Shown here: piece by piece, positions 1 through 64,000 of the stretch | How positions within the stretch are numbered: position 1 is the first letter of the stretch | How the letters are laid out: the number at the start of each line of letters is the position of its first letter | Source of the DNA: Gluconacetobacter takamatsuzukensis | Lineage (GTDB): Bacteria; Pseudomonadota; Alphaproteobacteria; Acetobacterales; Acetobacteraceae | DNA: 64,000 nucleotides | Assembly: GCF_014174275.1 (NCBI RefSeq) | Contig: NZ_JABEQK010000004.1 | Span: 62,001 to 126,000, forward strand | Direction: 5' to 3' | Made by a program: the position numbers and the translations under genes | The notes under the pieces: model-generated | Told to the model about the DNA's origin: nothing | Database searches by the model: none | The model's input: only the letters and a program-made list of their open reading frames with translations

Positions 1-1
1 G

Positions 2-865
2 CGCCGGGCGTTGCTGCATTCCATCCTGCTGGCGACGCGCCTGCCGCGTGTTGCCGGGGCGGTGGTGGTGGGAGCTGCGCTGTCGGTTTCGGGGGCGGGT
101 TTTCAGGCTGTGTTCCGTAACCCTTTGGTATCGCCTGGGTTATTGGGAGTTCTGGCGGGGGCTGGGTTTGGCGCTGCGCTGGGGATTGTGGCCGGGGCTT
201 CGCCGCTGGGGATGCATTTTCTGTCGTTTGCGGGGGGGGCTGTGGCCGTTGGGGCGGCCGTTGGGGTGGCGCGGCTGTTTGATGCGGCGTCGATGCTGAT
301 GCTGGTGTTTGGGGGGCTGGTCAGTACGGCGCTGTTTACGGCGCTGCTGTCGCTGCTGAAATATGTGGCTGACCCCGATAAGCAATTGCCGGATATTGTT
401 TTTTGGCTGCTGGGAAGCCTGACGCAGGTGACGGGGGCCGATGTGGGCATGATGGCGGTGCCGGTGGCGATCGGCATTGTGGGGCTGACGCTTTGCGGGC
501 GCATGCTGGATGCGCTGGCAATGGGGGACGATGAGGCGCGGACGTTGGGGGTGCCGGTTGGCGTCTTGCGTTATGGCGTGATTGCGATTGCAACGATTCT
601 GTCGGCGGTGACGGTTTCGGTGGCGGGGATGATCGGGTGGATCGGGTTGATCGTGCCGCATGTCGCCCGGTTGCTGGCAGGGCCGTGCAATGCGCGTGTG
701 CTGCCGCTCAGCGCCTGTCTGGGGGGGGCGTTTCTGCTGGTTTGCGACGACCTGGCGCGGTGCGTATCGGTGGAGGAAATTCCTGTCGGGTTGATTGCGG
801 ACCTGCTGGGGGTTTGCGTGTTTCTCTCGGTGTTGCGGTTGATCCGGCGGGGGTGGGTGGAGTGA
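2..865 (+). CDS. FecCD/BtuC-family ABC importer permease, 5' end outside window
   Basis: Integral membrane permease of an iron-siderophore, haem or cobalamin importer; it would form a homodimeric inner-membrane channel energised by the ATPase that follows. The frame is open from the first bases, and the visible protein starts inside the conserved RLPR and NPLVSPGLLG segments near the N-terminus of the family. Members have about 330-350 residues and only about 287 are here, so roughly 50 lie upstream of the window. Later family marks include the GWIGLIVPHVAR loop that contacts the ATPase. The stop overlaps the next gene's start (GTGA). The substrate cannot be read from the sequence. Confidence 0.9.
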   Translation, partial: RRALLHSILLATRLPRVAGAVVVGAALSVSGAGFQAVFRNPLVSPGLLGVLAGAGFGAALGIVAGASPLGMHFLSFAGGAVAVGAAVGVARLFDAASMLMLVFGGLVSTALFTALLSLLKYVADPDKQLPDIVFWLLGSLTQVTGADVGMMAVPVAIGIVGLTLCGRMLDALAMGDDEARTLGVPVGVLRYGVIAIATILSAVTVSVAGMIGWIGLIVPHVARLLAGPCNARVLPLSACLGGAFLLVCDDLARCVSVEEIPVGLIADLLGVCVFLSVLRLIRRGWVE

Positions 866-1605
866 CCGGGCTGGCGGTCGAGGACCTGTCTTTCGTGCGG
901 GGTGGGCGGTGGGTGCTGGAAGGGATTTCGTTCGCGATCGCGGGGGGCGAGATGGTCGCGCTGCTGGGGCCGAACGGGGCGGGAAAGACGACGCTGCTGC
1001 GGCTGGTCCTGCGGCTGTTGCAGCCCCGGTCGGGGCGGGTGCTGCTGGACGGGCGCCCGATATCGGGCATGTCGCGGCGCGAGCTGGCGACCCATCTGGC
1101 CTATGTGCCGCAGGGGCATGGGGTGGTCTTTCCCTATCGGGTGCGCGACGTGGTGGCGTTGGGGCGGCTGGCCGGCGGGGCGATGCTGGCGCCTGTGGTG
1201 CCGGTGGCGGACCGGGAGGCCGCCGAGCTTGCCATGTCGCGGCTTGCCATTGGGCATCTGGCGGATCGATCCTACGCCACGCTCTCCGGGGGGGAGCGGC
1301 AGGCGGTGCTGATCGCACGGGCGCTGGCGCAGGGGGCGCGCCTGCTGGTGCTGGATGAGCCGGAAACGGGACTGGATTACGGACAGCAGCAGCGGCTGGC
1401 CGAGTTGCTGCGCCAGCTGGCGGGCGAGGGCTATGGCATTCTGGCCACCACGCACGACCCGCTGCGGGCCGCGCGGCTATTCAGCCGCGCGATCCTGATG
1501 CGCGAGGGCCGGCTGGTTGCCGACGGGCCGGCCGCCGAAATGCTGTCAGCGGCGGCGATTGCCGATCTGTACGGATTTAACGTGGCTTCGGTTCGGCCTG
1601 CATGA
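862..1605 (+). CDS. ABC importer ATP-binding protein (FecE/HmuV/BtuD type)
   Basis: Cytoplasmic ATPase of the iron/cobalamin-type importer, about 247 residues, the normal family size. It has Walker A GPNGAGKTT near residue 36, a Q-loop in AYVPQGH, signature LSGGE and Walker B LLVLDEPETGLD, then the H-loop TTHD. The GTG start at 862 is chosen because it overlaps the permease stop and puts Walker A at the usual distance; a longer upstream frame would run back into the permease gene. Its last 29 bases overlap the end of the convergent GH92 gene. Substrate unknown; iron chelate is the commonest possibility. Confidence 0.9.
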   Translation: MTGLAVEDLSFVRGGRWVLEGISFAIAGGEMVALLGPNGAGKTTLLRLVLRLLQPRSGRVLLDGRPISGMSRRELATHLAYVPQGHGVVFPYRVRDVVALGRLAGGAMLAPVVPVADREAAELAMSRLAIGHLADRSYATLSGGERQAVLIARALAQGARLLVLDEPETGLDYGQQQRLAELLRQLAGEGYGILATTHDPLRAARLFSRAILMREGRLVADGPAAEMLSAAAIADLYGFNVASVRPA

Positions 1606-3874
1606 CGAAATGCAGTTCGCCGCCCTTGAGGATATCGCCATGGCGCAGGTGCAGCAGGTCCTGCGGCCTGCCGTTGAGGGTGACGGTCGCGACATAAGGG
1701 TGCGCTGCGTCCAGATGGTCGGCCGTCATGGTGAAGGTGCGGCCGTTGGGCAGGTGGATTGTCGCCCGGGGGACGAAGGGGCGGCCGATTGTGTAGTCGT
1801 TGCTGCCGGGGGCGACGGGATAGAAGCCGAGTGCGGTGAACAAGTACCAGGCTGAGGTCTGGCCCAGATCGTCATTGCCAGCCAGGCCGTCGGGATGGGC
1901 ATTGTACTGGCTTTCCATGATCTGCCGGAGGCGCTGCTGCGTCTTCCATGGGGCGCCGGCATAATCGTAGAGATAGGCGATATGGTGGCCGGGCTCGTTA
2001 CCGTGGGCGTACCAGCCGATCAGGCCGCTGATATCCTCGACATTTTTGAACTGGGCCGGATCGACCCGGGTATCGAACAGTTCGTCCAGTCTTGCGATGA
2101 ATTTGGCGTCGCCCCCTATCGTCGCGATCAGGCCGGGGACGTCCTGCGGCACGAACCATAGATATTGCCAGGCATTGCCCTCGGTATAATCGCTGCCATA
2201 GGCCGCGGCGGCGGGGTCGAAGGGGGTGTGGAAGGCTCCGGTGCTGAGGCGTGCGCGCATGAAGCCGGTTTGCGGGTCCCATGCGTTGCGCCAGTTGCCG
2301 GCGCGTTTCTCGAACTGTTCCGCGATCCGCGTCCGGCCCATCGCGCGGGCCATCCGGGCAAGGGACCAGTCGTCATAGGCGTATTCCAGAGTCTTGGAGC
2401 CGCCTTCGGCTTCCTTGTCGATCGGGACGTAGCCGAGCTTCATGTAATCGCTCAGGTCGCCATAGGCGGGTGAGGTGGCGGAAGCGACCATGGCGTTCAG
2501 TGCCGCGTCCGCGTCGAAGCCGCGGACGCCGGCGAGGTAGGCGTCCGCGATGATCGGCACGGCGTGGTAGCCGGTCATGCACCAGGTCTCCAGCCCCTGG
2601 TAGGACCAGACCGGCAGGAGGCCCACCGGGCTGGCCTGCTGTGCCGCGATCAGCGAGCGCACGAACTGCGTGCTCATGTCCGGGCGTAGCAGGGCCATCA
2701 GCGGCTGCTGGGCGCGATAGACATCCCAGGTGGACCAGGTGGAGTAGAAGCCGAAGCCTTTGGCTTTGTGAATTTCCTGATCGGGGCCGCGATAATCGCC
2801 ATTGGCGTCCATGCTCAGGGTCGGGGCGAGCAGCGCGTGATATAGGGCGGTGTAGAATTGTGTTCGCTGGTCGGGCGTGCCGGCGACGTCGATGACCGAC
2901 AGGGTGCGGTTCCATGTGGCCGTGGCCTCGGCGTGGCGGGCGTCGAAATCCCAGCCCTGGCCCTCGGTATCGAGATTGGCGATGGCGTTGGTTTCGCTGA
3001 CCGGGGAGATGGCGACCTTTGCGCCCAGCGGGGCGTCCAGCTTGCCGAAATCGAATACTGCCTCTATCGCGCGGCCATTTTGTAAGGTCGGGTCGGTTGG
3101 GGCGTTGCCCGGGCCGCGGAAGCCGCGATAGGTCACATTCGTTTCGCGGTTGTAGAGCGTATGCGCGGTCATGGGGCGGGAGAAGCGGATCGCGAAGCAG
3201 AGTGTACGCCCCGGTGCCCAGCCGCGTGTGGTGCGGCAGCCCGATATCGTGCCGTCCTGGCGTACGCGCAGGCGCGCCCACAGCACCTTGCCCGGATAGT
3301 CGTAGATGCTGGGGCGCAGGTCCAGCAGCACATGGGCCGGCTTGTCGGTGGGGAAGGTGTAGCGGTGCCAGCCGACACGCAGGCCGGCCGTGAGTTCGGC
3401 GCGGACGGCGTAGTCGTCGAGTGTGACGGCGTAATAGCCGGGATGTTCGACCTCGGTCGTGTGGCTGAAGCGCGAGCGGTAGCCGCTTTGCGGCTTGGCG
3501 GGGTCGCCCGGTTCCAGCCTGACATCGCCGGAGACGGGCATCATCAGCACGTCGCCGAGGTCGGAATGGCCCGCGCCGGAGAAATGCGTGTGCGAGAATC
3601 CCATGATGGTGGGGTCATTGTACTGATAGCCGCCCGCCCAGTCATAGGCGTGGTGGAATTCCGGCATCGCGGTGTCGGGGGAGGGCTGGATCATGCCGAA
3701 CGGTACCGTGGCTCCCGGAAAGGTGTGGCCCGGGCCGCCAGTGCCGATGCGCGGGTCCACCATGGATGCCGGGTCGCCGGTTGCCTCGCTGGCGGCGTGT
3801 GCGCGACCCGGAGGCTGGGCGATCGCGACCGCCAGCGTGGCGGACAGGCAATAGAGGATCGGGCGAGGCGTCAT
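1577..3874 (-). CDS. Secreted GH92 alpha-mannosidase
   Basis: Glycoside hydrolase of family 92, enzymes that remove alpha-linked mannose by a calcium-dependent inverting mechanism. The 765-residue protein begins with an export signal (MTPRPILYCLSATLAVA, cut after RAHA). It shows family signatures GFSHTHFSGAGHSDLGD near residue 110 and, near the C-terminus, GLAGNDDLGQTSAWYLF followed by ALGFYPV. The ATG at 3874 is preferred over a frame reaching 4009 because it opens on the signal peptide. It lies 65 bases downstream of nasS on the same strand but has no functional link to nitrate. Mannosidic linkage preference cannot be inferred. Confidence 0.9.
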   Translation of the reverse strand: MTPRPILYCLSATLAVAIAQPPGRAHAASEATGDPASMVDPRIGTGGPGHTFPGATVPFGMIQPSPDTAMPEFHHAYDWAGGYQYNDPTIMGFSHTHFSGAGHSDLGDVLMMPVSGDVRLEPGDPAKPQSGYRSRFSHTTEVEHPGYYAVTLDDYAVRAELTAGLRVGWHRYTFPTDKPAHVLLDLRPSIYDYPGKVLWARLRVRQDGTISGCRTTRGWAPGRTLCFAIRFSRPMTAHTLYNRETNVTYRGFRGPGNAPTDPTLQNGRAIEAVFDFGKLDAPLGAKVAISPVSETNAIANLDTEGQGWDFDARHAEATATWNRTLSVIDVAGTPDQRTQFYTALYHALLAPTLSMDANGDYRGPDQEIHKAKGFGFYSTWSTWDVYRAQQPLMALLRPDMSTQFVRSLIAAQQASPVGLLPVWSYQGLETWCMTGYHAVPIIADAYLAGVRGFDADAALNAMVASATSPAYGDLSDYMKLGYVPIDKEAEGGSKTLEYAYDDWSLARMARAMGRTRIAEQFEKRAGNWRNAWDPQTGFMRARLSTGAFHTPFDPAAAAYGSDYTEGNAWQYLWFVPQDVPGLIATIGGDAKFIARLDELFDTRVDPAQFKNVEDISGLIGWYAHGNEPGHHIAYLYDYAGAPWKTQQRLRQIMESQYNAHPDGLAGNDDLGQTSAWYLFTALGFYPVAPGSNDYTIGRPFVPRATIHLPNGRTFTMTADHLDAAHPYVATVTLNGRPQDLLHLRHGDILKGGELHFVMQAEPKPR

Positions 3875-3939
3875 GAAGGGACCTTGGCTGCGGCGATGGA
3901 TCGTTGTGGCGGGGAGTGTCGCACATCCTGCGTCATTCC

Positions 3940-4875
3940 CTAAATGCGCAGGGTCTGCCGGTCGTTTTTGTCGATCCAGCCGAGAGCGGACATGTCCTGC
4001 GTGATCCATTCGTAATCGGGATTCGTGACATTTTCGGCGACGAAGGTGACGGGTTCCGGCGTCGTGGTTTCGTCGAGTGTGGCGAGGGTGGCGCGGGCGG
4101 GGAGGGCGAGGCCGCCTTCCTCGGGCGGCCGGGCGAGGTCGTGTGCGATGGCCTGCCGGTTTTCGCGGGCCCGGCAGTAGAACACGGCGTCATGCAGGGC
4201 GGCCTTGAGGCGGTCGGCGCTGTCGGTGATCGTATCCGAGATGACCAGGAGTTTTTCGAGATGGGAGGGCATGACGGTGGAGGAGCCGCCGACCAGGAAG
4301 CCGAGGCCGCGCAGGCAGGCCTCGGTGCCCCATGAGGGGCCGACGCAGCCGCCGTCGATGGCGCGATCGGCCAACGCGCCGATCATGTCGGCGGGGGGCA
4401 TGACGACGAGTTCGATTTCGCTGTCCATATCCACCCCGATCATGCCGAGGAAGCGGCGCAGGATGAGCAGATGGGTGGAATACATGTGGACCACCGCGAG
4501 GCGCGGGCGGCGGTCCATCGTGTGCCGCCACCGGTCGAACGCCTGTCGTCCCTGCGCGCCGGCCGGCCATGGTGTGGCGAGCGGGTTGGTGCCGCGCAGG
4601 ATCAGCGTGTTGCCGCCGCGGCTGAGCGTACAGAGGGGGCGCAGGGAGGCGGGGTGGCCGCGCCGTCCGAGTGCGGTCATGATGGCGAGAGGGGGGAAAA
4701 TGACGGCAGCGTCGAGCATTTTCCATGCCAGACCGTCTGCGATGTTGGACCAGGAGGGGGAGACCACGATTTCGGCCGCGATGTCGTGCCGCGCGAACAG
4801 GCCGTGGTTGCGGGCGATGACGACCGGTGCGCTGTCGGTCAGCCGCAGCAGGCCGATCCGCAGGGGGCGGGTCAT
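3940..4875 (-). CDS. nasS: NasS nitrate/nitrite sensor, NrtA-like
   Basis: A 311-residue protein related to the nitrate-binding proteins of ABC transporters (NrtA/CmpA), opening MTRPLRIGLLRLTDSAPVVI. It has no signal peptide or lipobox, and no ABC nitrate transporter genes are adjacent, so it fits the cytoplasmic sensor NasS rather than a transport component. In known NasST systems NasS binds NasT when nitrate and nitrite are absent and releases it when they bind. The start overlaps the nasT stop (ATGA at 4872-4875), implying coupled translation and matched amounts of the two partners. Last gene of the nitrate operon. Confidence 0.87.
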   Translation of the reverse strand: MTRPLRIGLLRLTDSAPVVIARNHGLFARHDIAAEIVVSPSWSNIADGLAWKMLDAAVIFPPLAIMTALGRRGHPASLRPLCTLSRGGNTLILRGTNPLATPWPAGAQGRQAFDRWRHTMDRRPRLAVVHMYSTHLLILRRFLGMIGVDMDSEIELVVMPPADMIGALADRAIDGGCVGPSWGTEACLRGLGFLVGGSSTVMPSHLEKLLVISDTITDSADRLKAALHDAVFYCRARENRQAIAHDLARPPEEGGLALPARATLATLDETTTPEPVTFVAENVTNPDYEWITQDMSALGWIDKNDRQTLRI

Positions 4876-5504
4876 GGTGTGCCGTCCCGGCCATGGGCAG
4901 CCAGATAATCGGCGGCGACGGCGGCGATGCGCTGCGCCGTCTGCATGGCGCGGCGGCGAAACCAGCGATAAGCCTGATCTTCCGTCGTGTTCTCGTTCTT
5001 CATGAAGAGTCTCTTCGCCTGGTCGATGAGCTTCTGTTCCGCCAGCTGGCGCTGGGCCTCGGTCAGTTCGCCGCGTGTGCGCTGGAAGCGGGTGTAGAGG
5101 GCGATGGCGGCGCGCAGCAGGGGTTTGACGTCGTCTGGCGGGGCTTCCAGCACATTGTAGGAACAGATGCCGATATCGAAGGCGGTTTCCATCAGTTCGA
5201 CATCGTCCCGATCGACGAACAGGGCCACCGGACGTTCCAGCGCGGGCTGGGACAGGGCGCGGATACTGTCCAGCGCGTCGCGGTCGGCGCGCCCCATATC
5301 GACCAATATCACGTCGGGCTGGTACCGGCGCACCGCGTCGATCAGGGCGGTGCCGGCGGGGATGGACAGTACGCGCAATGACGGGTCGGCCCGCAGATCG
5401 TCCGACAGGGCACGGGCGCGGCGCGTGTTCTCGTCGGCCACGAGGACGGTCATCGGCGGCCGGGCCGGGCGGCCGGGGATATCGGCCGGGTCATCAGTAA
5501 ACAT
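4872..5504 (-). CDS. nasT: NasT, ANTAR-domain transcription antiterminator
   Basis: Response-regulator-like N-terminal half (MTVLVADENTRRARAL, with DVILVDMG) followed by a C-terminal ANTAR RNA-binding domain from about residue 150 (AEQKLIDQAKRLFMK then AYRWFRRRAMQTAQRI). ANTAR proteins bind paired hexaloop hairpins in mRNA leaders and prevent termination; this operon's own leader has such a pair (13650-13730). The start at 5504 overlaps the reductase gene by 11 bases; an internal ATG at 5453 would begin directly at the receiver fold and is a real alternative. Activity is expected to be set by NasS binding, not phosphorylation. Confidence 0.9.
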   Translation of the reverse strand: MFTDDPADIPGRPARPPMTVLVADENTRRARALSDDLRADPSLRVLSIPAGTALIDAVRRYQPDVILVDMGRADRDALDSIRALSQPALERPVALFVDRDDVELMETAFDIGICSYNVLEAPPDDVKPLLRAAIALYTRFQRTRGELTEAQRQLAEQKLIDQAKRLFMKNENTTEDQAYRWFRRRAMQTAQRIAAVAADYLAAHGRDGTP

Positions 5505-8500
5505 CGCGCAGATAGCGGCTCTCCCGCGTCAGTGCGGTCATGAAATCGGCGGCCTGGGCGGCGGACAGGCCCCCGTGACGGGCGACGATCCGGTGCAGGG
5601 CGGCATCGACATCGCGTGCCATGCGGGCGGCGTCGCCGCAGACATACACGAAGGCGCCGGCTTGCAGCCAGTCCCACAATTCCGCCCCGGCCTGTTCCAT
5701 GCGGTCCTGCACGTAGATCCGCGTGGGCTGGTCGCGCGAGAAGGCGGTGTCGAGGCGAGTCAGGACGCCGTCGGCGTGCCAGGATTCCAGTTCGTGCCGG
5801 TAATAGAATCCCTGTTCGGCGTAGCGTTCGCCGAAGAACAGCCACGTGCGGCCGGTGGCCTTGCGCGCCGTGCGCTCCTGAAGGAAGGCCCGGAAGGGGG
5901 CTATACCGGTGCCGGGGCCGATCATGACGATCGGGGCGTCGTCATTGTCCGGCAGGCGGAAATGGGAGGTCGGCTGGATGAAGACCGGGACCTGCTCGTC
6001 CTGCGCCAGTGCGGCGAGCCAGGTGGAGCACAGGCCGGGCCAGGGGTCGCGACTGACGCCCATGGTCAGTTCCACGACGCGGCCGGACAGGCTGGACGAC
6101 GAGGCGATGGAATAGAGGCGTGGCTGCATGCGGCGGAACATGGGCGGGATGTCCTGCGCCGTGACGCCGAGGGCGACATTCTGGAGCAGGTCGGGGAGGA
6201 AGCCGCCCTCGGTCCGGCCCAGGGCCGCGAGCAGGGCCGGGTTGGGACGGGAGAGGTCCAGATGACGGCGCAGGGCCTCGCGCAGGCCGACCGTGCCGTG
6301 GCCGCGCAGGACGATCGGCGTGTCGTCGGGCAGGCGCAGGGCGGCGAGGGCGGCCTCGACATGGGCCGGCGGGTTGCAGGGCCAGATGCCCAGTGCGTCG
6401 CCCGGTTGCCAGGCGAGGTCGGTGGTGCCGAGATCGAGGCCGATGCGGCGGGTGTCCCTGTCCGCGCCATCGGGGCACAGGCTCTGGTTGAGGACCAGGC
6501 GGGCGAGGGCCGGGGTGTCGCGGGTGCCTTGGGTAGGCGGCTCGGGTGCCGGTGCCGGGATATCGGGGATGTCGGGGGTGGTGTGGGAGCCGAGGGCTGT
6601 CAGGAGGGCGCCACGCCAGGCCTCGACCGTGTCCTCGAAATCGGGTTCGCAGTCCACGCGGTCCAGCAGCATGGTGGCGCCGAGCGCGCGCAGGTGGGCG
6701 TCGAGCGCGCGGCCGAAGCCGCAGAAGCCGGCATAGGAGGAATCGCCCAGGGCCAGGATGGCGCAGGTGAGGTCGGGCAGTGGGGCCTGACGTGCGCGCA
6801 GGGCGGCCCAGAAGGGGCCCGCGCAGTCGGGCGGGTCGCCGTCGCCGAAGGTGGAGACGATGAAGAGGGCGCGGCCGGAGCCCGGGTCGCCGGAGCCGCA
6901 CTGGTCGAGGCAGGCGATGGTGACGGGGTGGCCGGCCTGACGCAGCCATGTGGCGACCGTGGCGGCGAGGGCCTCGGCGCGGCCGGTCTGCGAGGCCCAC
7001 CAGATGCGGATGGCGGGGGTCGGGGTCGGCGTGGGCGTGTCTTCGGGCGCGCCCCGGCTGTAAAGGCCGGCCAGCAGGCCGCCGACCCGGGCGCGGGCCA
7101 GCGGGTCGAGCGGTGCGTGGGCGGGGATCAGCGGCAGCGTGCCGGGGGCGGGTGGGGCGAGGCGCAGCCCTTCGAGAAAGCCTGTGAGCCAGGCTTTGGC
7201 GTCTTCATCGAGGGCGAGCGGTTCGGGGGCGGCCAGGCCGAGATGCCGGGCGATCGGTCCGGGGGACATGTCGTTCGGTCCTTGGGGTGCCGCGACGCGT
7301 TGCAGCGCGACGGCGCAGAGTTTGAAGCCGGGCTGGAGGGACACGGGATCGACGGCGTCGGAGGTGACGGTGTTGACGGCGATGTCCGTCCCGAACCGGT
7401 CGTTCCAGTGAAAGGGGGCGAAACAGGTGCCGGGGCGGACGGCCTGGGCGATGCGGGCCGGCAGGATGATGCTGCCCCGGCGGGAGGCGATGCGGACGCT
7501 GTCGCCCGGTGCGAGGCCCAGCGTGCGGGCGTCCTCTGTCGCGATTTCGACGAACGGGCCGGGGTTGAGGCGATTGAGGCTTTCCACGCGGCCGGTCTTG
7601 GTCAGGGTGTGCCACTGATGTTGCAGGCGGCCGCTGTTGAGCACGAAGGGAAAGGTGTCGTCCGGCCATTCCTCGGGGCGCATCCATGGGCGGGCGTGGA
7701 AGATGGCGCGGCCGTCCGGCGTGGCGAAGACCGGGGGGCCGCCCGGAGCGGGCAGGTAGCGGATGGGATGGCGGGCGGCGGTGTCGCCCTCGGGTGCGGG
7801 CCACTGGACGGGGCCGGCGCGGAGGCGGTCGTGGGTGATGCCGGCGATGTCGTAGCCGGTGCCGGGATTGGTGAAGCGGCTGGCCTCGGCGAAGATTTCG
7901 GCGGCCGAATGGAAGGAGAAACCGTCGGCGAAACCCATGGCGCAGGCGACCTGCGCGATGATCGCCCAGTCGGCCATCGCCTCGCCCGGTGGGGCGACGG
8001 CCTGGCGGGCCAGGGTCAGGGTGCGGTCTGAATTGACCTGCACGCCGTCGGCCTCGGCCCACAGCGCGCCGGGGAGCAGGATATCGGCGTAGCGCGTGGT
8101 TTCGCTGTCGGCAAAGGCGTCCTGCACGATCACACATTCGGCGGCTTGCAGCGCGCGGATGACGTGGTTGCGGTTGGCGACGGTGGCGACGGGGTTGGTG
8201 CAGATGACCCAGCAGGCCTTGATGTCGCCGCGCTCCATTGTCTCGAACATCGCGATCGCGCCCTGGCCGCCGGCCGCGCGTATCGTGCCGGGGGCGAGGC
8301 CCCATTGCCGTTCGACGAAGGCGCGGTCGGCGGCGACCAGTGCGCTGCGCTGGCCGGGCAGGCCGGGGCCCATATAGCCCATCTCGCGCCCGCCCATGGC
8401 GTTGGGCTGGCCGGTCAGCGAGAAGGGGCCGCAGCCCGGGCGGCAGATCGCGCCGGTGGCCAGGTGCAGGTTGCACAGGGCATTGGTGTTCCATGTGCCC

Positions 8501-9405
8501 GTCAGGCTCTGGTTGAGGCCCATGGTCCACAGGCTCATCCATGCGTCGGCCTGGGCGATCCATTGTGCGGTGGTCAGGATGTCCGCGACCGGCAGGCCGG
8601 TGATGCCGGCCACGGTTTCCGGCGGGTAATCGGCCAGGAAGGCGGGCATGGCCTGCCACCCCGTGGTGGCCTGGGCGATGAAGCCGGGATCGATGGCACC
8701 GTTGCGGACCAGCAGATGGAGCAGGCCGTTGAGCAGGGCGAGGTCGGTGCCCGGGCGGATGGGAAGATACAGATCGGCCTTTTCGGCCGTTGCGGTGCGG
8801 CGGGGGTCGACCACGATGAGTTTCGCGCCCGCCCGTTTGCGGTCCATCAGCCGCAGGAACAGGATCGGGTGGCAATCGGCCATGTTCGCGCCGATGACGA
8901 AGAACAGGTTGGTGCTGTCGAAATCCTCGTAGCTGCCGGGCGGGGCGTCGGCGCCGAGCGAAAGCTTGTAGCCGCTGCCGGCGGCGGCCATGCAGAGGCG
9001 GGAATTGGATTCGATATGCTGGCTGCGGACATAGGCCTTTGCCAGCTTGTTGACCAGGTACTGCGCTTCCAGCGACATCTGGCCGGAGACGTAGAAGGCA
9101 ATCGCGTCGGGGCCGTGCGTGTCGAGGATGGTGCGCAGGCGCCGGGCGGTGGTTGCGATGGCATCCGACAGCGGGACGGGCGTGGGTTCGTCGCCGCGTG
9201 CGGTGCGCAGGGCGGCGCCTGTCAGCCGCTGGGGCGAGGACAGGGGCTTGTCGCAGGAACTGCCCTTGGTGCACAGCCGGCCGGCATTCGACGGGTGCGC
9301 GGGGTCGCCGCGCACCTTCGCGATCCGGCCGTTCTCGACCTCCAGGATGAGTCCGCAGCCGACCCCGCAATAGGGACAGACGGAGCGGATGTCTTCCTTC
9401 GCCAT
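5494..9405 (-). CDS. Assimilatory nitrate reductase fused to CysJ-like diflavin reductase
   Basis: A 1303-residue protein predicted to reduce nitrate to nitrite in the cytoplasm with its own NAD(P)H electron chain. Residues 1 to about 690 are a molybdopterin oxidoreductase of the NasA/NarB type: a 4Fe-4S site (C10, C13, C17, C45), the likely molybdenum ligand C138 in SRLCMA, and the C-terminal dinucleotide-binding domain. A flavodoxin domain starts near residue 797 (WWASQTGRAEALA). It is followed by an FAD domain (RLYSIASS near 1096) and a nucleotide-binding domain (GPGTGIAPFRAFLQER near 1160). This layout is annotated elsewhere as a bifunctional nitrate reductase/sulfite reductase flavoprotein. 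It starts 6 bases after nirBD ends. Confidence 0.92.
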   Translation of the reverse strand: MAKEDIRSVCPYCGVGCGLILEVENGRIAKVRGDPAHPSNAGRLCTKGSSCDKPLSSPQRLTGAALRTARGDEPTPVPLSDAIATTARRLRTILDTHGPDAIAFYVSGQMSLEAQYLVNKLAKAYVRSQHIESNSRLCMAAAGSGYKLSLGADAPPGSYEDFDSTNLFFVIGANMADCHPILFLRLMDRKRAGAKLIVVDPRRTATAEKADLYLPIRPGTDLALLNGLLHLLVRNGAIDPGFIAQATTGWQAMPAFLADYPPETVAGITGLPVADILTTAQWIAQADAWMSLWTMGLNQSLTGTWNTNALCNLHLATGAICRPGCGPFSLTGQPNAMGGREMGYMGPGLPGQRSALVAADRAFVERQWGLAPGTIRAAGGQGAIAMFETMERGDIKACWVICTNPVATVANRNHVIRALQAAECVIVQDAFADSETTRYADILLPGALWAEADGVQVNSDRTLTLARQAVAPPGEAMADWAIIAQVACAMGFADGFSFHSAAEIFAEASRFTNPGTGYDIAGITHDRLRAGPVQWPAPEGDTAARHPIRYLPAPGGPPVFATPDGRAIFHARPWMRPEEWPDDTFPFVLNSGRLQHQWHTLTKTGRVESLNRLNPGPFVEIATEDARTLGLAPGDSVRIASRRGSIILPARIAQAVRPGTCFAPFHWNDRFGTDIAVNTVTSDAVDPVSLQPGFKLCAVALQRVAAPQGPNDMSPGPIARHLGLAAPEPLALDEDAKAWLTGFLEGLRLAPPAPGTLPLIPAHAPLDPLARARVGGLLAGLYSRGAPEDTPTPTPTPAIRIWWASQTGRAEALAATVATWLRQAGHPVTIACLDQCGSGDPGSGRALFIVSTFGDGDPPDCAGPFWAALRARQAPLPDLTCAILALGDSSYAGFCGFGRALDAHLRALGATMLLDRVDCEPDFEDTVEAWRGALLTALGSHTTPDIPDIPAPAPEPPTQGTRDTPALARLVLNQSLCPDGADRDTRRIGLDLGTTDLAWQPGDALGIWPCNPPAHVEAALAALRLPDDTPIVLRGHGTVGLREALRRHLDLSRPNPALLAALGRTEGGFLPDLLQNVALGVTAQDIPPMFRRMQPRLYSIASSSSLSGRVVELTMGVSRDPWPGLCSTWLAALAQDEQVPVFIQPTSHFRLPDNDDAPIVMIGPGTGIAPFRAFLQERTARKATGRTWLFFGERYAEQGFYYRHELESWHADGVLTRLDTAFSRDQPTRIYVQDRMEQAGAELWDWLQAGAFVYVCGDAARMARDVDAALHRIVARHGGLSAAQAADFMTALTRESRYLRDVY

Positions 9406-9411
9406 GATGCG

Positions 9412-12306
9412 TCAGGTGGGCAGGAGGTCCGGCATTGCCGGGAGTTTCGCCCGGATCTGCACCCTGCCGTCATGCAGCCGGGCATCCCATGTGCGCAGGC
9501 GGATAGCGGCATCTTCCAGGCACTGGCCGTCTTCCAGCCGGAAATGCTGTTTGTAGAGCGGGGAGGCGACGATCCGCTGTCCTTTCAGGTCGCCCATCAG
9601 GCCACGGCCGATGACATTGGCGTTGGAGAACGGATCGTGGTTGTCGATCGCGTAGACCCGGGCGGGCTCGCCGGTCGATGCGGGCAGGTAGAAGAGGGCG
9701 ACCTGGCTGCCCGCGTGCCACGCCACGACGCCGGAACGGGCGACGAGGTCGGTCTGGGCGCAGAGGTCGGTCCAGTCGGCGGGGCCGGGCTGGGGGGCTG
9801 TTTCGGGCAGATTGTCGGCGGGGCGGACCTGGTCGCGTTCCGGCAGGGTGCGGACGTTGGGGTCCGGACGGGTATCGTTGACGAAGGTGCGGAAGCGCTT
9901 GAGCTTGTCGCGGTCTTTCAGCGCGTCGCGCCATTCGCAGTGATAATGGTCCACCACGGATTGCATCTGGCGTTCCAGTTCGGCGCAGATGCCCAGCGAA
10001 TCGTGGATGATGACATCGCGCAGATAGTCCAGCCCGCCTTCGAGATTTTCGCGCCAGACGGAGGTGCGCTGGAGCCTGTCGGCCGTTCGGATGTAGAACA
10101 TCAGGAAACGGTCGATATAGCGGACCAGCGTTTCGGCATCGAGATCGGTCGCGAACAGTTCGGCGTGGCGGGGCCGCATGCCGCCATTGCCGCAGACATA
10201 GAGGTTCCAGCCGTTTTCGGTGGCGATGACGCCGACATCCTTGCTCTGGGCCTCGGCGCATTCGCGCGTGCAGCCGGAGACCGCGAATTTCAGCTTGTGC
10301 GGCGAGCGCAGGCCCTTGTAGCGGTTCTCCAGGTCCAGCGCCTTGCCCACGCTGTCCTGCACGCCGTAGCGGCACCATGTGCTGCCGACGCAGGATTTGA
10401 CGGTGCGGGTCGATTTTCCGTAGGCGTGGCCGGTCTCGAACCCCGCATCGAGCAGTTCGGTCCAGATGTCGGGCAATTGGTGGAGCTGGGCGCCGAACAG
10501 GTCGATGCGCTGGCCTCCGGTGATCTTGGTGTAGAGGCCGTATTTTTTCGCGACCTGGCCCAGAACGATCAGCCTGTCGGGCGTGATTTCGCCCCCGGCG
10601 ATGCGCGGTACCACCGAGTAGGTGCCGTTTTTCTGCATGTTGGCCATGAACGTGTCGTTCGTGTCCTGCAGGGGGATATGGAGCGGGTCGGTGATCGGCT
10701 TGTTCCACGCCGAGGCGAGGATGGAGCCGATGGCGGGCTTGCAGATGTCGCAGCCCAGGCCGCCATTGCCATGCTGGGCCATCAGCTCTTCGAAAGTCTG
10801 GAGTCCGTGCACGCGGACCAGCGAATAGAGTTCCTGCCTTGTATGGGAAAAATGCTCGCACAGGCTGCGGTCGACGGTGATGCCGCGGGCTTCCAGATCG
10901 GTCTCGAACACGTTCTTCAGCAGGGCGGCGCAGCCGCCGCAGCCGGTGCCTGCCCTGGTGCATTGCTTGAGGGAGGCCAGATCGGTGCAGCCTTCGTCGA
11001 TGGCGGTGCGGATCGCGCCCTTGGTGACGTTGTGGCAGGAGCAGATGGTGGCGGTATCGGGCAGGGCGTCGGCGCCCAGCAGGTCAGCGCCCTCGCCGCG
11101 CGGCAGGATCAGCACCGCCGGATCGGCGGGCGGCCTGATGGCGTTCTGCACATATTGCAGGATCGTGTCGTAATAGGAATTGTCGCCCACCAGTACCGCG
11201 CCGACTACCCGCGTGCCGTCGCCCGACAGGACCAGGCGGCGGTATGAACCGTCGGCCTCGCCGATGAAGCGGTAGCTGCGACTGCCGGGGATTGCGCCGT
11301 GGGCATCGCCGATGGAGCCGACATCGACGCCCAGCAGCTTGAGCTTGGTGGACATGTCGGCGCCGCCGAATGCCGCGTCCTCGCCGGCCAGGATGGAGGC
11401 GACGGTGCGGGCCATGGCGTAGCCGGGCGCGACCAGGCCGAAGACCTGCCCGTTCCATGCCGCGCATTCGCCGATGGCGAAGATGGCGGGGTCGGACGTG
11501 CGGCACGCATCGTCGATGACGATGCCGCCGCGCGGGGCGACGGCGAGATGGCAGTCGCGGGCCAGCCGGTCCTGCGGCCGGATGCCGGCGGAGAAGACGA
11601 CCAGATCGGTTTCCAGAATGCCGTCATCGGCAAAGACGAGGCGGTGGCGGCATGTTTCCCCGGCCGTGATCTCCCGCGTGGCGCGGCTGGTCAGCACCGC
11701 GATGCCCAGGGCCTCGATCCGCTGCTTCAGGGCCTGGCCGCCTTCGTCATCGAGCTGGACCGGCATGAGGCGGGGGGCGAATTCGACGACCGAGGTGGCC
11801 AGGCCGAGGCCTGCCAGCGCATTGGCGGCCTCCAGCCCCAGCAATCCGCCGCCGATGACGACGCCGCGGGATGCACCTGCGGCGGCGGCGCGGATCTGGT
11901 CCAGATCATCCAGCGTGCGATAGACCAGCCCGGCGGTGCCGCTGTTGCCAGGCACGGACGGCACGAAGGGCGTGGAGCCGGTGGCGATGATGAGCGTGTG
12001 GTAGGGCAGCGCGCCCTCGTCGCTTTCGACGGTCCGAGCCGTGCGGTCGATCGCCGTGACGCGGATGCCGCGATGCAGGGTCATGCCGTGGGCGGCGTGG
12101 AAATCCTGCCTGTGGAGGGCCAGGGCGGCGGCATCCTGGCCGGCCATGTAGGCGGTGAGATGCACGCGGTCGTAGGCGTCGTGCCGTTCCTCGCCGAAGA
12201 TGTGGATGGCGTGGTGGTGGTGCAGGCCGTGCATGACGAGCTGTTCGGCGCAGTAATGGCCGACCATGCCGTTGCCGATGATGACGATGTTTCCGGTGCT
12301 GGTCAT
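9412..12306 (-). CDS. nirB: NirB-NirD fusion, assimilatory nitrite reductase [NAD(P)H]
   Basis: Reduces nitrite to ammonium in the cytoplasm, the step after nitrate reductase. The 964 residues contain, in order: an FAD/NAD-dependent oxidoreductase domain (IVIIGNGMVGHYCAE), a BFD-like 2Fe-2S domain near 416 (CSCHNVTKG, then CGGC), and the sirohaem/4Fe-4S domain (CVGSTWC near 640, GCTRECAEA near 677). From about 845 there is a NirD-like Rieske-fold domain (VYAIDNHDPFSNANVIGRG) that, as usual for NirD, lacks Rieske cysteines. NirD is normally a separate protein. The ATG at 12306 is chosen because it opens on the FAD-binding motif; the frame stays open to 13377 only as a shadow of the transporter gene. 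Confidence 0.93.
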   Translation of the reverse strand: MTSTGNIVIIGNGMVGHYCAEQLVMHGLHHHHAIHIFGEERHDAYDRVHLTAYMAGQDAAALALHRQDFHAAHGMTLHRGIRVTAIDRTARTVESDEGALPYHTLIIATGSTPFVPSVPGNSGTAGLVYRTLDDLDQIRAAAAGASRGVVIGGGLLGLEAANALAGLGLATSVVEFAPRLMPVQLDDEGGQALKQRIEALGIAVLTSRATREITAGETCRHRLVFADDGILETDLVVFSAGIRPQDRLARDCHLAVAPRGGIVIDDACRTSDPAIFAIGECAAWNGQVFGLVAPGYAMARTVASILAGEDAAFGGADMSTKLKLLGVDVGSIGDAHGAIPGSRSYRFIGEADGSYRRLVLSGDGTRVVGAVLVGDNSYYDTILQYVQNAIRPPADPAVLILPRGEGADLLGADALPDTATICSCHNVTKGAIRTAIDEGCTDLASLKQCTRAGTGCGGCAALLKNVFETDLEARGITVDRSLCEHFSHTRQELYSLVRVHGLQTFEELMAQHGNGGLGCDICKPAIGSILASAWNKPITDPLHIPLQDTNDTFMANMQKNGTYSVVPRIAGGEITPDRLIVLGQVAKKYGLYTKITGGQRIDLFGAQLHQLPDIWTELLDAGFETGHAYGKSTRTVKSCVGSTWCRYGVQDSVGKALDLENRYKGLRSPHKLKFAVSGCTRECAEAQSKDVGVIATENGWNLYVCGNGGMRPRHAELFATDLDAETLVRYIDRFLMFYIRTADRLQRTSVWRENLEGGLDYLRDVIIHDSLGICAELERQMQSVVDHYHCEWRDALKDRDKLKRFRTFVNDTRPDPNVRTLPERDQVRPADNLPETAPQPGPADWTDLCAQTDLVARSGVVAWHAGSQVALFYLPASTGEPARVYAIDNHDPFSNANVIGRGLMGDLKGQRIVASPLYKQHFRLEDGQCLEDAAIRLRTWDARLHDGRVQIRAKLPAMPDLLPT

Positions 12307-12374
12307 GGTCGTTTCTCGCTCGATATCGTCCGCCGGATCGGGGCCGGGGCTGGGGGGTCTGTCGCGGGTGGGCG

Positions 12375-13595
12375 TCAGAGGGATGCGGAGAGTTCTTCCA
12401 GGCCGGTTGCCTGTGCCGGCGACGCTGCTTTCCAGCGTCGCCGACAGGCGGAGACGCACAGAACGGCGAGCAGGGCGATGCCCGCGAAGGCGAGGAAGCC
12501 GGGACCGTACGAGCCCGTCGACTGCCGCGCCGCCCCGAGCGAGGAGGCGAGATAGAAGCCGCCGACGCCGCCGCTCATGCCCACCAGCCCGGTCAGGATG
12601 CCGACCTGGTGGGGAAAGCGGGTCGGTACGAGCTGGAACACCGCGCCGTTGCCCAGACCCAGCACGAGCATGCCCGCGAAGAACGCCGGGAAGGCGAGCC
12701 AGATCGTCGGCAGGCCGCAACCGACCAGGGCGAAGATTGCTGCTGCCAGGCCGTAGAGAATGCACAGCGCGCGGTCGCCACCGATACGGTCGGCCAGTGC
12801 GCCGCCCAGCGGACGGACGAAGGAGCCCGCGAACACGACCAGCGCCGTGCAGCTTCCCGCCACCGCCGGCGGCAGGCCGTACTGATCGTTGAAATAGATG
12901 GTCAGGAAGGAGGCGAGCCCGACGAAGCCGCCGAAGGTGACGCCGTAGAAGAACATCAGCACCCAGCAATCGGCCGTCTTCAGCACCGGGAGCCACGCGA
13001 CGATGCCGGCGCCGGGGTGCCGTGGCGGTTCCTTCGCCAGGAACAGGAACGCGCAGAGGATCGCGGCCAGCGGGAGCGTGGCGAGGCCCAGCACGTTTAC
13101 CCAGCCATAGAGCACCGCCAGTCCGGGGGCGAAGAGGGCGGCGAGCGCGGTGCCGGAATTGCCGGCGCCCGCGATGCCCAGGGCAGTGCCCTGGTACTGT
13201 GGCGGGTACCATCCGGAGGCGAGGGGAAGGGCCACGGCGAAGGAGGCGCCGGCCACGCCCAGGACCAGCGCGACGGGGAAAAGGCCCGCATAGCTGTGGG
13301 GCGCGACGAGCCACGTCGCGGCCAGTCCGGCGATGACCAGCAATTGCATGGCGATGGCGACGCGGCGGGGACCGCAATGGTCGACCAGCGCGCCGGCGGC
13401 GACGCGGAACAGGGCGCCGGCCAGCACCGGGACGGCGACGAGGAAACCCTTCTGTCCTGCATCGAGATGCAGGTCATGCGCGATTGCGATGCCCAAGGGG
13501 CCGAGAAGGACCCAGACCATGAAGGAAACATCGAAATAGAGAAAGGCCGCCAGCAGCGTGCGCGGATTGCCGGCCTTGAAAAATCCCTTGTCCAC
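12375..13595 (-). CDS. MFS nitrate/nitrite transporter (NNP family)
   Basis: A 406-residue, roughly 12-helix major facilitator that brings nitrate (possibly nitrite) across the inner membrane; NarK/NasA type. Helices are clear from the hydrophobic pattern, and the family glycine-rich stretch appears as LGIAGAGNSGTALAALFAPG with a conserved arginine in GALFRVAAGALVDHCGPRR. The start is GTG at 13595, with a weak ribosome site (GGATG about 12 bases upstream). First gene of the nitrate operon, 68 bases before nirBD. Its leader has the NasT-type RNA hairpins, so expression should depend on nitrate through NasS/NasT. Confidence 0.88.
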   Translation of the reverse strand: MDKGFFKAGNPRTLLAAFLYFDVSFMVWVLLGPLGIAIAHDLHLDAGQKGFLVAVPVLAGALFRVAAGALVDHCGPRRVAIAMQLLVIAGLAATWLVAPHSYAGLFPVALVLGVAGASFAVALPLASGWYPPQYQGTALGIAGAGNSGTALAALFAPGLAVLYGWVNVLGLATLPLAAILCAFLFLAKEPPRHPGAGIVAWLPVLKTADCWVLMFFYGVTFGGFVGLASFLTIYFNDQYGLPPAVAGSCTALVVFAGSFVRPLGGALADRIGGDRALCILYGLAAAIFALVGCGLPTIWLAFPAFFAGMLVLGLGNGAVFQLVPTRFPHQVGILTGLVGMSGGVGGFYLASSLGAARQSTGSYGPGFLAFAGIALLAVLCVSACRRRWKAASPAQATGLEELSASL

Positions 13596-13610
13596 GGTGC
13601 AGCATCCAGC

Positions 13611-13647
13611 GCCCGCCTGGCATCAGGAGAACGCGCCCTCGGCGGGC
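13611..13647 (-). promoter_or_regulatory. Possible downstream stem in nitrate leader
   Basis: In the transcript, GCCCGCC (13641-13647) can pair with GGCGGGC (13611-13617), closing just upstream of the transporter GTG. A smaller alternative, GCCC/GGGC, lies at 13635-13647. Neither is followed by a run of T, so it is not a textbook intrinsic terminator. It occupies the position where the NasT-controlled terminator or a translation-blocking stem would be expected. The role is inferred from position alone. Confidence 0.4.
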
Positions 13648-13649
13648 AT

Positions 13650-13730
13650 GAAAGCCGTCTTTGACTTCCCGGTGTCTCGTCGTGTTGCTTCTGGCCGCGC
13701 CTGGTTCATCCGCCGCCGTTGGCGGGAACC
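13650..13730 (-). promoter_or_regulatory. Dual-hexaloop ANTAR (NasT) antitermination element
   Basis: Two hairpins lie in the 5' leader of the nitrate operon, read on the minus strand. Hairpin 1 (13703-13730): outer stem GGTTC/GAACC, inner stem CCGCC/GGCGG, AT bulge, loop AACGGC. Hairpin 2 (13650-13669): stem GGAAGTC/GGCTTTC (with G-U pairs), loop AAAGAC. Both loops are six bases with A first and G fourth, the defining feature of ANTAR-protein RNA targets. A linker of 33 nt separates them. The same operon encodes NasT, an ANTAR protein. Pairing was worked out by eye. Confidence 0.83.
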
Positions 13731-13754
13731 GGTATGGAGCGGGATCTGGAAATT

Positions 13755-13783
13755 ATTATCCAGCAAGAATGATATGGAGTCAA
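13755..13783 (-). promoter_or_regulatory. Near-consensus sigma-70 promoter of the nitrate operon
   Basis: On the minus strand, -35 TTGACT (13778-13783) is separated by exactly 17 bases from -10 GATAAT (13755-13760), each one base from consensus. The predicted start near 13748 gives a leader of about 153 nt before the transporter GTG, containing both hexaloop hairpins. A strong constitutive promoter followed by a leader checkpoint is the expected design for antitermination control. Confidence 0.75.
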
Positions 13784-13870
13784 AATAATATTCCGTCGGG
13801 CAGGTCTGCGAGCATCGGAGCGGAGGAAGCGCGCGTCGGATCGTCGCCAGCGCGCATTGCCAGGCAGGTT

Positions 13871-15082
13871 CTAGAGGCTGAGGAGGAAGGCTGTGCGCCA
13901 TGGCGTATCGGGGCGCGGGGGGTCCAGGGTGAGGGAGCCGCCGTGGGCCTGGGCGATCTGGCGGGCGAGGCTGAGGCCGATGCCGTTGCCGTTGGGTTTC
14001 AGCGAGAAGAAGGGGCGGAAGATCGCGTCGCGGTAGGTGTCCTCGATGCCGCTGCCATTGTCGCGGATGGCGATGACCATGCCGGTCGAGGTGGCGTGGC
14101 CCTGGAGCCAGACGGTGGGGCCGGTGGGGCCGGCGGGATCGGCGGCGGCAAGTGCGGCCTCCGCCGCGTTGTTGAGAAGGTTGAGCAGCGCCTGTTCCAT
14201 CTGCGGCGCGTCGAGGCGGACGATGACGCGGCGTGGGGGGACGCTGGTTTCGAGATGCACCCGGCCGTGCCAGCGGGCACCGAACAGGGCGCCGAGGGCG
14301 CGCAGTAGGTCGTGCAGGTCGGTCGGGCGCAGGTCGGGGGGCGGCAGGCGGGCGAGGTCGCGATAGCCCTGCACGAAACGGTCGAGCCCGCGCGTGCGGC
14401 GCAGGATGGTGCCCAGGGCCTCGTGGATCATGTCCGCCGTCGCCGGGTCCATTGGGTGTTCCGCCATCTCATGGGCGGTTTCGGCCAGCGAGACGATCGG
14501 GGTGAGGGAGTTCATGATCTCGTGGCCCAGGATCTGGAGCAGGTCGCGCAGGGTGCGGGCGTCGGCGGCGTTCAGTTCCGCCTCGATATCCGTCAGGGCC
14601 AGGAAATGCGTGACGCCGCCCGAGCCGCTGCCCTGCGCGACCGCCAGCGCGAAGGTGCGGGGCGGGGCATCCTGCATGGTGGGAATGCGCACGATGCGGC
14701 GTTCAGCCGAGGGCGTGCCCAGCAGGGCGGCCGTGTCGGCGGGCAGGCGGTCCTCGGTGCCGAACAGGTGGCGGGCGGCGCGGTTGGCGGCGTGGAGCGC
14801 GCCGTCGCCCGTGCGGTAGAGCAGGGGGATGGGGGCGTGGTCCAGCAGGGCGCGGTTGCGCAGCCTCTCGCGGTCCGAGGGGCGGACGATGGAGGTTTCG
14901 ACCCGCATCGGCCTCTGCGACAGGCGGGCCAACGTGGCCAGGTGGATGACCGAAGCGGCCGTGGCCGCCAGTGCCAGCAGCGCGGTGGTGGCATAGAGCC
15001 CCGCCGCCAGCGCGCGTGGTGCCAGCAGGCAGGTGCCGGCGACCAGGGCGATGCAGATGACCCCGCTGCGGATGGCGCGCAT
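13871..15082 (-). CDS. Membrane sensor histidine kinase, NtrY-like
   Basis: A 403-residue kinase with two N-terminal membrane helices (about 7-27 and 28-50) and almost no periplasmic loop. A PAS-like region spans about 75-165, and the phosphoacceptor H187 lies in LGHEIMNSLTPIVSL. The ATPase domain has NLLNNAAEAAL (N box), DNGSGI (G1) and GNGIGLSLARQI (G2). It starts 2 bases after the response regulator ends, so the two form an operon. Kinases with this HEIMNSLTPI box often accompany NtrC-like regulators next to FtsX-type exporters, which matches the divergent operon here. The stimulus is unknown. Confidence 0.9.
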   Translation of the reverse strand: MRAIRSGVICIALVAGTCLLAPRALAAGLYATTALLALAATAASVIHLATLARLSQRPMRVETSIVRPSDRERLRNRALLDHAPIPLLYRTGDGALHAANRAARHLFGTEDRLPADTAALLGTPSAERRIVRIPTMQDAPPRTFALAVAQGSGSGGVTHFLALTDIEAELNAADARTLRDLLQILGHEIMNSLTPIVSLAETAHEMAEHPMDPATADMIHEALGTILRRTRGLDRFVQGYRDLARLPPPDLRPTDLHDLLRALGALFGARWHGRVHLETSVPPRRVIVRLDAPQMEQALLNLLNNAAEAALAAADPAGPTGPTVWLQGHATSTGMVIAIRDNGSGIEDTYRDAIFRPFFSLKPNGNGIGLSLARQIAQAHGGSLTLDPPRPDTPWRTAFLLSL

Positions 15083-15084
15083 CG

Positions 15085-16287
15085 CTACAGCCCGTAGCGC
15101 GCCATGCGGCGATACAGGGCCGGGCGGGTCAGCCCGAGGTCGCGCGCCGCATGCGAGACGTTGAAACCGTGCCGGCGCAGGGCGGATTCGATCAGCGCGC
15201 GTTCGGATTCCGCCAGTGTCGGACTGTCATGTGCGCGGTCGCCGTCGGGGGACAGGGGGGCGTCGGCATCGCCCAGCACCACCATCCGCTCCATCGCCGC
15301 GCGCAGTTCGCGGACATTCTGCGGCCAGGGGCGCTGGCGGAGCGCATCGATGGCGGCGGCGTCCGGCACCGGTTCGGGCAGGCCGTGGCGGATGGCGAAA
15401 TAATGCAGGAAATGCGTGGCCAGGACCGGAATATCGTCCGGGCGTTCGGCCAGCGGGGGCAGCGCGACGCGGACCGCGTCCAGCGGCAGCCACAGGCGCG
15501 GCGGCAGGCGGGCGGCGAGTTCTTCCGCCCCCAGGGACGACAGGGCCAGGACGCGGGGCGGGGCGGCACCGTCCAGCCGGTCGGCCAGGGCGCGCTGGAG
15601 CGTGGGTGCGAGGGATTCGATGCCGCGCAGGATCCAGGTGCCGCGCTCGGCGGGCAGGGCGGACAGGCCGTCCGCGTCGATCAGGACCGGGGGGTGCGGG
15701 TCGCCAGAGCGGGCGTGAATCCGGCGGGCCAGCAGGGTCTTGCCGCTGCCGGGCGGGCCGGACAGCAGCATGTGCGCGCGGGTGGGCGCGATGCGGTCGG
15801 CCAGGGCGAGGGGGGCGCGCATCGGGGCCGATACCGCGATCAGGACCGGCTCGGCGGCATGGGTGTCGGGCTCGGGCGGTCGGGTTTCGCGCCGCCGGCG
15901 GTCCAGCGTGTCGTGCAGCAGGGTGACCAGCCGTTCGTTATGCCACGGCTTCATGACGAAATCGGTGGCGCCCTCGCGCATCGCGGCGACGGCGATGGCG
16001 ACGCCGCTATGGCCCGTCACGACGATGATCGGCAGGGCGGGGCGCAGCGCGTGCAGGTCGCGCAGCAGCGCCAGCCCTTCCGCCCCCGTGGTGGCGCCGG
16101 GCGCGTAGTTGAGGTCCAGCAGCACCAGGTCGATCGGCTCGGCGGCCACATGGGTGAGGGCTTCTGCCGCGTCGTGCGCCGCGAGGACGCGGAAGCCGCG
16201 CCGCGTCAGCAGCAGGCGGGCGGCGGACTGGATGTCGGCGTCGTCGTCGACGAACAGGACCGTTGGCTGCGTGGCCGGGTCCGTCAT
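15085..16287 (-). CDS. NtrC-family response regulator lacking GAFTGA
   Basis: A 400-residue regulator. The receiver domain has acidic D14-D16, phosphoacceptor D58 (LVLLDLN) and K113. An AAA+ remnant keeps Walker A GPPGSGKT (177-184) and the later PLAERPDDIPVLATHFL and WPQNVRELRAAM segments. The loop carrying GAFTGA is missing, and Walker B (normally LFLDEIG) reads WILRGIE. A Fis-type helix-turn-helix ends the protein (HAARDLGLTRPALYRRM). Without GAFTGA it should not drive sigma-54 and more likely acts as a conventional DNA-binding activator or repressor. The ATG at 16287 has a GGGAG ribosome site and opens directly on the receiver fold. Confidence 0.9.
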   Translation of the reverse strand: MTDPATQPTVLFVDDDADIQSAARLLLTRRGFRVLAAHDAAEALTHVAAEPIDLVLLDLNYAPGATTGAEGLALLRDLHALRPALPIIVVTGHSGVAIAVAAMREGATDFVMKPWHNERLVTLLHDTLDRRRRETRPPEPDTHAAEPVLIAVSAPMRAPLALADRIAPTRAHMLLSGPPGSGKTLLARRIHARSGDPHPPVLIDADGLSALPAERGTWILRGIESLAPTLQRALADRLDGAAPPRVLALSSLGAEELAARLPPRLWLPLDAVRVALPPLAERPDDIPVLATHFLHYFAIRHGLPEPVPDAAAIDALRQRPWPQNVRELRAAMERMVVLGDADAPLSPDGDRAHDSPTLAESERALIESALRRHGFNVSHAARDLGLTRPALYRRMARYGL

Positions 16288-16350
16288 GGTGTGGTTGCTC
16301 CCGATTCGTTGCGTGGTCGCCTGGATATCGTCTTGACAGGGCCGCCCGGC

Positions 16351-16385
16351 TGTCCGGTTTCGGACAGTTTGTCCGCTGGCGGACA
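16351..16385. promoter_or_regulatory. Tandem palindromic operator, TGTCCG-N4-CGGACA twice
   Basis: Two 16-bp palindromes with identical 6-base arms lie at 16351-16366 (spacer GTTT) and 16370-16385 (spacer CTGG), centres 19 bp apart. They are in the 193-bp gap between the response regulator (minus) and the exporter operon (plus). A possible -10 (TACAAT, 16420-16425) lies 35 bases downstream, placing the sites around -54 and -73. This is the most likely binding site for the adjacent regulator; binding is inferred. Confidence 0.75.
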
Positions 16386-16480
16386 GGGGGAGGCGGCGAG
16401 CCCGAAAACATCCTTTTCTTACAATGGGATAAAAATCCGTCCGGGTACCATACACTGTTTGCGAACGAGGGAAACAGAGC

Positions 16481-17803
16481 ATGGACCGACCGATTTCACC
16501 CCCCGACGCCGTGCCGTCGCCGACCCGTCCGCTGCCCGGTGGCCGGATGGACCGGGCGGTGCGTCGCCCGCGCCACCATGTGCTGATGCGCCGCGCGGTA
16601 CGCTGGGGGGCCGCGGTGGCCGTGCTGGTGGCCAGCGTGGTGGTGTGGCGGATCGTGCCGGCATCGGGGACGCTGTCGGTGCGCGGCGACCAGCTGACGA
16701 TCGAGACCGTCCGTTCGGCGCCGTTTCTGGATTATCTTCCCGTTCGCGCCAGCGTGGCGCCGCTGCATGTGACCTATGTGGGCGCGGTGCAGGGCGGCGA
16801 GGTGTCGGAGGTGGTGGCGCGCGACGGCGCGCTGGTGGCCCGGGACGATATTCTCGCGCGGCTGACCAACCCGCAGTTGCAGCTCGACGTGACATCCCGC
16901 GAGGCGCAGATCGCCAGCCAGCTGGGCGCGGTCAGCGCGCAGCGGCTGGCGTTGCAGCAGACGCGCACCGGCGAGGAAAGCCAGCTTGGCGAGGCGCGCT
17001 ACAATCTGTTGAAGGCGCGGCGGGAGCTGGAGATTCACGAACAGCTGCACGCGCAGGGGTTCGAGTCCGACGCCAACCTGCAAAGCTATCGCGACGAGGC
17101 CGAATACGATGCCGCTCGCGTGGCGCGGCTGGATGCGGCGCGGGGGCAGGACCTGGCGGTGGCGGCCCGGCAGAGCGACGAGATCGACCGCGAGGCACAG
17201 CGGCTGCGCAGCAACCTGGAAGTGGTGGAGGACAGCCTGAACGCGCTGGTGCTGCGGGCGCCGGTGGCGGGGCGGCTGACGAATTTCGACCTCCAGCCCG
17301 GGCAGTCGCTGAAGGCGGGGGACCGGATCGGGCAGATCGACAGCGAGGGCCAGTATCGGCTGGATGCCGATATCGACGAATTCTATCTCGGCCGGGTTTC
17401 GGTCGGGCAGCGGGCGGATGCCGAGATGGGGGACGCGAAGGTCGCGATGACGGTGGCGCGCGTGCACCCGCAGGTGACGAACGGCCAGTTTCGCGCCGAG
17501 CTGACCTTTGACGGGGCGATGCCCGCCGGGCTGCGCCGGGGCGAGAGCGTGGATGTGCGCATTACGCTGGGCGAGACGCATCCGGCGCTGGTGCTGCCCA
17601 ACGGCGCGTGGCTGGAAGCCGGCGGCGGGTCGGCGGCCTTTGTCGTGACGCCGGACGGGCATGGCGCCGACCGGGCGGCGATTACATCAGGCCGGCGCAA
17701 CCCCGAGCAGGTGGAGATTACGGGCGGACTGCACGCGGGGGATCGCGTCGTCGTCTCGTCATACAATTCCTACAAGAATTTCAATCATCTCTCGATTCAC
17801 TGA
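16481..17803 (+). CDS. Periplasmic adaptor (membrane fusion) protein of ABC exporter
   Basis: A 440-residue HlyD/MacA-type adaptor linking an inner-membrane ABC exporter to an outer-membrane channel. It has a cytoplasmic N-terminus of about 35 residues, one membrane helix (about 41-58), and a lipoyl half-motif (VAPLHVTYVGAVQGGEVSEV). A long coiled coil covers about 135-250, followed by the second lipoyl half (LVLRAPVAGRLTNFDLQPGQ) and beta-barrel domains. A GAGGG ribosome site precedes the ATG. First gene of the exporter operon, directly downstream of the tandem palindromes. Confidence 0.9.
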   Translation: MDRPISPPDAVPSPTRPLPGGRMDRAVRRPRHHVLMRRAVRWGAAVAVLVASVVVWRIVPASGTLSVRGDQLTIETVRSAPFLDYLPVRASVAPLHVTYVGAVQGGEVSEVVARDGALVARDDILARLTNPQLQLDVTSREAQIASQLGAVSAQRLALQQTRTGEESQLGEARYNLLKARRELEIHEQLHAQGFESDANLQSYRDEAEYDAARVARLDAARGQDLAVAARQSDEIDREAQRLRSNLEVVEDSLNALVLRAPVAGRLTNFDLQPGQSLKAGDRIGQIDSEGQYRLDADIDEFYLGRVSVGQRADAEMGDAKVAMTVARVHPQVTNGQFRAELTFDGAMPAGLRRGESVDVRITLGETHPALVLPNGAWLEAGGGSAAFVVTPDGHGADRAAITSGRRNPEQVEITGGLHAGDRVVVSSYNSYKNFNHLSIH

Positions 17804-17838
17804 ACGTACTTCCACCGAACGAACGGAATGCACCGGAC

Positions 17839-18522
<684 letters not shown>

Positions 18523-18534
18523 GGACCGGCCCCG

Positions 18535-21006
18535 ATGCTGAGCACCATCCTGCGAGGGGCCGCGCGGCAAGCGCGGCGGCACCCGGTCTATGTCGGGCTC
18601 GATCTGCTGGGCCTGGCGCTGGGGATCGGCGTGTTTCTGAGCCTGGCGTTGCTGGTGCGCCACGAATACAGCTTCAACGCCGGGCTGCCGGGTGTCGAGC
18701 GGCTGGTGCGGCTGGACGAACGCTGGACCCTGCCCGGTGTCGCGCCGATGGAAGAAGGGGATGCGACCTATCATGCCATCCCGTTCCTGCTTCAGGATTT
18801 TCCGGAAATCGAGGATGCGCTGCACCTGGTGGGGACGACGTTCCGGACCGAACAGGACGGGAAGTTCACGAAATTCGACGGCATCGAAACCGATGCGTCC
18901 TTCTTTCGCGTCTTCGGGATCGGCCTGTCGCGCGGGGTGGCGGGGGAGGCGCTGGCGCGGCCGGATGGGCTGGTCCTGTCCGAAAAGGCGGCGCTGAAGG
19001 CGTTCGGCACGCTCGACGTGCTGGGGCGGCGCATCGAACTCAACCGGTTGGGGACGCGATCGGTCCATGTCGTGACCGGAATCATGACGCCCGTACGCGG
19101 GCCGAACCTGCTGGCGAACGCCGAGATGGTGGTGCCCATTCCGGCCGAGGAAGCCCGGACGCGGCCGTGCTTCCTGTATTGGGGCTCGTCATGCGACCCG
19201 GTGATCCTGCGCCTGAGAAAGCCGGAGGATATCGATGCCGTGCGCGCGCGGTTGCGCGATTTCGTCATTCGCCATGCGTCGGGGGCCGAGAGCGATCCGG
19301 CTGCCATCGGGCCGCATCCGGAGAAGATCTACGAATTGCGGCTGGTGCCGCTGCGGCAGACGAATTTCTACGATGTGGGCGTCGAGAACACGGATGACGG
19401 CGTGGATCGCAATGTCGTCGATGCGATCGGGCTGATCGGGTTCCTGGCCCTGGTGCTGGCCTGCGCCAATACGATCAACCTGGCGACCGCGCGTGCCGGG
19501 CTGCGGGCGCGGGAGGTTGCGGTGCGCAAGACGCTGGGGGCCACGCGGCGGCTGCTGTTTGTCCAGTTCATGGGCGAGGCGCTGTTCGTCACCAGTGTCG
19601 CGGGGATTGTGGGCCTGGTGTTCTGCGAGATCCTGACGCCAGAGATCGCGAGCCTGACGGGCGAGGCCGTGACCGTTTCGTACGGGTTCGTGCTGGCCGT
19701 GCTGCCGGTGGTGATCGTGCTGGCGGGGCTGGCCAGCGGGTTTCATCCGGCCACCATCCTGTCGGGCTATCGGCCGGCGGCCGTGCTGGCGGCGGCGCGC
19801 ATGCCTTCCGGCGGGCGGGGGGCGGCGCGGTTGCGCAACAGCCTGGTCGCCGGGCAGTTCGCGATTGCGGTTGCCATCGTCATCTGCACGCTGGTGATCG
19901 ACCGGCAGACCGCGTTCATGCGCGATGCGGACCGGGGCTATGTCAAGTCCGGGCTGCTGGTCGGCCAGCCGCTGCGCGGCAACGACCCTGCGCTGGAGCG
20001 CAGGATGCTGGACGCGCTGCGGTCGGTGCCCGGGGTCACGGCGATTGCGTTCGGGATATTGGAGCCGAACCCGCATTCCATGTCGCGCTCGGGCTATAAA
20101 TATGCCGGGCCGAACGGGCCGGTCGAGATCCAGATGCTGTTCGACCGCGTGGGGCCGGGTTATTTCGAGGTCTATCGTCCGCGCCTGCTGGCGGGGCGCT
20201 GGTTCGACCCCATGCGAGGGCAGGACGAGGGGCCGGATGCCGACAACCTGCGGAACGGCACCGGCAGTTTCAATGCCGTGGTCAATGCCAAGGCGGCGGC
20301 GACGCTGGGGTTTGCCTCGCCCGGGCTGGCGATCGGCCAGGTCCTTACGAATGACGGGCTGAAGGCGCGGATTATCGGCGTGGTGGACGACATGCGCTTC
20401 GTGTCGCCGCGCGACCCGGTGTCGCCGGAGATCATCTATTTCGACACGCTGGCGCGGGTGCCGTTTGTCGACCCCGTTCCGGCCGTGCGCTTCGCGGGCG
20501 TGACGCGGGCGGTGATGGCCGAGCGGCTGGACCGGGCCTGGGCCACGGTGCGGCCGGAACTGGCCAGTTCGTTCCAGCCCGCCGACGAGAGGATGGAGGA
20601 TTATTTCACCGGGGACGAGCGGCGGGGCCATATCTTTACCCTCGGCGCGGTGGTGTCGCTGCTGATCGCCTGCATGGGGCTGTACAGCCTGGCCGCGTTC
20701 TCGGCGATCCGGCGGGTGCATGAGATCGGTATCCGCAAGACGCTGGGCGCGTCGGGGGGGCAGATCGCCGGCCTGCTGCTGCGCGATTTCCTGCGGCCGG
20801 TGGCGTTGGCCTGCGTGCTGGCGTGCCCGGTGGCGTGGGTGCTGATGCGGTCGTGGCTGTCGGGCTTCGACCAGCGCGTGCCGCTGAGCCCGCTGCATTT
20901 CCTGATTGCCGTCGGCGGGGCGTTCCTGATCGCGACGCTGACGGTGCTGGGGCAGACGATCCGTGTCGCGCGCGCCGAGCCCGCGCGGGCGTTGCGGGCC
21001 CAGTGA
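18535..21006 (+). CDS. Double-FtsX ABC permease 1
   Basis: An 823-residue inner-membrane permease made of two MacB/FtsX halves, each with a periplasmic domain and a set of helices. The first half has the N-terminal helix at about 20-42 and a coupling motif in REVAVRKTLGATRRLL. The second has EIGIRKTLGASGGQIA near residue 735. Such proteins use mechanotransmission, not a channel through the bilayer, to move periplasmic or membrane substrates outwards. It starts 12 bases after the ATPase gene. It is clearly paralogous to the next permease across its whole length. Confidence 0.9.
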   Translation: MLSTILRGAARQARRHPVYVGLDLLGLALGIGVFLSLALLVRHEYSFNAGLPGVERLVRLDERWTLPGVAPMEEGDATYHAIPFLLQDFPEIEDALHLVGTTFRTEQDGKFTKFDGIETDASFFRVFGIGLSRGVAGEALARPDGLVLSEKAALKAFGTLDVLGRRIELNRLGTRSVHVVTGIMTPVRGPNLLANAEMVVPIPAEEARTRPCFLYWGSSCDPVILRLRKPEDIDAVRARLRDFVIRHASGAESDPAAIGPHPEKIYELRLVPLRQTNFYDVGVENTDDGVDRNVVDAIGLIGFLALVLACANTINLATARAGLRAREVAVRKTLGATRRLLFVQFMGEALFVTSVAGIVGLVFCEILTPEIASLTGEAVTVSYGFVLAVLPVVIVLAGLASGFHPATILSGYRPAAVLAAARMPSGGRGAARLRNSLVAGQFAIAVAIVICTLVIDRQTAFMRDADRGYVKSGLLVGQPLRGNDPALERRMLDALRSVPGVTAIAFGILEPNPHSMSRSGYKYAGPNGPVEIQMLFDRVGPGYFEVYRPRLLAGRWFDPMRGQDEGPDADNLRNGTGSFNAVVNAKAAATLGFASPGLAIGQVLTNDGLKARIIGVVDDMRFVSPRDPVSPEIIYFDTLARVPFVDPVPAVRFAGVTRAVMAERLDRAWATVRPELASSFQPADERMEDYFTGDERRGHIFTLGAVVSLLIACMGLYSLAAFSAIRRVHEIGIRKTLGASGGQIAGLLLRDFLRPVALACVLACPVAWVLMRSWLSGFDQRVPLSPLHFLIAVGGAFLIATLTVLGQTIRVARAEPARALRAQ

Positions 21007-21112
21007 GAGAGTCCGTGAAGACCATGACGGCATCGATTTCCATCCTGGTCCTGCGTCCCGCCCCGGCGGGGAGCGTGGCCTGTCGCCCCGACGCAGCCTG
21101 AGGAGCATCATG

Positions 21113-23578
21113 ATGTTTGCGACCATCCTGCAAACTGTCCTGCGCCAGGTGCGGCGGCATCCGCTCTATGTCGGGCTGAATGTGTTCGGGCTTGCGCTGG
21201 GGATCGGCGTGTTCCTGACGCTGACCCTGCTGGTGCGGTACGAATACAGTTTCAACGCCGCGTTGCCCGATGTGGACCGGCTGGCGCGGGTGGATACCCA
21301 CTGGACGATGCCCGGCACGCCGCCGGGCGAGGTCGCGGGCAGTACGTTCCGCGCCATGCCGTTCCTGCGCGAGGATTTTCCCGAGATCGAAGCGGGGATC
21401 CGCTTCGAGGACACCGATTTGCAGACGGAGCGGGAAGGGGTTTTCACCTCGTTTGCCTCCGGCCTGACCGATCCTGGCTTCTTCGGCGTCTTCGGGCTGA
21501 AGCTGCTGCATGGGGTGCCGGACCAGGCGCTGGCGCGGCCGGATGGGCTGGTGCTGTCGGAGCGGGCCGCGATCCGGCTGTTCGGGACGACCGAGGCGAT
21601 GGGGCGGACGGTGCCGATCAACCGCGCCGGGGTGACGGTGACGCATACCGTCACCGGCGTGCTGGCGCGCCGGATGACCCCCGACTTTCTTTCCGACATC
21701 GAGATGCTGGCGCCGTTTTCCTCGGAGGACGTGACGACCCGGTTCTGCTTCCGGAGCTGGGCGAGCGATTGCGGCAGGATCTATCTGAAGTTTCGCAGGC
21801 GGGGGGATATCGATGCGGTGAACGCGCGGCTGCGCGATTTCGTCATCCGGCATGCGGCGGGAGCGGAGGGCGATCATACGGCGTTCGGCGTGCATCCCGA
21901 GAAGGTCTACGGGCTGTCTCTGGCGAAGCTCGATGAGGCGCGGTTTCGTGATTTCCATGTCCTGTATGCCGAGGACGGGGTGGATCGCACCGTGATCAAC
22001 AGTATCGGGCTGATGGGGCTGCTGGCCCTGGCGCTGGCCTGTGCCAATGCGGTCAACCTGGCCACGGCGCGGGCCGGGCTGCGGGCCCGCGAGGTGGCGA
22101 TCCGCAAGACGCTGGGTGCCTCGCGGCGGGTGCTGTTCGGGCAGTTCATGGGGGAGGCGCTCCTGGTCGCCGCCATTGCCGGTGTGCTGGGCCTGGCGCT
22201 GTGCGAGATTCTGGTGCCCGAGGTCGCGAGCCTGACGGGGGAGGAGCTTGTGGTGCGCTACGGGCTGGTCGGCGTGGTCCTGCCGCTGATCGTGCTGGTC
22301 TGCGGGCTTGCCAGCGGGGTCTATCCTGCCCTTGTCCTGTCGGGCTATCGACCGGCCGCCGTGCTGGCGGCCGCCCGGATGCCGTCGGGCGGGCGGGGGG
22401 CGGCGCGGCTGCGCGACGGGCTGGTGACGGGGCAGTTCGGCATCGCGATCACGATCGTCATCTGCATGCTGGTGATCAACCACCAGACGGATTTCATGCG
22501 CACGGCCGACCCCGGCTATGTGCGCGACGGGTTGCTGATTGGGTCCGCGATGCCGGGCAGCGACCTTGCCGCGCAGCGCCGGATGCTGGATGCGCTGCGG
22601 GCCGTGCCGGGCGTGGTGACGGCCGGTTTCGGCGAACTGGCACCGCGCCCCGGCACGAAGAACCTTGGGACATACAGTTATGACGGGCCGGCCGGGCCGG
22701 TAAACGTCTATCTGCTGCAGGATACGGTGGGTGCCGGCTATTTCGAGGTCTATCGGCCGCGCCTGCTGGCCGGGCGCTGGTTCGATATTGCCCGCGGGCA
22801 GGACGACGTGCCGTCGCGCGACGACATGCGGACCCGCATGGCCAACGTCGTGGTCAATGCAGGGGCCGTGTCGCGGTTCGGCTTTGCCTCGCCGGACCAG
22901 GCGATCGGCAAGATCATCCGGAGCGGCGGGTGGACGACCCGGATCATCGGCGTGATCGACGATGTGCGCTTCGAATCGCCCCGGCAGGCCATCTATCCGG
23001 AGATCATCCTCTTCGACACGCTTGCGCAGCGGCCCTTCAGCGAGCCCATTCCCGCCATCCGGTTCCAGGGGGTTGCCGAGGCCGAGATGGCGCGGCGGCT
23101 GAATCGGGCCTGGGCGGGCATTCTTCCGGATGTCGCCAGCGATTTTTCGTCCGTCGATGCACGGATGGCGGCCTATTACAGCGGCGACGAGCGGCGGGGG
23201 CGGATCTTTACGCTGGGTGCCGCGGCGGCGCTGCTGATTGCCTGCATGGGGCTGTACGGGCTTGCGGCCTTTGCCGCCGCGCGGCGGGTGCATGAGATCG
23301 GCATCCGCAAGACGCTTGGGGCGACCGGGCGGCAGATCGTGGCGCTGCTGCTGGGGGATTTCCTGCGGCCCGTGATGGTGGCGTGCCTGCTGGCCTGCCC
23401 CGTCGCTTGGGTCGTGATGCGGCGCTGGCTGGCGGGGTTCGACGAACGCATTGCGCTGACGCCTGCGCATTTCCTGATCGCGGTGGCCGGGGCCTTTGCC
23501 ATCGCCATTCTCACCGTCCTCGGACAGACATTTCATCTGGCGCGCGCCGAGCCGGCGCGGGCCTTGCGGGCGGAGTGA
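21113..23578 (+). CDS. Double-FtsX ABC permease 2, tandem paralogue
   Basis: An 821-residue permease of the same two-half design as the preceding gene. Shared blocks include RRHPLYVGL, GLALGIGVFL, LARPDGLVLSE, ARLRDFVIRHA and YRPAAVLAAARMPSGGRGAARLR, indicating tandem duplication. Coupling motifs are REVAIRKTLGASRRVL and EIGIRKTLGATGRQIV. AGGAG at 21101-21105 is 7 bases from the ATG at 21113; the in-frame ATG at 21110 is an alternative. The 106-base gap before it contains only a weak 25-codon frame that I do not call as a gene. Confidence 0.9.
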   Translation: MFATILQTVLRQVRRHPLYVGLNVFGLALGIGVFLTLTLLVRYEYSFNAALPDVDRLARVDTHWTMPGTPPGEVAGSTFRAMPFLREDFPEIEAGIRFEDTDLQTEREGVFTSFASGLTDPGFFGVFGLKLLHGVPDQALARPDGLVLSERAAIRLFGTTEAMGRTVPINRAGVTVTHTVTGVLARRMTPDFLSDIEMLAPFSSEDVTTRFCFRSWASDCGRIYLKFRRRGDIDAVNARLRDFVIRHAAGAEGDHTAFGVHPEKVYGLSLAKLDEARFRDFHVLYAEDGVDRTVINSIGLMGLLALALACANAVNLATARAGLRAREVAIRKTLGASRRVLFGQFMGEALLVAAIAGVLGLALCEILVPEVASLTGEELVVRYGLVGVVLPLIVLVCGLASGVYPALVLSGYRPAAVLAAARMPSGGRGAARLRDGLVTGQFGIAITIVICMLVINHQTDFMRTADPGYVRDGLLIGSAMPGSDLAAQRRMLDALRAVPGVVTAGFGELAPRPGTKNLGTYSYDGPAGPVNVYLLQDTVGAGYFEVYRPRLLAGRWFDIARGQDDVPSRDDMRTRMANVVVNAGAVSRFGFASPDQAIGKIIRSGGWTTRIIGVIDDVRFESPRQAIYPEIILFDTLAQRPFSEPIPAIRFQGVAEAEMARRLNRAWAGILPDVASDFSSVDARMAAYYSGDERRGRIFTLGAAAALLIACMGLYGLAAFAAARRVHEIGIRKTLGATGRQIVALLLGDFLRPVMVACLLACPVAWVVMRRWLAGFDERIALTPAHFLIAVAGAFAIAILTVLGQTFHLARAEPARALRAE

Positions 23579-23583
23579 TCGCC

Positions 23584-24981
23584 ATGCGTGTTCTTTCAGC
23601 GACGCTTGTCCTTGGGGTTGCCATTGCGTCGCCCGCCGCTGCCCAGACGCTTCAGGAATCGCTCGCGATGGCCTATCGCGGCAATCCGACGCTGCTGGGC
23701 GAGCAGGCGAACCAGCGGGCCGTGACCGAGAATTCGGCGCAGGCGCGCAGCGGGTGGCGGCCGACCGTGTCGGTCAACATGGATGCGAACTACCAGCAGG
23801 GGCCCTATACCAGCGCCTTCGCGCTGGGTACCTTCACGTCGAATTATGCGGAAGGATATGTCTCGGCCAAGCAGACGCTTTATTCCTTCGGCCATGTCGC
23901 CAACCAGGTGCGGGCGGCGGATGCGCGGTCGCGGGCCGAGGGGCAGACGCTGCGCCTGACGGAATCGCAGGTCTTTACCAGTGCGATCAGTGCCTACATG
24001 GACGTGCTGCGCGACCGGTATGTGCTGGATGTGCGCAAGGCCGACCTGGAGATGCTGACCCGGCAGGTGCGGGTGATTACCTCGCGCTACAATCTGGGCG
24101 GTGCGCCGGGCGAGCAGGTGACGCGCACCGATGTCGAGCAGTCCGAGACGCGACGGCGTTCGGCGGAGGTGGCGCTGGCGCAGGTGCGGGCGACGCTGGC
24201 GGCGTCGGAGGCGAATTTTCGCGCCGTCATCGGTATCGAGCCGGCGCAGCTGACCATGCCGGAGGGGTTGCCCGGCCTGCCGCCGTCGATCGAACTGGCC
24301 GTCAGGCAGGCCATTGCCGCCAATCCGCAACTGGCGGAGATGCGCGACGTGAAATCGGCGACCGAGGCGGATATCGATACCGCCCGGTCGCAATGGGGGC
24401 CGCAGATCCAGGCGCAGGGGCTGTTCGGCACCGTCGGGCCGGCGGCGCCGTTCCGGGGGCATGAATATGCCGAGGAAATCGGCGGCACCGTATCGCTGGT
24501 CCAGCCACTTTATAATGGCGACCTGTATAATTCGCAGATCCGGCAGGCACGGGACAAGGACGAGCAGGCGCGGCAGAACCTGGAGCAGGCGCGCCGCGCC
24601 GCGTTGCAGGATGTGGTGACGAACTGGCGGGCGGTGGAAAACGGCCAGCAGGCAATCGAGGCCAGCCGGGCCGAAGTGCAGTCGGGCGAGACGACGCTGA
24701 AGGGCTATCAGGTCGAATATGGCTATGGGCTGCGCAGCACGACCGACGTGCTGTACGCCGACCAGAATCTGCGGGCCGCACAGGTGGACCTGGCGAACAG
24801 CCGGCATGACACGATCGTCGCGGAGGCGAAGCTGCTGGCCTCGATCGGGCGGTTGCAGGCCCGCGACCTGCTGCCGGGGCTCCAGCGCTATGACAGCGAC
24901 GCGGCGTTGCATCGTGCGCGGACCAGGGGATGGGAGCCGCTTCAGACGCCGGTTGCGGCCCTGGACCGGGCGGGGTGGTAG
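23584..24981 (+). CDS. TolC-family outer-membrane efflux channel
   Basis: A 465-residue outer-membrane protein with a cleaved signal (MRVLSATLVLGVAIASPAAAQ). It shows the two structural repeats of TolC channels: LQESLAMAYRGNPTL at the start of repeat one and IELAVRQAIAANPQLAEM at the start of repeat two, with long alpha-helical segments between. It would form the trimeric tunnel docking on the adaptor. It lies 5 bases after permease 2, with a GGAG ribosome site. Because it sits inside the operon, the exporter probably has a dedicated outer-membrane partner. Confidence 0.9.
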   Translation: MRVLSATLVLGVAIASPAAAQTLQESLAMAYRGNPTLLGEQANQRAVTENSAQARSGWRPTVSVNMDANYQQGPYTSAFALGTFTSNYAEGYVSAKQTLYSFGHVANQVRAADARSRAEGQTLRLTESQVFTSAISAYMDVLRDRYVLDVRKADLEMLTRQVRVITSRYNLGGAPGEQVTRTDVEQSETRRRSAEVALAQVRATLAASEANFRAVIGIEPAQLTMPEGLPGLPPSIELAVRQAIAANPQLAEMRDVKSATEADIDTARSQWGPQIQAQGLFGTVGPAAPFRGHEYAEEIGGTVSLVQPLYNGDLYNSQIRQARDKDEQARQNLEQARRAALQDVVTNWRAVENGQQAIEASRAEVQSGETTLKGYQVEYGYGLRSTTDVLYADQNLRAAQVDLANSRHDTIVAEAKLLASIGRLQARDLLPGLQRYDSDAALHRARTRGWEPLQTPVAALDRAGW

Positions 24982-25007
24982 GCGTGGCGCGGAAGGGAGA
25001 ATAGGTG

Positions 25008-27425
25008 ATGTTTGCATCCGGATTCAGAAGCCTGCCCCGGCATGGACTCTATGGCGCCATCAACCTGCTGGGGCTGGGGCTGGGGGTTGCCGTATTCCTG
25101 ACCATGATGCTGATCGTGCGATATGAGTACGGGTATGACAGCTACGTGCCCGGTGCGTCGCATATCTATCAGGTCGACGACGATTTTCGTCCGGCCGGGC
25201 GCGCGGCGTATCAGGGATCTTCCATCAGTTTCGTGCCGGTTCCTTTCATGGAGCAGGATTTTCCCGAGATCACGCAGGCGGTGCGGGTTTTTCCGAAGTC
25301 GGTGCCGGTACGGGCGGTGGCGGTGCTGGGACGGGACACGGTGACGATGACGGACGGGAATTTCCTGTCGGTCTTCGACCTGCCCCTGCTGGAGGGGGAC
25401 CGGGCGACGGCGCTGAACGGGCCGGGCAAGGTGATGCTGTCGGCCACGATGGCGCGGAAATATTTCGGCACCGTCCATGCGATCGGCCGCCGGCTGCGGA
25501 TCGACAATAGCGGCGAGGATGCAGTCGTTTCCGCGATCATGGCCGACCCGCCGCCGAATGCGACCAGCGATTTCAGGATCGTCATGGTTTTTCCCAGTGC
25601 GCTGCTGAAAGAATGGCCGTTTCGCAACTGGGGTAGCCAGTGGGGCTATGTGTGGCTGCGGATCGACGATGCCGGGGCGGTGCCGCGCATTGCCGCCGGA
25701 TTGCGCGGATATCCGTATCGCCATCCCGCGACCTGGAAAGAGAGCCTGATCCGTTTCGTCTATGGCGATGGCGGGTTGACGCTGGTGCCGTTGCGCGCGG
25801 TGCATTTCCATGACGCGGCGATCGGCGAGGGGGGTGCCAGCCGGCGGCTGATCGATATCCTGGGGCTGGTTGGGGTGGCGGCGCTGGCGACCGCGGTGGT
25901 GAATTACGTCAACCTGGCGACCGCGCGATCGGGGTTGCGGGCGCGTGAGGTCGCGATGCGCAAGGTGCTGGGCGCGACGCGGCGGATGCTGATCGTGCGC
26001 TTCATGGGCGAGGCCACCATGCTGGTCGGGGTCGCGGTGCTGGTCGGGCTGGCGCTGACGGAACTCTCGCTGCGCTGGGTCAACATGCTGGGGGGATGGA
26101 GCGTCGCCTTCGACTGGGGCTTCGTGCTGCCGGTGTCGGCGTCGATCGTGCTGGTGGTGGGGATCGTGGCCGGGATTTATCCCGCGCTGGTCCTGTCGTC
26201 GTTCCGTCCCGCCGCCGTGCTGGCGGCCAGCCGGATGCCGGCGGGCGGGCGGATCGAGAGTGCGCTGCGCAGCACGCTTGTGGTGCTGCAATTCGGGTTT
26301 GCCATCGTGCTGGCGGTCTGCACCCTGGTCATGACCGACCAGGCGGCGTTTGTCCGGGTGCTGGATCGTGGGGTCGACCAGGAGGGGGTCATCGTCATCG
26401 ATGCGCTGGCCGATTCCAGCCTGAAGGAGCGGCAGGCGGAGATCGTGCGCCGGCTGGCCGAGGTGCCGGGCGTGCGGATTGCCACGCGGTCCGACATGTA
26501 TCCGCATCATACGATCGATTCGGACAATTTCAGCCGTCCGGGCAGCGATAGCCCGATCTCCGTCCGCTGGGGCGGCGCGACGCCGGGTTATTTCGCGGCG
26601 GTGGGGGCGAAGCTGATCGCGGGCCGTCTGTTCGACGAGCATCAGGGCAATGATTACCAGGTCGGTGCCGACAGCGACACGACCGACGGCAACATCGTCA
26701 TCTCGCGCCTGACGGCGGAGCGGTTCGGCTTCGCCTCGCCGCAGGCGGCGGTGGGGCAGGAATTGCGGGAGGATGGCGCGCCGCAATTTCATTATCACAT
26801 CATCGGAGTCATCGAGGACATCCGGTTTGGCGATGTTCACGAAGCGATGCGCCCGTTGCTGTATTTCGGCCGGTTGCGCCCGATCGTCGATGTTGCGGCG
26901 ATCGTCCGCTATGACGGCGCGTCGCAGACCGAGGAGATGGCGCGGCTGCGGTCGGCATGGGGGGAGATTGCGCCGGATGTTCCGTTCTCGGCCCAGGGGG
27001 TTTCGGACATTTTCGCCGCCGATTTTCGCAGCGACTGGAATTATGGCGCGCTGTTCGGCATCGGCTCGGGCGTTGCCATCGGCATTGCGTGCCTGGGGCT
27101 GTTCGGCCTGTCGTCGTTCAACGTATCGCGCCGCCGGCACGAGATCGGGGTTCGCAAGGTGCTGGGGGCGGATCGGCGGCAGATCCTGACCCTGCTGGCC
27201 GGGCAGTTTCTGCGGCCCGTGCTGGTGGCGAACCTGATCGCGTGGCCGGTTGCCTGGGTGTTCATGAGCCGGTGGCTGGCGGGGTTCGACCAGCGGATCA
27301 CGCTGACGCCGTGGCCGTTCGTGATCGCGGCCGGCGGGGCGGCGCTGATCGCGCTGCTGACCGTGCTGGGGCAGTCGGCCAAGGCGGCGTCCTATCCGCC
27401 CGCGGTGTCGCTGAGGGCTGGGTAG
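25008..27425 (+). CDS. Double-FtsX ABC permease 3, divergent copy
   Basis: An 805-residue double-FtsX permease, more distant from permeases 1 and 2 but with the same layout: N-terminal helix, periplasmic domain, REVAMRKVLGATRRML, SSFRPAAVLAASRMPAGGR, a second periplasmic domain, and EIGVRKVLGADRRQIL near the C-terminus. GGGAG about 8 bases upstream favours the ATG at 25008 over the GTG at 25005. It closes the exporter operon. Three permeases with one ATPase suggest heteromeric or alternative complexes, an inference from gene content. Confidence 0.9.
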   Translation: MFASGFRSLPRHGLYGAINLLGLGLGVAVFLTMMLIVRYEYGYDSYVPGASHIYQVDDDFRPAGRAAYQGSSISFVPVPFMEQDFPEITQAVRVFPKSVPVRAVAVLGRDTVTMTDGNFLSVFDLPLLEGDRATALNGPGKVMLSATMARKYFGTVHAIGRRLRIDNSGEDAVVSAIMADPPPNATSDFRIVMVFPSALLKEWPFRNWGSQWGYVWLRIDDAGAVPRIAAGLRGYPYRHPATWKESLIRFVYGDGGLTLVPLRAVHFHDAAIGEGGASRRLIDILGLVGVAALATAVVNYVNLATARSGLRAREVAMRKVLGATRRMLIVRFMGEATMLVGVAVLVGLALTELSLRWVNMLGGWSVAFDWGFVLPVSASIVLVVGIVAGIYPALVLSSFRPAAVLAASRMPAGGRIESALRSTLVVLQFGFAIVLAVCTLVMTDQAAFVRVLDRGVDQEGVIVIDALADSSLKERQAEIVRRLAEVPGVRIATRSDMYPHHTIDSDNFSRPGSDSPISVRWGGATPGYFAAVGAKLIAGRLFDEHQGNDYQVGADSDTTDGNIVISRLTAERFGFASPQAAVGQELREDGAPQFHYHIIGVIEDIRFGDVHEAMRPLLYFGRLRPIVDVAAIVRYDGASQTEEMARLRSAWGEIAPDVPFSAQGVSDIFAADFRSDWNYGALFGIGSGVAIGIACLGLFGLSSFNVSRRRHEIGVRKVLGADRRQILTLLAGQFLRPVLVANLIAWPVAWVFMSRWLAGFDQRITLTPWPFVIAAGGAALIALLTVLGQSAKAASYPPAVSLRAG

Positions 27426-27604
27426 GGGGTTGTGCATGTCGGAAATGGAGAGGGGGCATGATATGATCCGCTTGGGCTGAGCGGCACGGGGACCGATCCG
27501 CCATTCTCCGGCCTGCGGGCGGGGAACGTCGGGGTGTTCCGGGCGTCAAGATCGGGGGTGGCGGGAATGGACGGTTCCCGGTGGCTCGCGGCGGAGAGGG
27601 ATGC

Positions 27605-28555
27605 ATGCGGACAGTTTTTCCGGCGGTGGTTCCGGGGGCCGGTTTTTGGGCGGTCCTTTTTCTTCTGTTCACGACCGGGGCCGCCTTGGCCGATCCGATG
27701 CCTCTGTTTCCCGAGACGGGGGTGCCTCCGGCCGTGCCGGTGCCGGGCCCTATGCCTTCGCCGGGGCCGATGGGGGCGCCTTCCGATTCGGCCAATCCTG
27801 CCATTGATATTCCGCCGTTGCCGGCGCTCGATGACGATGCCGCCAGGGCGGAGGCGCAGCGCCTGCTGGTGGATCTGCGGCGGGAGGTTCCGCACTTTCA
27901 GCGGGTATCGCCCGGGGACGCGGCGCGCTGGATTGCGCTGGCGCGCGCGCAACTGGCCCGTGCCCATGTCACGATCGATCGTGCGCAGGTGCTGATGGTG
28001 GTCGATCGGAATCCCCGCGTGCAGCGCGTGTGCTTCGTGCTGGCGCTGCCGGACGACGATGACTGGCTGGTGCTGGGTGGGACGCGGGTTTCGACGGGGC
28101 AGGCGGGGCGCAAATATTATTATGTGACGCCGACTGGCGTGTTCATCAACTCGCCCGACCGGCTGGGCTATCGTGCCGAGGGGACGCGCAACGAGCATGG
28201 TATTCGCGGCCTGGGCGCGCGCGGCATGCGGGTGTGGGACATGGGCTGGCAATGGGCCGTGAAAGGGTGGCGGCCCGACCGCGAGCAGGGGCAGATCCGG
28301 CTGGAAATCCATGCCACCGATCCCGATTTTCTGGAAGCGCGGCTGGGCCGCCCGGCATCGGAAGGGTGTGTGCGCATTCCGGCGGCGCTGAACCGGTTCA
28401 TGGACCGTCATGGGCTGCTGGATGCGCAGTATGAGCGGGCGGCGAGCTATGACGGCCGGTTCCGTGCCTTGCTGCCGAAGGATCGGATGCCTTCGCCGAT
28501 TGCGGGGGATGCGATGGTGGTGGTGGATTCCTCGCTTGGCGAGGGGATGACCTGA
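27605..28555 (+). CDS. Exported L,D-transpeptidase (YkuD domain)
   Basis: A 316-residue periplasmic protein with a signal peptide ending near ALA-D30, a Pro-rich linker (40-60) and a C-terminal YkuD domain. The catalytic pair is H236 (EIHATDP) and C255 (SEGCVRIP). It would cross-link peptidoglycan stems without a penicillin-type serine enzyme. Acetic acid bacteria are known for L,D-transpeptidases (LDTGo type) that make 1,3 L-Ala-mDAP cross-links; this gene is a candidate for that group, but I cannot prove membership. The ATG at 27605 follows GGAGAGGG; an upstream GTG at 27581 is less likely. Confidence 0.85.
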   Translation: MRTVFPAVVPGAGFWAVLFLLFTTGAALADPMPLFPETGVPPAVPVPGPMPSPGPMGAPSDSANPAIDIPPLPALDDDAARAEAQRLLVDLRREVPHFQRVSPGDAARWIALARAQLARAHVTIDRAQVLMVVDRNPRVQRVCFVLALPDDDDWLVLGGTRVSTGQAGRKYYYVTPTGVFINSPDRLGYRAEGTRNEHGIRGLGARGMRVWDMGWQWAVKGWRPDREQGQIRLEIHATDPDFLEARLGRPASEGCVRIPAALNRFMDRHGLLDAQYERAASYDGRFRALLPKDRMPSPIAGDAMVVVDSSLGEGMT

Positions 28556-28688
28556 GGGCCTGCCCTTGAATGTTTGGTGACAGGGGCGGGGGCGTAACGA
28601 CGGATGATTTCGTCCGCGTTATCGTGCGGGGAACGGAGGGGCGGGACTGATCGGGGCTTGCTGCCGTCATCGTGCGGGGGAACGGGGC

Positions 28689-30068
28689 ATGCTGCCTGGG
28701 GGCGAACGGTCGATCAGGCCGTGCCGGCGCGGCTGGCGGGGTGGGGTGCTGGCTGTTGTTGCCGCCTTTCTGCCGTCGGTGGCGCTGGGCTGGAGCAACC
28801 ATCCGCTGTGTACGTGGCAGGCGACGGCGGTGATGCCGGGCATGGCCGACCGGATGGTGAGGGCGGAGGCGGTGGGGACGTTTCTGGCCGATGTTTCCGG
28901 GCGTTTGCCCGCCGTGCTGGACGGGGAGGAGAAATGGGCGCGGGAGACCCTGCCATTCTATGCGCCGCGGCCCGACGACCTGCGGTTCGGGGCGGCGGTG
29001 GGGGATGAGGCGGCGCTGCGAGCCGGATTCCTGCATGCGATCCGGGTCAATGACGGCATGACGCTGGGCCTTTACGTGCAGCGTCCGCCGGGTGTCGATG
29101 TGCCGGCGGACCGTCTATTTCCGTGGTCTTCGGCGAGTGTGCTCAGGACGCTGGAGGACACGGACCCCCATAGTCTGGAGCGTGTGGCGGAGGGGGACAT
29201 GGTGCGCGTGGCCGATGTGGTGGCGACCGCGACCAACGAGCCCGATTTCGGCCTGGATATCGATCTCTGGCAAGATAATGGCGCGGCGCAGGGGGCGCGG
29301 TACGGGTTCGGCGTGCAGCCGTTCGGCAATCCGCATCTCTCCTACGGGACGCAGGCGCCGTTTCACATGGGGTTCTATCATGAGAGCGCCATTGTCTATC
29401 GCACGGCCGGATATTTGCAGCGGACCTATCCGGAAGCGCGGATTCATCTGTTCATGACCCTGTCGCGTTTTGCGTTTGCGCAGGGGCATCCGTATTGGGG
29501 CTGGCGCTTTGCCGGGTGGGCCGTTCATTACGTGCAGGATCTTGGCCAGCCCTATCATGTGCGCGTGCTGCCCGGTGTGAGCGCGGCTTCCATGGTCTGG
29601 ATCGGGGTACTGGACAGGCTTGGGGTGCATGGTCCGCAGGTTGCCGCCGTCATTCGCGTGACCAACCGGCATGTCGTGCTGGAGAATTATCAATATCGGC
29701 GCATGTCGGCGGCCTATCGGGCGCACGACATGGACGATCCGCTGCTGATGGCGCTGCGCGATACGTCCGATGACGTGTCGTTGCGGCGCTTTGCTTCGTC
29801 ATCGGTGCGGGAGGTCATATCGGCGCAGTCGGCTGCTGTGGCGGGGGTGCTGGATGCGCAGTTGGTCCGGACGTTTCCGGCTGCCGATGTGGTGGCGGCG
29901 GAGGCGACGCTGGATGTGGCGGACCGCGATATGAATATCGTGTCGCGACAGGCGCCGCCGGGCGAGCAGGCGCGGATGACGCGGCTGGTTGCCGACCGGA
30001 TGCGTCAGGTGGGGCGGGATACGCGCGCCGTCATCCGGGTGCTGGACCCGGAGGCGGCGGGGCGCTGA
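28689..30068 (+). CDS. Exported zinc phospholipase C / P1-nuclease-like protein
   Basis: A 459-residue exported protein. The signal sequence would end at ALG, leaving W35 as first mature residue; in zinc phospholipase C and S1/P1 nucleases the free N-terminal Trp is a zinc ligand. The central AVHYVQDLGQPYHV matches the family zinc-binding HxxxD...H helix, and FHMGFYHE upstream could give another histidine. The C-terminal part has no match I recognise, and the protein is longer than typical members (250-300 residues). Substrate (lipid or nucleic acid) unknown. It is separated by 133 bases from the L,D-transpeptidase gene. Confidence 0.65.
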   Translation: MLPGGERSIRPCRRGWRGGVLAVVAAFLPSVALGWSNHPLCTWQATAVMPGMADRMVRAEAVGTFLADVSGRLPAVLDGEEKWARETLPFYAPRPDDLRFGAAVGDEAALRAGFLHAIRVNDGMTLGLYVQRPPGVDVPADRLFPWSSASVLRTLEDTDPHSLERVAEGDMVRVADVVATATNEPDFGLDIDLWQDNGAAQGARYGFGVQPFGNPHLSYGTQAPFHMGFYHESAIVYRTAGYLQRTYPEARIHLFMTLSRFAFAQGHPYWGWRFAGWAVHYVQDLGQPYHVRVLPGVSAASMVWIGVLDRLGVHGPQVAAVIRVTNRHVVLENYQYRRMSAAYRAHDMDDPLLMALRDTSDDVSLRRFASSSVREVISAQSAAVAGVLDAQLVRTFPAADVVAAEATLDVADRDMNIVSRQAPPGEQARMTRLVADRMRQVGRDTRAVIRVLDPEAAGR

Positions 30069-30120
30069 GCGGGGTGAAGGTTTGCTTTCAAAAGCGGGCG
30101 GCTTCGCTCATGATCCTGTG

Positions 30121-30630
30121 ATGACAAAATCCGGATTGCTCCCTTGCCTTGTCCTGCCGGCCTTGCTGGTGCTGTCTCCGGCCCGGGCGGCCCAAGGGGG
30201 GCCGACGCCGGCCAGCGTTGCGGCGGCGATCCGCACGGATGGGGCGGCGCAGGCGTTGGGTGCGCTGGACGATGCCGATACGTTCGATACGGTGACGGAC
30301 GGGATCGCGGCGGCGGATCCGGCCTGGCTGGCGCTGGTGCCCGCGATGGGGCCGGGGCTGGATTCCGACAGCGGGCCCGCGGTCTCGGCGGCGCTGGCCC
30401 TGGCGCTGCCGCAGCAGCCGCGGCTGGTGCTGCCGCTGCTGGACCCCGCCACGCCGGCGCTGGACCCGGCGCGGGTGTGCGCCCACCCTTTCATGCATGA
30501 CGAAGTGCCGGACCTGAAAGGGTATGTCCGGCGCACCCGCGCGGCCCTGCGGCGGGTGCGCGATGACGGAGTGCGCGCGGTGCGGGATCGGTGCCTGGCG
30601 GTGCTGGGGACGGCGAAGTCGGTGCCGTGA
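30121..30630 (+). CDS. Exported protein of unknown function
   Basis: A 169-residue protein with a signal peptide (MTKSGLLPCLVLPALLVLSPARA) and a mature part rich in Ala, Leu and Pro. Two cysteines, in ARVCAHPF and RDRCLAV, could form a disulfide in the periplasm. I recognise no family. It starts 52 bases after the phospholipase C-like gene with no obvious ribosome site (a GTG sits directly before the ATG), and ends 10 bases from the convergent peroxiredoxin gene. Confidence 0.6.
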   Translation: MTKSGLLPCLVLPALLVLSPARAAQGGPTPASVAAAIRTDGAAQALGALDDADTFDTVTDGIAAADPAWLALVPAMGPGLDSDSGPAVSAALALALPQQPRLVLPLLDPATPALDPARVCAHPFMHDEVPDLKGYVRRTRAALRRVRDDGVRAVRDRCLAVLGTAKSVP

Positions 30631-30640
30631 TGGCTGGGGG

Positions 30641-31234
30641 TCAGGGGTGAGTGGGTGTCGTGGCGGTTTTCCAGGCGCGGAGGGCGGCCAGGGTGCCGCT
30701 GATATGGCCGTCGGGCGCCATGGCGCTGTAGGCATAGAGAATATGGCCGTCCGGGGCGATGACGTATGAGGTGCGGCTGGCGTAGTGCAGCAGCGGCATC
30801 TTGGAATCGTAGGAGCTGGCGATCTTGCCCGCCGGGTCGGACGCGACGGGGAAGCGGCTGCGGCACTCGCTGACCGAGAAGCGGTCCAGCGTTTCGATCT
30901 TGTCCATCGAGATGCCGATGACCGTGGCGCCCAGCGCCTTGAACTGGTCCATCGCGTCGGCGAAATCATGCGCTTCGATGGTGCAGCCGCGCGTGAAGGC
31001 GGCCGGGTAGAAATACAGGACCACCGGGCCCTTGTGCAGGGCTTCGGCCAGCGAGAAGCCGAACTGCTTGCCGCCCAGGCTGGCCGGTGCCTCGAACAGC
31101 GGTGCGGTGCTGCCCAGCGGCAGGGCCGCCCGGGCCGGGGAGAAGGATACCAGCGTGACCCCGGAGAGCGTCATGGCCACGGGGAGGACCATGCTCAGTC
31201 TCGTGACGCGGCGGAGGATGGCGGAGCGGAGCAT
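30641..31234 (-). CDS. Exported Bcp/AhpC-type peroxiredoxin
   Basis: A 197-residue thiol peroxidase with an N-terminal export signal ending near ARAA (residue 37). The peroxidatic cysteine is C84 in FTRGCTIEAHDF, matching the TxxC motif; C124 (SVSECRSRF) is a possible resolving cysteine. It would reduce hydrogen peroxide or organic peroxides in the periplasm, unlike the usual cytoplasmic Bcp. The ATG at 31234 opens on the signal peptide. It lies 34 bases after the lytic transglycosylase gene on the same strand and may be cotranscribed. Its electron donor is not evident nearby. Confidence 0.87.
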   Translation of the reverse strand: MLRSAILRRVTRLSMVLPVAMTLSGVTLVSFSPARAALPLGSTAPLFEAPASLGGKQFGFSLAEALHKGPVVLYFYPAAFTRGCTIEAHDFADAMDQFKALGATVIGISMDKIETLDRFSVSECRSRFPVASDPAGKIASSYDSKMPLLHYASRTSYVIAPDGHILYAYSAMAPDGHISGTLAALRAWKTATTPTHP

Positions 31235-31268
31235 GGGCGGGGGTCTTTCAGCGGGAGGCGGGCAGCGG

Positions 31269-32570
31269 TCAGGACCGCGAATCAGGGGAAATGATGACGC
31301 AATTGTCGGACCCCGTCGACAGGCGATGGCAGGCCTCGACCGCCGCCTCGTGCGACAGGCCGGTGAGGCGGGCGCGATAGAGCATGCCGTGCGGCGCGTG
31401 GACGCCGGCGACCTGCGGATGGGCGCTGGCCAGCACGGCGGCGGCGCGGGTGCGGGCATGGCCCGCCGCCTGCGAGGCCATCGAGGCCGTGCCGAAGGCC
31501 CCGACCTGGATCGCCCAGTCATGCTGGGCCGGGGCCAGGCTGCCGCGGCGCAGCAGGGGCGCGGGCTCGGCCATCGCGGGCGGGACGAGCTGGAAGCCGT
31601 GGCTGGAGGCGGGGGCGGGCGCGGGAGGCGCCGAGGCGATGGCGACGGGGGCCGGGGTGGGGGTATCGGGCCGCGCGCGGGCGGCCCAGGCGGCGCGGAC
31701 GGCGTCGGCCGAGGTGCCCTGGCCGGCGGGGGCGACGGTCTTCCATGCCGTATAGGCCGGCGTGGGGGCCGGGGCGGTTTCCGCCGGGGCCTCGGCCACC
31801 TGGATCGGCTGGTTGTCGTCGCTGTCCTGCCGGTCGTTGCGATGGGCCCAGGCCGCGCGCACGGAGCTGGTCTGGGTGCTGGTCTGCGCGGCGGCGTAGA
31901 CGTGCCCGCGTGCCACGTCGTGGGCTTCGACCATCAGGTCGGCCTGCGAGCGGACATTGGGGGTGATGCCGGCGATCTGCGGGCCGATGGCGGCGACGTA
32001 ATTGCGGGTCTCGCGCGGCAGCGACCGGTGGTGCAGCAGGAAATCGTCCAGTCGCCCGGGGCCGGTATTGTAGGCGGCGAGGAAGCCGGGGGAGCCGTAG
32101 ATATCGTACATCTGTCGGATATAGGCGGTGCCGGCCATGATGTTGTCGTGGGGGCTGAACGGATCGTCGCCGAGCCCGTACTGGCCCTTCATTTCGTCGT
32201 AGGTCGGCGGCATGAGCTGCATCAGGCCCATCGCCCCCGGGGCCGAGGTGACGAACTGCCCGTTGCGGTAGAGCTGGCCGCCGGATTCGCGCTGCATGAC
32301 CGAGCGGATCCATGTATCGGGCACGTCGAAACGCTTCGACGCTTCCATGATGTAGGGGCCCCATGGGTCGTCGGGCGGTCCGGGCGGGGCGTAGTAGGAT
32401 TTGGCGTGGGCCCGGTATTCGGCGGCTTCCTGCATTACGGGGGCATGCTGGCCGGGGTCGGTGGCGCAGGCGGCCAGCAGGCCGGCCAGCCCGACCGCGC
32501 CGGCGGCGCGGATGGCGATCGGGCCGCGCCGGGACGGACGGGGGAGGCGGGCCGGCTTCTGTCGGGTCAT
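31269..32570 (-). CDS. Lipoprotein lytic transglycosylase with SPOR domain
   Basis: A 433-residue envelope enzyme that cleaves peptidoglycan glycan strands. It has lipobox LAAC (C35), an SLT domain at about 70-200 with catalytic E95 in MQRESGG, and the follow-up motifs APGAMGLMQLMP and AAYNTGPGR. A Pro/Ala-rich linker leads to a C-terminal SPOR-like domain from about residue 355 (WAIQVGAFGTASMA), which would bind denuded glycan at division or remodelling sites. The architecture is common in alphaproteobacteria. It is well separated (265 bases) from the debranching gene upstream. Confidence 0.88.
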   Translation of the reverse strand: MTRQKPARLPRPSRRGPIAIRAAGAVGLAGLLAACATDPGQHAPVMQEAAEYRAHAKSYYAPPGPPDDPWGPYIMEASKRFDVPDTWIRSVMQRESGGQLYRNGQFVTSAPGAMGLMQLMPPTYDEMKGQYGLGDDPFSPHDNIMAGTAYIRQMYDIYGSPGFLAAYNTGPGRLDDFLLHHRSLPRETRNYVAAIGPQIAGITPNVRSQADLMVEAHDVARGHVYAAAQTSTQTSSVRAAWAHRNDRQDSDDNQPIQVAEAPAETAPAPTPAYTAWKTVAPAGQGTSADAVRAAWAARARPDTPTPAPVAIASAPPAPAPASSHGFQLVPPAMAEPAPLLRRGSLAPAQHDWAIQVGAFGTASMASQAAGHARTRAAAVLASAHPQVAGVHAPHGMLYRARLTGLSHEAAVEACHRLSTGSDNCVIISPDSRS

Positions 32571-32795
32571 CGGGCGTTCATCCGGGACGGGCGCCGGACC
32601 CGCGAGGGCAGCGCCAGGGCAAAGACGGAAATTTGGCGCCGATTATGGCGAAAATAGGGAACGGCCCCGGTTTCGGACGTCGAAACGGCCATCGGCATCG
32701 TGATTGCATCCCGGTCCTGTGTGGAAGTTCAGGTCAGAGAGGAGGAATCTGCCCTAAATCTTTATAGAACGCCGTACTTTCGTGCAACATGGACG

Positions 32796-32830
32796 GGCCG
32801 TCGCATCGCGCGCGAAACGACGCGACGGCC
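32796..32830 (-). terminator. Stem-loop after debranching-enzyme gene
   Basis: A perfect 9-bp stem, GGCCGTCGC with GCGACGGCC (17-base loop), begins 5 bases beyond the stop codon. No T-run follows, so it may act with Rho or protect the 3' end. Confidence 0.5.
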
Positions 32831-32835
32831 GGATG

Positions 32836-35025
32836 TCAGTTGGTGATCTGGACCTGGATGGATTGCGTGCGCTGGACGACGTTGATCGCGACTTCGTCTT
32901 CCACGCGGACCAGGCGCACCGTGACCTTGTCGCCGCCGACTTCGAGATTGTACAGCGTCATCTGTTCCAGGAAGTCGGGCAGGCGGGGGCGCTGGAAATG
33001 CACCGAAACCGCCGCCGGATCGAAGCTGAGTCCCAGGATGGACTGGACCAGCGCCGGCAGCGTCGCCGCCGCCCAGGCCTGCGGCGAGCAGGCGACCGGG
33101 TAGCGCACCGGCCCTTCCGCCCGGTTGCGGGTGAAGCCGCAGAACAGTTCGGGCAGGCGCCGCAGGTCGGTATGGAAGGCGGCGTCGAACATGCCGCGGA
33201 ACAGGCGCTCGGCCTCGTCGCGATAGCCGTGGCGGGCCAGGCCCAGGCCGATCATGGCGTTGTCGTGCGGCCAGACCGAGCCGTTATGGTAGGCCATGGG
33301 GTTGTAGCGGGCCTCGCCCTCGGGGATCGTGCGGATGCCCCAGCCGGAGAAGGACGAGCGGTGCATCAGCCCCGCGACCAGCCGGGGCACGCGGTCGGGC
33401 GTTGCGATGTCGGTGAGCAGGATATGGCCCGCGTTGGACGAGCGGACGCGGCAGGGCTTCTTCTGGCCGTCCAGCGCCAGGGCGAAGGTGCCCAGTTCCT
33501 CGATCCAGAAGCGGGCGTTGAAGGCGACGCGCAGCGTGTCGGCCAGATGGTCCTGGCGGTCGGCATAGGCGGTGCGGCCCAGGCGGCGGCCGATGGTGGC
33601 GGCGGCGCGGCGCGCGGCGTAGACATAGGCTTGGACCTCGCACAGCGCGATAGGGCCTTCGGCCAGGGTGCCGTCGGCGTGGAAGATGCTGTCGAAACTG
33701 TCCTTCCAGCCCTGGTTGATCAGCCCGTCCTTGTTGCGGCGGCCATATTCCACGAACCCGTCGCCGTCGCGGTCGCCGTAGCGGTCGATCCATTCCACCG
33801 CGCGTTCGATGTTGGGCCAGATGGTGGTCATGAGCGCCACGTCGCCGGTGCGCTCCAGATACTGGCCCGCCAGCATGACGAAGAGCGGCGTGGAATCGAT
33901 GGAGCCGTAATAATGCCGGAACGGGACCTCGCCCAGTTCGGCCATTTCGCCGTGCCGGACCTCGTGCAGGATCTTGCCCGGTTCGGCGTCGGCCACCGGG
34001 TCTTCGGTCTGGGCCTGGTGGCGGGCCAGGTAGGCCAGGACGCCGCGCGCGATCTCGGGGTCCAGCCACAGGGTCAGCATGGCGGTGATCAGCGCGTCGC
34101 GGCCGAAGGCGGTGCTGTACCAGGGCACGCCGGCATAGGGGTAGGGGCCGGTCTTTTTATCCGTCAGCAGCATGTAGATGTCGCAGATGCAGCGGCGGAT
34201 GGCTTCGTTGAAGATCTCGTTCGAGGTCGCGATCGCCGCCGCGCGGGAGGAGGACAGGCGCAGGGCCCGCCTGGCCTCGACCGCGCCGCGCAGGAAGCGG
34301 CGGTTGGGCTGGGTCTCGTGCCGTTCGGTCGGGTCGCACTCGATTTCGTAATGGATCAGCACCCGGCGGCCCGGCGGAAGCTCGAAGCGGAAGGCGGCAT
34401 GCTGGGCCGTGAGCTCGGCCGGGGGCGGCCAGAAGCGGAGCTGGGTGGTGCGGCGGCGGCCGTCCAGCCCGTCATAGGACAGTTTGACCTCGGCATCGTC
34501 GATTTCGGGGGCGCGCATGGTGCCGCGCCGGGGGCGGGTGGAGCCGCGTGCCTCGAACAGGTCGGCGAAATCGGCCAGGAAGCGGATGTCGAGCAGGGCG
34601 GTGCGGGGCTCGACGTCGAAATTGCGGATCTCGACCCGCTCGTAGCACACGCGGTTCCACAGGAAGCGCGAGCGCCGCACATGCAGCAGGTCGTGGTTCA
34701 TGCGCTGGCCCTCGGGGCCGTCGATGTCGGTGTTGGTGAGGTCCACCGACAGCATCACGTTGTTTTCGCGCACCGTCGAGGACAGCAGGATGGGGCGGGT
34801 GCCCTGCAGGCTCATCGACAGGCCGGACAGGTAGCGCGTGTCGTGGAAATACAGGCCGTCCGCGATGCCGTCGCCGTACAGGATGTCGCCCGTCTGGTCG
34901 AAGACCCCGAACATGTCGCCCTGCTTGAGCGTATGCAGCCGGCGTTCCGACAGGAGGGATTTGGCAGCGACGGGGAAGCCGTCCAGGTCCCCGGCGTGCG
35001 TCTGGGTTTCTGTTTGGCTGTCCAT
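32836..35025 (-). CDS. Glycogen-debranching-like amylo-alpha-1,6-glucosidase
   Basis: A 729-residue cytoplasmic protein with an N-terminal GDE_N_bis-like beta domain (about 25-215, starting FGVFDQTGDILYGDGIADG) and a C-terminal alpha/alpha toroid related to amylo-alpha-1,6-glucosidases. Toroid motifs include WYSTAFGRDALITAML, DSFDSIFHADG and NGSVWPHDNAMIGLGLARHG. It is likely to act on alpha-glucans, but no glycogen genes are nearby and these proteins are rarely characterised, so the substrate is uncertain. AAGGA precedes the ATG. It is followed by a 9-bp stem-loop. Confidence 0.85.
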   Translation of the reverse strand: MDSQTETQTHAGDLDGFPVAAKSLLSERRLHTLKQGDMFGVFDQTGDILYGDGIADGLYFHDTRYLSGLSMSLQGTRPILLSSTVRENNVMLSVDLTNTDIDGPEGQRMNHDLLHVRRSRFLWNRVCYERVEIRNFDVEPRTALLDIRFLADFADLFEARGSTRPRRGTMRAPEIDDAEVKLSYDGLDGRRRTTQLRFWPPPAELTAQHAAFRFELPPGRRVLIHYEIECDPTERHETQPNRRFLRGAVEARRALRLSSSRAAAIATSNEIFNEAIRRCICDIYMLLTDKKTGPYPYAGVPWYSTAFGRDALITAMLTLWLDPEIARGVLAYLARHQAQTEDPVADAEPGKILHEVRHGEMAELGEVPFRHYYGSIDSTPLFVMLAGQYLERTGDVALMTTIWPNIERAVEWIDRYGDRDGDGFVEYGRRNKDGLINQGWKDSFDSIFHADGTLAEGPIALCEVQAYVYAARRAAATIGRRLGRTAYADRQDHLADTLRVAFNARFWIEELGTFALALDGQKKPCRVRSSNAGHILLTDIATPDRVPRLVAGLMHRSSFSGWGIRTIPEGEARYNPMAYHNGSVWPHDNAMIGLGLARHGYRDEAERLFRGMFDAAFHTDLRRLPELFCGFTRNRAEGPVRYPVACSPQAWAAATLPALVQSILGLSFDPAAVSVHFQRPRLPDFLEQMTLYNLEVGGDKVTVRLVRVEDEVAINVVQRTQSIQVQITN

Positions 35026-35101
35026 GACGGGGGTCCTTCGCTTTGAATCGGTTGTCTTGGTCCGGTGGGCCCCGGGGGCGGGGCCGCGTGCGGACGGGCG
35101 G

Positions 35102-36187
35102 TCAGAGCAGCCTGGTGAATTTCAGCAGCAGCCAGGCGATGACCATGAACAGGAAGCAGACGCCGCCGGCCTCGACGGTGCCCAGGGAGCCGGTCGCCAG
35201 GAACATGCCGCCGGTATTCATGCCGAAGAATCCGGTCACGAATGTGGCCGGCAGCATCAGGGTGGTCAGCACCGACACCGTGTACAGGCGCCGGTTGGTT
35301 TCTTCCGCCTGGCCCGACGCCAGCTCATCCTGCAACGATCGCGCGCGATCCTGCAATGCCATCAGGTCGTCCAGCGCCGCGTGGATCTGGCGCTGGGAGC
35401 GGTCGCGGATATCGTCCTCGGCCCAGTCCGGCAGTTCCAGATCCTCGTTGCGGAAGAGGCGGTCCACCGGCGAGATCACGCGCCGCAGCTCGGTCGAGCG
35501 GCGCCGTACCTTGCCGATCAGGCCGCTGATGCGGCCGAAATCGGTATGCTGGTCGAGGGTCAGCAGCAGGTCTTCGGCGCGGTCGAGCTGGTCGTCCAGC
35601 ATCGCGATGTTGCGCCGCACGCTGTCGGCGAATTCCAGCAGCGTCCGGTCCACGATCTCGGCGGGGCTGCGCGGGACCTCGACGCGTTGCAGCCAGCGAT
35701 AGGCGGCGCCCAGCGCGGGGACGGGGTGGCGGCGGGTGGTGACCAGCAGGTCGGGCAGGACTGCGAAACGCCAGGCCGAGACGCTGGTATCGTCGTCGGT
35801 CATGCCGTCGTCGAAGGCAGGCAGGGCGCCGTAGACGATGTCGCCGTCGGCCTCGAGCTGGGTGCCTCGGTCGGTGCCGGCCAGGGTGGTGCGGGCTTCC
35901 TCGGGCAGGCAGGCTATCGCCTCGACCCGCGCACGGCTGGCGGTGTGCACCACGTCGTAATGCAGCCAGACCCAGCCGGCGGGCCGTTCCTCACGCGCGG
36001 AGGTGGAGGGACCGGCGTCGTCGGCGTGCGGCGGGCGGCTGTTGAGATGGTCGGCCGCCTGCTGGGCCGTGAGCTGGACCGGCCGCTGGCCGGGCACGCA
36101 GGATACCGCCCAGACCAGGCCGTCCGCGGCATCGCCCTGCGGCGTATCGGCGAGGGACAATTCGGTCTGGGCTATCGTATCGGGCAT
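35102..36187 (-). CDS. CorA-family divalent cation transporter (ZntB-like)
   Basis: A 361-residue membrane protein with a large cytoplasmic N-terminal funnel, a long stalk helix and two C-terminal membrane helices. The selectivity motif GMN appears as GFFGMNTGG between the helices. CorA proteins carry Mg2+ or Co2+; the ZntB branch carries Zn2+. Sequence alone does not settle the ion. The ATG at 36187 (MPDTIAQTEL) is preferred; the frame extends to 36514 only as a shadow of the deaminase gene. A nested inverted repeat (36236-36277) lies in its leader. Confidence 0.87.
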   Translation of the reverse strand: MPDTIAQTELSLADTPQGDAADGLVWAVSCVPGQRPVQLTAQQAADHLNSRPPHADDAGPSTSAREERPAGWVWLHYDVVHTASRARVEAIACLPEEARTTLAGTDRGTQLEADGDIVYGALPAFDDGMTDDDTSVSAWRFAVLPDLLVTTRRHPVPALGAAYRWLQRVEVPRSPAEIVDRTLLEFADSVRRNIAMLDDQLDRAEDLLLTLDQHTDFGRISGLIGKVRRRSTELRRVISPVDRLFRNEDLELPDWAEDDIRDRSQRQIHAALDDLMALQDRARSLQDELASGQAEETNRRLYTVSVLTTLMLPATFVTGFFGMNTGGMFLATGSLGTVEAGGVCFLFMVIAWLLLKFTRLL

Positions 36188-36235
36188 CGTGATATCCGGG
36201 ACCGCTCGCAATACAAGCGCACACTTGGCATGGGT

Positions 36236-36277
36236 GCCTGCCTGTTGCAATCCCATGGGTGGCAATGAGGGGCAGGC
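36236..36277. repeat. Nested inverted repeat between corA-like and deaminase genes
   Basis: GCCTGCC (36236-36242) pairs with GGCAGGC (36271-36277); inside, TTGC pairs with GCAA and CCC with GGG around AT. It starts 5 bases past the deaminase stop and ends about 49 bases before the transporter ATG. No T-run follows. It could terminate the deaminase transcript or be a leader structure of the cation transporter. Confidence 0.45.
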
Positions 36278-36282
36278 GGGGC

Positions 36283-36804
36283 TCAGGCGGCCGGCGGGGC
36301 GTCGCACCAGAAACCGGCATGCGGCCGGGCGGCTTCGTCCTCCAGCAGCGGGCCCACGACCGCGACCGGGCGCTGGCCGCGCGCGAAGACCTCGCGGCAT
36401 GGCAGGGCGAGGGTCGGGTTTTCGGGGTGGGCACCCGTCAGGGCCAGCAGGGTGTGCTCGGACAGTCCGTAGACCACGCGGCGGATATTGCTCCAGTAGA
36501 TGGCGCCTGCGCACATGCAGCAGGGCTCGGCGCTGGTGTAGAGCGTGCAGTCGGCCAGGGTTTCGGGCGGCAGCAGGCGGGCGGCCTCGGCCACCGCGCG
36601 GAGTTCGGCATGCTGGGTCGGGTCGCCCCCGGGCGGCATGGAATTGTTGATGGCCCGGCTGACGACGTGCCCGCCCGCGTCGGCGACCAGGGCCGCGAAC
36701 GGGTGCCGGCCGGCAGCCCGGGCTTCCGCCGACAGGGCGATGGCCTGGCGGAGCATGTCGAGATCCAGCGGCGAGGCGGTCTGGGGAAAAGGGGCGTCGT
36801 GCAT
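36283..36804 (-). CDS. Zinc-dependent nucleoside/guanine deaminase
   Basis: A 173-residue enzyme of the cytidine/deoxycytidylate deaminase fold. Zinc ligands are H65 in HAE (E67 is the proton shuttle) and C95 and C98 in PCCMC. Length and the SNIRRVVYGLSEHTLLALTG segment fit the guanine-deaminase/TadA-like group rather than cytidine deaminases. It is likely a purine-salvage enzyme. The ATG at 36804 is preferred over one at 36852, which adds 16 poorly conserved residues. Confidence 0.83.
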   Translation of the reverse strand: MHDAPFPQTASPLDLDMLRQAIALSAEARAAGRHPFAALVADAGGHVVSRAINNSMPPGGDPTQHAELRAVAEAARLLPPETLADCTLYTSAEPCCMCAGAIYWSNIRRVVYGLSEHTLLALTGAHPENPTLALPCREVFARGQRPVAVVGPLLEDEAARPHAGFWCDAPPAA

Positions 36805-36865
36805 CGTCGGGCCCTGCCGGAAAGGCGTGACGGGGCGGGGTGTCCCCGTCACGCCGTTGCGCCGA

Positions 36866-37255
36866 TTACTTGAGGTCTTCGGGGACCTTGCCGCCGTTTT
36901 CGGCCAGCTTCTGCATGACCTGGCGGTGCAGCCAGATGTTCATTGCCGCCGAATCGCTGGTGTCGCCGGTATAATGCAGTTCCTGGGCCAGTTGCTTGCG
37001 CGCGGCCAGCGAACTGTCCAGGCCCAGCAGCTTCATCAGGTCGACGATCGATTGCTGCCAGTTGAGGGGCTGGGGTGCCTTGGCGGCGAGGCCGGTCAGG
37101 ATGGCGGCGACATCGACCGGGGCGGACGGGGTGGGGGTCGCGGCCGGTGTCGGCGTGGCCGGGGCCGTGGCAGCCGGGGTGGCGGGGGCAGCCGCCGGGG
37201 GCGTGGCGCCGGCGTGGCCGAAGATGGTGGACAGGATGGTGCCGAGGATGCTCAT
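36866..37255 (-). CDS. DUF3597 family protein
   Basis: A 129-residue protein: a short N-terminal motif (MSILGTILSTIFG), an Ala/Pro/Thr-rich linker (about 16-46), and a conserved C-terminal domain with WQQSIVDLMKLLGLDSS, ARKQLAQELHY and MNIWLHRQVMQKL. It matches the DUF3597 family, whose function is unknown. There is no signal peptide. AAGGAG precedes the ATG. Its neighbours, the deaminase and adenosylhomocysteinase genes, are on the same strand but give no clear functional clue. Confidence 0.85.
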   Translation of the reverse strand: MSILGTILSTIFGHAGATPPAAAPATPAATAPATPTPAATPTPSAPVDVAAILTGLAAKAPQPLNWQQSIVDLMKLLGLDSSLAARKQLAQELHYTGDTSDSAAMNIWLHRQVMQKLAENGGKVPEDLK

Positions 37256-37318
37256 GCGCGGACTCTCCTTGCGGCGGCGCCGCCCGGGGTGCGCATGGTC
37301 CCCGGGCGGCGTCGCGTC

Positions 37319-38617
37319 TTAGTAGCGGTACAGGTCGTTCTTGAACGGCCCGTTGACCGGAACGCCGATATACTCGGCCTGTTTCGCGGACATCTTCGAC
37401 AGTTCGGCGCCGACCTTGGCCAAGTGCAGGGCCGCAACCTTCTCGTCGAGATGCTTGGGCAGGGTGTAGACCTGACGCTCGTACTTGCCCTTGGGGGCGG
37501 TCCACAGCTCGATCTGCGCCAGCGTCTGGTTGGTGAAGGACGCCGACATGACGAAGGACGGGTGGCCCGTGGCGTTGCCCAGGTTCACCAGACGGCCCTC
37601 GGACAGCAGGATCAGGCGCTTGCCGTCGGGGAACACGACCTCGTCGACCTGCGGCTTGATGTTGTCCCACTTGAAGTTGCGCAGCGCCCCGACCTGGATC
37701 TCGGAATCGAAATGTCCGATATTGCAGACGATGGCGCGGTGCTTCATGGCGCGCATGTGGTCGACGGTGATGATGTCGACATTGCCGGTGCAGGTGACGA
37801 AGATGTCGCCGCGCGGGGCGGCGGCTTCCATCGTCACGACCTCGTAGCCTTCCATCGCCGCCTGCAGGGCGCAGATCGGGTCGACCTCGGTGACCAGGAC
37901 GCGGCAGCCGGCATTGCGCAGCGAGGCGGCCGAGCCCTTGCCGACATCGCCGTAGCCGGCGACGACGGCGACCTTGCCGGCCATCATGACGTCGGTGCCG
38001 CGACGGATCGCGTCCACCAGGCTCTCGCGGCAGCCGTACAGATTGTCGAACTTCGACTTGGTGACGCTGTCATTGACGTTGATCGCCGGGACGGCCAGCG
38101 TGCCCTTCTTGGCCATTTCCCACAGGCGATGGACGCCGGTGGTCGTTTCCTCGGACAGGCCGCGCACGTCCCGCAGCATTTCGGGATACTTGTCGTGCAT
38201 CAGCACGGTCAGGTCGCCGCCATCGTCGAGGATCATGTTCGGCGTCCAGCCGTCGGGACCCGTGATGGTCTGCTCGATGCACCACCAGAATTCTTCCTCG
38301 CTCAGGCCCTTCCAGGCGAAGACCGGGACGCCCGTCGCGGCGATGGCGGCGGCGGCGTGGTCCTGGGTCGAGAAGATGTTGCACGACGACCAGCGGACGG
38401 TGGCACCCAGCGCGGTCAGGGTCTCGATCAGCACCGCCGTCTGGATGGTCATGTGCAGGCAGCCGGCGATGCGCGCGCCCTTGAGCGGCTGGCTGGCGCC
38501 GAATTCCTCGCGCAGGGCCATCAGGCCGGGCATTTCGCCCTCGGCGATCGCGATTTCCTTGCGGCCCCATTCCGCGAGAGCGATATCGCGTACCTTATAG
38601 TCCGTGCTGGCAGTCAT
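37319..38617 (-). CDS. ahcY: Adenosylhomocysteinase
   Basis: Splits S-adenosylhomocysteine into adenosine and homocysteine in the methyl cycle, using bound NAD. The 432-residue protein shows the substrate domain ([13 protein letters not shown]), the NAD-binding [10 protein letters not shown], the NIGHFDSEI segment and the C-terminal KNDLYRY tail that completes the active site of the neighbouring subunit. The ATG at 38617 gives MTASTDYKV, the usual start; a longer open frame upstream is a shadow of the dipeptidase gene. The 68-base gap upstream shows no riboswitch. Confidence 0.96.
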
Positions 38618-38685
38618 GTCTGGTCCTGTTCGGTTGATGCGGAATCCCGGCGGGTATAGACGCTCGGGCGCGCGAGGGCTAGCGG

Positions 38686-39699
38686 TCAGGCCGTGGCGGC
38701 CACGGCCTCGGCCGCGCGGAGCACGCGCAGGAAATTGCCGCCCCAGATGGCCGCGATCTGGTCGCGGTCGTAGCCGCGACGCTGCAATTCGGCGGTCAGG
38801 GCCGGCGACTGGGCGGCGTTGCGCCAGCCCTCGATGGTGCCGCCGCCGTCGAAATCGGACGAGATGCCGACATGGCGGACGCCGATCCTCTGCGCGACAT
38901 AGTCGATATGGTCGACATAATCCGCCACGCTGATTGCGCGTTGGGCCCGGATATCTCGCGGGCGCAGGAAGGCGTCGACGGCCGTGATGTGGACCACGCC
39001 GTCGCAGTCGCGAAGGGCGTCGAGCTGTTCGTCGTCGAGGTTGCGCGGATGGTCGCACAGGGCGCGGGCGTTGGAATGGGTGGCCAGGACCGGGCTGCGC
39101 GACACGCGGACCGCCTGCATCATGGTGCTGCGCGCGGTGTGGGAGATATCGACCATCAGGCCCAGGCGGTTCATTTCCGTGATCGCCTCGCGGCCCAGGC
39201 CGGACAGGCCGCCATGGCGGGATTCGGGGTCGTTGAGCGACGGCATCGGGCGGGCGGAATCGGCCAGCGCGTTGTGGCCGTTATGAGTCAGCGTCATGTA
39301 GCGCGCGCCGCGCGCGCGGAACTGCGCCAGCAGCGACAGGTCCTCGCCCATCGCATAGCCGTTTTCGACCGCCGGGACGATGGCGGTGATGCCCTCGTGG
39401 AACGCGGCCTCGATCTCCGCCGCCAGCGGGCAGATCCGGGCCGGGCCGCCTTCGACGCCCCGGTTGATCGCATCGAGCATCGCCAGGGCCTGGCGGGAGA
39501 TGGCGGCGTGGCTGTCGGGGTCGGTGGCGCCCTGTCCGACATAGGCCACCAGGCAGGCGGCCGAGATGCCGCCCCGGCGCAGCTTGGGCAGGTCGACATG
39601 GCGGTAGTCGGTATCCTGCAGGAAATCGCCCCGGTCGGGCCAGGGGATGTCGATATGCGTATCGACGGTGAGCAGGGGGGGGAGCGCTTGGTCGGTCAT
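38686..39699 (-). CDS. Membrane dipeptidase family (M19) enzyme
   Basis: A 337-residue zinc metallopeptidase of the renal dipeptidase family. Expected metal and active-site motifs are present: DTHIDIPW near the N-terminus, [21 protein letters not shown], and [15 protein letters not shown], ending with [15 protein letters not shown] and GGNFLRVL. It has no signal peptide, so a cytoplasmic role in cleaving dipeptides, possibly mixed L-D ones, is likely. The ATG at 39699 is used because the family begins here; an upstream frame to 39771 adds non-conserved residues. Confidence 0.9.
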
Positions 39700-39772
39700 G
39701 GCCGTGCAGTGTAGGGCGGAACGGGGCGATCCGTAAGGGACCCGTGCGCGGGGGGGGCGGCCGGCGGGCATG

Positions 39773-39814
39773 AAAAAAGCCTGCCTCCTGCCCCCGGAGG
39801 GGCGGAAGGCAGGC
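39773..39814 (-). terminator. Rho-independent terminator of satP
   Basis: Read on the minus strand: stem GCCTGCCT/AGGCAGGC with a GC-rich inner loop, followed directly by TTTTTT (39773-39778). It lies 40 bases past the satP stop and is the clearest intrinsic terminator in the window. Confidence 0.85.
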
Positions 39815-39854
39815 GGAGGATGGTCTCGGACTTATTGGGGACGTGGCTGCCCGT

Positions 39855-40457
39855 TCAGGCGGGGACGCCTGTGACGTGCCGGGGGGCGGCCTGCGGGGCG
39901 GCGGGGAGGCCGGCCGGCAGGACGGGGTGGCCGAACTGGGCCTCGATCACCTCTGCCATGGCGAGATACAGGGCGGAGGCGCCGCACAGCAGGCCCTCGT
40001 AGCCCGCGATGCGGGTGATGACGAGGTTGCCCGTCCATTCGCCCAGCGCCAGCAGGAAGAACAGCAGGGTGAGCGACGCGAACACGAATTGCAGCACCCG
40101 GTTGCCGCGCAGCGTGCCGATGAACATGAAGCCCGTGAACACGCCCCACAGGGCCAGATAGGCGGCCATGGCCGGCGCGGTCGCCGCCGCGATCAGGCCG
40201 AATTTCGGCAGGAACACGAGCAGGACGAGGGAAATCCAGAACGCGCCAAAGGAGGTGAAGGCCGTGAGCCCGAACGTGTTGCCCTTGGGATATTCGAGCA
40301 GCCCGGCCAGGATCTGCGCGGCGCCGCCGAAGATGATGCCCATTGCCAGGACCGACGAATTGAGCGGCAGAAAGCCGGCATTGCAGAGATTGAGCAGGAT
40401 CGTCGTCATCCCGAAGCCGGCGAGGCCGAGGGGGGCAGGATTGGCGAGAGGTTTCAT
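39855..40457 (-). CDS. satP: SatP/GPR1/FUN34-type acetate/succinate permease
   Basis: A 200-residue inner-membrane protein with six helices. The family signature NPAPLGL is at residues 6-12, and [16 protein letters not shown] follows helix two. These proteins take up acetate or succinate with protons; in acetic acid bacteria this may serve acetate re-use during overoxidation, an inference. The gene stands alone, with a strong terminator after it. The upstream region is AT-rich and contains a perfect 16-bp palindrome (40532-40547). Confidence 0.92.
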
Positions 40458-40531
40458 GACGGGAAGTCTCCATCGGTGACAGGGGCTGTCCGATCAGCCC
40501 GAACGTCTGTGACCGTTGGGGTTTTTCTCCG

Positions 40532-40547
40532 CCTTTTTATAAAAAGG
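40532..40547. promoter_or_regulatory. Perfect palindrome upstream of satP
   Basis: CCTTTTTATAAAAAGG reads the same on both strands and lies 75-90 bases upstream of the satP ATG in an AT-rich stretch. It may be an operator, or overlap the promoter -10 (TATAAA). No regulator is assigned. Confidence 0.4.
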
Positions 40548-40625
40548 AACAATAACAAATATCTGTTAGATGAATGAATGACGGTCACAAGGCAGTTATC
40601 CCGGCGGCCCGGCGCCAGCCGGGCT

Positions 40626-40862
40626 TTATCCTTGTTCCGTCGGGAGGTTTTCCGGCTGCCGGGTGTGGGGAGCGTCGGGTTTCCGGGTCTCCAGGAGTGC
40701 TGCGACCGCGTCGCTGACGGTCTGCCAGCGGGCGGCGCGTACCTCGTCGCCCGCGTCGCGTGCCTGGGCGAGGTGGGTGCGCGCGATCAGCAAGGCCTGG
40801 GCGCCGTGCTGGTCGACCAGTTCGATTGCCTCGGCCGGTATCAGTCTGGGCAGGGTCCGCAT
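40626..40862 (-). CDS. Small conserved-looking protein of unknown function
   Basis: A 78-residue acidic-helical protein, MRTLPRLIPAEAIELVDQHG, with a helical body (AQALLIARTHLAQARDAGDEVRAARWQTVSDAVAAL reads as two amphipathic helices) and a polar tail. No signal peptide or membrane segment. The frame extends upstream to 41114, but that part has the biased composition of a chance frame. I do not recognise the family. It stands 168 bases from the satP start, on the same strand. Confidence 0.5.
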   Translation of the reverse strand: MRTLPRLIPAEAIELVDQHGAQALLIARTHLAQARDAGDEVRAARWQTVSDAVAALLETRKPDAPHTRQPENLPTEQG

Positions 40863-41133
40863 CGTCCGCCTCCCGTATCCGACGGATGTCGGAGCGTACG
40901 TGGCGCGGGGTGCCTGCCGCTTCAATCCCGTATCGGGGATGTGATCGCGCGGGCCTGCATCTTTCGAAAGAGGGTGATGGTGCAAGGGAAGATCCGGTCC
41001 GGAAGGGATATCATGCTCTTGGGCGTGTGCCGGGCCTCGCGCCCTGGTGGGGGAGCTGGTATAGGAACGGGCCGTCATTTCGCGGGATGCAGGCCTCCCG
41101 CGGACCGACATCATTGCGTGAAGAGCGGCTGCA

Positions 41134-41946
41134 TTGCCCGAGCATAGTGGAAATTTCCCTCAGAAGACCGCCATCGTCAGTGGCGCAACCGGCGGAATCG
41201 GGCAGTTTCTGTGCCGCCGGCTGCGCGAGCAGGGCTATCGGATCGTCATCCTGTCGCGCCGGGCGGGCGTGCCGCCCGGGATCGCGGCCGATCTGGCCGT
41301 GACCTGCGACCTGATGGATGCGGGCGCGGTCGCGGCGGCGGGACGGGTGATTCGCGACGCGTGCCCGACGATCGACCTGTTCGTTTCCTGTGCCGGGACG
41401 ATTTCTCCGCAGCCGGCAGGCGGGCTGGACGGCGAACTGGTGCGGCGGCAGGTGGAGACCAACCTGACCGGGGTGATCCTGCTGACGGAGGAAGTGCTGC
41501 CGCATATCGCGGCGGGCGGGCGCATCCTGTTCGTCAACTCGATGGCGGGTGTGTTTCCGCTGGCGGGGAGTGCCGTCTATACCGCGTCGAAATTCGGGTT
41601 GCGCGGCTTTGCGCGGGCGCTGGCGCTGGAGCTGCGGCCCCGGCGCATCCGGGTCGTGTCGGTGTTTCCGGGCAGTGTCGATACGCCCATGTTCCGCGAC
41701 GAGATGGAGCAGGGCGGCTCGCTGCTGAACTTCATGTCCTGGCCGCAGGACCCCGAGCGGGCCGCCGCGTGGATCCTGGCGGCGGCGGGCAGCCGGAAGG
41801 AGGAGCATTTTCCCTCCTTCATCGACCGGATCTTTCCCGCCCTGTTCCTGTGGTCGCCGGTTTTCATGCGGCTGTGCATGCCGGTGATGACGACATGGTC
41901 GCGGCTGACCCGATGGGTCTATCGGCGGCGGCAGGCGCGCGGATAG
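41134..41946 (+). CDS. Short-chain dehydrogenase/reductase
   Basis: A 270-residue classical SDR. The nucleotide-binding motif is SGATGGIG (16-23), with SRR after strand two suggesting NADP(H). SCAG replaces the usual NNAG, and catalytic Y149 and K153 lie in YTASK. A hydrophobic C-terminal segment (FPALFLWSPVFMRLCMPVM) may anchor it to the membrane. The start is TTG at 41134, the only initiator at the right distance from the glycine motif; GAAGAG lies just upstream. Substrate unknown. Confidence 0.85.
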   Translation: MPEHSGNFPQKTAIVSGATGGIGQFLCRRLREQGYRIVILSRRAGVPPGIAADLAVTCDLMDAGAVAAAGRVIRDACPTIDLFVSCAGTISPQPAGGLDGELVRRQVETNLTGVILLTEEVLPHIAAGGRILFVNSMAGVFPLAGSAVYTASKFGLRGFARALALELRPRRIRVVSVFPGSVDTPMFRDEMEQGGSLLNFMSWPQDPERAAAWILAAAGSRKEEHFPSFIDRIFPALFLWSPVFMRLCMPVMTTWSRLTRWVYRRRQARG

Positions 41947-41985
41947 GGACGGGCCCGCGCGCCGGAGACGGAAGGCACGAGGGCG

Positions 41986-42432
41986 TCAGTTCTCGTCGAA
42001 GGGCAGTTCCTGCACCCGTATGGCCTTGCCGGTACGGTCGTAATAGAAGATCGCGTTGCCGCGCCGCTCGGCATAGCCGTCGGGCGTGCCCTGCGGGGTC
42101 CAGAACAGAAGCCGGTTGGCATCGGACTGCTCGATCACCTTGTCGCCGGCCGGGCGGTACTGGAACTGGCTGAAATCCTTGTGGGCGCTGGGCACGGGCG
42201 GGGTGGTGGCGAGCTGGTGCATCGTCGGGCCCTTGGGACCGTCATCTTCCTGCGCGCAGGCCAGCGTCGGCGCCGCGACCGCAAGGCCGAGAGACGCCGC
42301 CAGGACATACAGGGGTTGCCGGAAGAAACGGCCTGCCGGGCGCGCGTGCCGCGGAGCGGCGCCGCAGGAAATGGGCGTCGGATCGCCGGCAGGGTGATCT
42401 TGCAAACAGCCTGGCAGTGCCTTGTCCTGCAT
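41986..42432 (-). CDS. Exported protein of unknown function
   Basis: A 148-residue protein with a long, arginine-bearing N-terminus before a hydrophobic segment (YVLAASLGLAVAAPTLACAQ), which looks like an export signal starting about residue 40. The mature part has WTPQGTPDGYAERRGNAIFYYDRTGKAIRV, suggestive of a small beta-sheet domain. A strong AAGGAGG ribosome site 8 bases before the ATG at 42432 supports this start despite the long N-terminus. No family recognised. It follows the porin gene on the same strand, with 123 bases between them. Confidence 0.65.
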   Translation of the reverse strand: MQDKALPGCLQDHPAGDPTPISCGAAPRHARPAGRFFRQPLYVLAASLGLAVAAPTLACAQEDDGPKGPTMHQLATTPPVPSAHKDFSQFQYRPAGDKVIEQSDANRLLFWTPQGTPDGYAERRGNAIFYYDRTGKAIRVQELPFDEN

Positions 42433-42555
42433 GACCGCATCCTCCTTCGTCCTGTGGTCCGGTCCGCCGGAACATCCTCCGTTTTTTCCTTCGGCGCAAC
42501 TCGGCCATGACCGGCCCGGCGATGCGGGACGGTCATGGCGAAAGGCGGCGAGGGG

Positions 42556-44409
42556 TTACTGGAAGGGCAGGTAGCGGAAATCGAAGAAGATCTGGCTCAT
42601 GCTGGTCGAGGGCGCGCCGCCGATGCCCTTCCATGTTTGCAGGCGCGAATAGGCGAGCTGGGTGCCGACCTCCACCGTGCCGTAGCGGCCCTTGAGGAAG
42701 CGCCACCAGGCGCCGACGGTGAATTCCTGCACCGAGCGGATGCTGGCGGTGCAGGCCAGCGGCGACATTTCGACCTCGCACCCTTCGTTGGACGACATCG
42801 GGTTGCCGTAGCCGTAGGCCGTGCCGCCCGACGAGAAGGAACTGCGGCCCGAACGCTGCATGCCGTAATAGCCGTAGACGTCGATCAGCGGAGTCGGGTG
42901 GGCGATGATGCCGGCCGTGGCCTGGGCGTCGGGCAGGGGCTTGGGCTTGCCCTGGGCGTCGAGCGTGACGTCGGGCAGCAGCACGGAGCCGTAGCGGCCG
43001 AGCCCGAACCCGGCCAGGCCGGCCAGGTGGATTTCGACCTTGTGCGGGATGACGGGCAGCACCGCCGAGGCGCCGCCGCCTCCGGCGATGGCGGTATTGT
43101 TGTGGCCGCTGCCGTTGGCGAAGACGCGGTCGTGCGGGAAGCGGACGATTCCCTCGGCCTCGTAATGGCCCCAGCTTGGGTCCCACGCGACCTTGCCGAT
43201 GACGTCCGGCGCGATTTCGTCGGAGTAGATGGTACTGGATTCGGTCAGGCCCGTGCCGTTGGCGCCGATGGTCGCGGTGCCGCCATTGGGCAGCGTCACC
43301 GTGCCGTTATTGTTGGCGAAGCCCGTGGTGTCGTAGATCGTCGCCGGGTTTTCGATCGACAGGCCGAGCCAGAGCCGGTGGTGCATCATGTCGTGGACGA
43401 AGCGGGCCTGCCACTGCCGGGTCCAGGTCTGACCGGCCAGCATCGAGGATTCGATGGTCTCGGGCAGGCTTTCCTGGCGGGCGATGATGCCGGCGCGGCC
43501 GGGGGTCAGCAGGCTCCATGCCTGGCCGACCAGCACATGGTTGCCGTCGCGCGTGTCGTCGTAGCTGAGATAGGCCTGGCGCAGGCGGGGTACGTAGGCG
43601 TTGCTCTCGTACGGGTTGGTCGTCTCCGCCCCCGCGCCGAAATCGGTTTCGACGAAGCCCGAGACGGTCGTGTAGGAATTGATGTTGCCGCGCGCCATGA
43701 CCGAGAAGCGGCTGTAGCGCGGGCTGCCCTCGAAATTGTTCTGGTGATAGTTGGCGTTCTGGGGGAACGGCATCGCCTGCCAGTAATTGAACGTGCCCGA
43801 GGCGACATGGCGGTTTTCCAGCACCGCCGAGGTATCGAAATAGCCGCCCAGGATGACCGTGAGCGGCCCGACATGGAACACGCCGTGATCGCCCAGCGCG
43901 CCGGCGGCCTGGGCGCCGGCGCTGCCGCGCGGATGGGGGCCGACATTATTGTCGGCGACGCGGTTGACCATGTCCTCGTCGCGATGGCCGACGACATTGG
44001 CGTAGGTCGGCGTTTCCTCGCCGATGACGGGGGCCGGGACGTCGCCGGGGGGAAGATGGCGGTGGCCGGTGGTGGCGAGTTGCGCCGGCTTTGCGCCGGT
44101 GCGGGCCAGTTGGCGGGATTCGGCCGCTTCATGCGCGGCGTGTTCGCGCGTCGCGGTTTCCTCGGCGGTGGCGCGGGGGAGGTGCAGGTGCGCGCGGTGC
44201 TGCGCCAGTTCGCGGCGCATCGCCATCAGGTCCTTCTGGAGTTCGAGCTGCTGCTCCTGGATGCGGGCGATCTGGCTTTCCATCGCCTCGATCGCTTCGA
44301 CGTCCTCCGGCGTATGGCCCTGGGCGCGGGCGGCAACGGGAACGAGAATCGAGCAGCAGAGCAGGAACAGCGGCGTGGACCGCCTGAAGGACGGGCAGGG
44401 CAGGGGCAT
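42556..44409 (-). CDS. Outer-membrane porin with N-terminal coiled coil
   Basis: A 617-residue exported protein. The signal peptide (MPLPCPSFRRSTPLFLLCC, cut after ARAQ) is followed by a short coiled coil (about 40-75, AIEAMESQIARIQEQQLELQ) as in OprB/DcaP-like porins that tether to peptidoglycan. The rest is a beta-barrel with alternating strands, ending in RYLPFQ, near the aromatic C-terminus expected of such barrels. It is likely a passive channel for small organic molecules. The ATG at 44409 opens the signal; a TTG three codons upstream is possible. The upstream region is very AT-rich. Confidence 0.82.
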   Translation of the reverse strand: MPLPCPSFRRSTPLFLLCCSILVPVAARAQGHTPEDVEAIEAMESQIARIQEQQLELQKDLMAMRRELAQHRAHLHLPRATAEETATREHAAHEAAESRQLARTGAKPAQLATTGHRHLPPGDVPAPVIGEETPTYANVVGHRDEDMVNRVADNNVGPHPRGSAGAQAAGALGDHGVFHVGPLTVILGGYFDTSAVLENRHVASGTFNYWQAMPFPQNANYHQNNFEGSPRYSRFSVMARGNINSYTTVSGFVETDFGAGAETTNPYESNAYVPRLRQAYLSYDDTRDGNHVLVGQAWSLLTPGRAGIIARQESLPETIESSMLAGQTWTRQWQARFVHDMMHHRLWLGLSIENPATIYDTTGFANNNGTVTLPNGGTATIGANGTGLTESSTIYSDEIAPDVIGKVAWDPSWGHYEAEGIVRFPHDRVFANGSGHNNTAIAGGGGASAVLPVIPHKVEIHLAGLAGFGLGRYGSVLLPDVTLDAQGKPKPLPDAQATAGIIAHPTPLIDVYGYYGMQRSGRSSFSSGGTAYGYGNPMSSNEGCEVEMSPLACTASIRSVQEFTVGAWWRFLKGRYGTVEVGTQLAYSRLQTWKGIGGAPSTSMSQIFFDFRYLPFQ

Positions 44410-44460
44410 TCGGGACAATCGCCTGAGGGCTGGTGAAGTTTCAGAAGTATGTCAAAAGAT

Positions 44461-44552
44461 TTCCCGGAAAAGGTAAATAATAAATTCTTTTAGTTTTGTA
44501 TCATTACATAATTAACAAGATGAATGATATTTATTTATCGAATAAATCTTGT
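44461..44552. other. AT-rich patch with a two-part inverted repeat
   Basis: Only 19 of 90 bases in 44461-44550 are G or C, against a window that is mostly GC-rich. It contains ATTTATT (44529-44535) and AATAAAT (44541-44547) around TATCG, with outer arms ACAAGA (44515-44520) and TCTTGT (44547-44552). It lies between the divergent porin and glyoxalase genes, so promoters, a nucleoid-protein site or a leader hairpin are possible. Confidence 0.55.
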
Positions 44553-44637
44553 ATGGGGCCGAAGGGGCTGGACCGTGTGGCGCCGGGGCCGATATGTCGC
44601 GCATGGTTAGAGACATGCCGGGAAGGAGCCCGAAACG

Positions 44638-45039
44638 ATGGCGAAGCTGATCCATTCCATGATCCGGGTGCGGGACGAGGCGGCGTCGCTGGCCTTCTAT
44701 GAGCGGGCGTTCGGGCTGACGGTGGCCGACCGGCTGGTGTTCGACGATTTTACCCTGATCTACCTTTCGAACGCCGAGCAGGATTTCGAGCTGGAGCTGA
44801 CGGTCAATCGCGACCGGGACCGGCCCTACGAGTTGGGGGACGGGTATGGGCATCTGGCGGTTTCGGTCGGGGATATCGAGGCGGAGCATGCGCGGTTCGA
44901 GCGCGAGGGGCTGGCGCCGCTGCCGGTGAAGCAATTGGCGCTGGGGGATCGGGTGGTCGGTCGCTTCTTCTTCGTCGTCGATCCGGACGGGTACCGGATC
45001 GAGGTGTTGCAGAGCGGGGCACCCGGTCGTTTCCTTTGA
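44638..45039 (+). CDS. gloA: Lactoylglutathione lyase (glyoxalase I)
   Basis: A 133-residue metalloenzyme of the VOC fold that isomerises the methylglyoxal-glutathione hemithioacetal to lactoylglutathione. Metal ligands match the family: H6, E53, H72 and E122. Two beta-alpha-beta-beta-beta repeats are visible (IHSMIRVRDEAASLAFYE and GHLAVSVGDIEAEHARFE). GGAAGGAG precedes the ATG. A gap of 32 bases leads to dapF on the same strand, so a shared transcript is possible. Confidence 0.9.
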   Translation: MAKLIHSMIRVRDEAASLAFYERAFGLTVADRLVFDDFTLIYLSNAEQDFELELTVNRDRDRPYELGDGYGHLAVSVGDIEAEHARFEREGLAPLPVKQLALGDRVVGRFFFVVDPDGYRIEVLQSGAPGRFL

Positions 45040-45071
45040 TATAAGCGGGGCGCGTGCCGTATAAGGCGCGC

Positions 45072-45896
45072 ATGATGATCCCCTTCAGCAAGATGCACGG
45101 TCTGGGCAACGATTTTGTCGTGGTGGACGAGCGCGTGGCGCGCCATGGGCTGACGCCCGTGCGCATTGCCGCCCTGGCCGACCGGCATCGCGGGATCGGG
45201 TGCGACCAGTTTGTGGTGCTGCGCCCGGCCTGCCGCGAGGGGGCGGATGTTTTCGTGCGGTTTTTCAATGCCGACGGCAGCGAGTCCGGGGCCTGCGGCA
45301 ATGCGTCGCGCTGCGTGGCCGACCTGCTGTGGCGGGGCGACGGGCGGCGACGGAACGTGTTGCAGACGCGGGCCGGGCTGCTGCCGGCCGCGGTCGACGA
45401 AGCCGGGCTGGTGACGGTCGACATGGGGCCGCCGGCGCTGGACTGGGGCGACGTGCCGCTGGCGGAGCCGGTCGATACGCTGCATCTGCCGCTGCCGGGC
45501 GACCCGGCGGCGGTGTCGATGGGCAACCCGCATGCCACCTTCTTCCTGGCCGACATGTTGGATCTGGACCCTGTCGTGGCCGGGCCGCTGCTGGAGCATG
45601 ACCCGCTGTTTCCCGAGCGGGCGAATATCGGCTTCGCGCAGGTTCTGTCGCGCGAGGCCATGCGGCTGCGCGTGTGGGAGCGGGGCAGCGGGCTGACGCT
45701 GGCCTGCGGGTCGGGTGCGTGTGCCGCCGTCGTGAATGCCGTGCGGCGCGGGCTGGTGGCGCGCACCTGCCGGGTGGAGATGGATGGCGGCGCGCTGTCG
45801 ATCACCTGGCGGGAAGAAGACGGGCATGTGCTGATGACGGGGCCGGCGACCACCAGCTTTGTCGGGTCCTTCGACCCCGAGGCCTATCCGTCATGA
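45072..45896 (+). CDS. dapF: Diaminopimelate epimerase
   Basis: Converts LL- to meso-diaminopimelate for lysine and peptidoglycan synthesis, without a cofactor, using two cysteines. Both are present: C75 in [10 protein letters not shown] and C212 in [11 protein letters not shown]. The start motif [11 protein letters not shown] is typical. ATG at 45072 is used (AAGG upstream); ATG at 45075 or GTG at 45054 are possible. The stop overlaps the start of the next gene (ATGA at 45893-45896), a dapF-mtaB coupling seen in related bacteria. Confidence 0.95.
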
Positions 45897-47140
45897 GCAA
45901 GCCGCCCGAGATCCTGACCTTCGGCTGCCGGCTGAACACCTATGAGAGCGAGGTGATGCGCGGCCATGCGGCGGGGCTGGACGATGTGATCATCGTCAAT
46001 ACCTGTGCCGTGACCGCTGAGGCCGAGCGCCAGGCGCGGCAGGCGATCCGCCGCGCGCATCGCGACCGGCCGGATGCGCGCATCGTCGTGACCGGCTGCG
46101 CGGCGCAGATCGACCCCGGCCGGTGGGAGGGGCTGCCCGGCGTGGCCCGTGTGCTGGGCAACCGGGAGAAGCTGGAGGCCGCGAGCTGGACGCCCGCCGC
46201 GCTGGGGGAAGGGCGCGCGGTATCGGACATCATGGCGGCCACCGAGACCGTGCCGCATCTGGTGACGGAATTTGCCGGCCGGACCCGGGCCTTCGTCGAG
46301 GTGCAGCAGGGGTGCGACCATCGCTGCACCTTCTGCATCATTCCGTTCGGGCGGGGGCCGTCGCGCTCGGTGCCCGTGGGGGCGGTGGTGGAGCAGGTGC
46401 GGACCCTGGTCGCCTCGGGCTATCGCGAGGTCGTGCTGACCGGGGTGGACATTACCTCGTGGGGTGGGGACCTGCCGGGGCAGCCGGCGCTGGGGCAGCT
46501 TTGCCGCCGGCTGCTGGTGCTGGTGCCGGAGCTGGAGCGGCTGCGCCTGTCGTCGGTCGATCCGGTGGAGATCGACGAGGATCTATGGCGGCTGCTGGAA
46601 AGCGAGCGGCGCTTCATGCCCTATCTGCACCTGTCGCTGCAGGCCGGGTCTGACATGGTCCTGAAGCGGATGAAGCGGCGGCATCTGGTGGCCGACGTGG
46701 CCGCCGTGATCGAGCGGGCGCGGGCCTGCCGGCCGGACCTGGGCATTGGTGCCGACGTGATCGCGGGCTTTCCGACCGAGAGCGACGCGCTGTTCGACGA
46801 GACGCTGGATTTCGTGCGCGGGCAGGGGCTGCCTTACCTGCATGTATTCCCCTACAGCGAGCGGCCGGGGACGCCGGCGGCGAAGATGCCTGCCGTGCCC
46901 GTGGCGACCCGGCGCGAGCGGGCGGCGCGGCTGCGCGCGGCGGGGCAGGAGGCCGCACAGGCTTACCATGCCCGGCTGCTGGGGCGGACGCTGAACGTGC
47001 TGCTGGAGACCGCGACCAGCGGGCATTCCGAGGAGTTCGCGCCCGTGCGCCTGGCGGCGGGCGAGGCCGAGGCGGGGCGCATCGTGGCCGTGCGGGCGAC
47101 GGCGGTTGACGAAAACGGTCTGGTGGCGGAAATCCTCTGA
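45893..47140 (+). CDS. mtaB: tRNA methylthiotransferase, MtaB type
   Basis: A 415-residue radical SAM enzyme. MtaB adds the methylthio group to t6A at position 37 of ANN-decoding tRNAs. It carries the N-terminal UPF0004 domain with three cluster cysteines (C12 in [12 protein letters not shown]38 in NTCAVT, C69 in TGCAAQ). The radical SAM motif is C141, C145 and C148 (CDHRCTFC), and a C-terminal TRAM-like domain follows. The missing insert and NTCAVT motif point to MtaB rather than MiaB or RimO. Translationally coupled to dapF, with ftsY starting one base after its stop. Confidence 0.9.
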
Positions 47141-47141
47141 C

Positions 47142-48119
47142 ATGGCACTTGGCTTCTTTTCCCGCCTGAAGGCGGGCCTTTCCCGGTCGACCCAGAAACT
47201 GGGTGGCGGGATCGCCGCGGTCTTTACCCGCCGCAAGCTGGACGACGCCGCGCTGGAGGAACTGGAGGACCTGCTGATCGCGGCGGACCTTGGCCCCAAT
47301 GTCGCGGCACGGGTGATCGAATCCTTCCGCAGTTCGCGCTTCGGCACCGAGGTGACGGACGAGGAGATCCGCACCGCGCTGGCGGCGGAGATCGCCCGGG
47401 TCCTGGAACCGGTGGCGGTGCCGTTCGTGCCAGATCCGCAGCACAGGCCGCATGTGGCGCTGGTGGTGGGCGTGAACGGCAACGGCAAGACCACGACCAT
47501 CGGCAAGATGGCGCGCTTCTATGGCGAGCAGGGGCTGAAGGTGATGATGGTGGCGGGGGATACGTTCCGCGCCGCCGCCGTCGAGCAGCTTCAGGTCTGG
47601 GGCGACAGGGTGGGGGCACCGGTCATTGCCGGGCCGCCGAATGCCGATGCCGCCGGTCTGGCCTTCGACGCGCTGAAGCGTGCGCGGGCCGAGGGGGCGG
47701 ACCTGCTGCTGATCGATACCGCCGGGCGCCTGCACAACAAGGGCGCGCTGATGGAGGAGCTGGCCAAGATCATCCGCGTGATGCGCAAGTTCGACGAGAC
47801 CGCGCCGCATTCGGTGCTGCTGGTGCTGGATGCGACCACCGGCCAGAACGCCATCGAGCAGGTGCGGGTGTTCAAGGAACTGGTGAACGTGACCGGCCTG
47901 ATCGTGACCAAGCTGGACGGTTCGGCCCGGGGCGGCATCGTGGTGGCGCTGGCCGACACGTTCGGCCTGCCGGTGCATGCGGTGGGCGTGGGCGAGCAGG
48001 CCGAGGATCTGCGGCCTTTCTCGGCCGAGGCATTTGCCAATGGGCTGGTCGGGCCGTCGATCAGGCTGTCGTCGCCGGACGGGGACGAGAAGAAGGACGG
48101 CGAGGGCGACCCGGCCTGA
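47142..48119 (+). CDS. ftsY: Signal recognition particle receptor FtsY
   Basis: A 325-residue SRP GTPase that docks ribosome-nascent chain complexes at the inner membrane. It has the N domain (residues 20-95), G1 GVNGNGKTT (110-118), the DTFRAAAVEQL box, DTAGR, TKLDGSARGG and the closing GVGEQAEDLRPF. The acidic A domain of enterobacterial FtsY is absent, as usual in alphaproteobacteria. It ends with a short charged tail. The stop codon lies in the loop of a 7-bp hairpin. Confidence 0.95.
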   Translation: MALGFFSRLKAGLSRSTQKLGGGIAAVFTRRKLDDAALEELEDLLIAADLGPNVAARVIESFRSSRFGTEVTDEEIRTALAAEIARVLEPVAVPFVPDPQHRPHVALVVGVNGNGKTTTIGKMARFYGEQGLKVMMVAGDTFRAAAVEQLQVWGDRVGAPVIAGPPNADAAGLAFDALKRARAEGADLLLIDTAGRLHNKGALMEELAKIIRVMRKFDETAPHSVLLVLDATTGQNAIEQVRVFKELVNVTGLIVTKLDGSARGGIVVALADTFGLPVHAVGVGEQAEDLRPFSAEAFANGLVGPSIRLSSPDGDEKKDGEGDPA

Positions 48120-48126
48120 GGCCGGG
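48110..48126. terminator. Hairpin centred on ftsY stop codon
   Basis: CCCGGCC-TGA-GGCCGGG is a perfect 7-bp stem whose 3-base loop is the ftsY stop codon. It lies between convergent ftsY and pgk. There is no T-run on either side, so terminator function is only suggested. Confidence 0.4.
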
Positions 48127-48140
48127 CCGCCCGCCGGTCG

Positions 48141-49364
48141 TCAGAGCGGCAGAATCCGCTCGGACAGTTCGCTGAGGGCCTGGATGCCGGGCAGGGTCTT
48201 GCCCTCCAGCCATTCCAGGAACGCGCCGCCGGCGGTCGAGGTGTAGGTCATCTCGTCCGCCACGCCGGCATGGCGCAGGGCCGAGACCGTGTCGCCGCCG
48301 CCGGCAACGCTGGTGAGCTGGCCGGCCTGGGTGCGCCGCGCCACTTCGGCCGCCACCAGGTTGGTGGCAGTGTCGAACGGGTGGAGTTCGAACGCGCCCA
48401 GCGGGCCGTTCCAGACCAGGGTTTTCAGCCCGACGATCTTTTCCGTCAGCAGGCGCACCGTTTCCGGCCCCGCGTCCAGGATCATCGCGTCGGCGGGGAT
48501 GGCGTCGACCGGCACCGTCTTCGTCGGCGGGTCGGCGCGGAATTCGGTGGCCGTGACCGCGTCGACGGGCAGGACGATCTCGCAATTGCGGCTGGCGGCC
48601 TGGGCCATGATGGCGCGGGCCGTGTCGTGCATGTCGGCTTCCTGCAGCGACTTGCCGACCGCGATGCCCTTGGCGGCGAGGAAGGTGTTGGCCATCGCGC
48701 CGCCGATGATCAGGACGTCCACCCGGTCCAGCAGGTTGCCGATCAGGTCCAGCTTGGTCGAGATCTTGGCGCCGCCGACGATCGCGCCGACCGGGCGGGC
48801 CGGGTTTTCAAGCGCGATGTTGAGCGCGTTCAGTTCCGCTTCCATCAGCCTGCCGGCGAAGGAGGGCAGGAAATGGGCCACGCCTTCGGTCGAGGCATGG
48901 GCGCGATGGGCGGCGGAGAAGGCGTCGTTGACATAGTCGTCGGCCAGTGCGGCCAGGGCCTTCGACAGGTCGGGGTCGTTCTTTTCCTCGCCCGCATGGA
49001 AGCGGGTGTTTTCCAGCACCAGCACGTCGCCATCCTGCATGGCGGCGACGGCCTGTTCGGCCACCGGGCCGATGCAGTCTTCGGCGAAGCGCACCGGGTG
49101 GCCCAGGGTGGTGCCCAGCGCGGCCGCCATCGGTTCGAGCGACATGTCGGGCACGCGCTGGCCCTTGGGGCGGTCGAAATGGCTGACCACGATCACCCGC
49201 GCGCCCTTGTCGGCCAGTTCGCGGATGGTGGGGGCCAGGCGCTCGATGCGGGTGAGGTCGGTGATCTGGCCGTCACGGACCGGGACGTTCAGATCGGCGC
49301 GCAGGAGCACCTTGCGCCCTTTGGGCTGCAAGGCGTCCAGCGTCTTGAAGGACAGCGTGGCCAT
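48141..49364 (-). CDS. pgk: Phosphoglycerate kinase
   Basis: A 407-residue glycolytic/gluconeogenic enzyme that interconverts 1,3-bisphosphoglycerate and 3-phosphoglycerate with ADP/ATP. It shows the N-terminal substrate motif [30 protein letters not shown] and [12 protein letters not shown]. The nucleotide-site motifs [10 protein letters not shown] and [12 protein letters not shown] follow. The ATG at 49364 overlaps the gap stop by one base (TGATG), so the two are translationally coupled. The operon order is transketolase-like, gap, pgk. Confidence 0.96.
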
Positions 49365-50386
49365 CAGAGCGCGCCGAAGACGGCGGCGGTGTCGGACATG
49401 CGGTTCGAGAAGCCCCATTCATTGTCGTACCAGCTGCAGATCCGCACCAGGCGGCCGCCGTCGATCAGCGCCGTTTCGGTGGCGTCGAAGGTGGAGGAGG
49501 CGATGGAGTGGTTGAAGTCGGAGCTGACCAGCGGTGCGGTGTTGTAGGCCAGGATGCCCTTCAGCGGGCCTTCGGACGCGGCCTTCAGCATCGCCTCGTT
49601 GATCGCCTCGACCGAGGCCGGGGTGCGGGTCGGCACGAAATCGAGCGACACCAGCGAGACGTTGGGGGTGGGCACGCGAATCGCGGTGCCGTCCAGCTTG
49701 CCCTTGAGGTGCGGCAGGACCAGGCCGACCGCGCGGGCGGCCCCGGTCGAGGTGGGGATGATGTTCATCGCCGCCGCGCGGGCGCGGCGCGGGTCGCTGT
49801 GCAGCGTGTCGACCGTGCGCTGGTCGCCGGTATAGGAATGGATGGTGACCATGTAGCCGCATTCGATGCCGAACGCGTCGTCCAGCACCTTGGCGACCGG
49901 CGCCAGGCAGTTGGTGGTGCAGGAGGCGTTGGAGATCACCGTCATGTCGCTGGTCAGCGTGTCCTGGTTCACGCCGTAGACGATGGTGGCGTCCACATGG
50001 CTGGCGGGGGCGGAGATGATGACCTTCCGCGCGCCGGCCTCGATCAGGTGGGCGGCCTTTTCCTTGTTGGTGAAGCGGCCGGTGCATTCCATCGCCACGT
50101 CCACGCCCTCGAAGGGCACCTTGGTCGGGTTGGCTTCGGCCGAGACGGCGATGGGCGCGTAGGTGCGGCCGTTGGCCGTGATGACGATATTGTTGCCTTC
50201 GACGCGGACTTCGCCGGGGAAGCGGCCGTGGATGCTGTCATAGGTCAGCAGGTGGGCGTTGTCCGCGACGCTGCCCAGGTCGTTGATCGCCACGGGCACG
50301 ACGTCGGTGCGGCCGCTTTCGATGATGCCGCGGAGGACGAGGCGGCCGATACGCCCGAAACCGTTGATTGCGACTTTGACAGCCAT
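49364..50386 (-). CDS. gap: Glyceraldehyde-3-phosphate dehydrogenase, type I
   Basis: A 340-residue NAD(P)-dependent dehydrogenase. Start motif [14 protein letters not shown], catalytic cysteine in [12 protein letters not shown], then HSYTGDQR, the [18 protein letters not shown] block and the closing [12 protein letters not shown]. The ATG at 50386 opens directly on the Rossmann fold; an upstream frame to 50527 has no family match. It stands 49 bases after the transketolase-like gene. Confidence 0.96.
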
Positions 50387-50435
50387 TCTATTTCTCTCCG
50401 AATATTCAGCCGTTTCGGCCGGAAACCGACTTCGG

Positions 50436-52424
50436 CTAGGTGTTGCCCCCGGCCACGGACCGTGCACGATGGCCATCCGCTTTCTGCCCGGAAGGCGATT
50501 GAAAGTCACGTCCCGTCTCGTTGACAAGGCGGATCGCCGTTTCGTGTATGCGCTCGGCTGTAATGCCCAGGCGGCGATACAGTTCGCCGGACGGTGCGGC
50601 TTCGCCGAAATCCTCCATGCCGATGAAGGCGCCGCGCGGACCGAGCCAGCGGTCCCAGCCGAAACCCGACGCGGCCTCGATGCCGATGCGCGGCGCGTCG
50701 CCCAGAACCTGGTCGCGATAGGCGGCGTCCTGCCGGGCGAACAGTTCCCAGCAGGGGAGCGACACCAGGGCGGCGGCGATGCCGTCGCGCACCAGCATGT
50801 GCTGGGCCTGGCGGGCGATGACCATCTCGCTGCCGGTGGCGATGAGCGTGACCTGGCGGGGGCCGCGTGCCTCTTCCATCACATAGCCGCCGCGCGCGCT
50901 GCCGTTATGGGGGCGGCGCTGGCGGAGGTCGGGCGGCGCGTTGGCGTCGGTGGCCATCGGGGACAGGGTGATCAGGCTGGGGCCGTCGGCGCGGCGCAGG
51001 GCGAGTTCCCAGCATTCCATCGTCTCGCGCCTGTCGGCCGGGCGAAAGACCAGGACGTTGGGCATGGCGCGCAGGCTGGCGAGCTGTTCCACCGGCAGCC
51101 AGCCCGCGCCGTCCTCGCTCAACGCCAGCCCGTCATCGGTCAGCAGGTAGATGACCTGCTGGCGCATCATCGCCGCGAAGCGCAGGGCCGGGCGCATGCG
51201 GTCGATGGCGACGAAGGTGATCGCGCCGCACGGGACCATGCCGCCATGGACCGCGATGCCGTTGAGCAGGGCGGCCAGTCCGTGGACCAGGGTGCCGCAA
51301 TCGGGCAGTGCCTGGTCGGCCGGCATCGCCTCGGTCCGCTCGCGGCCGCGCCGGGAGGAGAGGCAGAGCATTTCGGGCAGCAGGTCGCGCAAGATGTCCA
51401 GGCCCTGGCGGCCGTAGCCCAGCGTGGTGTCGTGGCCGGTATCGGGCAGGATCGCGGACACCGTGGCCGTGTGCCATGCGCGCAGCCAGTCCTCGCGCCA
51501 GAAGGCGGGGAGGCGGCGGGCGGCGACGCGTTCGAATTCCGCGCGCTGCCGGTGTTTGACCAGCCGGCGCAGCCAGGACCGCCGGGCCGAGGCGCCCCGG
51601 CGCGCGGCCCGGGCCCAGAGCAGGGTGGAGTGATCGGGCGCCGGGCCGGAGGGGGGCGCGAGGGGGTGGGGCGGTGCCTGGGGAAGGGTGACGGAGCAGG
51701 CGAGGACCGAGGGCTTGCGCGAGCGGATCGCCGCCGCGAGGGCGGCCTGCACGGCGTCATGGTCGTCGGCGGCGACCTTGCGGACCATCCAGCCGGTCGC
51801 GGCGTAGCGGGCCAGCGTGTCCTCGGCCTCGTCCTCCTCGTGCGGTGCGATCTCGAACAGGACGGTCAGGCGGTCCAGCCGCATGCGGGCGGCCAGCGAC
51901 GCGGCCTCCATCGCCACGCCGGTTGCCAGTTCGGTGCCGCAGGACAGGGCCCAGATCCGGTGATTGACGATCGAGCGGCCGAAGCGCGCCGCGAGCTGCC
52001 GTTCGGCCAGCGCCATGCCGATGGCGGCGCCCAGGCCCTGGCCGCTGGGGCCGAAGGCCATTTCCACCGCTGGGTGGGCGCCGTATTCGACCGGCGTGTC
52101 GTCGGGTGCCGCGGTCTGCCCGGCCAGGCGCATCAGCGCGTCCAGCAGCGGCCGGTGGCGGGTGGACGAGACGACGAACCGGTCGCGGTCGGGCCAGTCG
52201 GGGCTGGCGGGGTCGAAGCGGAGGAACTGGTTCCACAGCAGGCAGGCGGGGACCGCCATCGCACCGGCCTGGGCGGCGTCCGCCGGATCGGGCAGGCGGG
52301 TGCCGATGACGGTACGGACCGCGTCGTGCAGGGCATCGATCGTCTCGCGCGTCGCCGGCTCGACGGGCGCGTCGGGGGGTGGCGCGTCCAGCTCGGGGGC
52401 GGTGTCGGTCTGCGCGCGGAGCAT
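50436..52424 (-). CDS. Degenerate transketolase-like protein, probable pseudoenzyme
   Basis: A 662-residue protein spanning all three transketolase domains ([50 protein letters not shown]). The GDG motif that starts the thiamine-diphosphate/Mg site reads SCG at 161-163. The DDN...IDG part is replaced by [10 protein letters not shown] (190-199). The catalytic Glu of REFGM reads LVHGL (near 379-383), and THDS reads TDDG (429-432), losing the His. The open frame is intact, so it is maintained but unlikely to catalyse the normal reaction; a structural or regulatory role is inferred. First gene of the gap-pgk operon. Confidence 0.85.
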
Positions 52425-52588
52425 GGGGCAAGGCGTCCTGTAGGCCGATCGGGCCGGCCGGCGGCGGCGAAACTGTCGTTGACGGCTATAGGATCGTGCT
52501 GGATGCGCTGCAAGCGCGATACGATCCGGGGGGCTTCCGGCGGCAATGCCCTTGCCCCGTATCGTGGATGCTGTAACCGTGGCGCCCC

Positions 52589-53053
52589 ATGCTGCATCGC
52601 CTTCGTTCCGTCCCGACCCTGATGGCCGTGTCCGCCCTGTGCGTGACCGGGCTGGCCGGCTGCGATCTGGTGGACCAGCGGACCTTCGATGCGCGCGCCA
52701 GCCGGCCGCCGGTGCCGCATTATCCGCCGCCGCCGCCCGCGCCGCGACCGGTGCCGCCGCTGGTCGATATCCGTGCCGGCACGCCGGACAGCCAGTGGCG
52801 CCCGGCATTGGACAGCGCCGTGGCGCGGGCGCTGGCGCGCAAGCCCAACGTGCTGTTCGTGGTGCGGGTTGTGGTGCCGGCCGGGCCGACGCCGGAGCAG
52901 GAGGCGCAGGCCATGCGCCAGGCCGTGGCCAGCTATGGCCAGGCGGTGGCGGCCGCCATCGTCGCCGCCGGCGCGCGGCCCGAACAGGTGGAAATGGCCG
53001 CCATGTCGGATTCGTCGATGACCACCGGCGCGGTCCGGGTGTATGTGCGATGA
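52589..53053 (+). CDS. Lipoprotein of unknown function
   Basis: A 154-residue protein with lipobox LAGC (C25), a Pro-rich stretch ([18 protein letters not shown]) that could span the periplasm, and a small C-terminal domain. That domain ([20 protein letters not shown], ending in AVRVYVR) alternates strands and helices. The family is unknown to me. Its stop is followed by hemA; an ATG overlapping the stop (53050) would couple the genes if used. It is divergent from the transketolase-like gene. Confidence 0.7.
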
Positions 53054-53151
53054 AACAGGATCGTGATCCGTGCGATATCGGCGGATCGACCGTAACGGCG
53101 GCGGCCGTGCGGGCCGGCGGGCCCGCATCGGCGTCGCGGGAGAATGACAGC

Positions 53152-54414
53152 GTGCCCAGTATCGACGTGGATCGGCATCCTTTCTACCGTTTCTGCCGGG
53201 ACTCTCTGGACGGTATCCGCGAGCAGGGACGATATCGCCGCTTTACGCCGCTGGCGCGCCAGGCCGATCGCTACCCCGTCTATGACCATGTGACCGGCCC
53301 CGCCGCCGAGCCGCCCGTGGGGCGCGAGGTGGTGGTGTGGTCGGCCAACGACTATCTGGGCATGGGCGTGGAGCCGGCGGTGGCCGAGGCCGCGATCGCC
53401 GCGATCCGCGAGCATGGGGCCGGGGCGGGGGGCACCCGCAACATTGCCGGCACCAGCCCGCTGCATGCGGCGCTGGAGGCGGAGCTGGCCGACCTGCATG
53501 GCAAGGAGGCGGGGCTGCTGTTCGTTTCGGGCTATGTGTCGAACCAGGCCAGCCTGCAGACGATCCTGACCAGCATGCCCGGCTGGATCTGCTTTTCCGA
53601 CCGGCAGAACCATGCCTCGATGATCGCCGGGATCAAGGGGGCGCGGGGCGCGACCTGCGTCATCTACGAGCATAACGACCTGGCGGACCTGGAGGCCAAG
53701 CTGGCCGCCGCGCCCAAAGATGCGCCGAAGCTGGTGGCGTTCGAGAGCGTCTATTCGATGGATGGCGACGTCTCGGATATTGGCGCCACCTGCGCGCTGG
53801 CGCGCAAATACGGTGCCATGACCTATCTGGACGAGGTGCATGCCGTGGGGCTGTACGGGCCGCAGGGCGGCGGCGTGGCCGAGCGTGACGGCGTGGCCGA
53901 CCAGGTGGACATCATCGAGGGCACGCTGGCCAAGGGGTTCGGCGTCCATGGCGGCTATGTCACCGGGTCGGCGGAGCTGATCGACTATCTGCGCTGTGCC
54001 GCGTCGGGCTTCATCTTCACCACCGCGCTGCCGCCGTCGGTGGTCGCGGCCGCGCTGGCCAGCGTGCGCATGGTGCGGCGCGAGGCGTGGCGGCGGGAGA
54101 AGATGTTCGAGCGCGTGGCGGCCTTTCGGGCGCGGCTGGACAAGGCGGGCGTGCCGTTCATGCCGACGCCCAGCCATATCGTGCCGATTCCGGTGGGGGA
54201 TGCCGATCGCTGCAACGAGATCAGCCGGCGCCTGCTGTCGGATTTCGGGCTGTATGCCACGCCGATCAACTATCCCACCGTTCCGCGCGGGACCGAGCGG
54301 CTGCGGCTGACGCCGGGGCCGCACCATACGGACGAGATGATGGACGAGATGGTCTCGGCGCTGGCCAAGCTGCTGCGGATCAATGCCCGCCACGCGGAAG
54401 AAGAGGCCGCCTGA
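53152..54414 (+). CDS. hemA: 5-aminolevulinate synthase
   Basis: Condenses glycine and succinyl-CoA to 5-aminolevulinate, the first haem step in alphaproteobacteria (C4 pathway). The 420 residues include [34 protein letters not shown] and the PLP lysine K261 in [15 protein letters not shown] at 53152 is chosen because GGGAG precedes it and the length matches the 405-410-residue family. An ATG at 53050 overlapping the lipoprotein stop would add 34 non-conserved residues, and cannot be excluded. Confidence 0.93.
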
Positions 54415-54421
54415 TCCGGTT

Positions 54422-54435
54422 GCCCGTTCGCGGGC
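54422..54435. terminator. Short hairpin between convergent hemA and dctA
   Basis: GCCCG-TTCG-CGGGC forms a 5-bp stem with a TTCG tetraloop in the 37-base gap between the two converging genes. No T-run; terminator role is tentative. Confidence 0.35.
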
Positions 54436-54451
54436 GGGGGATCGGTGCGGC

Positions 54452-55744
54452 CTAGGGGCGGGCCAGGATTTCGGCGGCGCGCTTGCGGTCCAGCTTGCCT
54501 TCCCAGGCGCCGATCACGACCGGGGCCACGCAGTTGCCGGCCAGGTTGCCCACTGCCCTCACGATGCCGACGAACCAGTCCACGGCCAGCAGCATGACCA
54601 GGCTGGCGACGGGAATCGAGGGAATCGCCTGCAATGTGGCGGCCAGCACGACGATGGCGATGCCGGGTACGCCGTGCGCGCCCTTGGAGGTGATGAGCGC
54701 GGTCGCCAGCACGATCAGGATCTGCCACGCGTCCAGCACCGTGCCGGTTGCCTGGGCCAGGAAGATGACGGCCAGCCCCAGATAGATCGACAGCGCGTCG
54801 AGGTTGAAGGAATAGCCTGCCGGCACCACCAGCCCCACCACCTGGCGGTCCACGCCCATTTCTTCCAGCTTGGCCATGACGCTGGGCAGAACGGAATCCG
54901 ACGCCGTGGTGGCGAAGGTGATGGCGAATTCGGTACGGAAATAGCGGAAGAAGCCAAGCGGGCTGACGCCCGACAGGCGCAGGCAGAGGCCCAGCCCGCC
55001 GGCGACGAACAGGGTGACGAGCACGCAATAGAGGGCGACGAAGGTGGCCAGGTGCCAGATGGCGTTCAGCCCGTAGCGCGCGGTGGTGGTGGCCATGGCG
55101 CCGAAGACGCCGAGCGGGGCCAGCGCGATGATGATGTGCATCATGCGCGAGAACAGGGCGGACAGGGAATCGATCAGGCGGACGATCGGCGCCCCGGCCT
55201 CGCCGGTCTGGCTGAGGCAGCAGCCGAACAGGATCGCGAAGAACAGGATCTGGAGCACATTGCCCTGCGCGAAGGCGTCGGCCGGCGTGTGGGGGATGAG
55301 GGCCAGCAGGAATTCGGTGACGCCGCCCTGGTGCATCACATGGGCATTGTGGGCGTAGGACGAGATGGCGCGGGCATCGTCGGGCGTGGGGGTGAACACG
55401 ATGCCGCGGCCGGGCTGGACCAGCAGCGCGATACCTGTGGCGACGAGGAGGACCAGCGTGGTCATGGCCTCGAAATAGAGCAGCGCCTTGGCGCCCAGCC
55501 GCCCGACGGTGCGCAGCGAGCCGGCGCCGACGATGCCCGTCACCACGATGCAGAACAGGAGCGGGCCGACCGCCATCACGATCAGGCGCAGGAAGAGATC
55601 GGTCGCCCAGCGTGTCTGCGCGGCCAGGCCGGGCGCGAGGAGGCCCAGCGCCAGGCCGAGCAGGGTGGCGATGACGACCTGGAGGAACATGCCGGGGCGG
55701 CGGGGCCGGGCGGCCTGTGTCGCGGGGAGGGTCGTCTCGCTCAT
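54452..55744 (-). CDS. DctA-type dicarboxylate/cation symporter
   Basis: A 430-residue inner-membrane transporter of the DAACS family, which takes up C4-dicarboxylates or acidic amino acids with cations. Family motifs: TFATTASDSVLP (hairpin HP1), VPAGYSFNLDALSIY (helix 7) and GVPGIAIVVLAATL (HP2). The helix-8 motif reads VDWFVGIVRAVGNLAGN. Substrate is uncertain, since ATTASDSVLP departs from the SSSE typical of DctA. AGGGG precedes the ATG. Confidence 0.88.
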   Translation of the reverse strand: MSETTLPATQAARPRRPGMFLQVVIATLLGLALGLLAPGLAAQTRWATDLFLRLIVMAVGPLLFCIVVTGIVGAGSLRTVGRLGAKALLYFEAMTTLVLLVATGIALLVQPGRGIVFTPTPDDARAISSYAHNAHVMHQGGVTEFLLALIPHTPADAFAQGNVLQILFFAILFGCCLSQTGEAGAPIVRLIDSLSALFSRMMHIIIALAPLGVFGAMATTTARYGLNAIWHLATFVALYCVLVTLFVAGGLGLCLRLSGVSPLGFFRYFRTEFAITFATTASDSVLPSVMAKLEEMGVDRQVVGLVVPAGYSFNLDALSIYLGLAVIFLAQATGTVLDAWQILIVLATALITSKGAHGVPGIAIVVLAATLQAIPSIPVASLVMLLAVDWFVGIVRAVGNLAGNCVAPVVIGAWEGKLDRKRAAEILARP

Positions 55745-55803
55745 GGGGTCCCCTGGTGGCGGGCCGGCTTCGAGATCGTTTCGGTGGGGAGGGGCGGAGT
55801 CGC

Positions 55804-56595
55804 TCAGCTGCGCCGGGTTTTCTCGATCGCGGCCTTCAGGGCGTCGTAATCGACCGCGCCGGGGATGACGTAGCGGGCGTCGAAGACGAAGGTGGGGGTG
55901 CCTTCGAGGTGGATCGCCTCGGCCAGTTCGGAATTGGCGCGCAGGGTCGCGGCGACGGCGGTGCCCGCCATGTCCGACACCAGCCGGTCCGGGTCCAGGC
56001 CGGCCTGTTTGGCCAGCAGGCGGATGCGCGTGGCGTCGGGCTTGGTCGTGTCGGTCATGATGGCGTGCTGCATGCGGAAATAGGCGTCCTGGCCGCCTTG
56101 CAGGGCCGCGGCGGCGATGGCCTGCGCCGTCAGCAGGCTGGCCGGGCCGAGCACCGGCACGACTTTCTCCACGATGCGGACGTCGGGGTCGTCATGGACC
56201 AGGCGGTCGATGTCGGCCAGGACCTTGCGGCAGTAGGGGCAGCGCGGGTCGTAGAATTCGATCACCGTCGTGCGGGCGCGGGGGGCGCCCAGGATCGCGT
56301 CGCTGGGCGCGGGCGTGGTCAGGGCCGCCCGGTTGGCGAGCAGGGCGTCGCGGGTGCGAGTCTGTTCCTGCGCCTCGGCGCCCGCGCGCAGGGCGGCGAT
56401 GGCGTCGGACAGGATCGAGGGATCGGTCTTCAGCGCGTCGCGGACGATGGCGACGATTTCCTTGCGCTGGGCCGGGGTGAAGCCATTGTCGTCGGCATGG
56501 GCCGGGGCTGCGGACGACAGGGCCAGCATCAGGCCGATGCCGGCCGGAAGGGCCGTGCGCAGCCTGGCGAGGCTGCGGGACGAGAAAAATGACAA
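55804..56595 (-). CDS. Exported DsbA/DsbG-like thiol oxidoreductase
   Basis: A 263-residue periplasmic thioredoxin-fold protein. Signal peptide cut near AHADD, a helical N-terminal region (FTPAQRKEIVAIVRDALKTD) typical of Com1/ScsC-type proteins, active site C119-P-Y-C122, and cis-proline in GTPTFVF. It would make or isomerise disulfides in exported proteins. The start is TTG at 56595, with a strong GGAGG 6 bases upstream; no ATG fits as well. It stands 59 bases from the symporter gene. Confidence 0.85.
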   Translation of the reverse strand: MSFFSSRSLARLRTALPAGIGLMLALSSAAPAHADDNGFTPAQRKEIVAIVRDALKTDPSILSDAIAALRAGAEAQEQTRTRDALLANRAALTTPAPSDAILGAPRARTTVIEFYDPRCPYCRKVLADIDRLVHDDPDVRIVEKVVPVLGPASLLTAQAIAAAALQGGQDAYFRMQHAIMTDTTKPDATRIRLLAKQAGLDPDRLVSDMAGTAVAATLRANSELAEAIHLEGTPTFVFDARYVIPGAVDYDALKAAIEKTRRS

Positions 56596-56741
56596 GGGCG
56601 GCCTCCGGCGCTCGGGTTCCGTATCGGGGCTGTCTGTAGAGCAGAATGGGGTGGCGCGGAAGGGCGGCGGGGGACAAGGCGAGTTGCCGATGCTCCAGAA
56701 GACCGCTAATTCCCGATAGCCCGGTGGTTTCGCGTCGGGGC

Positions 56742-58265
56742 ATGACGGCGGCAATGGAGAATCTGTGCGTGCGTGAACGTCCCCTGAACCACCCGTTGCG
56801 TCGTTGCGGGGCCTTGCTGCTGTCCACGGTCCTGGCCACGGCGCTTGGCGGGTGTTCGGCCAAGACATTCAACGACCCCTTGGGGACGGCCAGCCACGCC
56901 CTGTTCGGCGGCGGTTCCGACACGCCGAAGGGGCCGACCTACCTGACCGGCTATATCGGCAATGTCGTTTCGGACGAGCCGCAATCGGCCATGGTTGCCC
57001 GTGACGTGCTGGCGCGGGGCGGCAATGCCGCCGACGCGGCGGCGGCGATGGGGATGACGCTGGCGGTCACGCTGCCCTCGCGGGCCTCGCTGGGCGGGGG
57101 CGGTGCGTGCCTGGCGTGGCGTTCGGGCGATTCCGGCGGTGGGCGGGCGTTCCTGTTCCTGCCGGTCGCGGGATCGACGACGCCGGAGCAGGGCGGTGCG
57201 CCGGTGGACCGGCCGGCGGCGGCGCCGATGCTGGCACGCGGGCTGTACCTGATGCATCTGCGCTATGGCAGCGTGGAGTTTGCCGAGACCCTGACCCCGG
57301 CGCTGGAGCTGGCGCGCGGCGGGATCTCGGTCAGCCGGGCGCTGGCGACCGATCTTGCGGCCGTGCAGGGGCCGCTGCTGGCCGATCCGGGCGCGCGGGC
57401 GATCTTCAGCCGGGGCGACGGCAAGGTGCTGGCCGAGGGCGATACGCTGGTGCAGCAGCGCCTGACCGGCGTGCTGGAGCAGATCAGCAGCATGGGAGTG
57501 GGCGACCTGTATAACGGCGCGCTGGCGCGCTCGTTCGTCGCCGGCAGCCAGGGGGCCGGCGGCGGGTTGACCGTGGCGGACCTGCGGGGTGCCGTGCCGG
57601 TCGAGACCGATCCGCTGACGGTGCGTGCGGGGCAGGTGACGGTGAGCTTCCTGCCGCCGCCGGCCGATGGCGGGCTGGGCAGCGCGGTGGCGTTTCATGC
57701 CCTGAACGATGGCGGCCAGGGCGACCGGGCCGGCCAGTCGGCGGTGGCGGCCTGGCGCGCGCAGGCGGCCGGCACGCAATCCACCGCCGAGCTGATTGCC
57801 CGGGCGCAGGCGGTGGTCGATTCCGGCACCGTGCCGGCTGGGGGAAGCCTGCCGCATCTGCCGGCCTCGACCTCGTTCGCCGTGGTCGACCGGCATGGCG
57901 GGGCTGTCGCGTGCAGCCTGACGATGGACAATCTGTTCGGCACCGGGCGCGTCGCGGGTGGCACGGGGATTGTGATGGGGGCGTCGCCGCGCCGGCTGCC
58001 GCCGCCGCTGCTGACCGCCGCGATCGCCAGCGAGGGCAGCCGGTTCCGGGCCGCCGTGACGGGGTCGGGGCAGAACGATGCCGCCGATGCGGTCGCGGTG
58101 GAAATGAAGCAGGTCCTGGCGGGCGAGAAGCCGGGTGCGCGGCCGGTGACGGCGGATGGGCGTATCAATGCGATTTCCTGCCCGGCGGGGCTGCCGGGCG
58201 GCGAGGTGAGCTGTGCCGGCGGCACCGATGCGCGTTCGGCCGGCCTGTCGGTGGGATCGGACTGA
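56742..58265 (+). CDS. Gamma-glutamyltranspeptidase-like lipoprotein, altered nucleophile
   Basis: A 507-residue protein with lipobox LGGC (C38) and a GGT fold (VLARGGNAADAAAAMGMTLAV; LGGGGACLAW; YGSVEFAETLTPALELARGG). At the autoprocessing site the family TTHYSVVD reads STSFAVVD, so the catalytic Thr position aligns with S376 (T377 next). The oxyanion GSPGG near the end reads TGSGQND. Either serine or the shifted Thr serves, or the protein is inactive. ATG at 56742 preferred (GGGG upstream); 56754 is possible. It is not near glutathione genes. Confidence 0.75.
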   Translation: MTAAMENLCVRERPLNHPLRRCGALLLSTVLATALGGCSAKTFNDPLGTASHALFGGGSDTPKGPTYLTGYIGNVVSDEPQSAMVARDVLARGGNAADAAAAMGMTLAVTLPSRASLGGGGACLAWRSGDSGGGRAFLFLPVAGSTTPEQGGAPVDRPAAAPMLARGLYLMHLRYGSVEFAETLTPALELARGGISVSRALATDLAAVQGPLLADPGARAIFSRGDGKVLAEGDTLVQQRLTGVLEQISSMGVGDLYNGALARSFVAGSQGAGGGLTVADLRGAVPVETDPLTVRAGQVTVSFLPPPADGGLGSAVAFHALNDGGQGDRAGQSAVAAWRAQAAGTQSTAELIARAQAVVDSGTVPAGGSLPHLPASTSFAVVDRHGGAVACSLTMDNLFGTGRVAGGTGIVMGASPRRLPPPLLTAAIASEGSRFRAAVTGSGQNDAADAVAVEMKQVLAGEKPGARPVTADGRINAISCPAGLPGGEVSCAGGTDARSAGLSVGSD

Positions 58266-58301
58266 TGGCGCGGGCCGGGGCCGGTGTCGCCGCTTGTGGA
58301 T

Positions 58302-58316
58302 GATCATGTTTTGTTC
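58302..58316. promoter_or_regulatory. Likely LexA (SOS) box of recA
   Basis: GATC-N7-GTTC differs by one base from the alphaproteobacterial SOS box GTTC-N7-GTTC. It lies 82 bases before the recA ATG, overlapping the region where its promoter would sit. Confidence 0.5.
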
Positions 58317-58397
58317 TAGTTTTGGTTTGGTCGGGACCGCCGTGGCGCGGCGGGTGGGACCCGGGGTTTTCATGATATCGGAACGGGATTGAAGGCG

Positions 58398-59421
<1,024 letters not shown>

Positions 59422-59450
<29 letters not shown>

Positions 59451-59856
59451 CCGGCGCGGGGCGAGGAGCCGGCAGGCGGGGCCGCGCGGCCTGGGACTGC
59501 TGGTTCTGCTGGCCGGTCTGTCGGCCTGCGCGCTCAAGCGGCCGGAGGGGGATTCGATCGATGTGCCGCCCCTGACCCTGTTCAGCGGGCAGGAACGGCC
59601 GGGCTCGGCCCAGACCGCATCCGCCGGGCAGCAGAAGCATGACGGGTCGCAGCCCATGTCTGCCGCGCCGGCGGGGCGGCAGCCCGACTACCAGCCGCTT
59701 CCCGATGCCTGGGGCATGCAGATGATCGCGTCCGGCTTCGATTCCAATGCCGCCGGGGATGACGGGCAGAAGGAAGATTCCGGGCATTTCGTCATACCCG
59801 ATACGCAGGTGAGCTACGGCGCACGGGGCCGGGGGCAGACGACGCCGGGACCTTGA
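59422..59856 (+). CDS. Probable lipoprotein, overlapping recA end
   Basis: A 144-residue frame with a basic N-terminus ([12 protein letters not shown]), a hydrophobic stretch ([14 protein letters not shown]) that ends in lipobox LSAC, and a polar mature part containing [20 protein letters not shown]. No family recognised. The start is uncertain: GTG at 59422 overlaps recA by 29 bases and TTG at 59434 is an alternative. It probably shares the recA transcript. Confidence 0.55.
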
Positions 59857-60149
59857 GGCCGGGCGGTTGGGGGCTTTCGATGGGAAAAAGGGGCGCGTGT
59901 GGTGCTCCGCATGTCTTTCCCTGCCGGCTTCCGAGTCACGTCTCTGTCATTGAGATGGCCGGAATATGGCGGTTTTCTGCCATTTCCTGACCGAATGTGC
60001 TGGGGTGGAGGACGGGGTCCACTGGATCGGTCCATCCGTTGGTGTTACGCCGCGCTGAGCGAGGCCGGAATGACGGTCCTTCCTGGGGAAGTGGATTCAT
60101 GACGGTTGGCACGAAATCCGGCGGCATTTGTCCGGGCCGGACCTAGATC

Positions 60150-61118
60150 ATGATGCTCCGCATGCCTCCATGGGGGTCGGTGTCGCGTGATGGCGATCCG
60201 CCGCTTCCGTATCTGACCTTTTCGCGTTCGGACTGGGCGGCGTTGCGGGCCAATGTGCCGCTTTCGCTGTCCGAGGAGGATATCGCGGCGTTGCGGGGAC
60301 GGAACGAGCCCGTGTCGCTGGCCGATATCACCGAGGTCTATCTGCCTCTGTCGCGGTTGCTGAACCTGTATGTCATGGCCTCGCGCGGGCTGAACAGCAT
60401 GGTCGAGAGTGCGTTCCTGGGCTGTCCGCGCATTTCGGTGCCGTTCATTATCGGCATCGCCGGCAGCGTGGGGGTGGGCAAGAGCACATTTGCCCGCCTG
60501 CTTCAGGCCGTGCTGTCGCGCTGGCCGGACCATCCGCGGGTCGATCTGGTGACGACGGACGGGTTTCTGCTGCCGACGCGGGTTCTGGAGGAACGGAGCC
60601 TGATGCAGCGCAAGGGCTTCCCCGAGAGCTATGATTTGCGGCGGATGATCGCCTTTCTGGCCGCCGTGAAGGCGGGCGAACGGTTGCAGCAGGTGCCGCT
60701 CTATTCGCATGAGGCCTACGATATCGTGCCCGACCGGTTCCAGACGGTGGACCGGCCGGATATCCTGATCTTCGAGGGGCTAAACGTGTTGCAGACCGGC
60801 ACCGACCGGTCGATGGTGGCGTCGGATTATTTCGATTTCTCGATCTATCTCGACGCGACCACCAGCGATATCGAATCGTGGTACGTGGAGCGGTTCCAGC
60901 TGTTGCAGCGCACGGCGTTTCGCAAGCCGACATCCTATTTCCATCATTATGCCGACCTGTCGCCGGCCGAGGCGGAGCGGGTGGCGGGGCAGATCTGGAA
61001 CCGGATCAACCTGCCCAATCTGGAAGCCAATATCCTGCCCACGCGCGAACGTGCGCGGCTGATCATGCGCAAGGCGCGGTCGCACGCCATCAACGAAGTC
61101 CGGCTGCGCTATCTGTAA
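60150..61118 (+). CDS. coaA: Type I pantothenate kinase
   Basis: A 322-residue enzyme phosphorylating pantothenate, the first step of coenzyme A synthesis. It has the P-loop GSVGVGKS (105-112), [12 protein letters not shown], the KGFPESYD motif, YDIVP and FEGLNVLQ, all typical of CoaA. ATG at 60150 or 60153 both fit. The region before it (59857-60149) shows no gene or clear signal. anmK follows after 83 bases. Confidence 0.95.
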
Positions 61119-61201
61119 GAGGCCCGGCGCCGTCTGCCGGTCAGGTTCCGCAATCTCTCCCGGTGCGATAGGTTTGAGGCTGTTTCGGGAGGGTGAGTCC
61201 G

Positions 61202-62311
61202 ATGATCCGGGTGATCGGCCTGATGAGCGGTACGTCGCTGGACGGGGTCGATGCCGCTGCCATCGAGACGGATGGGGTGGCGGTGGGCGCGGCCGGGCCG
61301 GTGACGACCATTCCCTTTCCGCCCGGATTGCGCGCGCGGGCACGTGCCATTCTCGACCGGGCGGGGAGCCTGGCGGCGGATGATCCGGATCTGCTGGCTG
61401 TCGAGCGGGAGCTGACGCAACTGCATGTCGCGGCCGTGCGTGCGCTGGACTGGCCGGCCGAGCTGATCGGCTTTCATGGCCAGACGATTCTGCATCGCCC
61501 CGATGTACATCGAAGCTGGCAGATCGGGGATGCCGGCCTGCTGGCGGCGGAAACCGGGGTGCCGGTGGTGCATGATTTTCGCAGTGCCGACCTGGCGGCG
61601 GGCGGGGAGGGGGCGCCGCTGGTGCCGGTCTTTCACCAGGCCCTGGCGCGGGGGCTGGAACAGCCGCTGGCCGTGCTGAATATCGGCGGGGTGGCGAATG
61701 TCTCGCTGATCGGGGCGTCGGGGGAATTGCTGGCCTGCGACGTGGGGCCCGGCAATGCGCTGCTGGATGACTGGGCCATGCGCCATACCGGTCTGCCGTG
61801 CGACCGCGACGGGGCGATGGCCCGGGCGGGGCGGGTCGATGAGCGGGTTCTGGAGCGGCTGATGGACGACCCGTTCTTTGATCGGCCGGCGCCGAAATCG
61901 CTGGATCGGCTGTCGTTTCATCGGGCCATGGACCTGCTGGCCGGTCTCTCGCCGGTGGATGGGGCGGCGACGCTTGCGGCCTTTACCGTTCGGGCGGTGG
62001 CCGGTCTGAGGCTGCCGTTTCGGCCATGCCGCTGGCTGGTCTGCGGCGGGGGGCGCCATAACCCGGTGCTGATGGACGGGTTGCGGGATGCGCTGGGGGC
62101 GGTCGTCGAGCCCGTCGAGGCCGTGGGGTGGCAGGGCGATGCGCTGGAGGCGCAGTGTTTCGGCTTTCTGGCCGCGCGTACCGTGCGCGGGTTGCCGCTC
62201 TCGTTTCCCGGAACGACGGGGGTCGGTCGCCCGGTCAGTGGGGGCAGGCTGGAGTGGCGGGGACTGCCCGCCGCCGCGATGCAGGGGGTGGAGCGGCTGC
62301 GGCGGCGATAG
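61202..62311 (+). CDS. anmK: Anhydro-N-acetylmuramic acid kinase
   Basis: A 369-residue sugar kinase that recycles 1,6-anhydroMurNAc from cell-wall turnover to MurNAc-6-phosphate. It has the start motif MIRVIGLMSGTSLDGVD, FHGQTILHRP, NIGGVANVSLI and VCGGGRHNPVLM. ATG at 61202 is preferred because GGGAGGG lies 8 bases upstream, too close for the GTG at 61193. It ends 4 bases from the convergent Sel1-repeat gene. The lytic transglycosylase in this window makes its kind of substrate. Confidence 0.94.
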   Translation: MIRVIGLMSGTSLDGVDAAAIETDGVAVGAAGPVTTIPFPPGLRARARAILDRAGSLAADDPDLLAVERELTQLHVAAVRALDWPAELIGFHGQTILHRPDVHRSWQIGDAGLLAAETGVPVVHDFRSADLAAGGEGAPLVPVFHQALARGLEQPLAVLNIGGVANVSLIGASGELLACDVGPGNALLDDWAMRHTGLPCDRDGAMARAGRVDERVLERLMDDPFFDRPAPKSLDRLSFHRAMDLLAGLSPVDGAATLAAFTVRAVAGLRLPFRPCRWLVCGGGRHNPVLMDGLRDALGAVVEPVEAVGWQGDALEAQCFGFLAARTVRGLPLSFPGTTGVGRPVSGGRLEWRGLPAAAMQGVERLRRR

Positions 62312-62315
62312 GGCG

Positions 62316-63086
62316 TCAATCGTGCGTCGGGCGGGGGATGCCGAGGGTGTCCAGCCGGTCGCGCACCTGTTGCAGCAGGGCGGCGTCGCCGTCGGGGCCG
62401 AGTGTGTGGAGGGTACGCTCCATCGCCAGCAGCACGTCCGATGTCGCATCGCCCGCCGCGCGGCGCCACCAGTCGAGTGCCTGGGCGTGCTCGCCCATCG
62501 CCAGCAGTGCCGAGGCGTAATTATGCTGGCCGCGATAATCGCCGCCTTCGGCTGAACGGCGATACCAGGCGAGGGCCTGGGCCGGATTGCGTTCGGTGTG
62601 CCAGCCTTCCTCGGTGAAGCGGGCGACCAGGTTCATGGACTTGGCATGACCGCGTTCGGCGGCGCTGCGGAACAGCGCCAGCGCGCGGCGCAGGTCGGCC
62701 GGCATGCCGATGCCGCGCATCGTCATGATGCCCAGATTGTAGCAACCCCAGAGATCGCCCAGGCGGGCCGCCTTTTCGTAGCTGGCGGCGGCGGCCGGGA
62801 GGTCGATCGGGCCGCCCCAGCCGAAATGATGGCAGCGGCCCAGCATGTTATGGGCAGGCGCGTAGTCGGCGGAGGCTGCGATTTCGTACCATTTGCGGGC
62901 CTGTTGCGGGTCGGACGGCACGTAGATGCTGTCGAGCAGGATGTCGCCCCAGCGCACCTGCTCGGGAACGTGGCCCTGGGTGGCCCGGATGCGGATGTTC
63001 TCGATGAAGTCGGGCAGGGCGGGGGGTGTTTCCCTGGCGCGGCGGCGCCGGAGGGCGGCCTGCTTCAGGCCGTGGAAAATCCGCAT
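62316..63086 (-). CDS. Sel1-repeat protein paired with piuC
   Basis: A 256-residue protein with at least four Sel1-type helix pairs, for example ARKWYEIAASADYAPAHNML, AAASYEKAARLGDLWGCYNL and ALAWYRRSAEGGDYRGQHNY. There is no signal peptide. Sel1 proteins mediate protein contacts; a gene of this kind is commonly next to piuC in iron-uptake loci of other proteobacteria. It is divergent from piuC with a Fur-box-like palindrome between, so both are probably iron-repressed. Confidence 0.85.
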   Translation of the reverse strand: MRIFHGLKQAALRRRRARETPPALPDFIENIRIRATQGHVPEQVRWGDILLDSIYVPSDPQQARKWYEIAASADYAPAHNMLGRCHHFGWGGPIDLPAAAASYEKAARLGDLWGCYNLGIMTMRGIGMPADLRRALALFRSAAERGHAKSMNLVARFTEEGWHTERNPAQALAWYRRSAEGGDYRGQHNYASALLAMGEHAQALDWWRRAAGDATSDVLLAMERTLHTLGPDGDAALLQQVRDRLDTLGIPRPTHD

Positions 63087-63152
63087 GTGGTGAGGACCCG
63101 TGACGATTGGACGATTCGCAGTGGGCGCTACAAAACATGGCCGGGTTATTTA

Positions 63153-63173
63153 TGCAATTGATAATCTGTTGCA
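63153..63173. promoter_or_regulatory. Fur-box-like palindrome between piuC and Sel1 genes
   Basis: A 21-bp palindrome, TGCAA and TTGCA arms flanking the core GATAATC with 2-base spacers; 8 of 10 base pairs are symmetric. GATAATC is the centre of the classical Fur box, and such TGCAA flanks are seen in alphaproteobacterial Fur sites. It lies 67 bases from one start and 138 from the other, consistent with repression of both. Confidence 0.65.
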
Positions 63174-63310
63174 ATGAAGCTATTCAGCGACTTTGCCATG
63201 TCGCCCGCACGGCGTGCGTCGGTTTCGCCCGGCCTGCCGATTGTCGAAGCCTGTGCGGGAAACGTCGCTGCCCGTGCCGGACCCTGCCGGCGCCATCAAT
63301 CGAGACCGCC

Positions 63311-63997
63311 ATGCTGCTGCATATCCAGAATGTTCTTTCGCCCGACGAAGTCCTGCACTGTCGTCGCGCGCTTGCCGACGCGACGTGGGCGGACGGCAGG
63401 GTGACGGCGGGGCCGCAATCGGCTTCGGCCAAGAACAACCTTCAGATTCCGCTGGACCATCCGCTGCATCGTTCGCTTGGCGAGATCGTGCTGCGTGCGC
63501 TGGGGCGGAACAATCTGTTCAACAGCGCGGTCGTGCCGCTGCGTGTCGTGCCGCCGCTGTTCAATCGCTATGACGAGGGCATGTCGTTCGGGGCGCATGT
63601 GGACAATGCCATCCGGCCCATCCCCAATTCCGGCGGAATGCGCATCCGCACCGATGTTTCTTCCACGCTCTTCCTGACCGATCCGGAGGAGTATGAGGGG
63701 GGGGAATTGCGGATACACGATGCCTCGGGCGTGCAGGAGATCAAGCTGCCGGCCGGCGACATGATCGTCTACGACACCACGGTGCTGCATGACGTGGCGC
63801 CGGTCAGGCGCGGGAGCCGCTGGGCGTCCTTCTTCTGGACGCAGTCGATGGTACGCGATGTCGAGCGGCGGCGGATCCTGTTCGACCTGGATCGCACGAT
63901 CATGGATCTGCGCACGCGCCTTGCGGATGACGACCCGGCGGTTCTGGAACTGGTGAACTGCTATCATAATCTCATGCGCCAATGGTGCGAACTCTGA
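63311..63997 (+). CDS. piuC: PiuC-family Fe(II)/2-oxoglutarate dioxygenase
   Basis: A 228-residue dioxygenase linked to TonB-dependent siderophore uptake. Iron ligands H96 and D98 (HVDNA), and H160 (LHDVAPV), with R170 for 2-oxoglutarate. The ATG at 63311 gives [14 protein letters not shown], the normal family start; upstream frame from 63107 is non-conserved. The stop at 63997 is 4 bases from the window edge. A siderophore receptor gene could lie just beyond. Confidence 0.93.
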
Positions 63998-64000
63998 GCG

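Follow-up and report, generated by a model that had tools for sequence, protein, structure and literature searches.

A candidate NasT-binding dual-hexaloop leader in the nitrate assimilation operon of Gluconacetobacter takamatsuzukensis, with nasT and nasS as the last genes of the operon

Results

The stretch of DNA analyzed here (the window) comprises 64,000 nt of a Gluconacetobacter takamatsuzukensis contig and hosts a nitrate assimilation (nas) operon on the (−) strand, with the following features in the direction of transcription:

13755..13783 (−): sigma70-type promoter, TTGACT-17-GATAAT, 10/12 consensus matches
13710..13725 (−): hairpin P1, CCGCC-AACGGC-GGCGG, loop 13720-13715, A1 at 13720
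13670..13709 (−): linker between P1 and P2, 40 nt
13650..13669 (−): hairpin P2, GGAAGUC-AAAGAC-GGCUUUC, loop 13662-13657, A1 at 13662
13611..13647 (−): P3, the best hairpin downstream of P2 and upstream of narK, with 15 nt between its end and the start codon
12375..13595 (−): narK, nitrate/nitrite transporter, GTG start (TIGR00886, 260 bits, below the cut-off of 311.7)
9412..12306 (−): nirBD, fused assimilatory nitrite reductase, start inferred (TIGR02374 and TIGR02378 above cut-off)
5494..9405 (−): nasA, fused to a flavodoxin/CysJ-like reductase
4872..5504 (−): nasT, receiver-like and ANTAR domains (ANTAR, E = 7e-13)
3940..4875 (−): nasS, nitrate-sensor-like protein (NMT1_2, E = 6e-39)

The predicted transcription start lies at ~13748, giving a leader of ~150 nt. 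The genes narK-nirBD-nasA-nasT-nasS are likely carried on a single transcript, with overlaps of 11 nt between nasA and nasT (the first ATG being assumed for nasT) and 4 nt between nasT and nasS, and with neither a terminator-like nor a promoter-like site found on the operon strand from narK to nasS; a weak promoter-like match (9/12) lies downstream of nasS on the same strand. These coordinates bear out an earlier note on this DNA, which had placed nasT and nasS as the final two genes of the operon. NasT carries the only ANTAR match in the genome, which scores above cut-off, as well as a Response_reg match of 27.3 bits (below the cut-off of 30.2). NasS, with its NMT1_2 domain, is a putative nitrate- and NasT-binding protein. 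At 311 aa, NasS shares 43-60% identity with most of the relatives compared and 82-85% with the four closest, and is conserved less than NasT and NirB. Genes for a histidine kinase and a sigma54-type response regulator (13871-16482) are located on the same strand, ending ~90 nt upstream of the nas promoter.

P1 and P2 lie between the sigma70-type promoter and narK, and both display a six-base loop with A first and G fourth, so the two leader hairpins with loops AACGGC and AAAGAC are present on the (−) strand where the earlier note had described them. In the predicted fold, P1 has an outer extension, GGUUC/GAACC. A scan for hexaloop pairs (stems of at least 5 pairs, loop spacing of 40-75) returned one pair on the (−) strand of the window, P1/P2, and one on the (+) strand, with chance expectations of 0.6 per 64-kb strand (40 Markov sequences) and ~0.0015 per 150-nt leader. 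The whole leader folds no better than shuffled sequences (z = −1.0, with 27 of 200 shuffles equally good), and the support for the hairpins is therefore comparative rather than energetic. The earlier note had called for a search with an ANTAR RNA family model; to our knowledge, Rfam holds no general ANTAR family, and an Rfam search of the window gave no match at gathering level. The only relevant weak match was to the Rfam narK RNA (RF03032), a 16-nt match coinciding exactly with P1 (12.5 bits, model positions 33-48; E = 7.6), with a score that places the leader outside that family (cut-off, 43.2). Short upstream reading frames in the leader were considered and rejected, their start codons not being conserved in relatives (by eye), and a search for copies of the leader on plasmids gave no match.

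The earlier note had staked its reading on conservation of the A1 and G4 loop positions in related genomes. We picked 17 leaders by position before narK and aligned them with MAFFT (L135, where an insertion precedes narK, and L075 were left out). Both loops kept A1, G4, and the closing C-G pair without exception (17/17). With the window removed, the remaining 16 leaders displayed double changes in 10 of the 14 stem pairs; 92.0% of the 224 pair cells were standard compared with 74.6% after shuffling (0 of 500 shuffles as high), pairing fell to 31-60% when partner columns were slid by 1-3, and RNAalifold recovered P1 and P2 and nothing further. Stems backed by covariation and two six-base loops with A1 and G4, the marks of a dual-hexaloop ANTAR target, are thus both found. 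In L135 (G281; 1863-2699), an IS4/5-type transposase gene separates the leader from the body of narK.

We built two models of the leader, the first of which (R1) comprised the leaders of the 16 relatives and excluded the window. With R1, the window leader scored 111.9 bits (E = 5e-26 within the window and 3.1e-24 genome-wide), a value that in part reflects plain sequence likeness, six same-genus leaders being among the 16; no second significant target was found in the genome with R1, the next match having an E-value of 0.098. The second model (R2) comprised only 10 leaders from loci in which nasT and nasS come first (nasTS-first), with L058, L059, L060, L062, and L064 left out. R2 ranked the window leader top within the window (28.5 bits, E = 0.001); genome-wide, where the best 150 of 12102 candidates were scored, the leader was not reported, and its scaled genome-wide E-value of ~0.06 is marginal. 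On the 17 other loci in which nasT and nasS come last (nasTS-last), the leader was the best R2 match in 14 (E <0.1 in 8), ranked second in L163, and was missed in L131 and L077; the same run also took in L206, L211, and L219. Within the genus, R1 had matches in 9 of 14 genomes, 7 of which have a strong NasT match; the other two are G123 and G414, the contig of the latter breaking off within narK. In a draw from the family, R1 matched 21 of 299 genomes, 18 at E <1e-8 (16 of these with an ANTAR match, the exceptions being G123 and G218) and three weakly (G001, G019, and G248); the weak match in G001 lies away from its nas locus, where the scan missed the leader. At the G123 locus (L239, 4586-6019), the leader is retained, narK is broken, and what comes after it is the end of nasS; nirBD, nasA, and nasT gave no match there.

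A second NasT clade was scanned in 26 of its 28 rows (two near-copies of L092 were left out; a 7-row clade with L032 and L229 was not included). A hexaloop pair was found between nasT and the next NMT1-type gene in 25 of the 26 loci, as against 14 of 1000 random stretches, with a loop spacing of 39-69 nt; an earlier scan of this clade, limited to perfect stems and a loop spacing of 14-44, had yielded a pair in 2 of 26 only. At least 4 U in a row follow P2 in 1 of these 25 loci. That P1 and P2 are chance folds of a GC-rich leader is very improbable: the whole-leader z of only −1.0 is what such folds would give, and against it stand the loop invariance, the covariation, the R1 and R2 matches, and the second-clade count. 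The claim that the nitrate operon leader holds an ANTAR target is supported by the invariant A1 and G4, the covarying stems, and the matches of both models, and on these comparative grounds the window leader is very likely a target of NasT.

The 40-nt linker of the window falls within the range of 24-44 nt found across 33 leaders in the family (P2 being assigned by eye in L058, L059, L060, L062, and L064). It is far longer than the 5-12 nt of eut leaders and lies outside the 2-25 nt to which actinobacterial searches were limited, so the leader is not of the short-linker type. In E. faecalis eut, lengthening the linker to 14 nt drastically reduced induction (PMC3369931). Since the 2012 definition of ANTAR targets allows a variable linker (PMC3369931), a long one does not exclude membership in the dual-hexaloop class. 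A conserved hairpin within the linker was considered and rejected: over 33 leaders, z averaged −0.36 (Stouffer −2.1); some lineages show such a hairpin clearly, and the window has z = +1.25.

At the usual thresholds, no terminator-like site was found on the (−) strand of the window, and hence no U-tract terminator that P2 would exclude; with this and the 40-nt linker, the "textbook" ANTAR target of the earlier note was not borne out. At a threshold of at least 5 U of 8, P2-excluding terminator-like sites were found in 10 of 10 narK RNA loci (stems of 11-13 pairs; 0.2 expected from shuffled downstream sequence), in 3 of 18 nasTS-last leaders (L137, L138, and L139; 5-pair stem, U4-5; 0.3 expected), and in 0 of 10 nasTS-first narK leaders. 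With a relaxed threshold of 4 U of 8, 4 of 18 nasTS-last and 1 of 10 nasTS-first leaders qualified (1.4 and 0.6 expected). The P2-excluding candidate in the window appears at 4 U of 8 only and has a weak 6-pair stem (two G-U), a 9-nt loop, and the tail GUUCUCCU. Dropping the demand for overlap with P2 (usual thresholds, loop of 3-8) placed a site between P1 and +60 in 5 of 28 leaders, one of which (L079) has a terminator-like site between P2 and the start codon; 4 of the 28 have at least 4 U in a row in the interval from P2 to the start codon. L137, L138, and L139 represent a single Acetobacter-type lineage with a weak P2-excluding hairpin, unlike the remaining nasTS-last leaders. With no usual-threshold site on the (−) strand and the weak relaxed-threshold hairpin as the one candidate terminator, the antitermination proposed in the earlier note is an assumption.

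P3 adjoins the Shine-Dalgarno (SD) sequence on its 5′ side. In 12 of 18 nasTS-last leaders, 12-15 nt separate the best post-P2 hairpin from the start codon, and the arms of P3 covary, with native pairing beating all 5000 permutations among 14 of the 18 leaders (L073, L161, and L132, which are near-identical, and L075 were excluded). In the nasTS-first loci L043, L099, L105, and L109, the distance from the end of P2 to the start codon is 13-18 nt, which gives a terminator scant room. Two further arrangements were rejected. Masking of the SD under the control of P2 was one, as forcing or forbidding P2 gave no consistent shift in SD pairing (26 leaders); pairing of the 3′ strand of P2 with the 3′ strand of P3 (p = 0.035) or with the SD (p = 0.018) was the other, both being near chance given the 45 segment pairs compared for nasTS-last leaders. 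For nasTS-first leaders, p-values of 0.004-0.044 were obtained with several overlapping segments; these are hard to interpret because P2 sits close to the start codon there.

RF03032 was found in 21 of 398 genomes of the phylum (above cut-off in 16) and in 0 of 299 genomes of the order, the latter count being no proof of absence. Its consensus runs GGCaCAgcucUUGCU, then CC-AACGGC-GG, then CGAC-AAAGAC-GUCG; GGCaCAgcucUUGCU reads as a sigma54 -24/-12 element, and the second stem is missing from the Rfam structure line. The loops AACGGC and AAAGAC, with A1 and G4, are shared with the window, whereas the promoter (a sigma54-like element instead of a sigma70-type promoter) and the linker (~6-8 nt by eye instead of 40 nt) differ, as does the terminator, whose 5′ arm holds the 3′ half of P2 and which has a U-run in 10 of 10 loci; the window has no such terminator. 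Judged by these features, RF03032 (L172-L181) looks like a classical ANTAR leader consisting of a sigma54 promoter, a dual hexaloop, and a P2-excluding terminator. The eut, nasF, and amiE leaders resemble the window leader in having two hairpins with six-base loops and A1/G4 in both (PMC3369931) but possess an intrinsic terminator, of which the window has none at the usual thresholds.

Paracoccus denitrificans likewise has NasS and NasT, a nitrate operon, and leader hairpins that are 46 bp apart (PMC5424462, PMC3795266), but its nasTS lies upstream of nasABGHC rather than last. There, nitrate causes NasS and NasT to dissociate, and the nasA leader is bound by NasT (PMC3795266). The hairpins, 137 and 91 bp upstream of nasA, have both been mutated: HI is essential, its mutation abolishing growth on nitrate, and mutation of HII had little effect (PMC5424462). 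The amiEBCRS operon of Pseudomonas aeruginosa (AmiC-AmiR) shares with the window an ANTAR antiterminator and a ligand-binding inhibitor located late in their own operon (PMC3795266, PMC3369936), a layout that may, in our own reading, amount to autoregulation; it differs in responding to amides rather than nitrate and in having an intrinsic terminator in the leader.

The loci compared are part of the ANTAR matches found. Among 102 of them, nasT is first in 48, last in 19, and unclassed in 35 (20 without a NasT match and 15 without catalytic genes on that strand), so that most relatives place the pair differently from the window, in line with the remark of the earlier note that the sensor pair is often transcribed separately in well-studied NasST systems; in some of the "first" loci, the NMT1 gene after nasT may be nrtA rather than nasS. 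In a second set of 53 loci, which is biased since it was drawn with the NasT of acetic acid bacteria, nasT is last in 46 and first in 7. A NasT tree of 77 rows, rooted at its midpoint, separates the 24 nasTS-last rows from all others by a single branch supported at 100/100, corresponding to one change. This clade consists of acetic acid bacteria and, outermost, Beijerinckia mobilis (L219), which has an entire narK-nirBD-nasA-nasT-nasS operon 46-78% identical to that of the window. As its NasT is outermost in the nasTS-last clade and the operon lies in Beijerinckiaceae, the B. mobilis sequence points to horizontal transfer. The L219 leader has hexaloops AACGGC and ATCGGC, ~120 nt apart.

A sigma54 element (≤2 mismatches) precedes P1 in 14 of 15 nasTS-first narK leaders and in 0 of 18 nasTS-last leaders, and TTTTGA, part of the -35 box, is found in 16 of the 18. 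With such an element (≤3 mismatches) in just 6 of 25 second-clade loci, the sigma54 contrast is limited to sister lineages and does not cover all nasTS-first loci. Of 20 nasTS-last genomes, 7 yielded no sigma54 gene and an eighth (G399) a fragment only, whereas the gene was found in 12 of 12 others (11 nasTS-first and G107); the window's own genome has one. Between narK and nirB, an outer-membrane gene of ~510-570 codons is present in 10 of 13 relatives examined (L072 [17396-19081], L074, L076, L078, L080, L083, L086, L088, L162, and L163) and absent from the window, L161, L075, and L077; the L072 gene, the one on which domains were tested, matches Alginate_exp (E = 3e-29).

Discussion

The window leader is quite probably an RNA switch that binds NasT and raises operon expression with nitrate; NasT binding, the sign of its effect, and the single transcript are what we infer from sequence. 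Because NasS-NasT and leader binding have been established elsewhere, the same switch as in P. denitrificans can be proposed here. Without nitrate, NasS would hold NasT, and the leader would keep expression of narK-nirBD-nasA-nasT-nasS low; with nitrate, NasS would release NasT, which would bind both hexaloops, and expression would rise, including that of NasT and NasS themselves. The sign of the NasT effect can differ: a nasT mutant of B. diazoefficiens shows higher narK, a gene with hairpins predicted in its leader (PMC6759348).

The step under control is most likely Rho-assisted or U-poor attenuation, or narK translation initiation, and not a classical intrinsic terminator. Transcription attenuation that is Rho-assisted or otherwise U-poor and relieved by NasT is a real, if tentative, possibility: the strong terminator is absent, and a transcriptional fusion is reduced when HI is mutated in the Paracoccus leader, which is also widely spaced (PMC5424462), although the strong structure of the leader argues against it. 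Control of translation, with NasT on P1/P2 altering access to the narK SD via P3, is conceivable while somewhat doubtful. The covarying hairpin found at a distance of 12-15 nt from the narK start in 12 of 18 leaders is consistent with it, as are the position of P2 itself in L043, L099, L105, and L109, the nitrate effect beyond the RNA level (translational) proposed for P. denitrificans (PMC5424462), and the actinobacterial ANTAR RNAs known to overlap the ribosome-binding site (PMC8164766); forcing or forbidding P2, however, did not consistently change SD pairing, and pairing between the P2 strand and the SD reached just p = 0.018 among 45 tests.

Classical antitermination, in which P2 would exclude an intrinsic leader terminator as in eut, nasF, and amiE, fits the general ANTAR model (PMC3369931, PMC3369936), the P2-excluding sites of L137, L138, and L139, and the weaker one of the window, where there is also a U5 run at narK codons 5-6. 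We nevertheless consider it unlikely, as the window has no (−) strand site at the usual thresholds, the stems here have 5-6 pairs as against 11-13 in all 10 narK RNAs, 14 of 18 nasTS-last leaders lack any site even at 4 U of 8, and a run of at least 4 U near narK codons 5-6 is absent in 22 of 28 leaders. Weighing against the preferred reading of a NasT-controlled leader without a classical terminator are the 40-nt linker, which could matter given the effect of 14 nt in E. faecalis, the weak P2-excluding hairpin of the window, the inconsistent response of SD pairing to P2, and the lack of a genome-wide R2 match to the leader.

Autoregulation would follow from the gene order. The positive feedback suggested in the earlier note agrees with the position of nasT in its own operon, but the inhibitor NasS would rise along with NasT, and the layout is known from amiEBCRS; because both proteins would rise together, the net strength of autoregulation would depend on the NasT:NasS ratio. 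By this analogy, the circuit is not new in kind and represents a variant of the amiEBCRS-type layout. With chances somewhat below even, we suggest that Acetobacteraceae have long-linker ANTAR leaders on which NasT acts without a strong terminator and that, in acetic acid bacteria, one event made the operon autoregulatory as a sigma70-type promoter replaced the sigma54 one, leaving nitrate sensing by NasT as the main control.

The narK RNA combines the two hexaloops with a strong P2-excluding terminator, whereas in Acetobacteraceae the same hexaloops have a weak terminator or lack one, a natural contrast that makes it testable whether proteobacterial ANTAR proteins act other than by excluding an intrinsic terminator. 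A regulator pair at the end of its own target operon, combined with a different promoter class, also offers a tractable case of circuit rewiring. In the accessible portions of the open-licence literature, we found no paper on acetic acid bacteria that deals with nasTS as the closing genes of the operon; NirBD has been described as clustering with "a regulator" in Asaia and Beijerinckia (PMC4013037).
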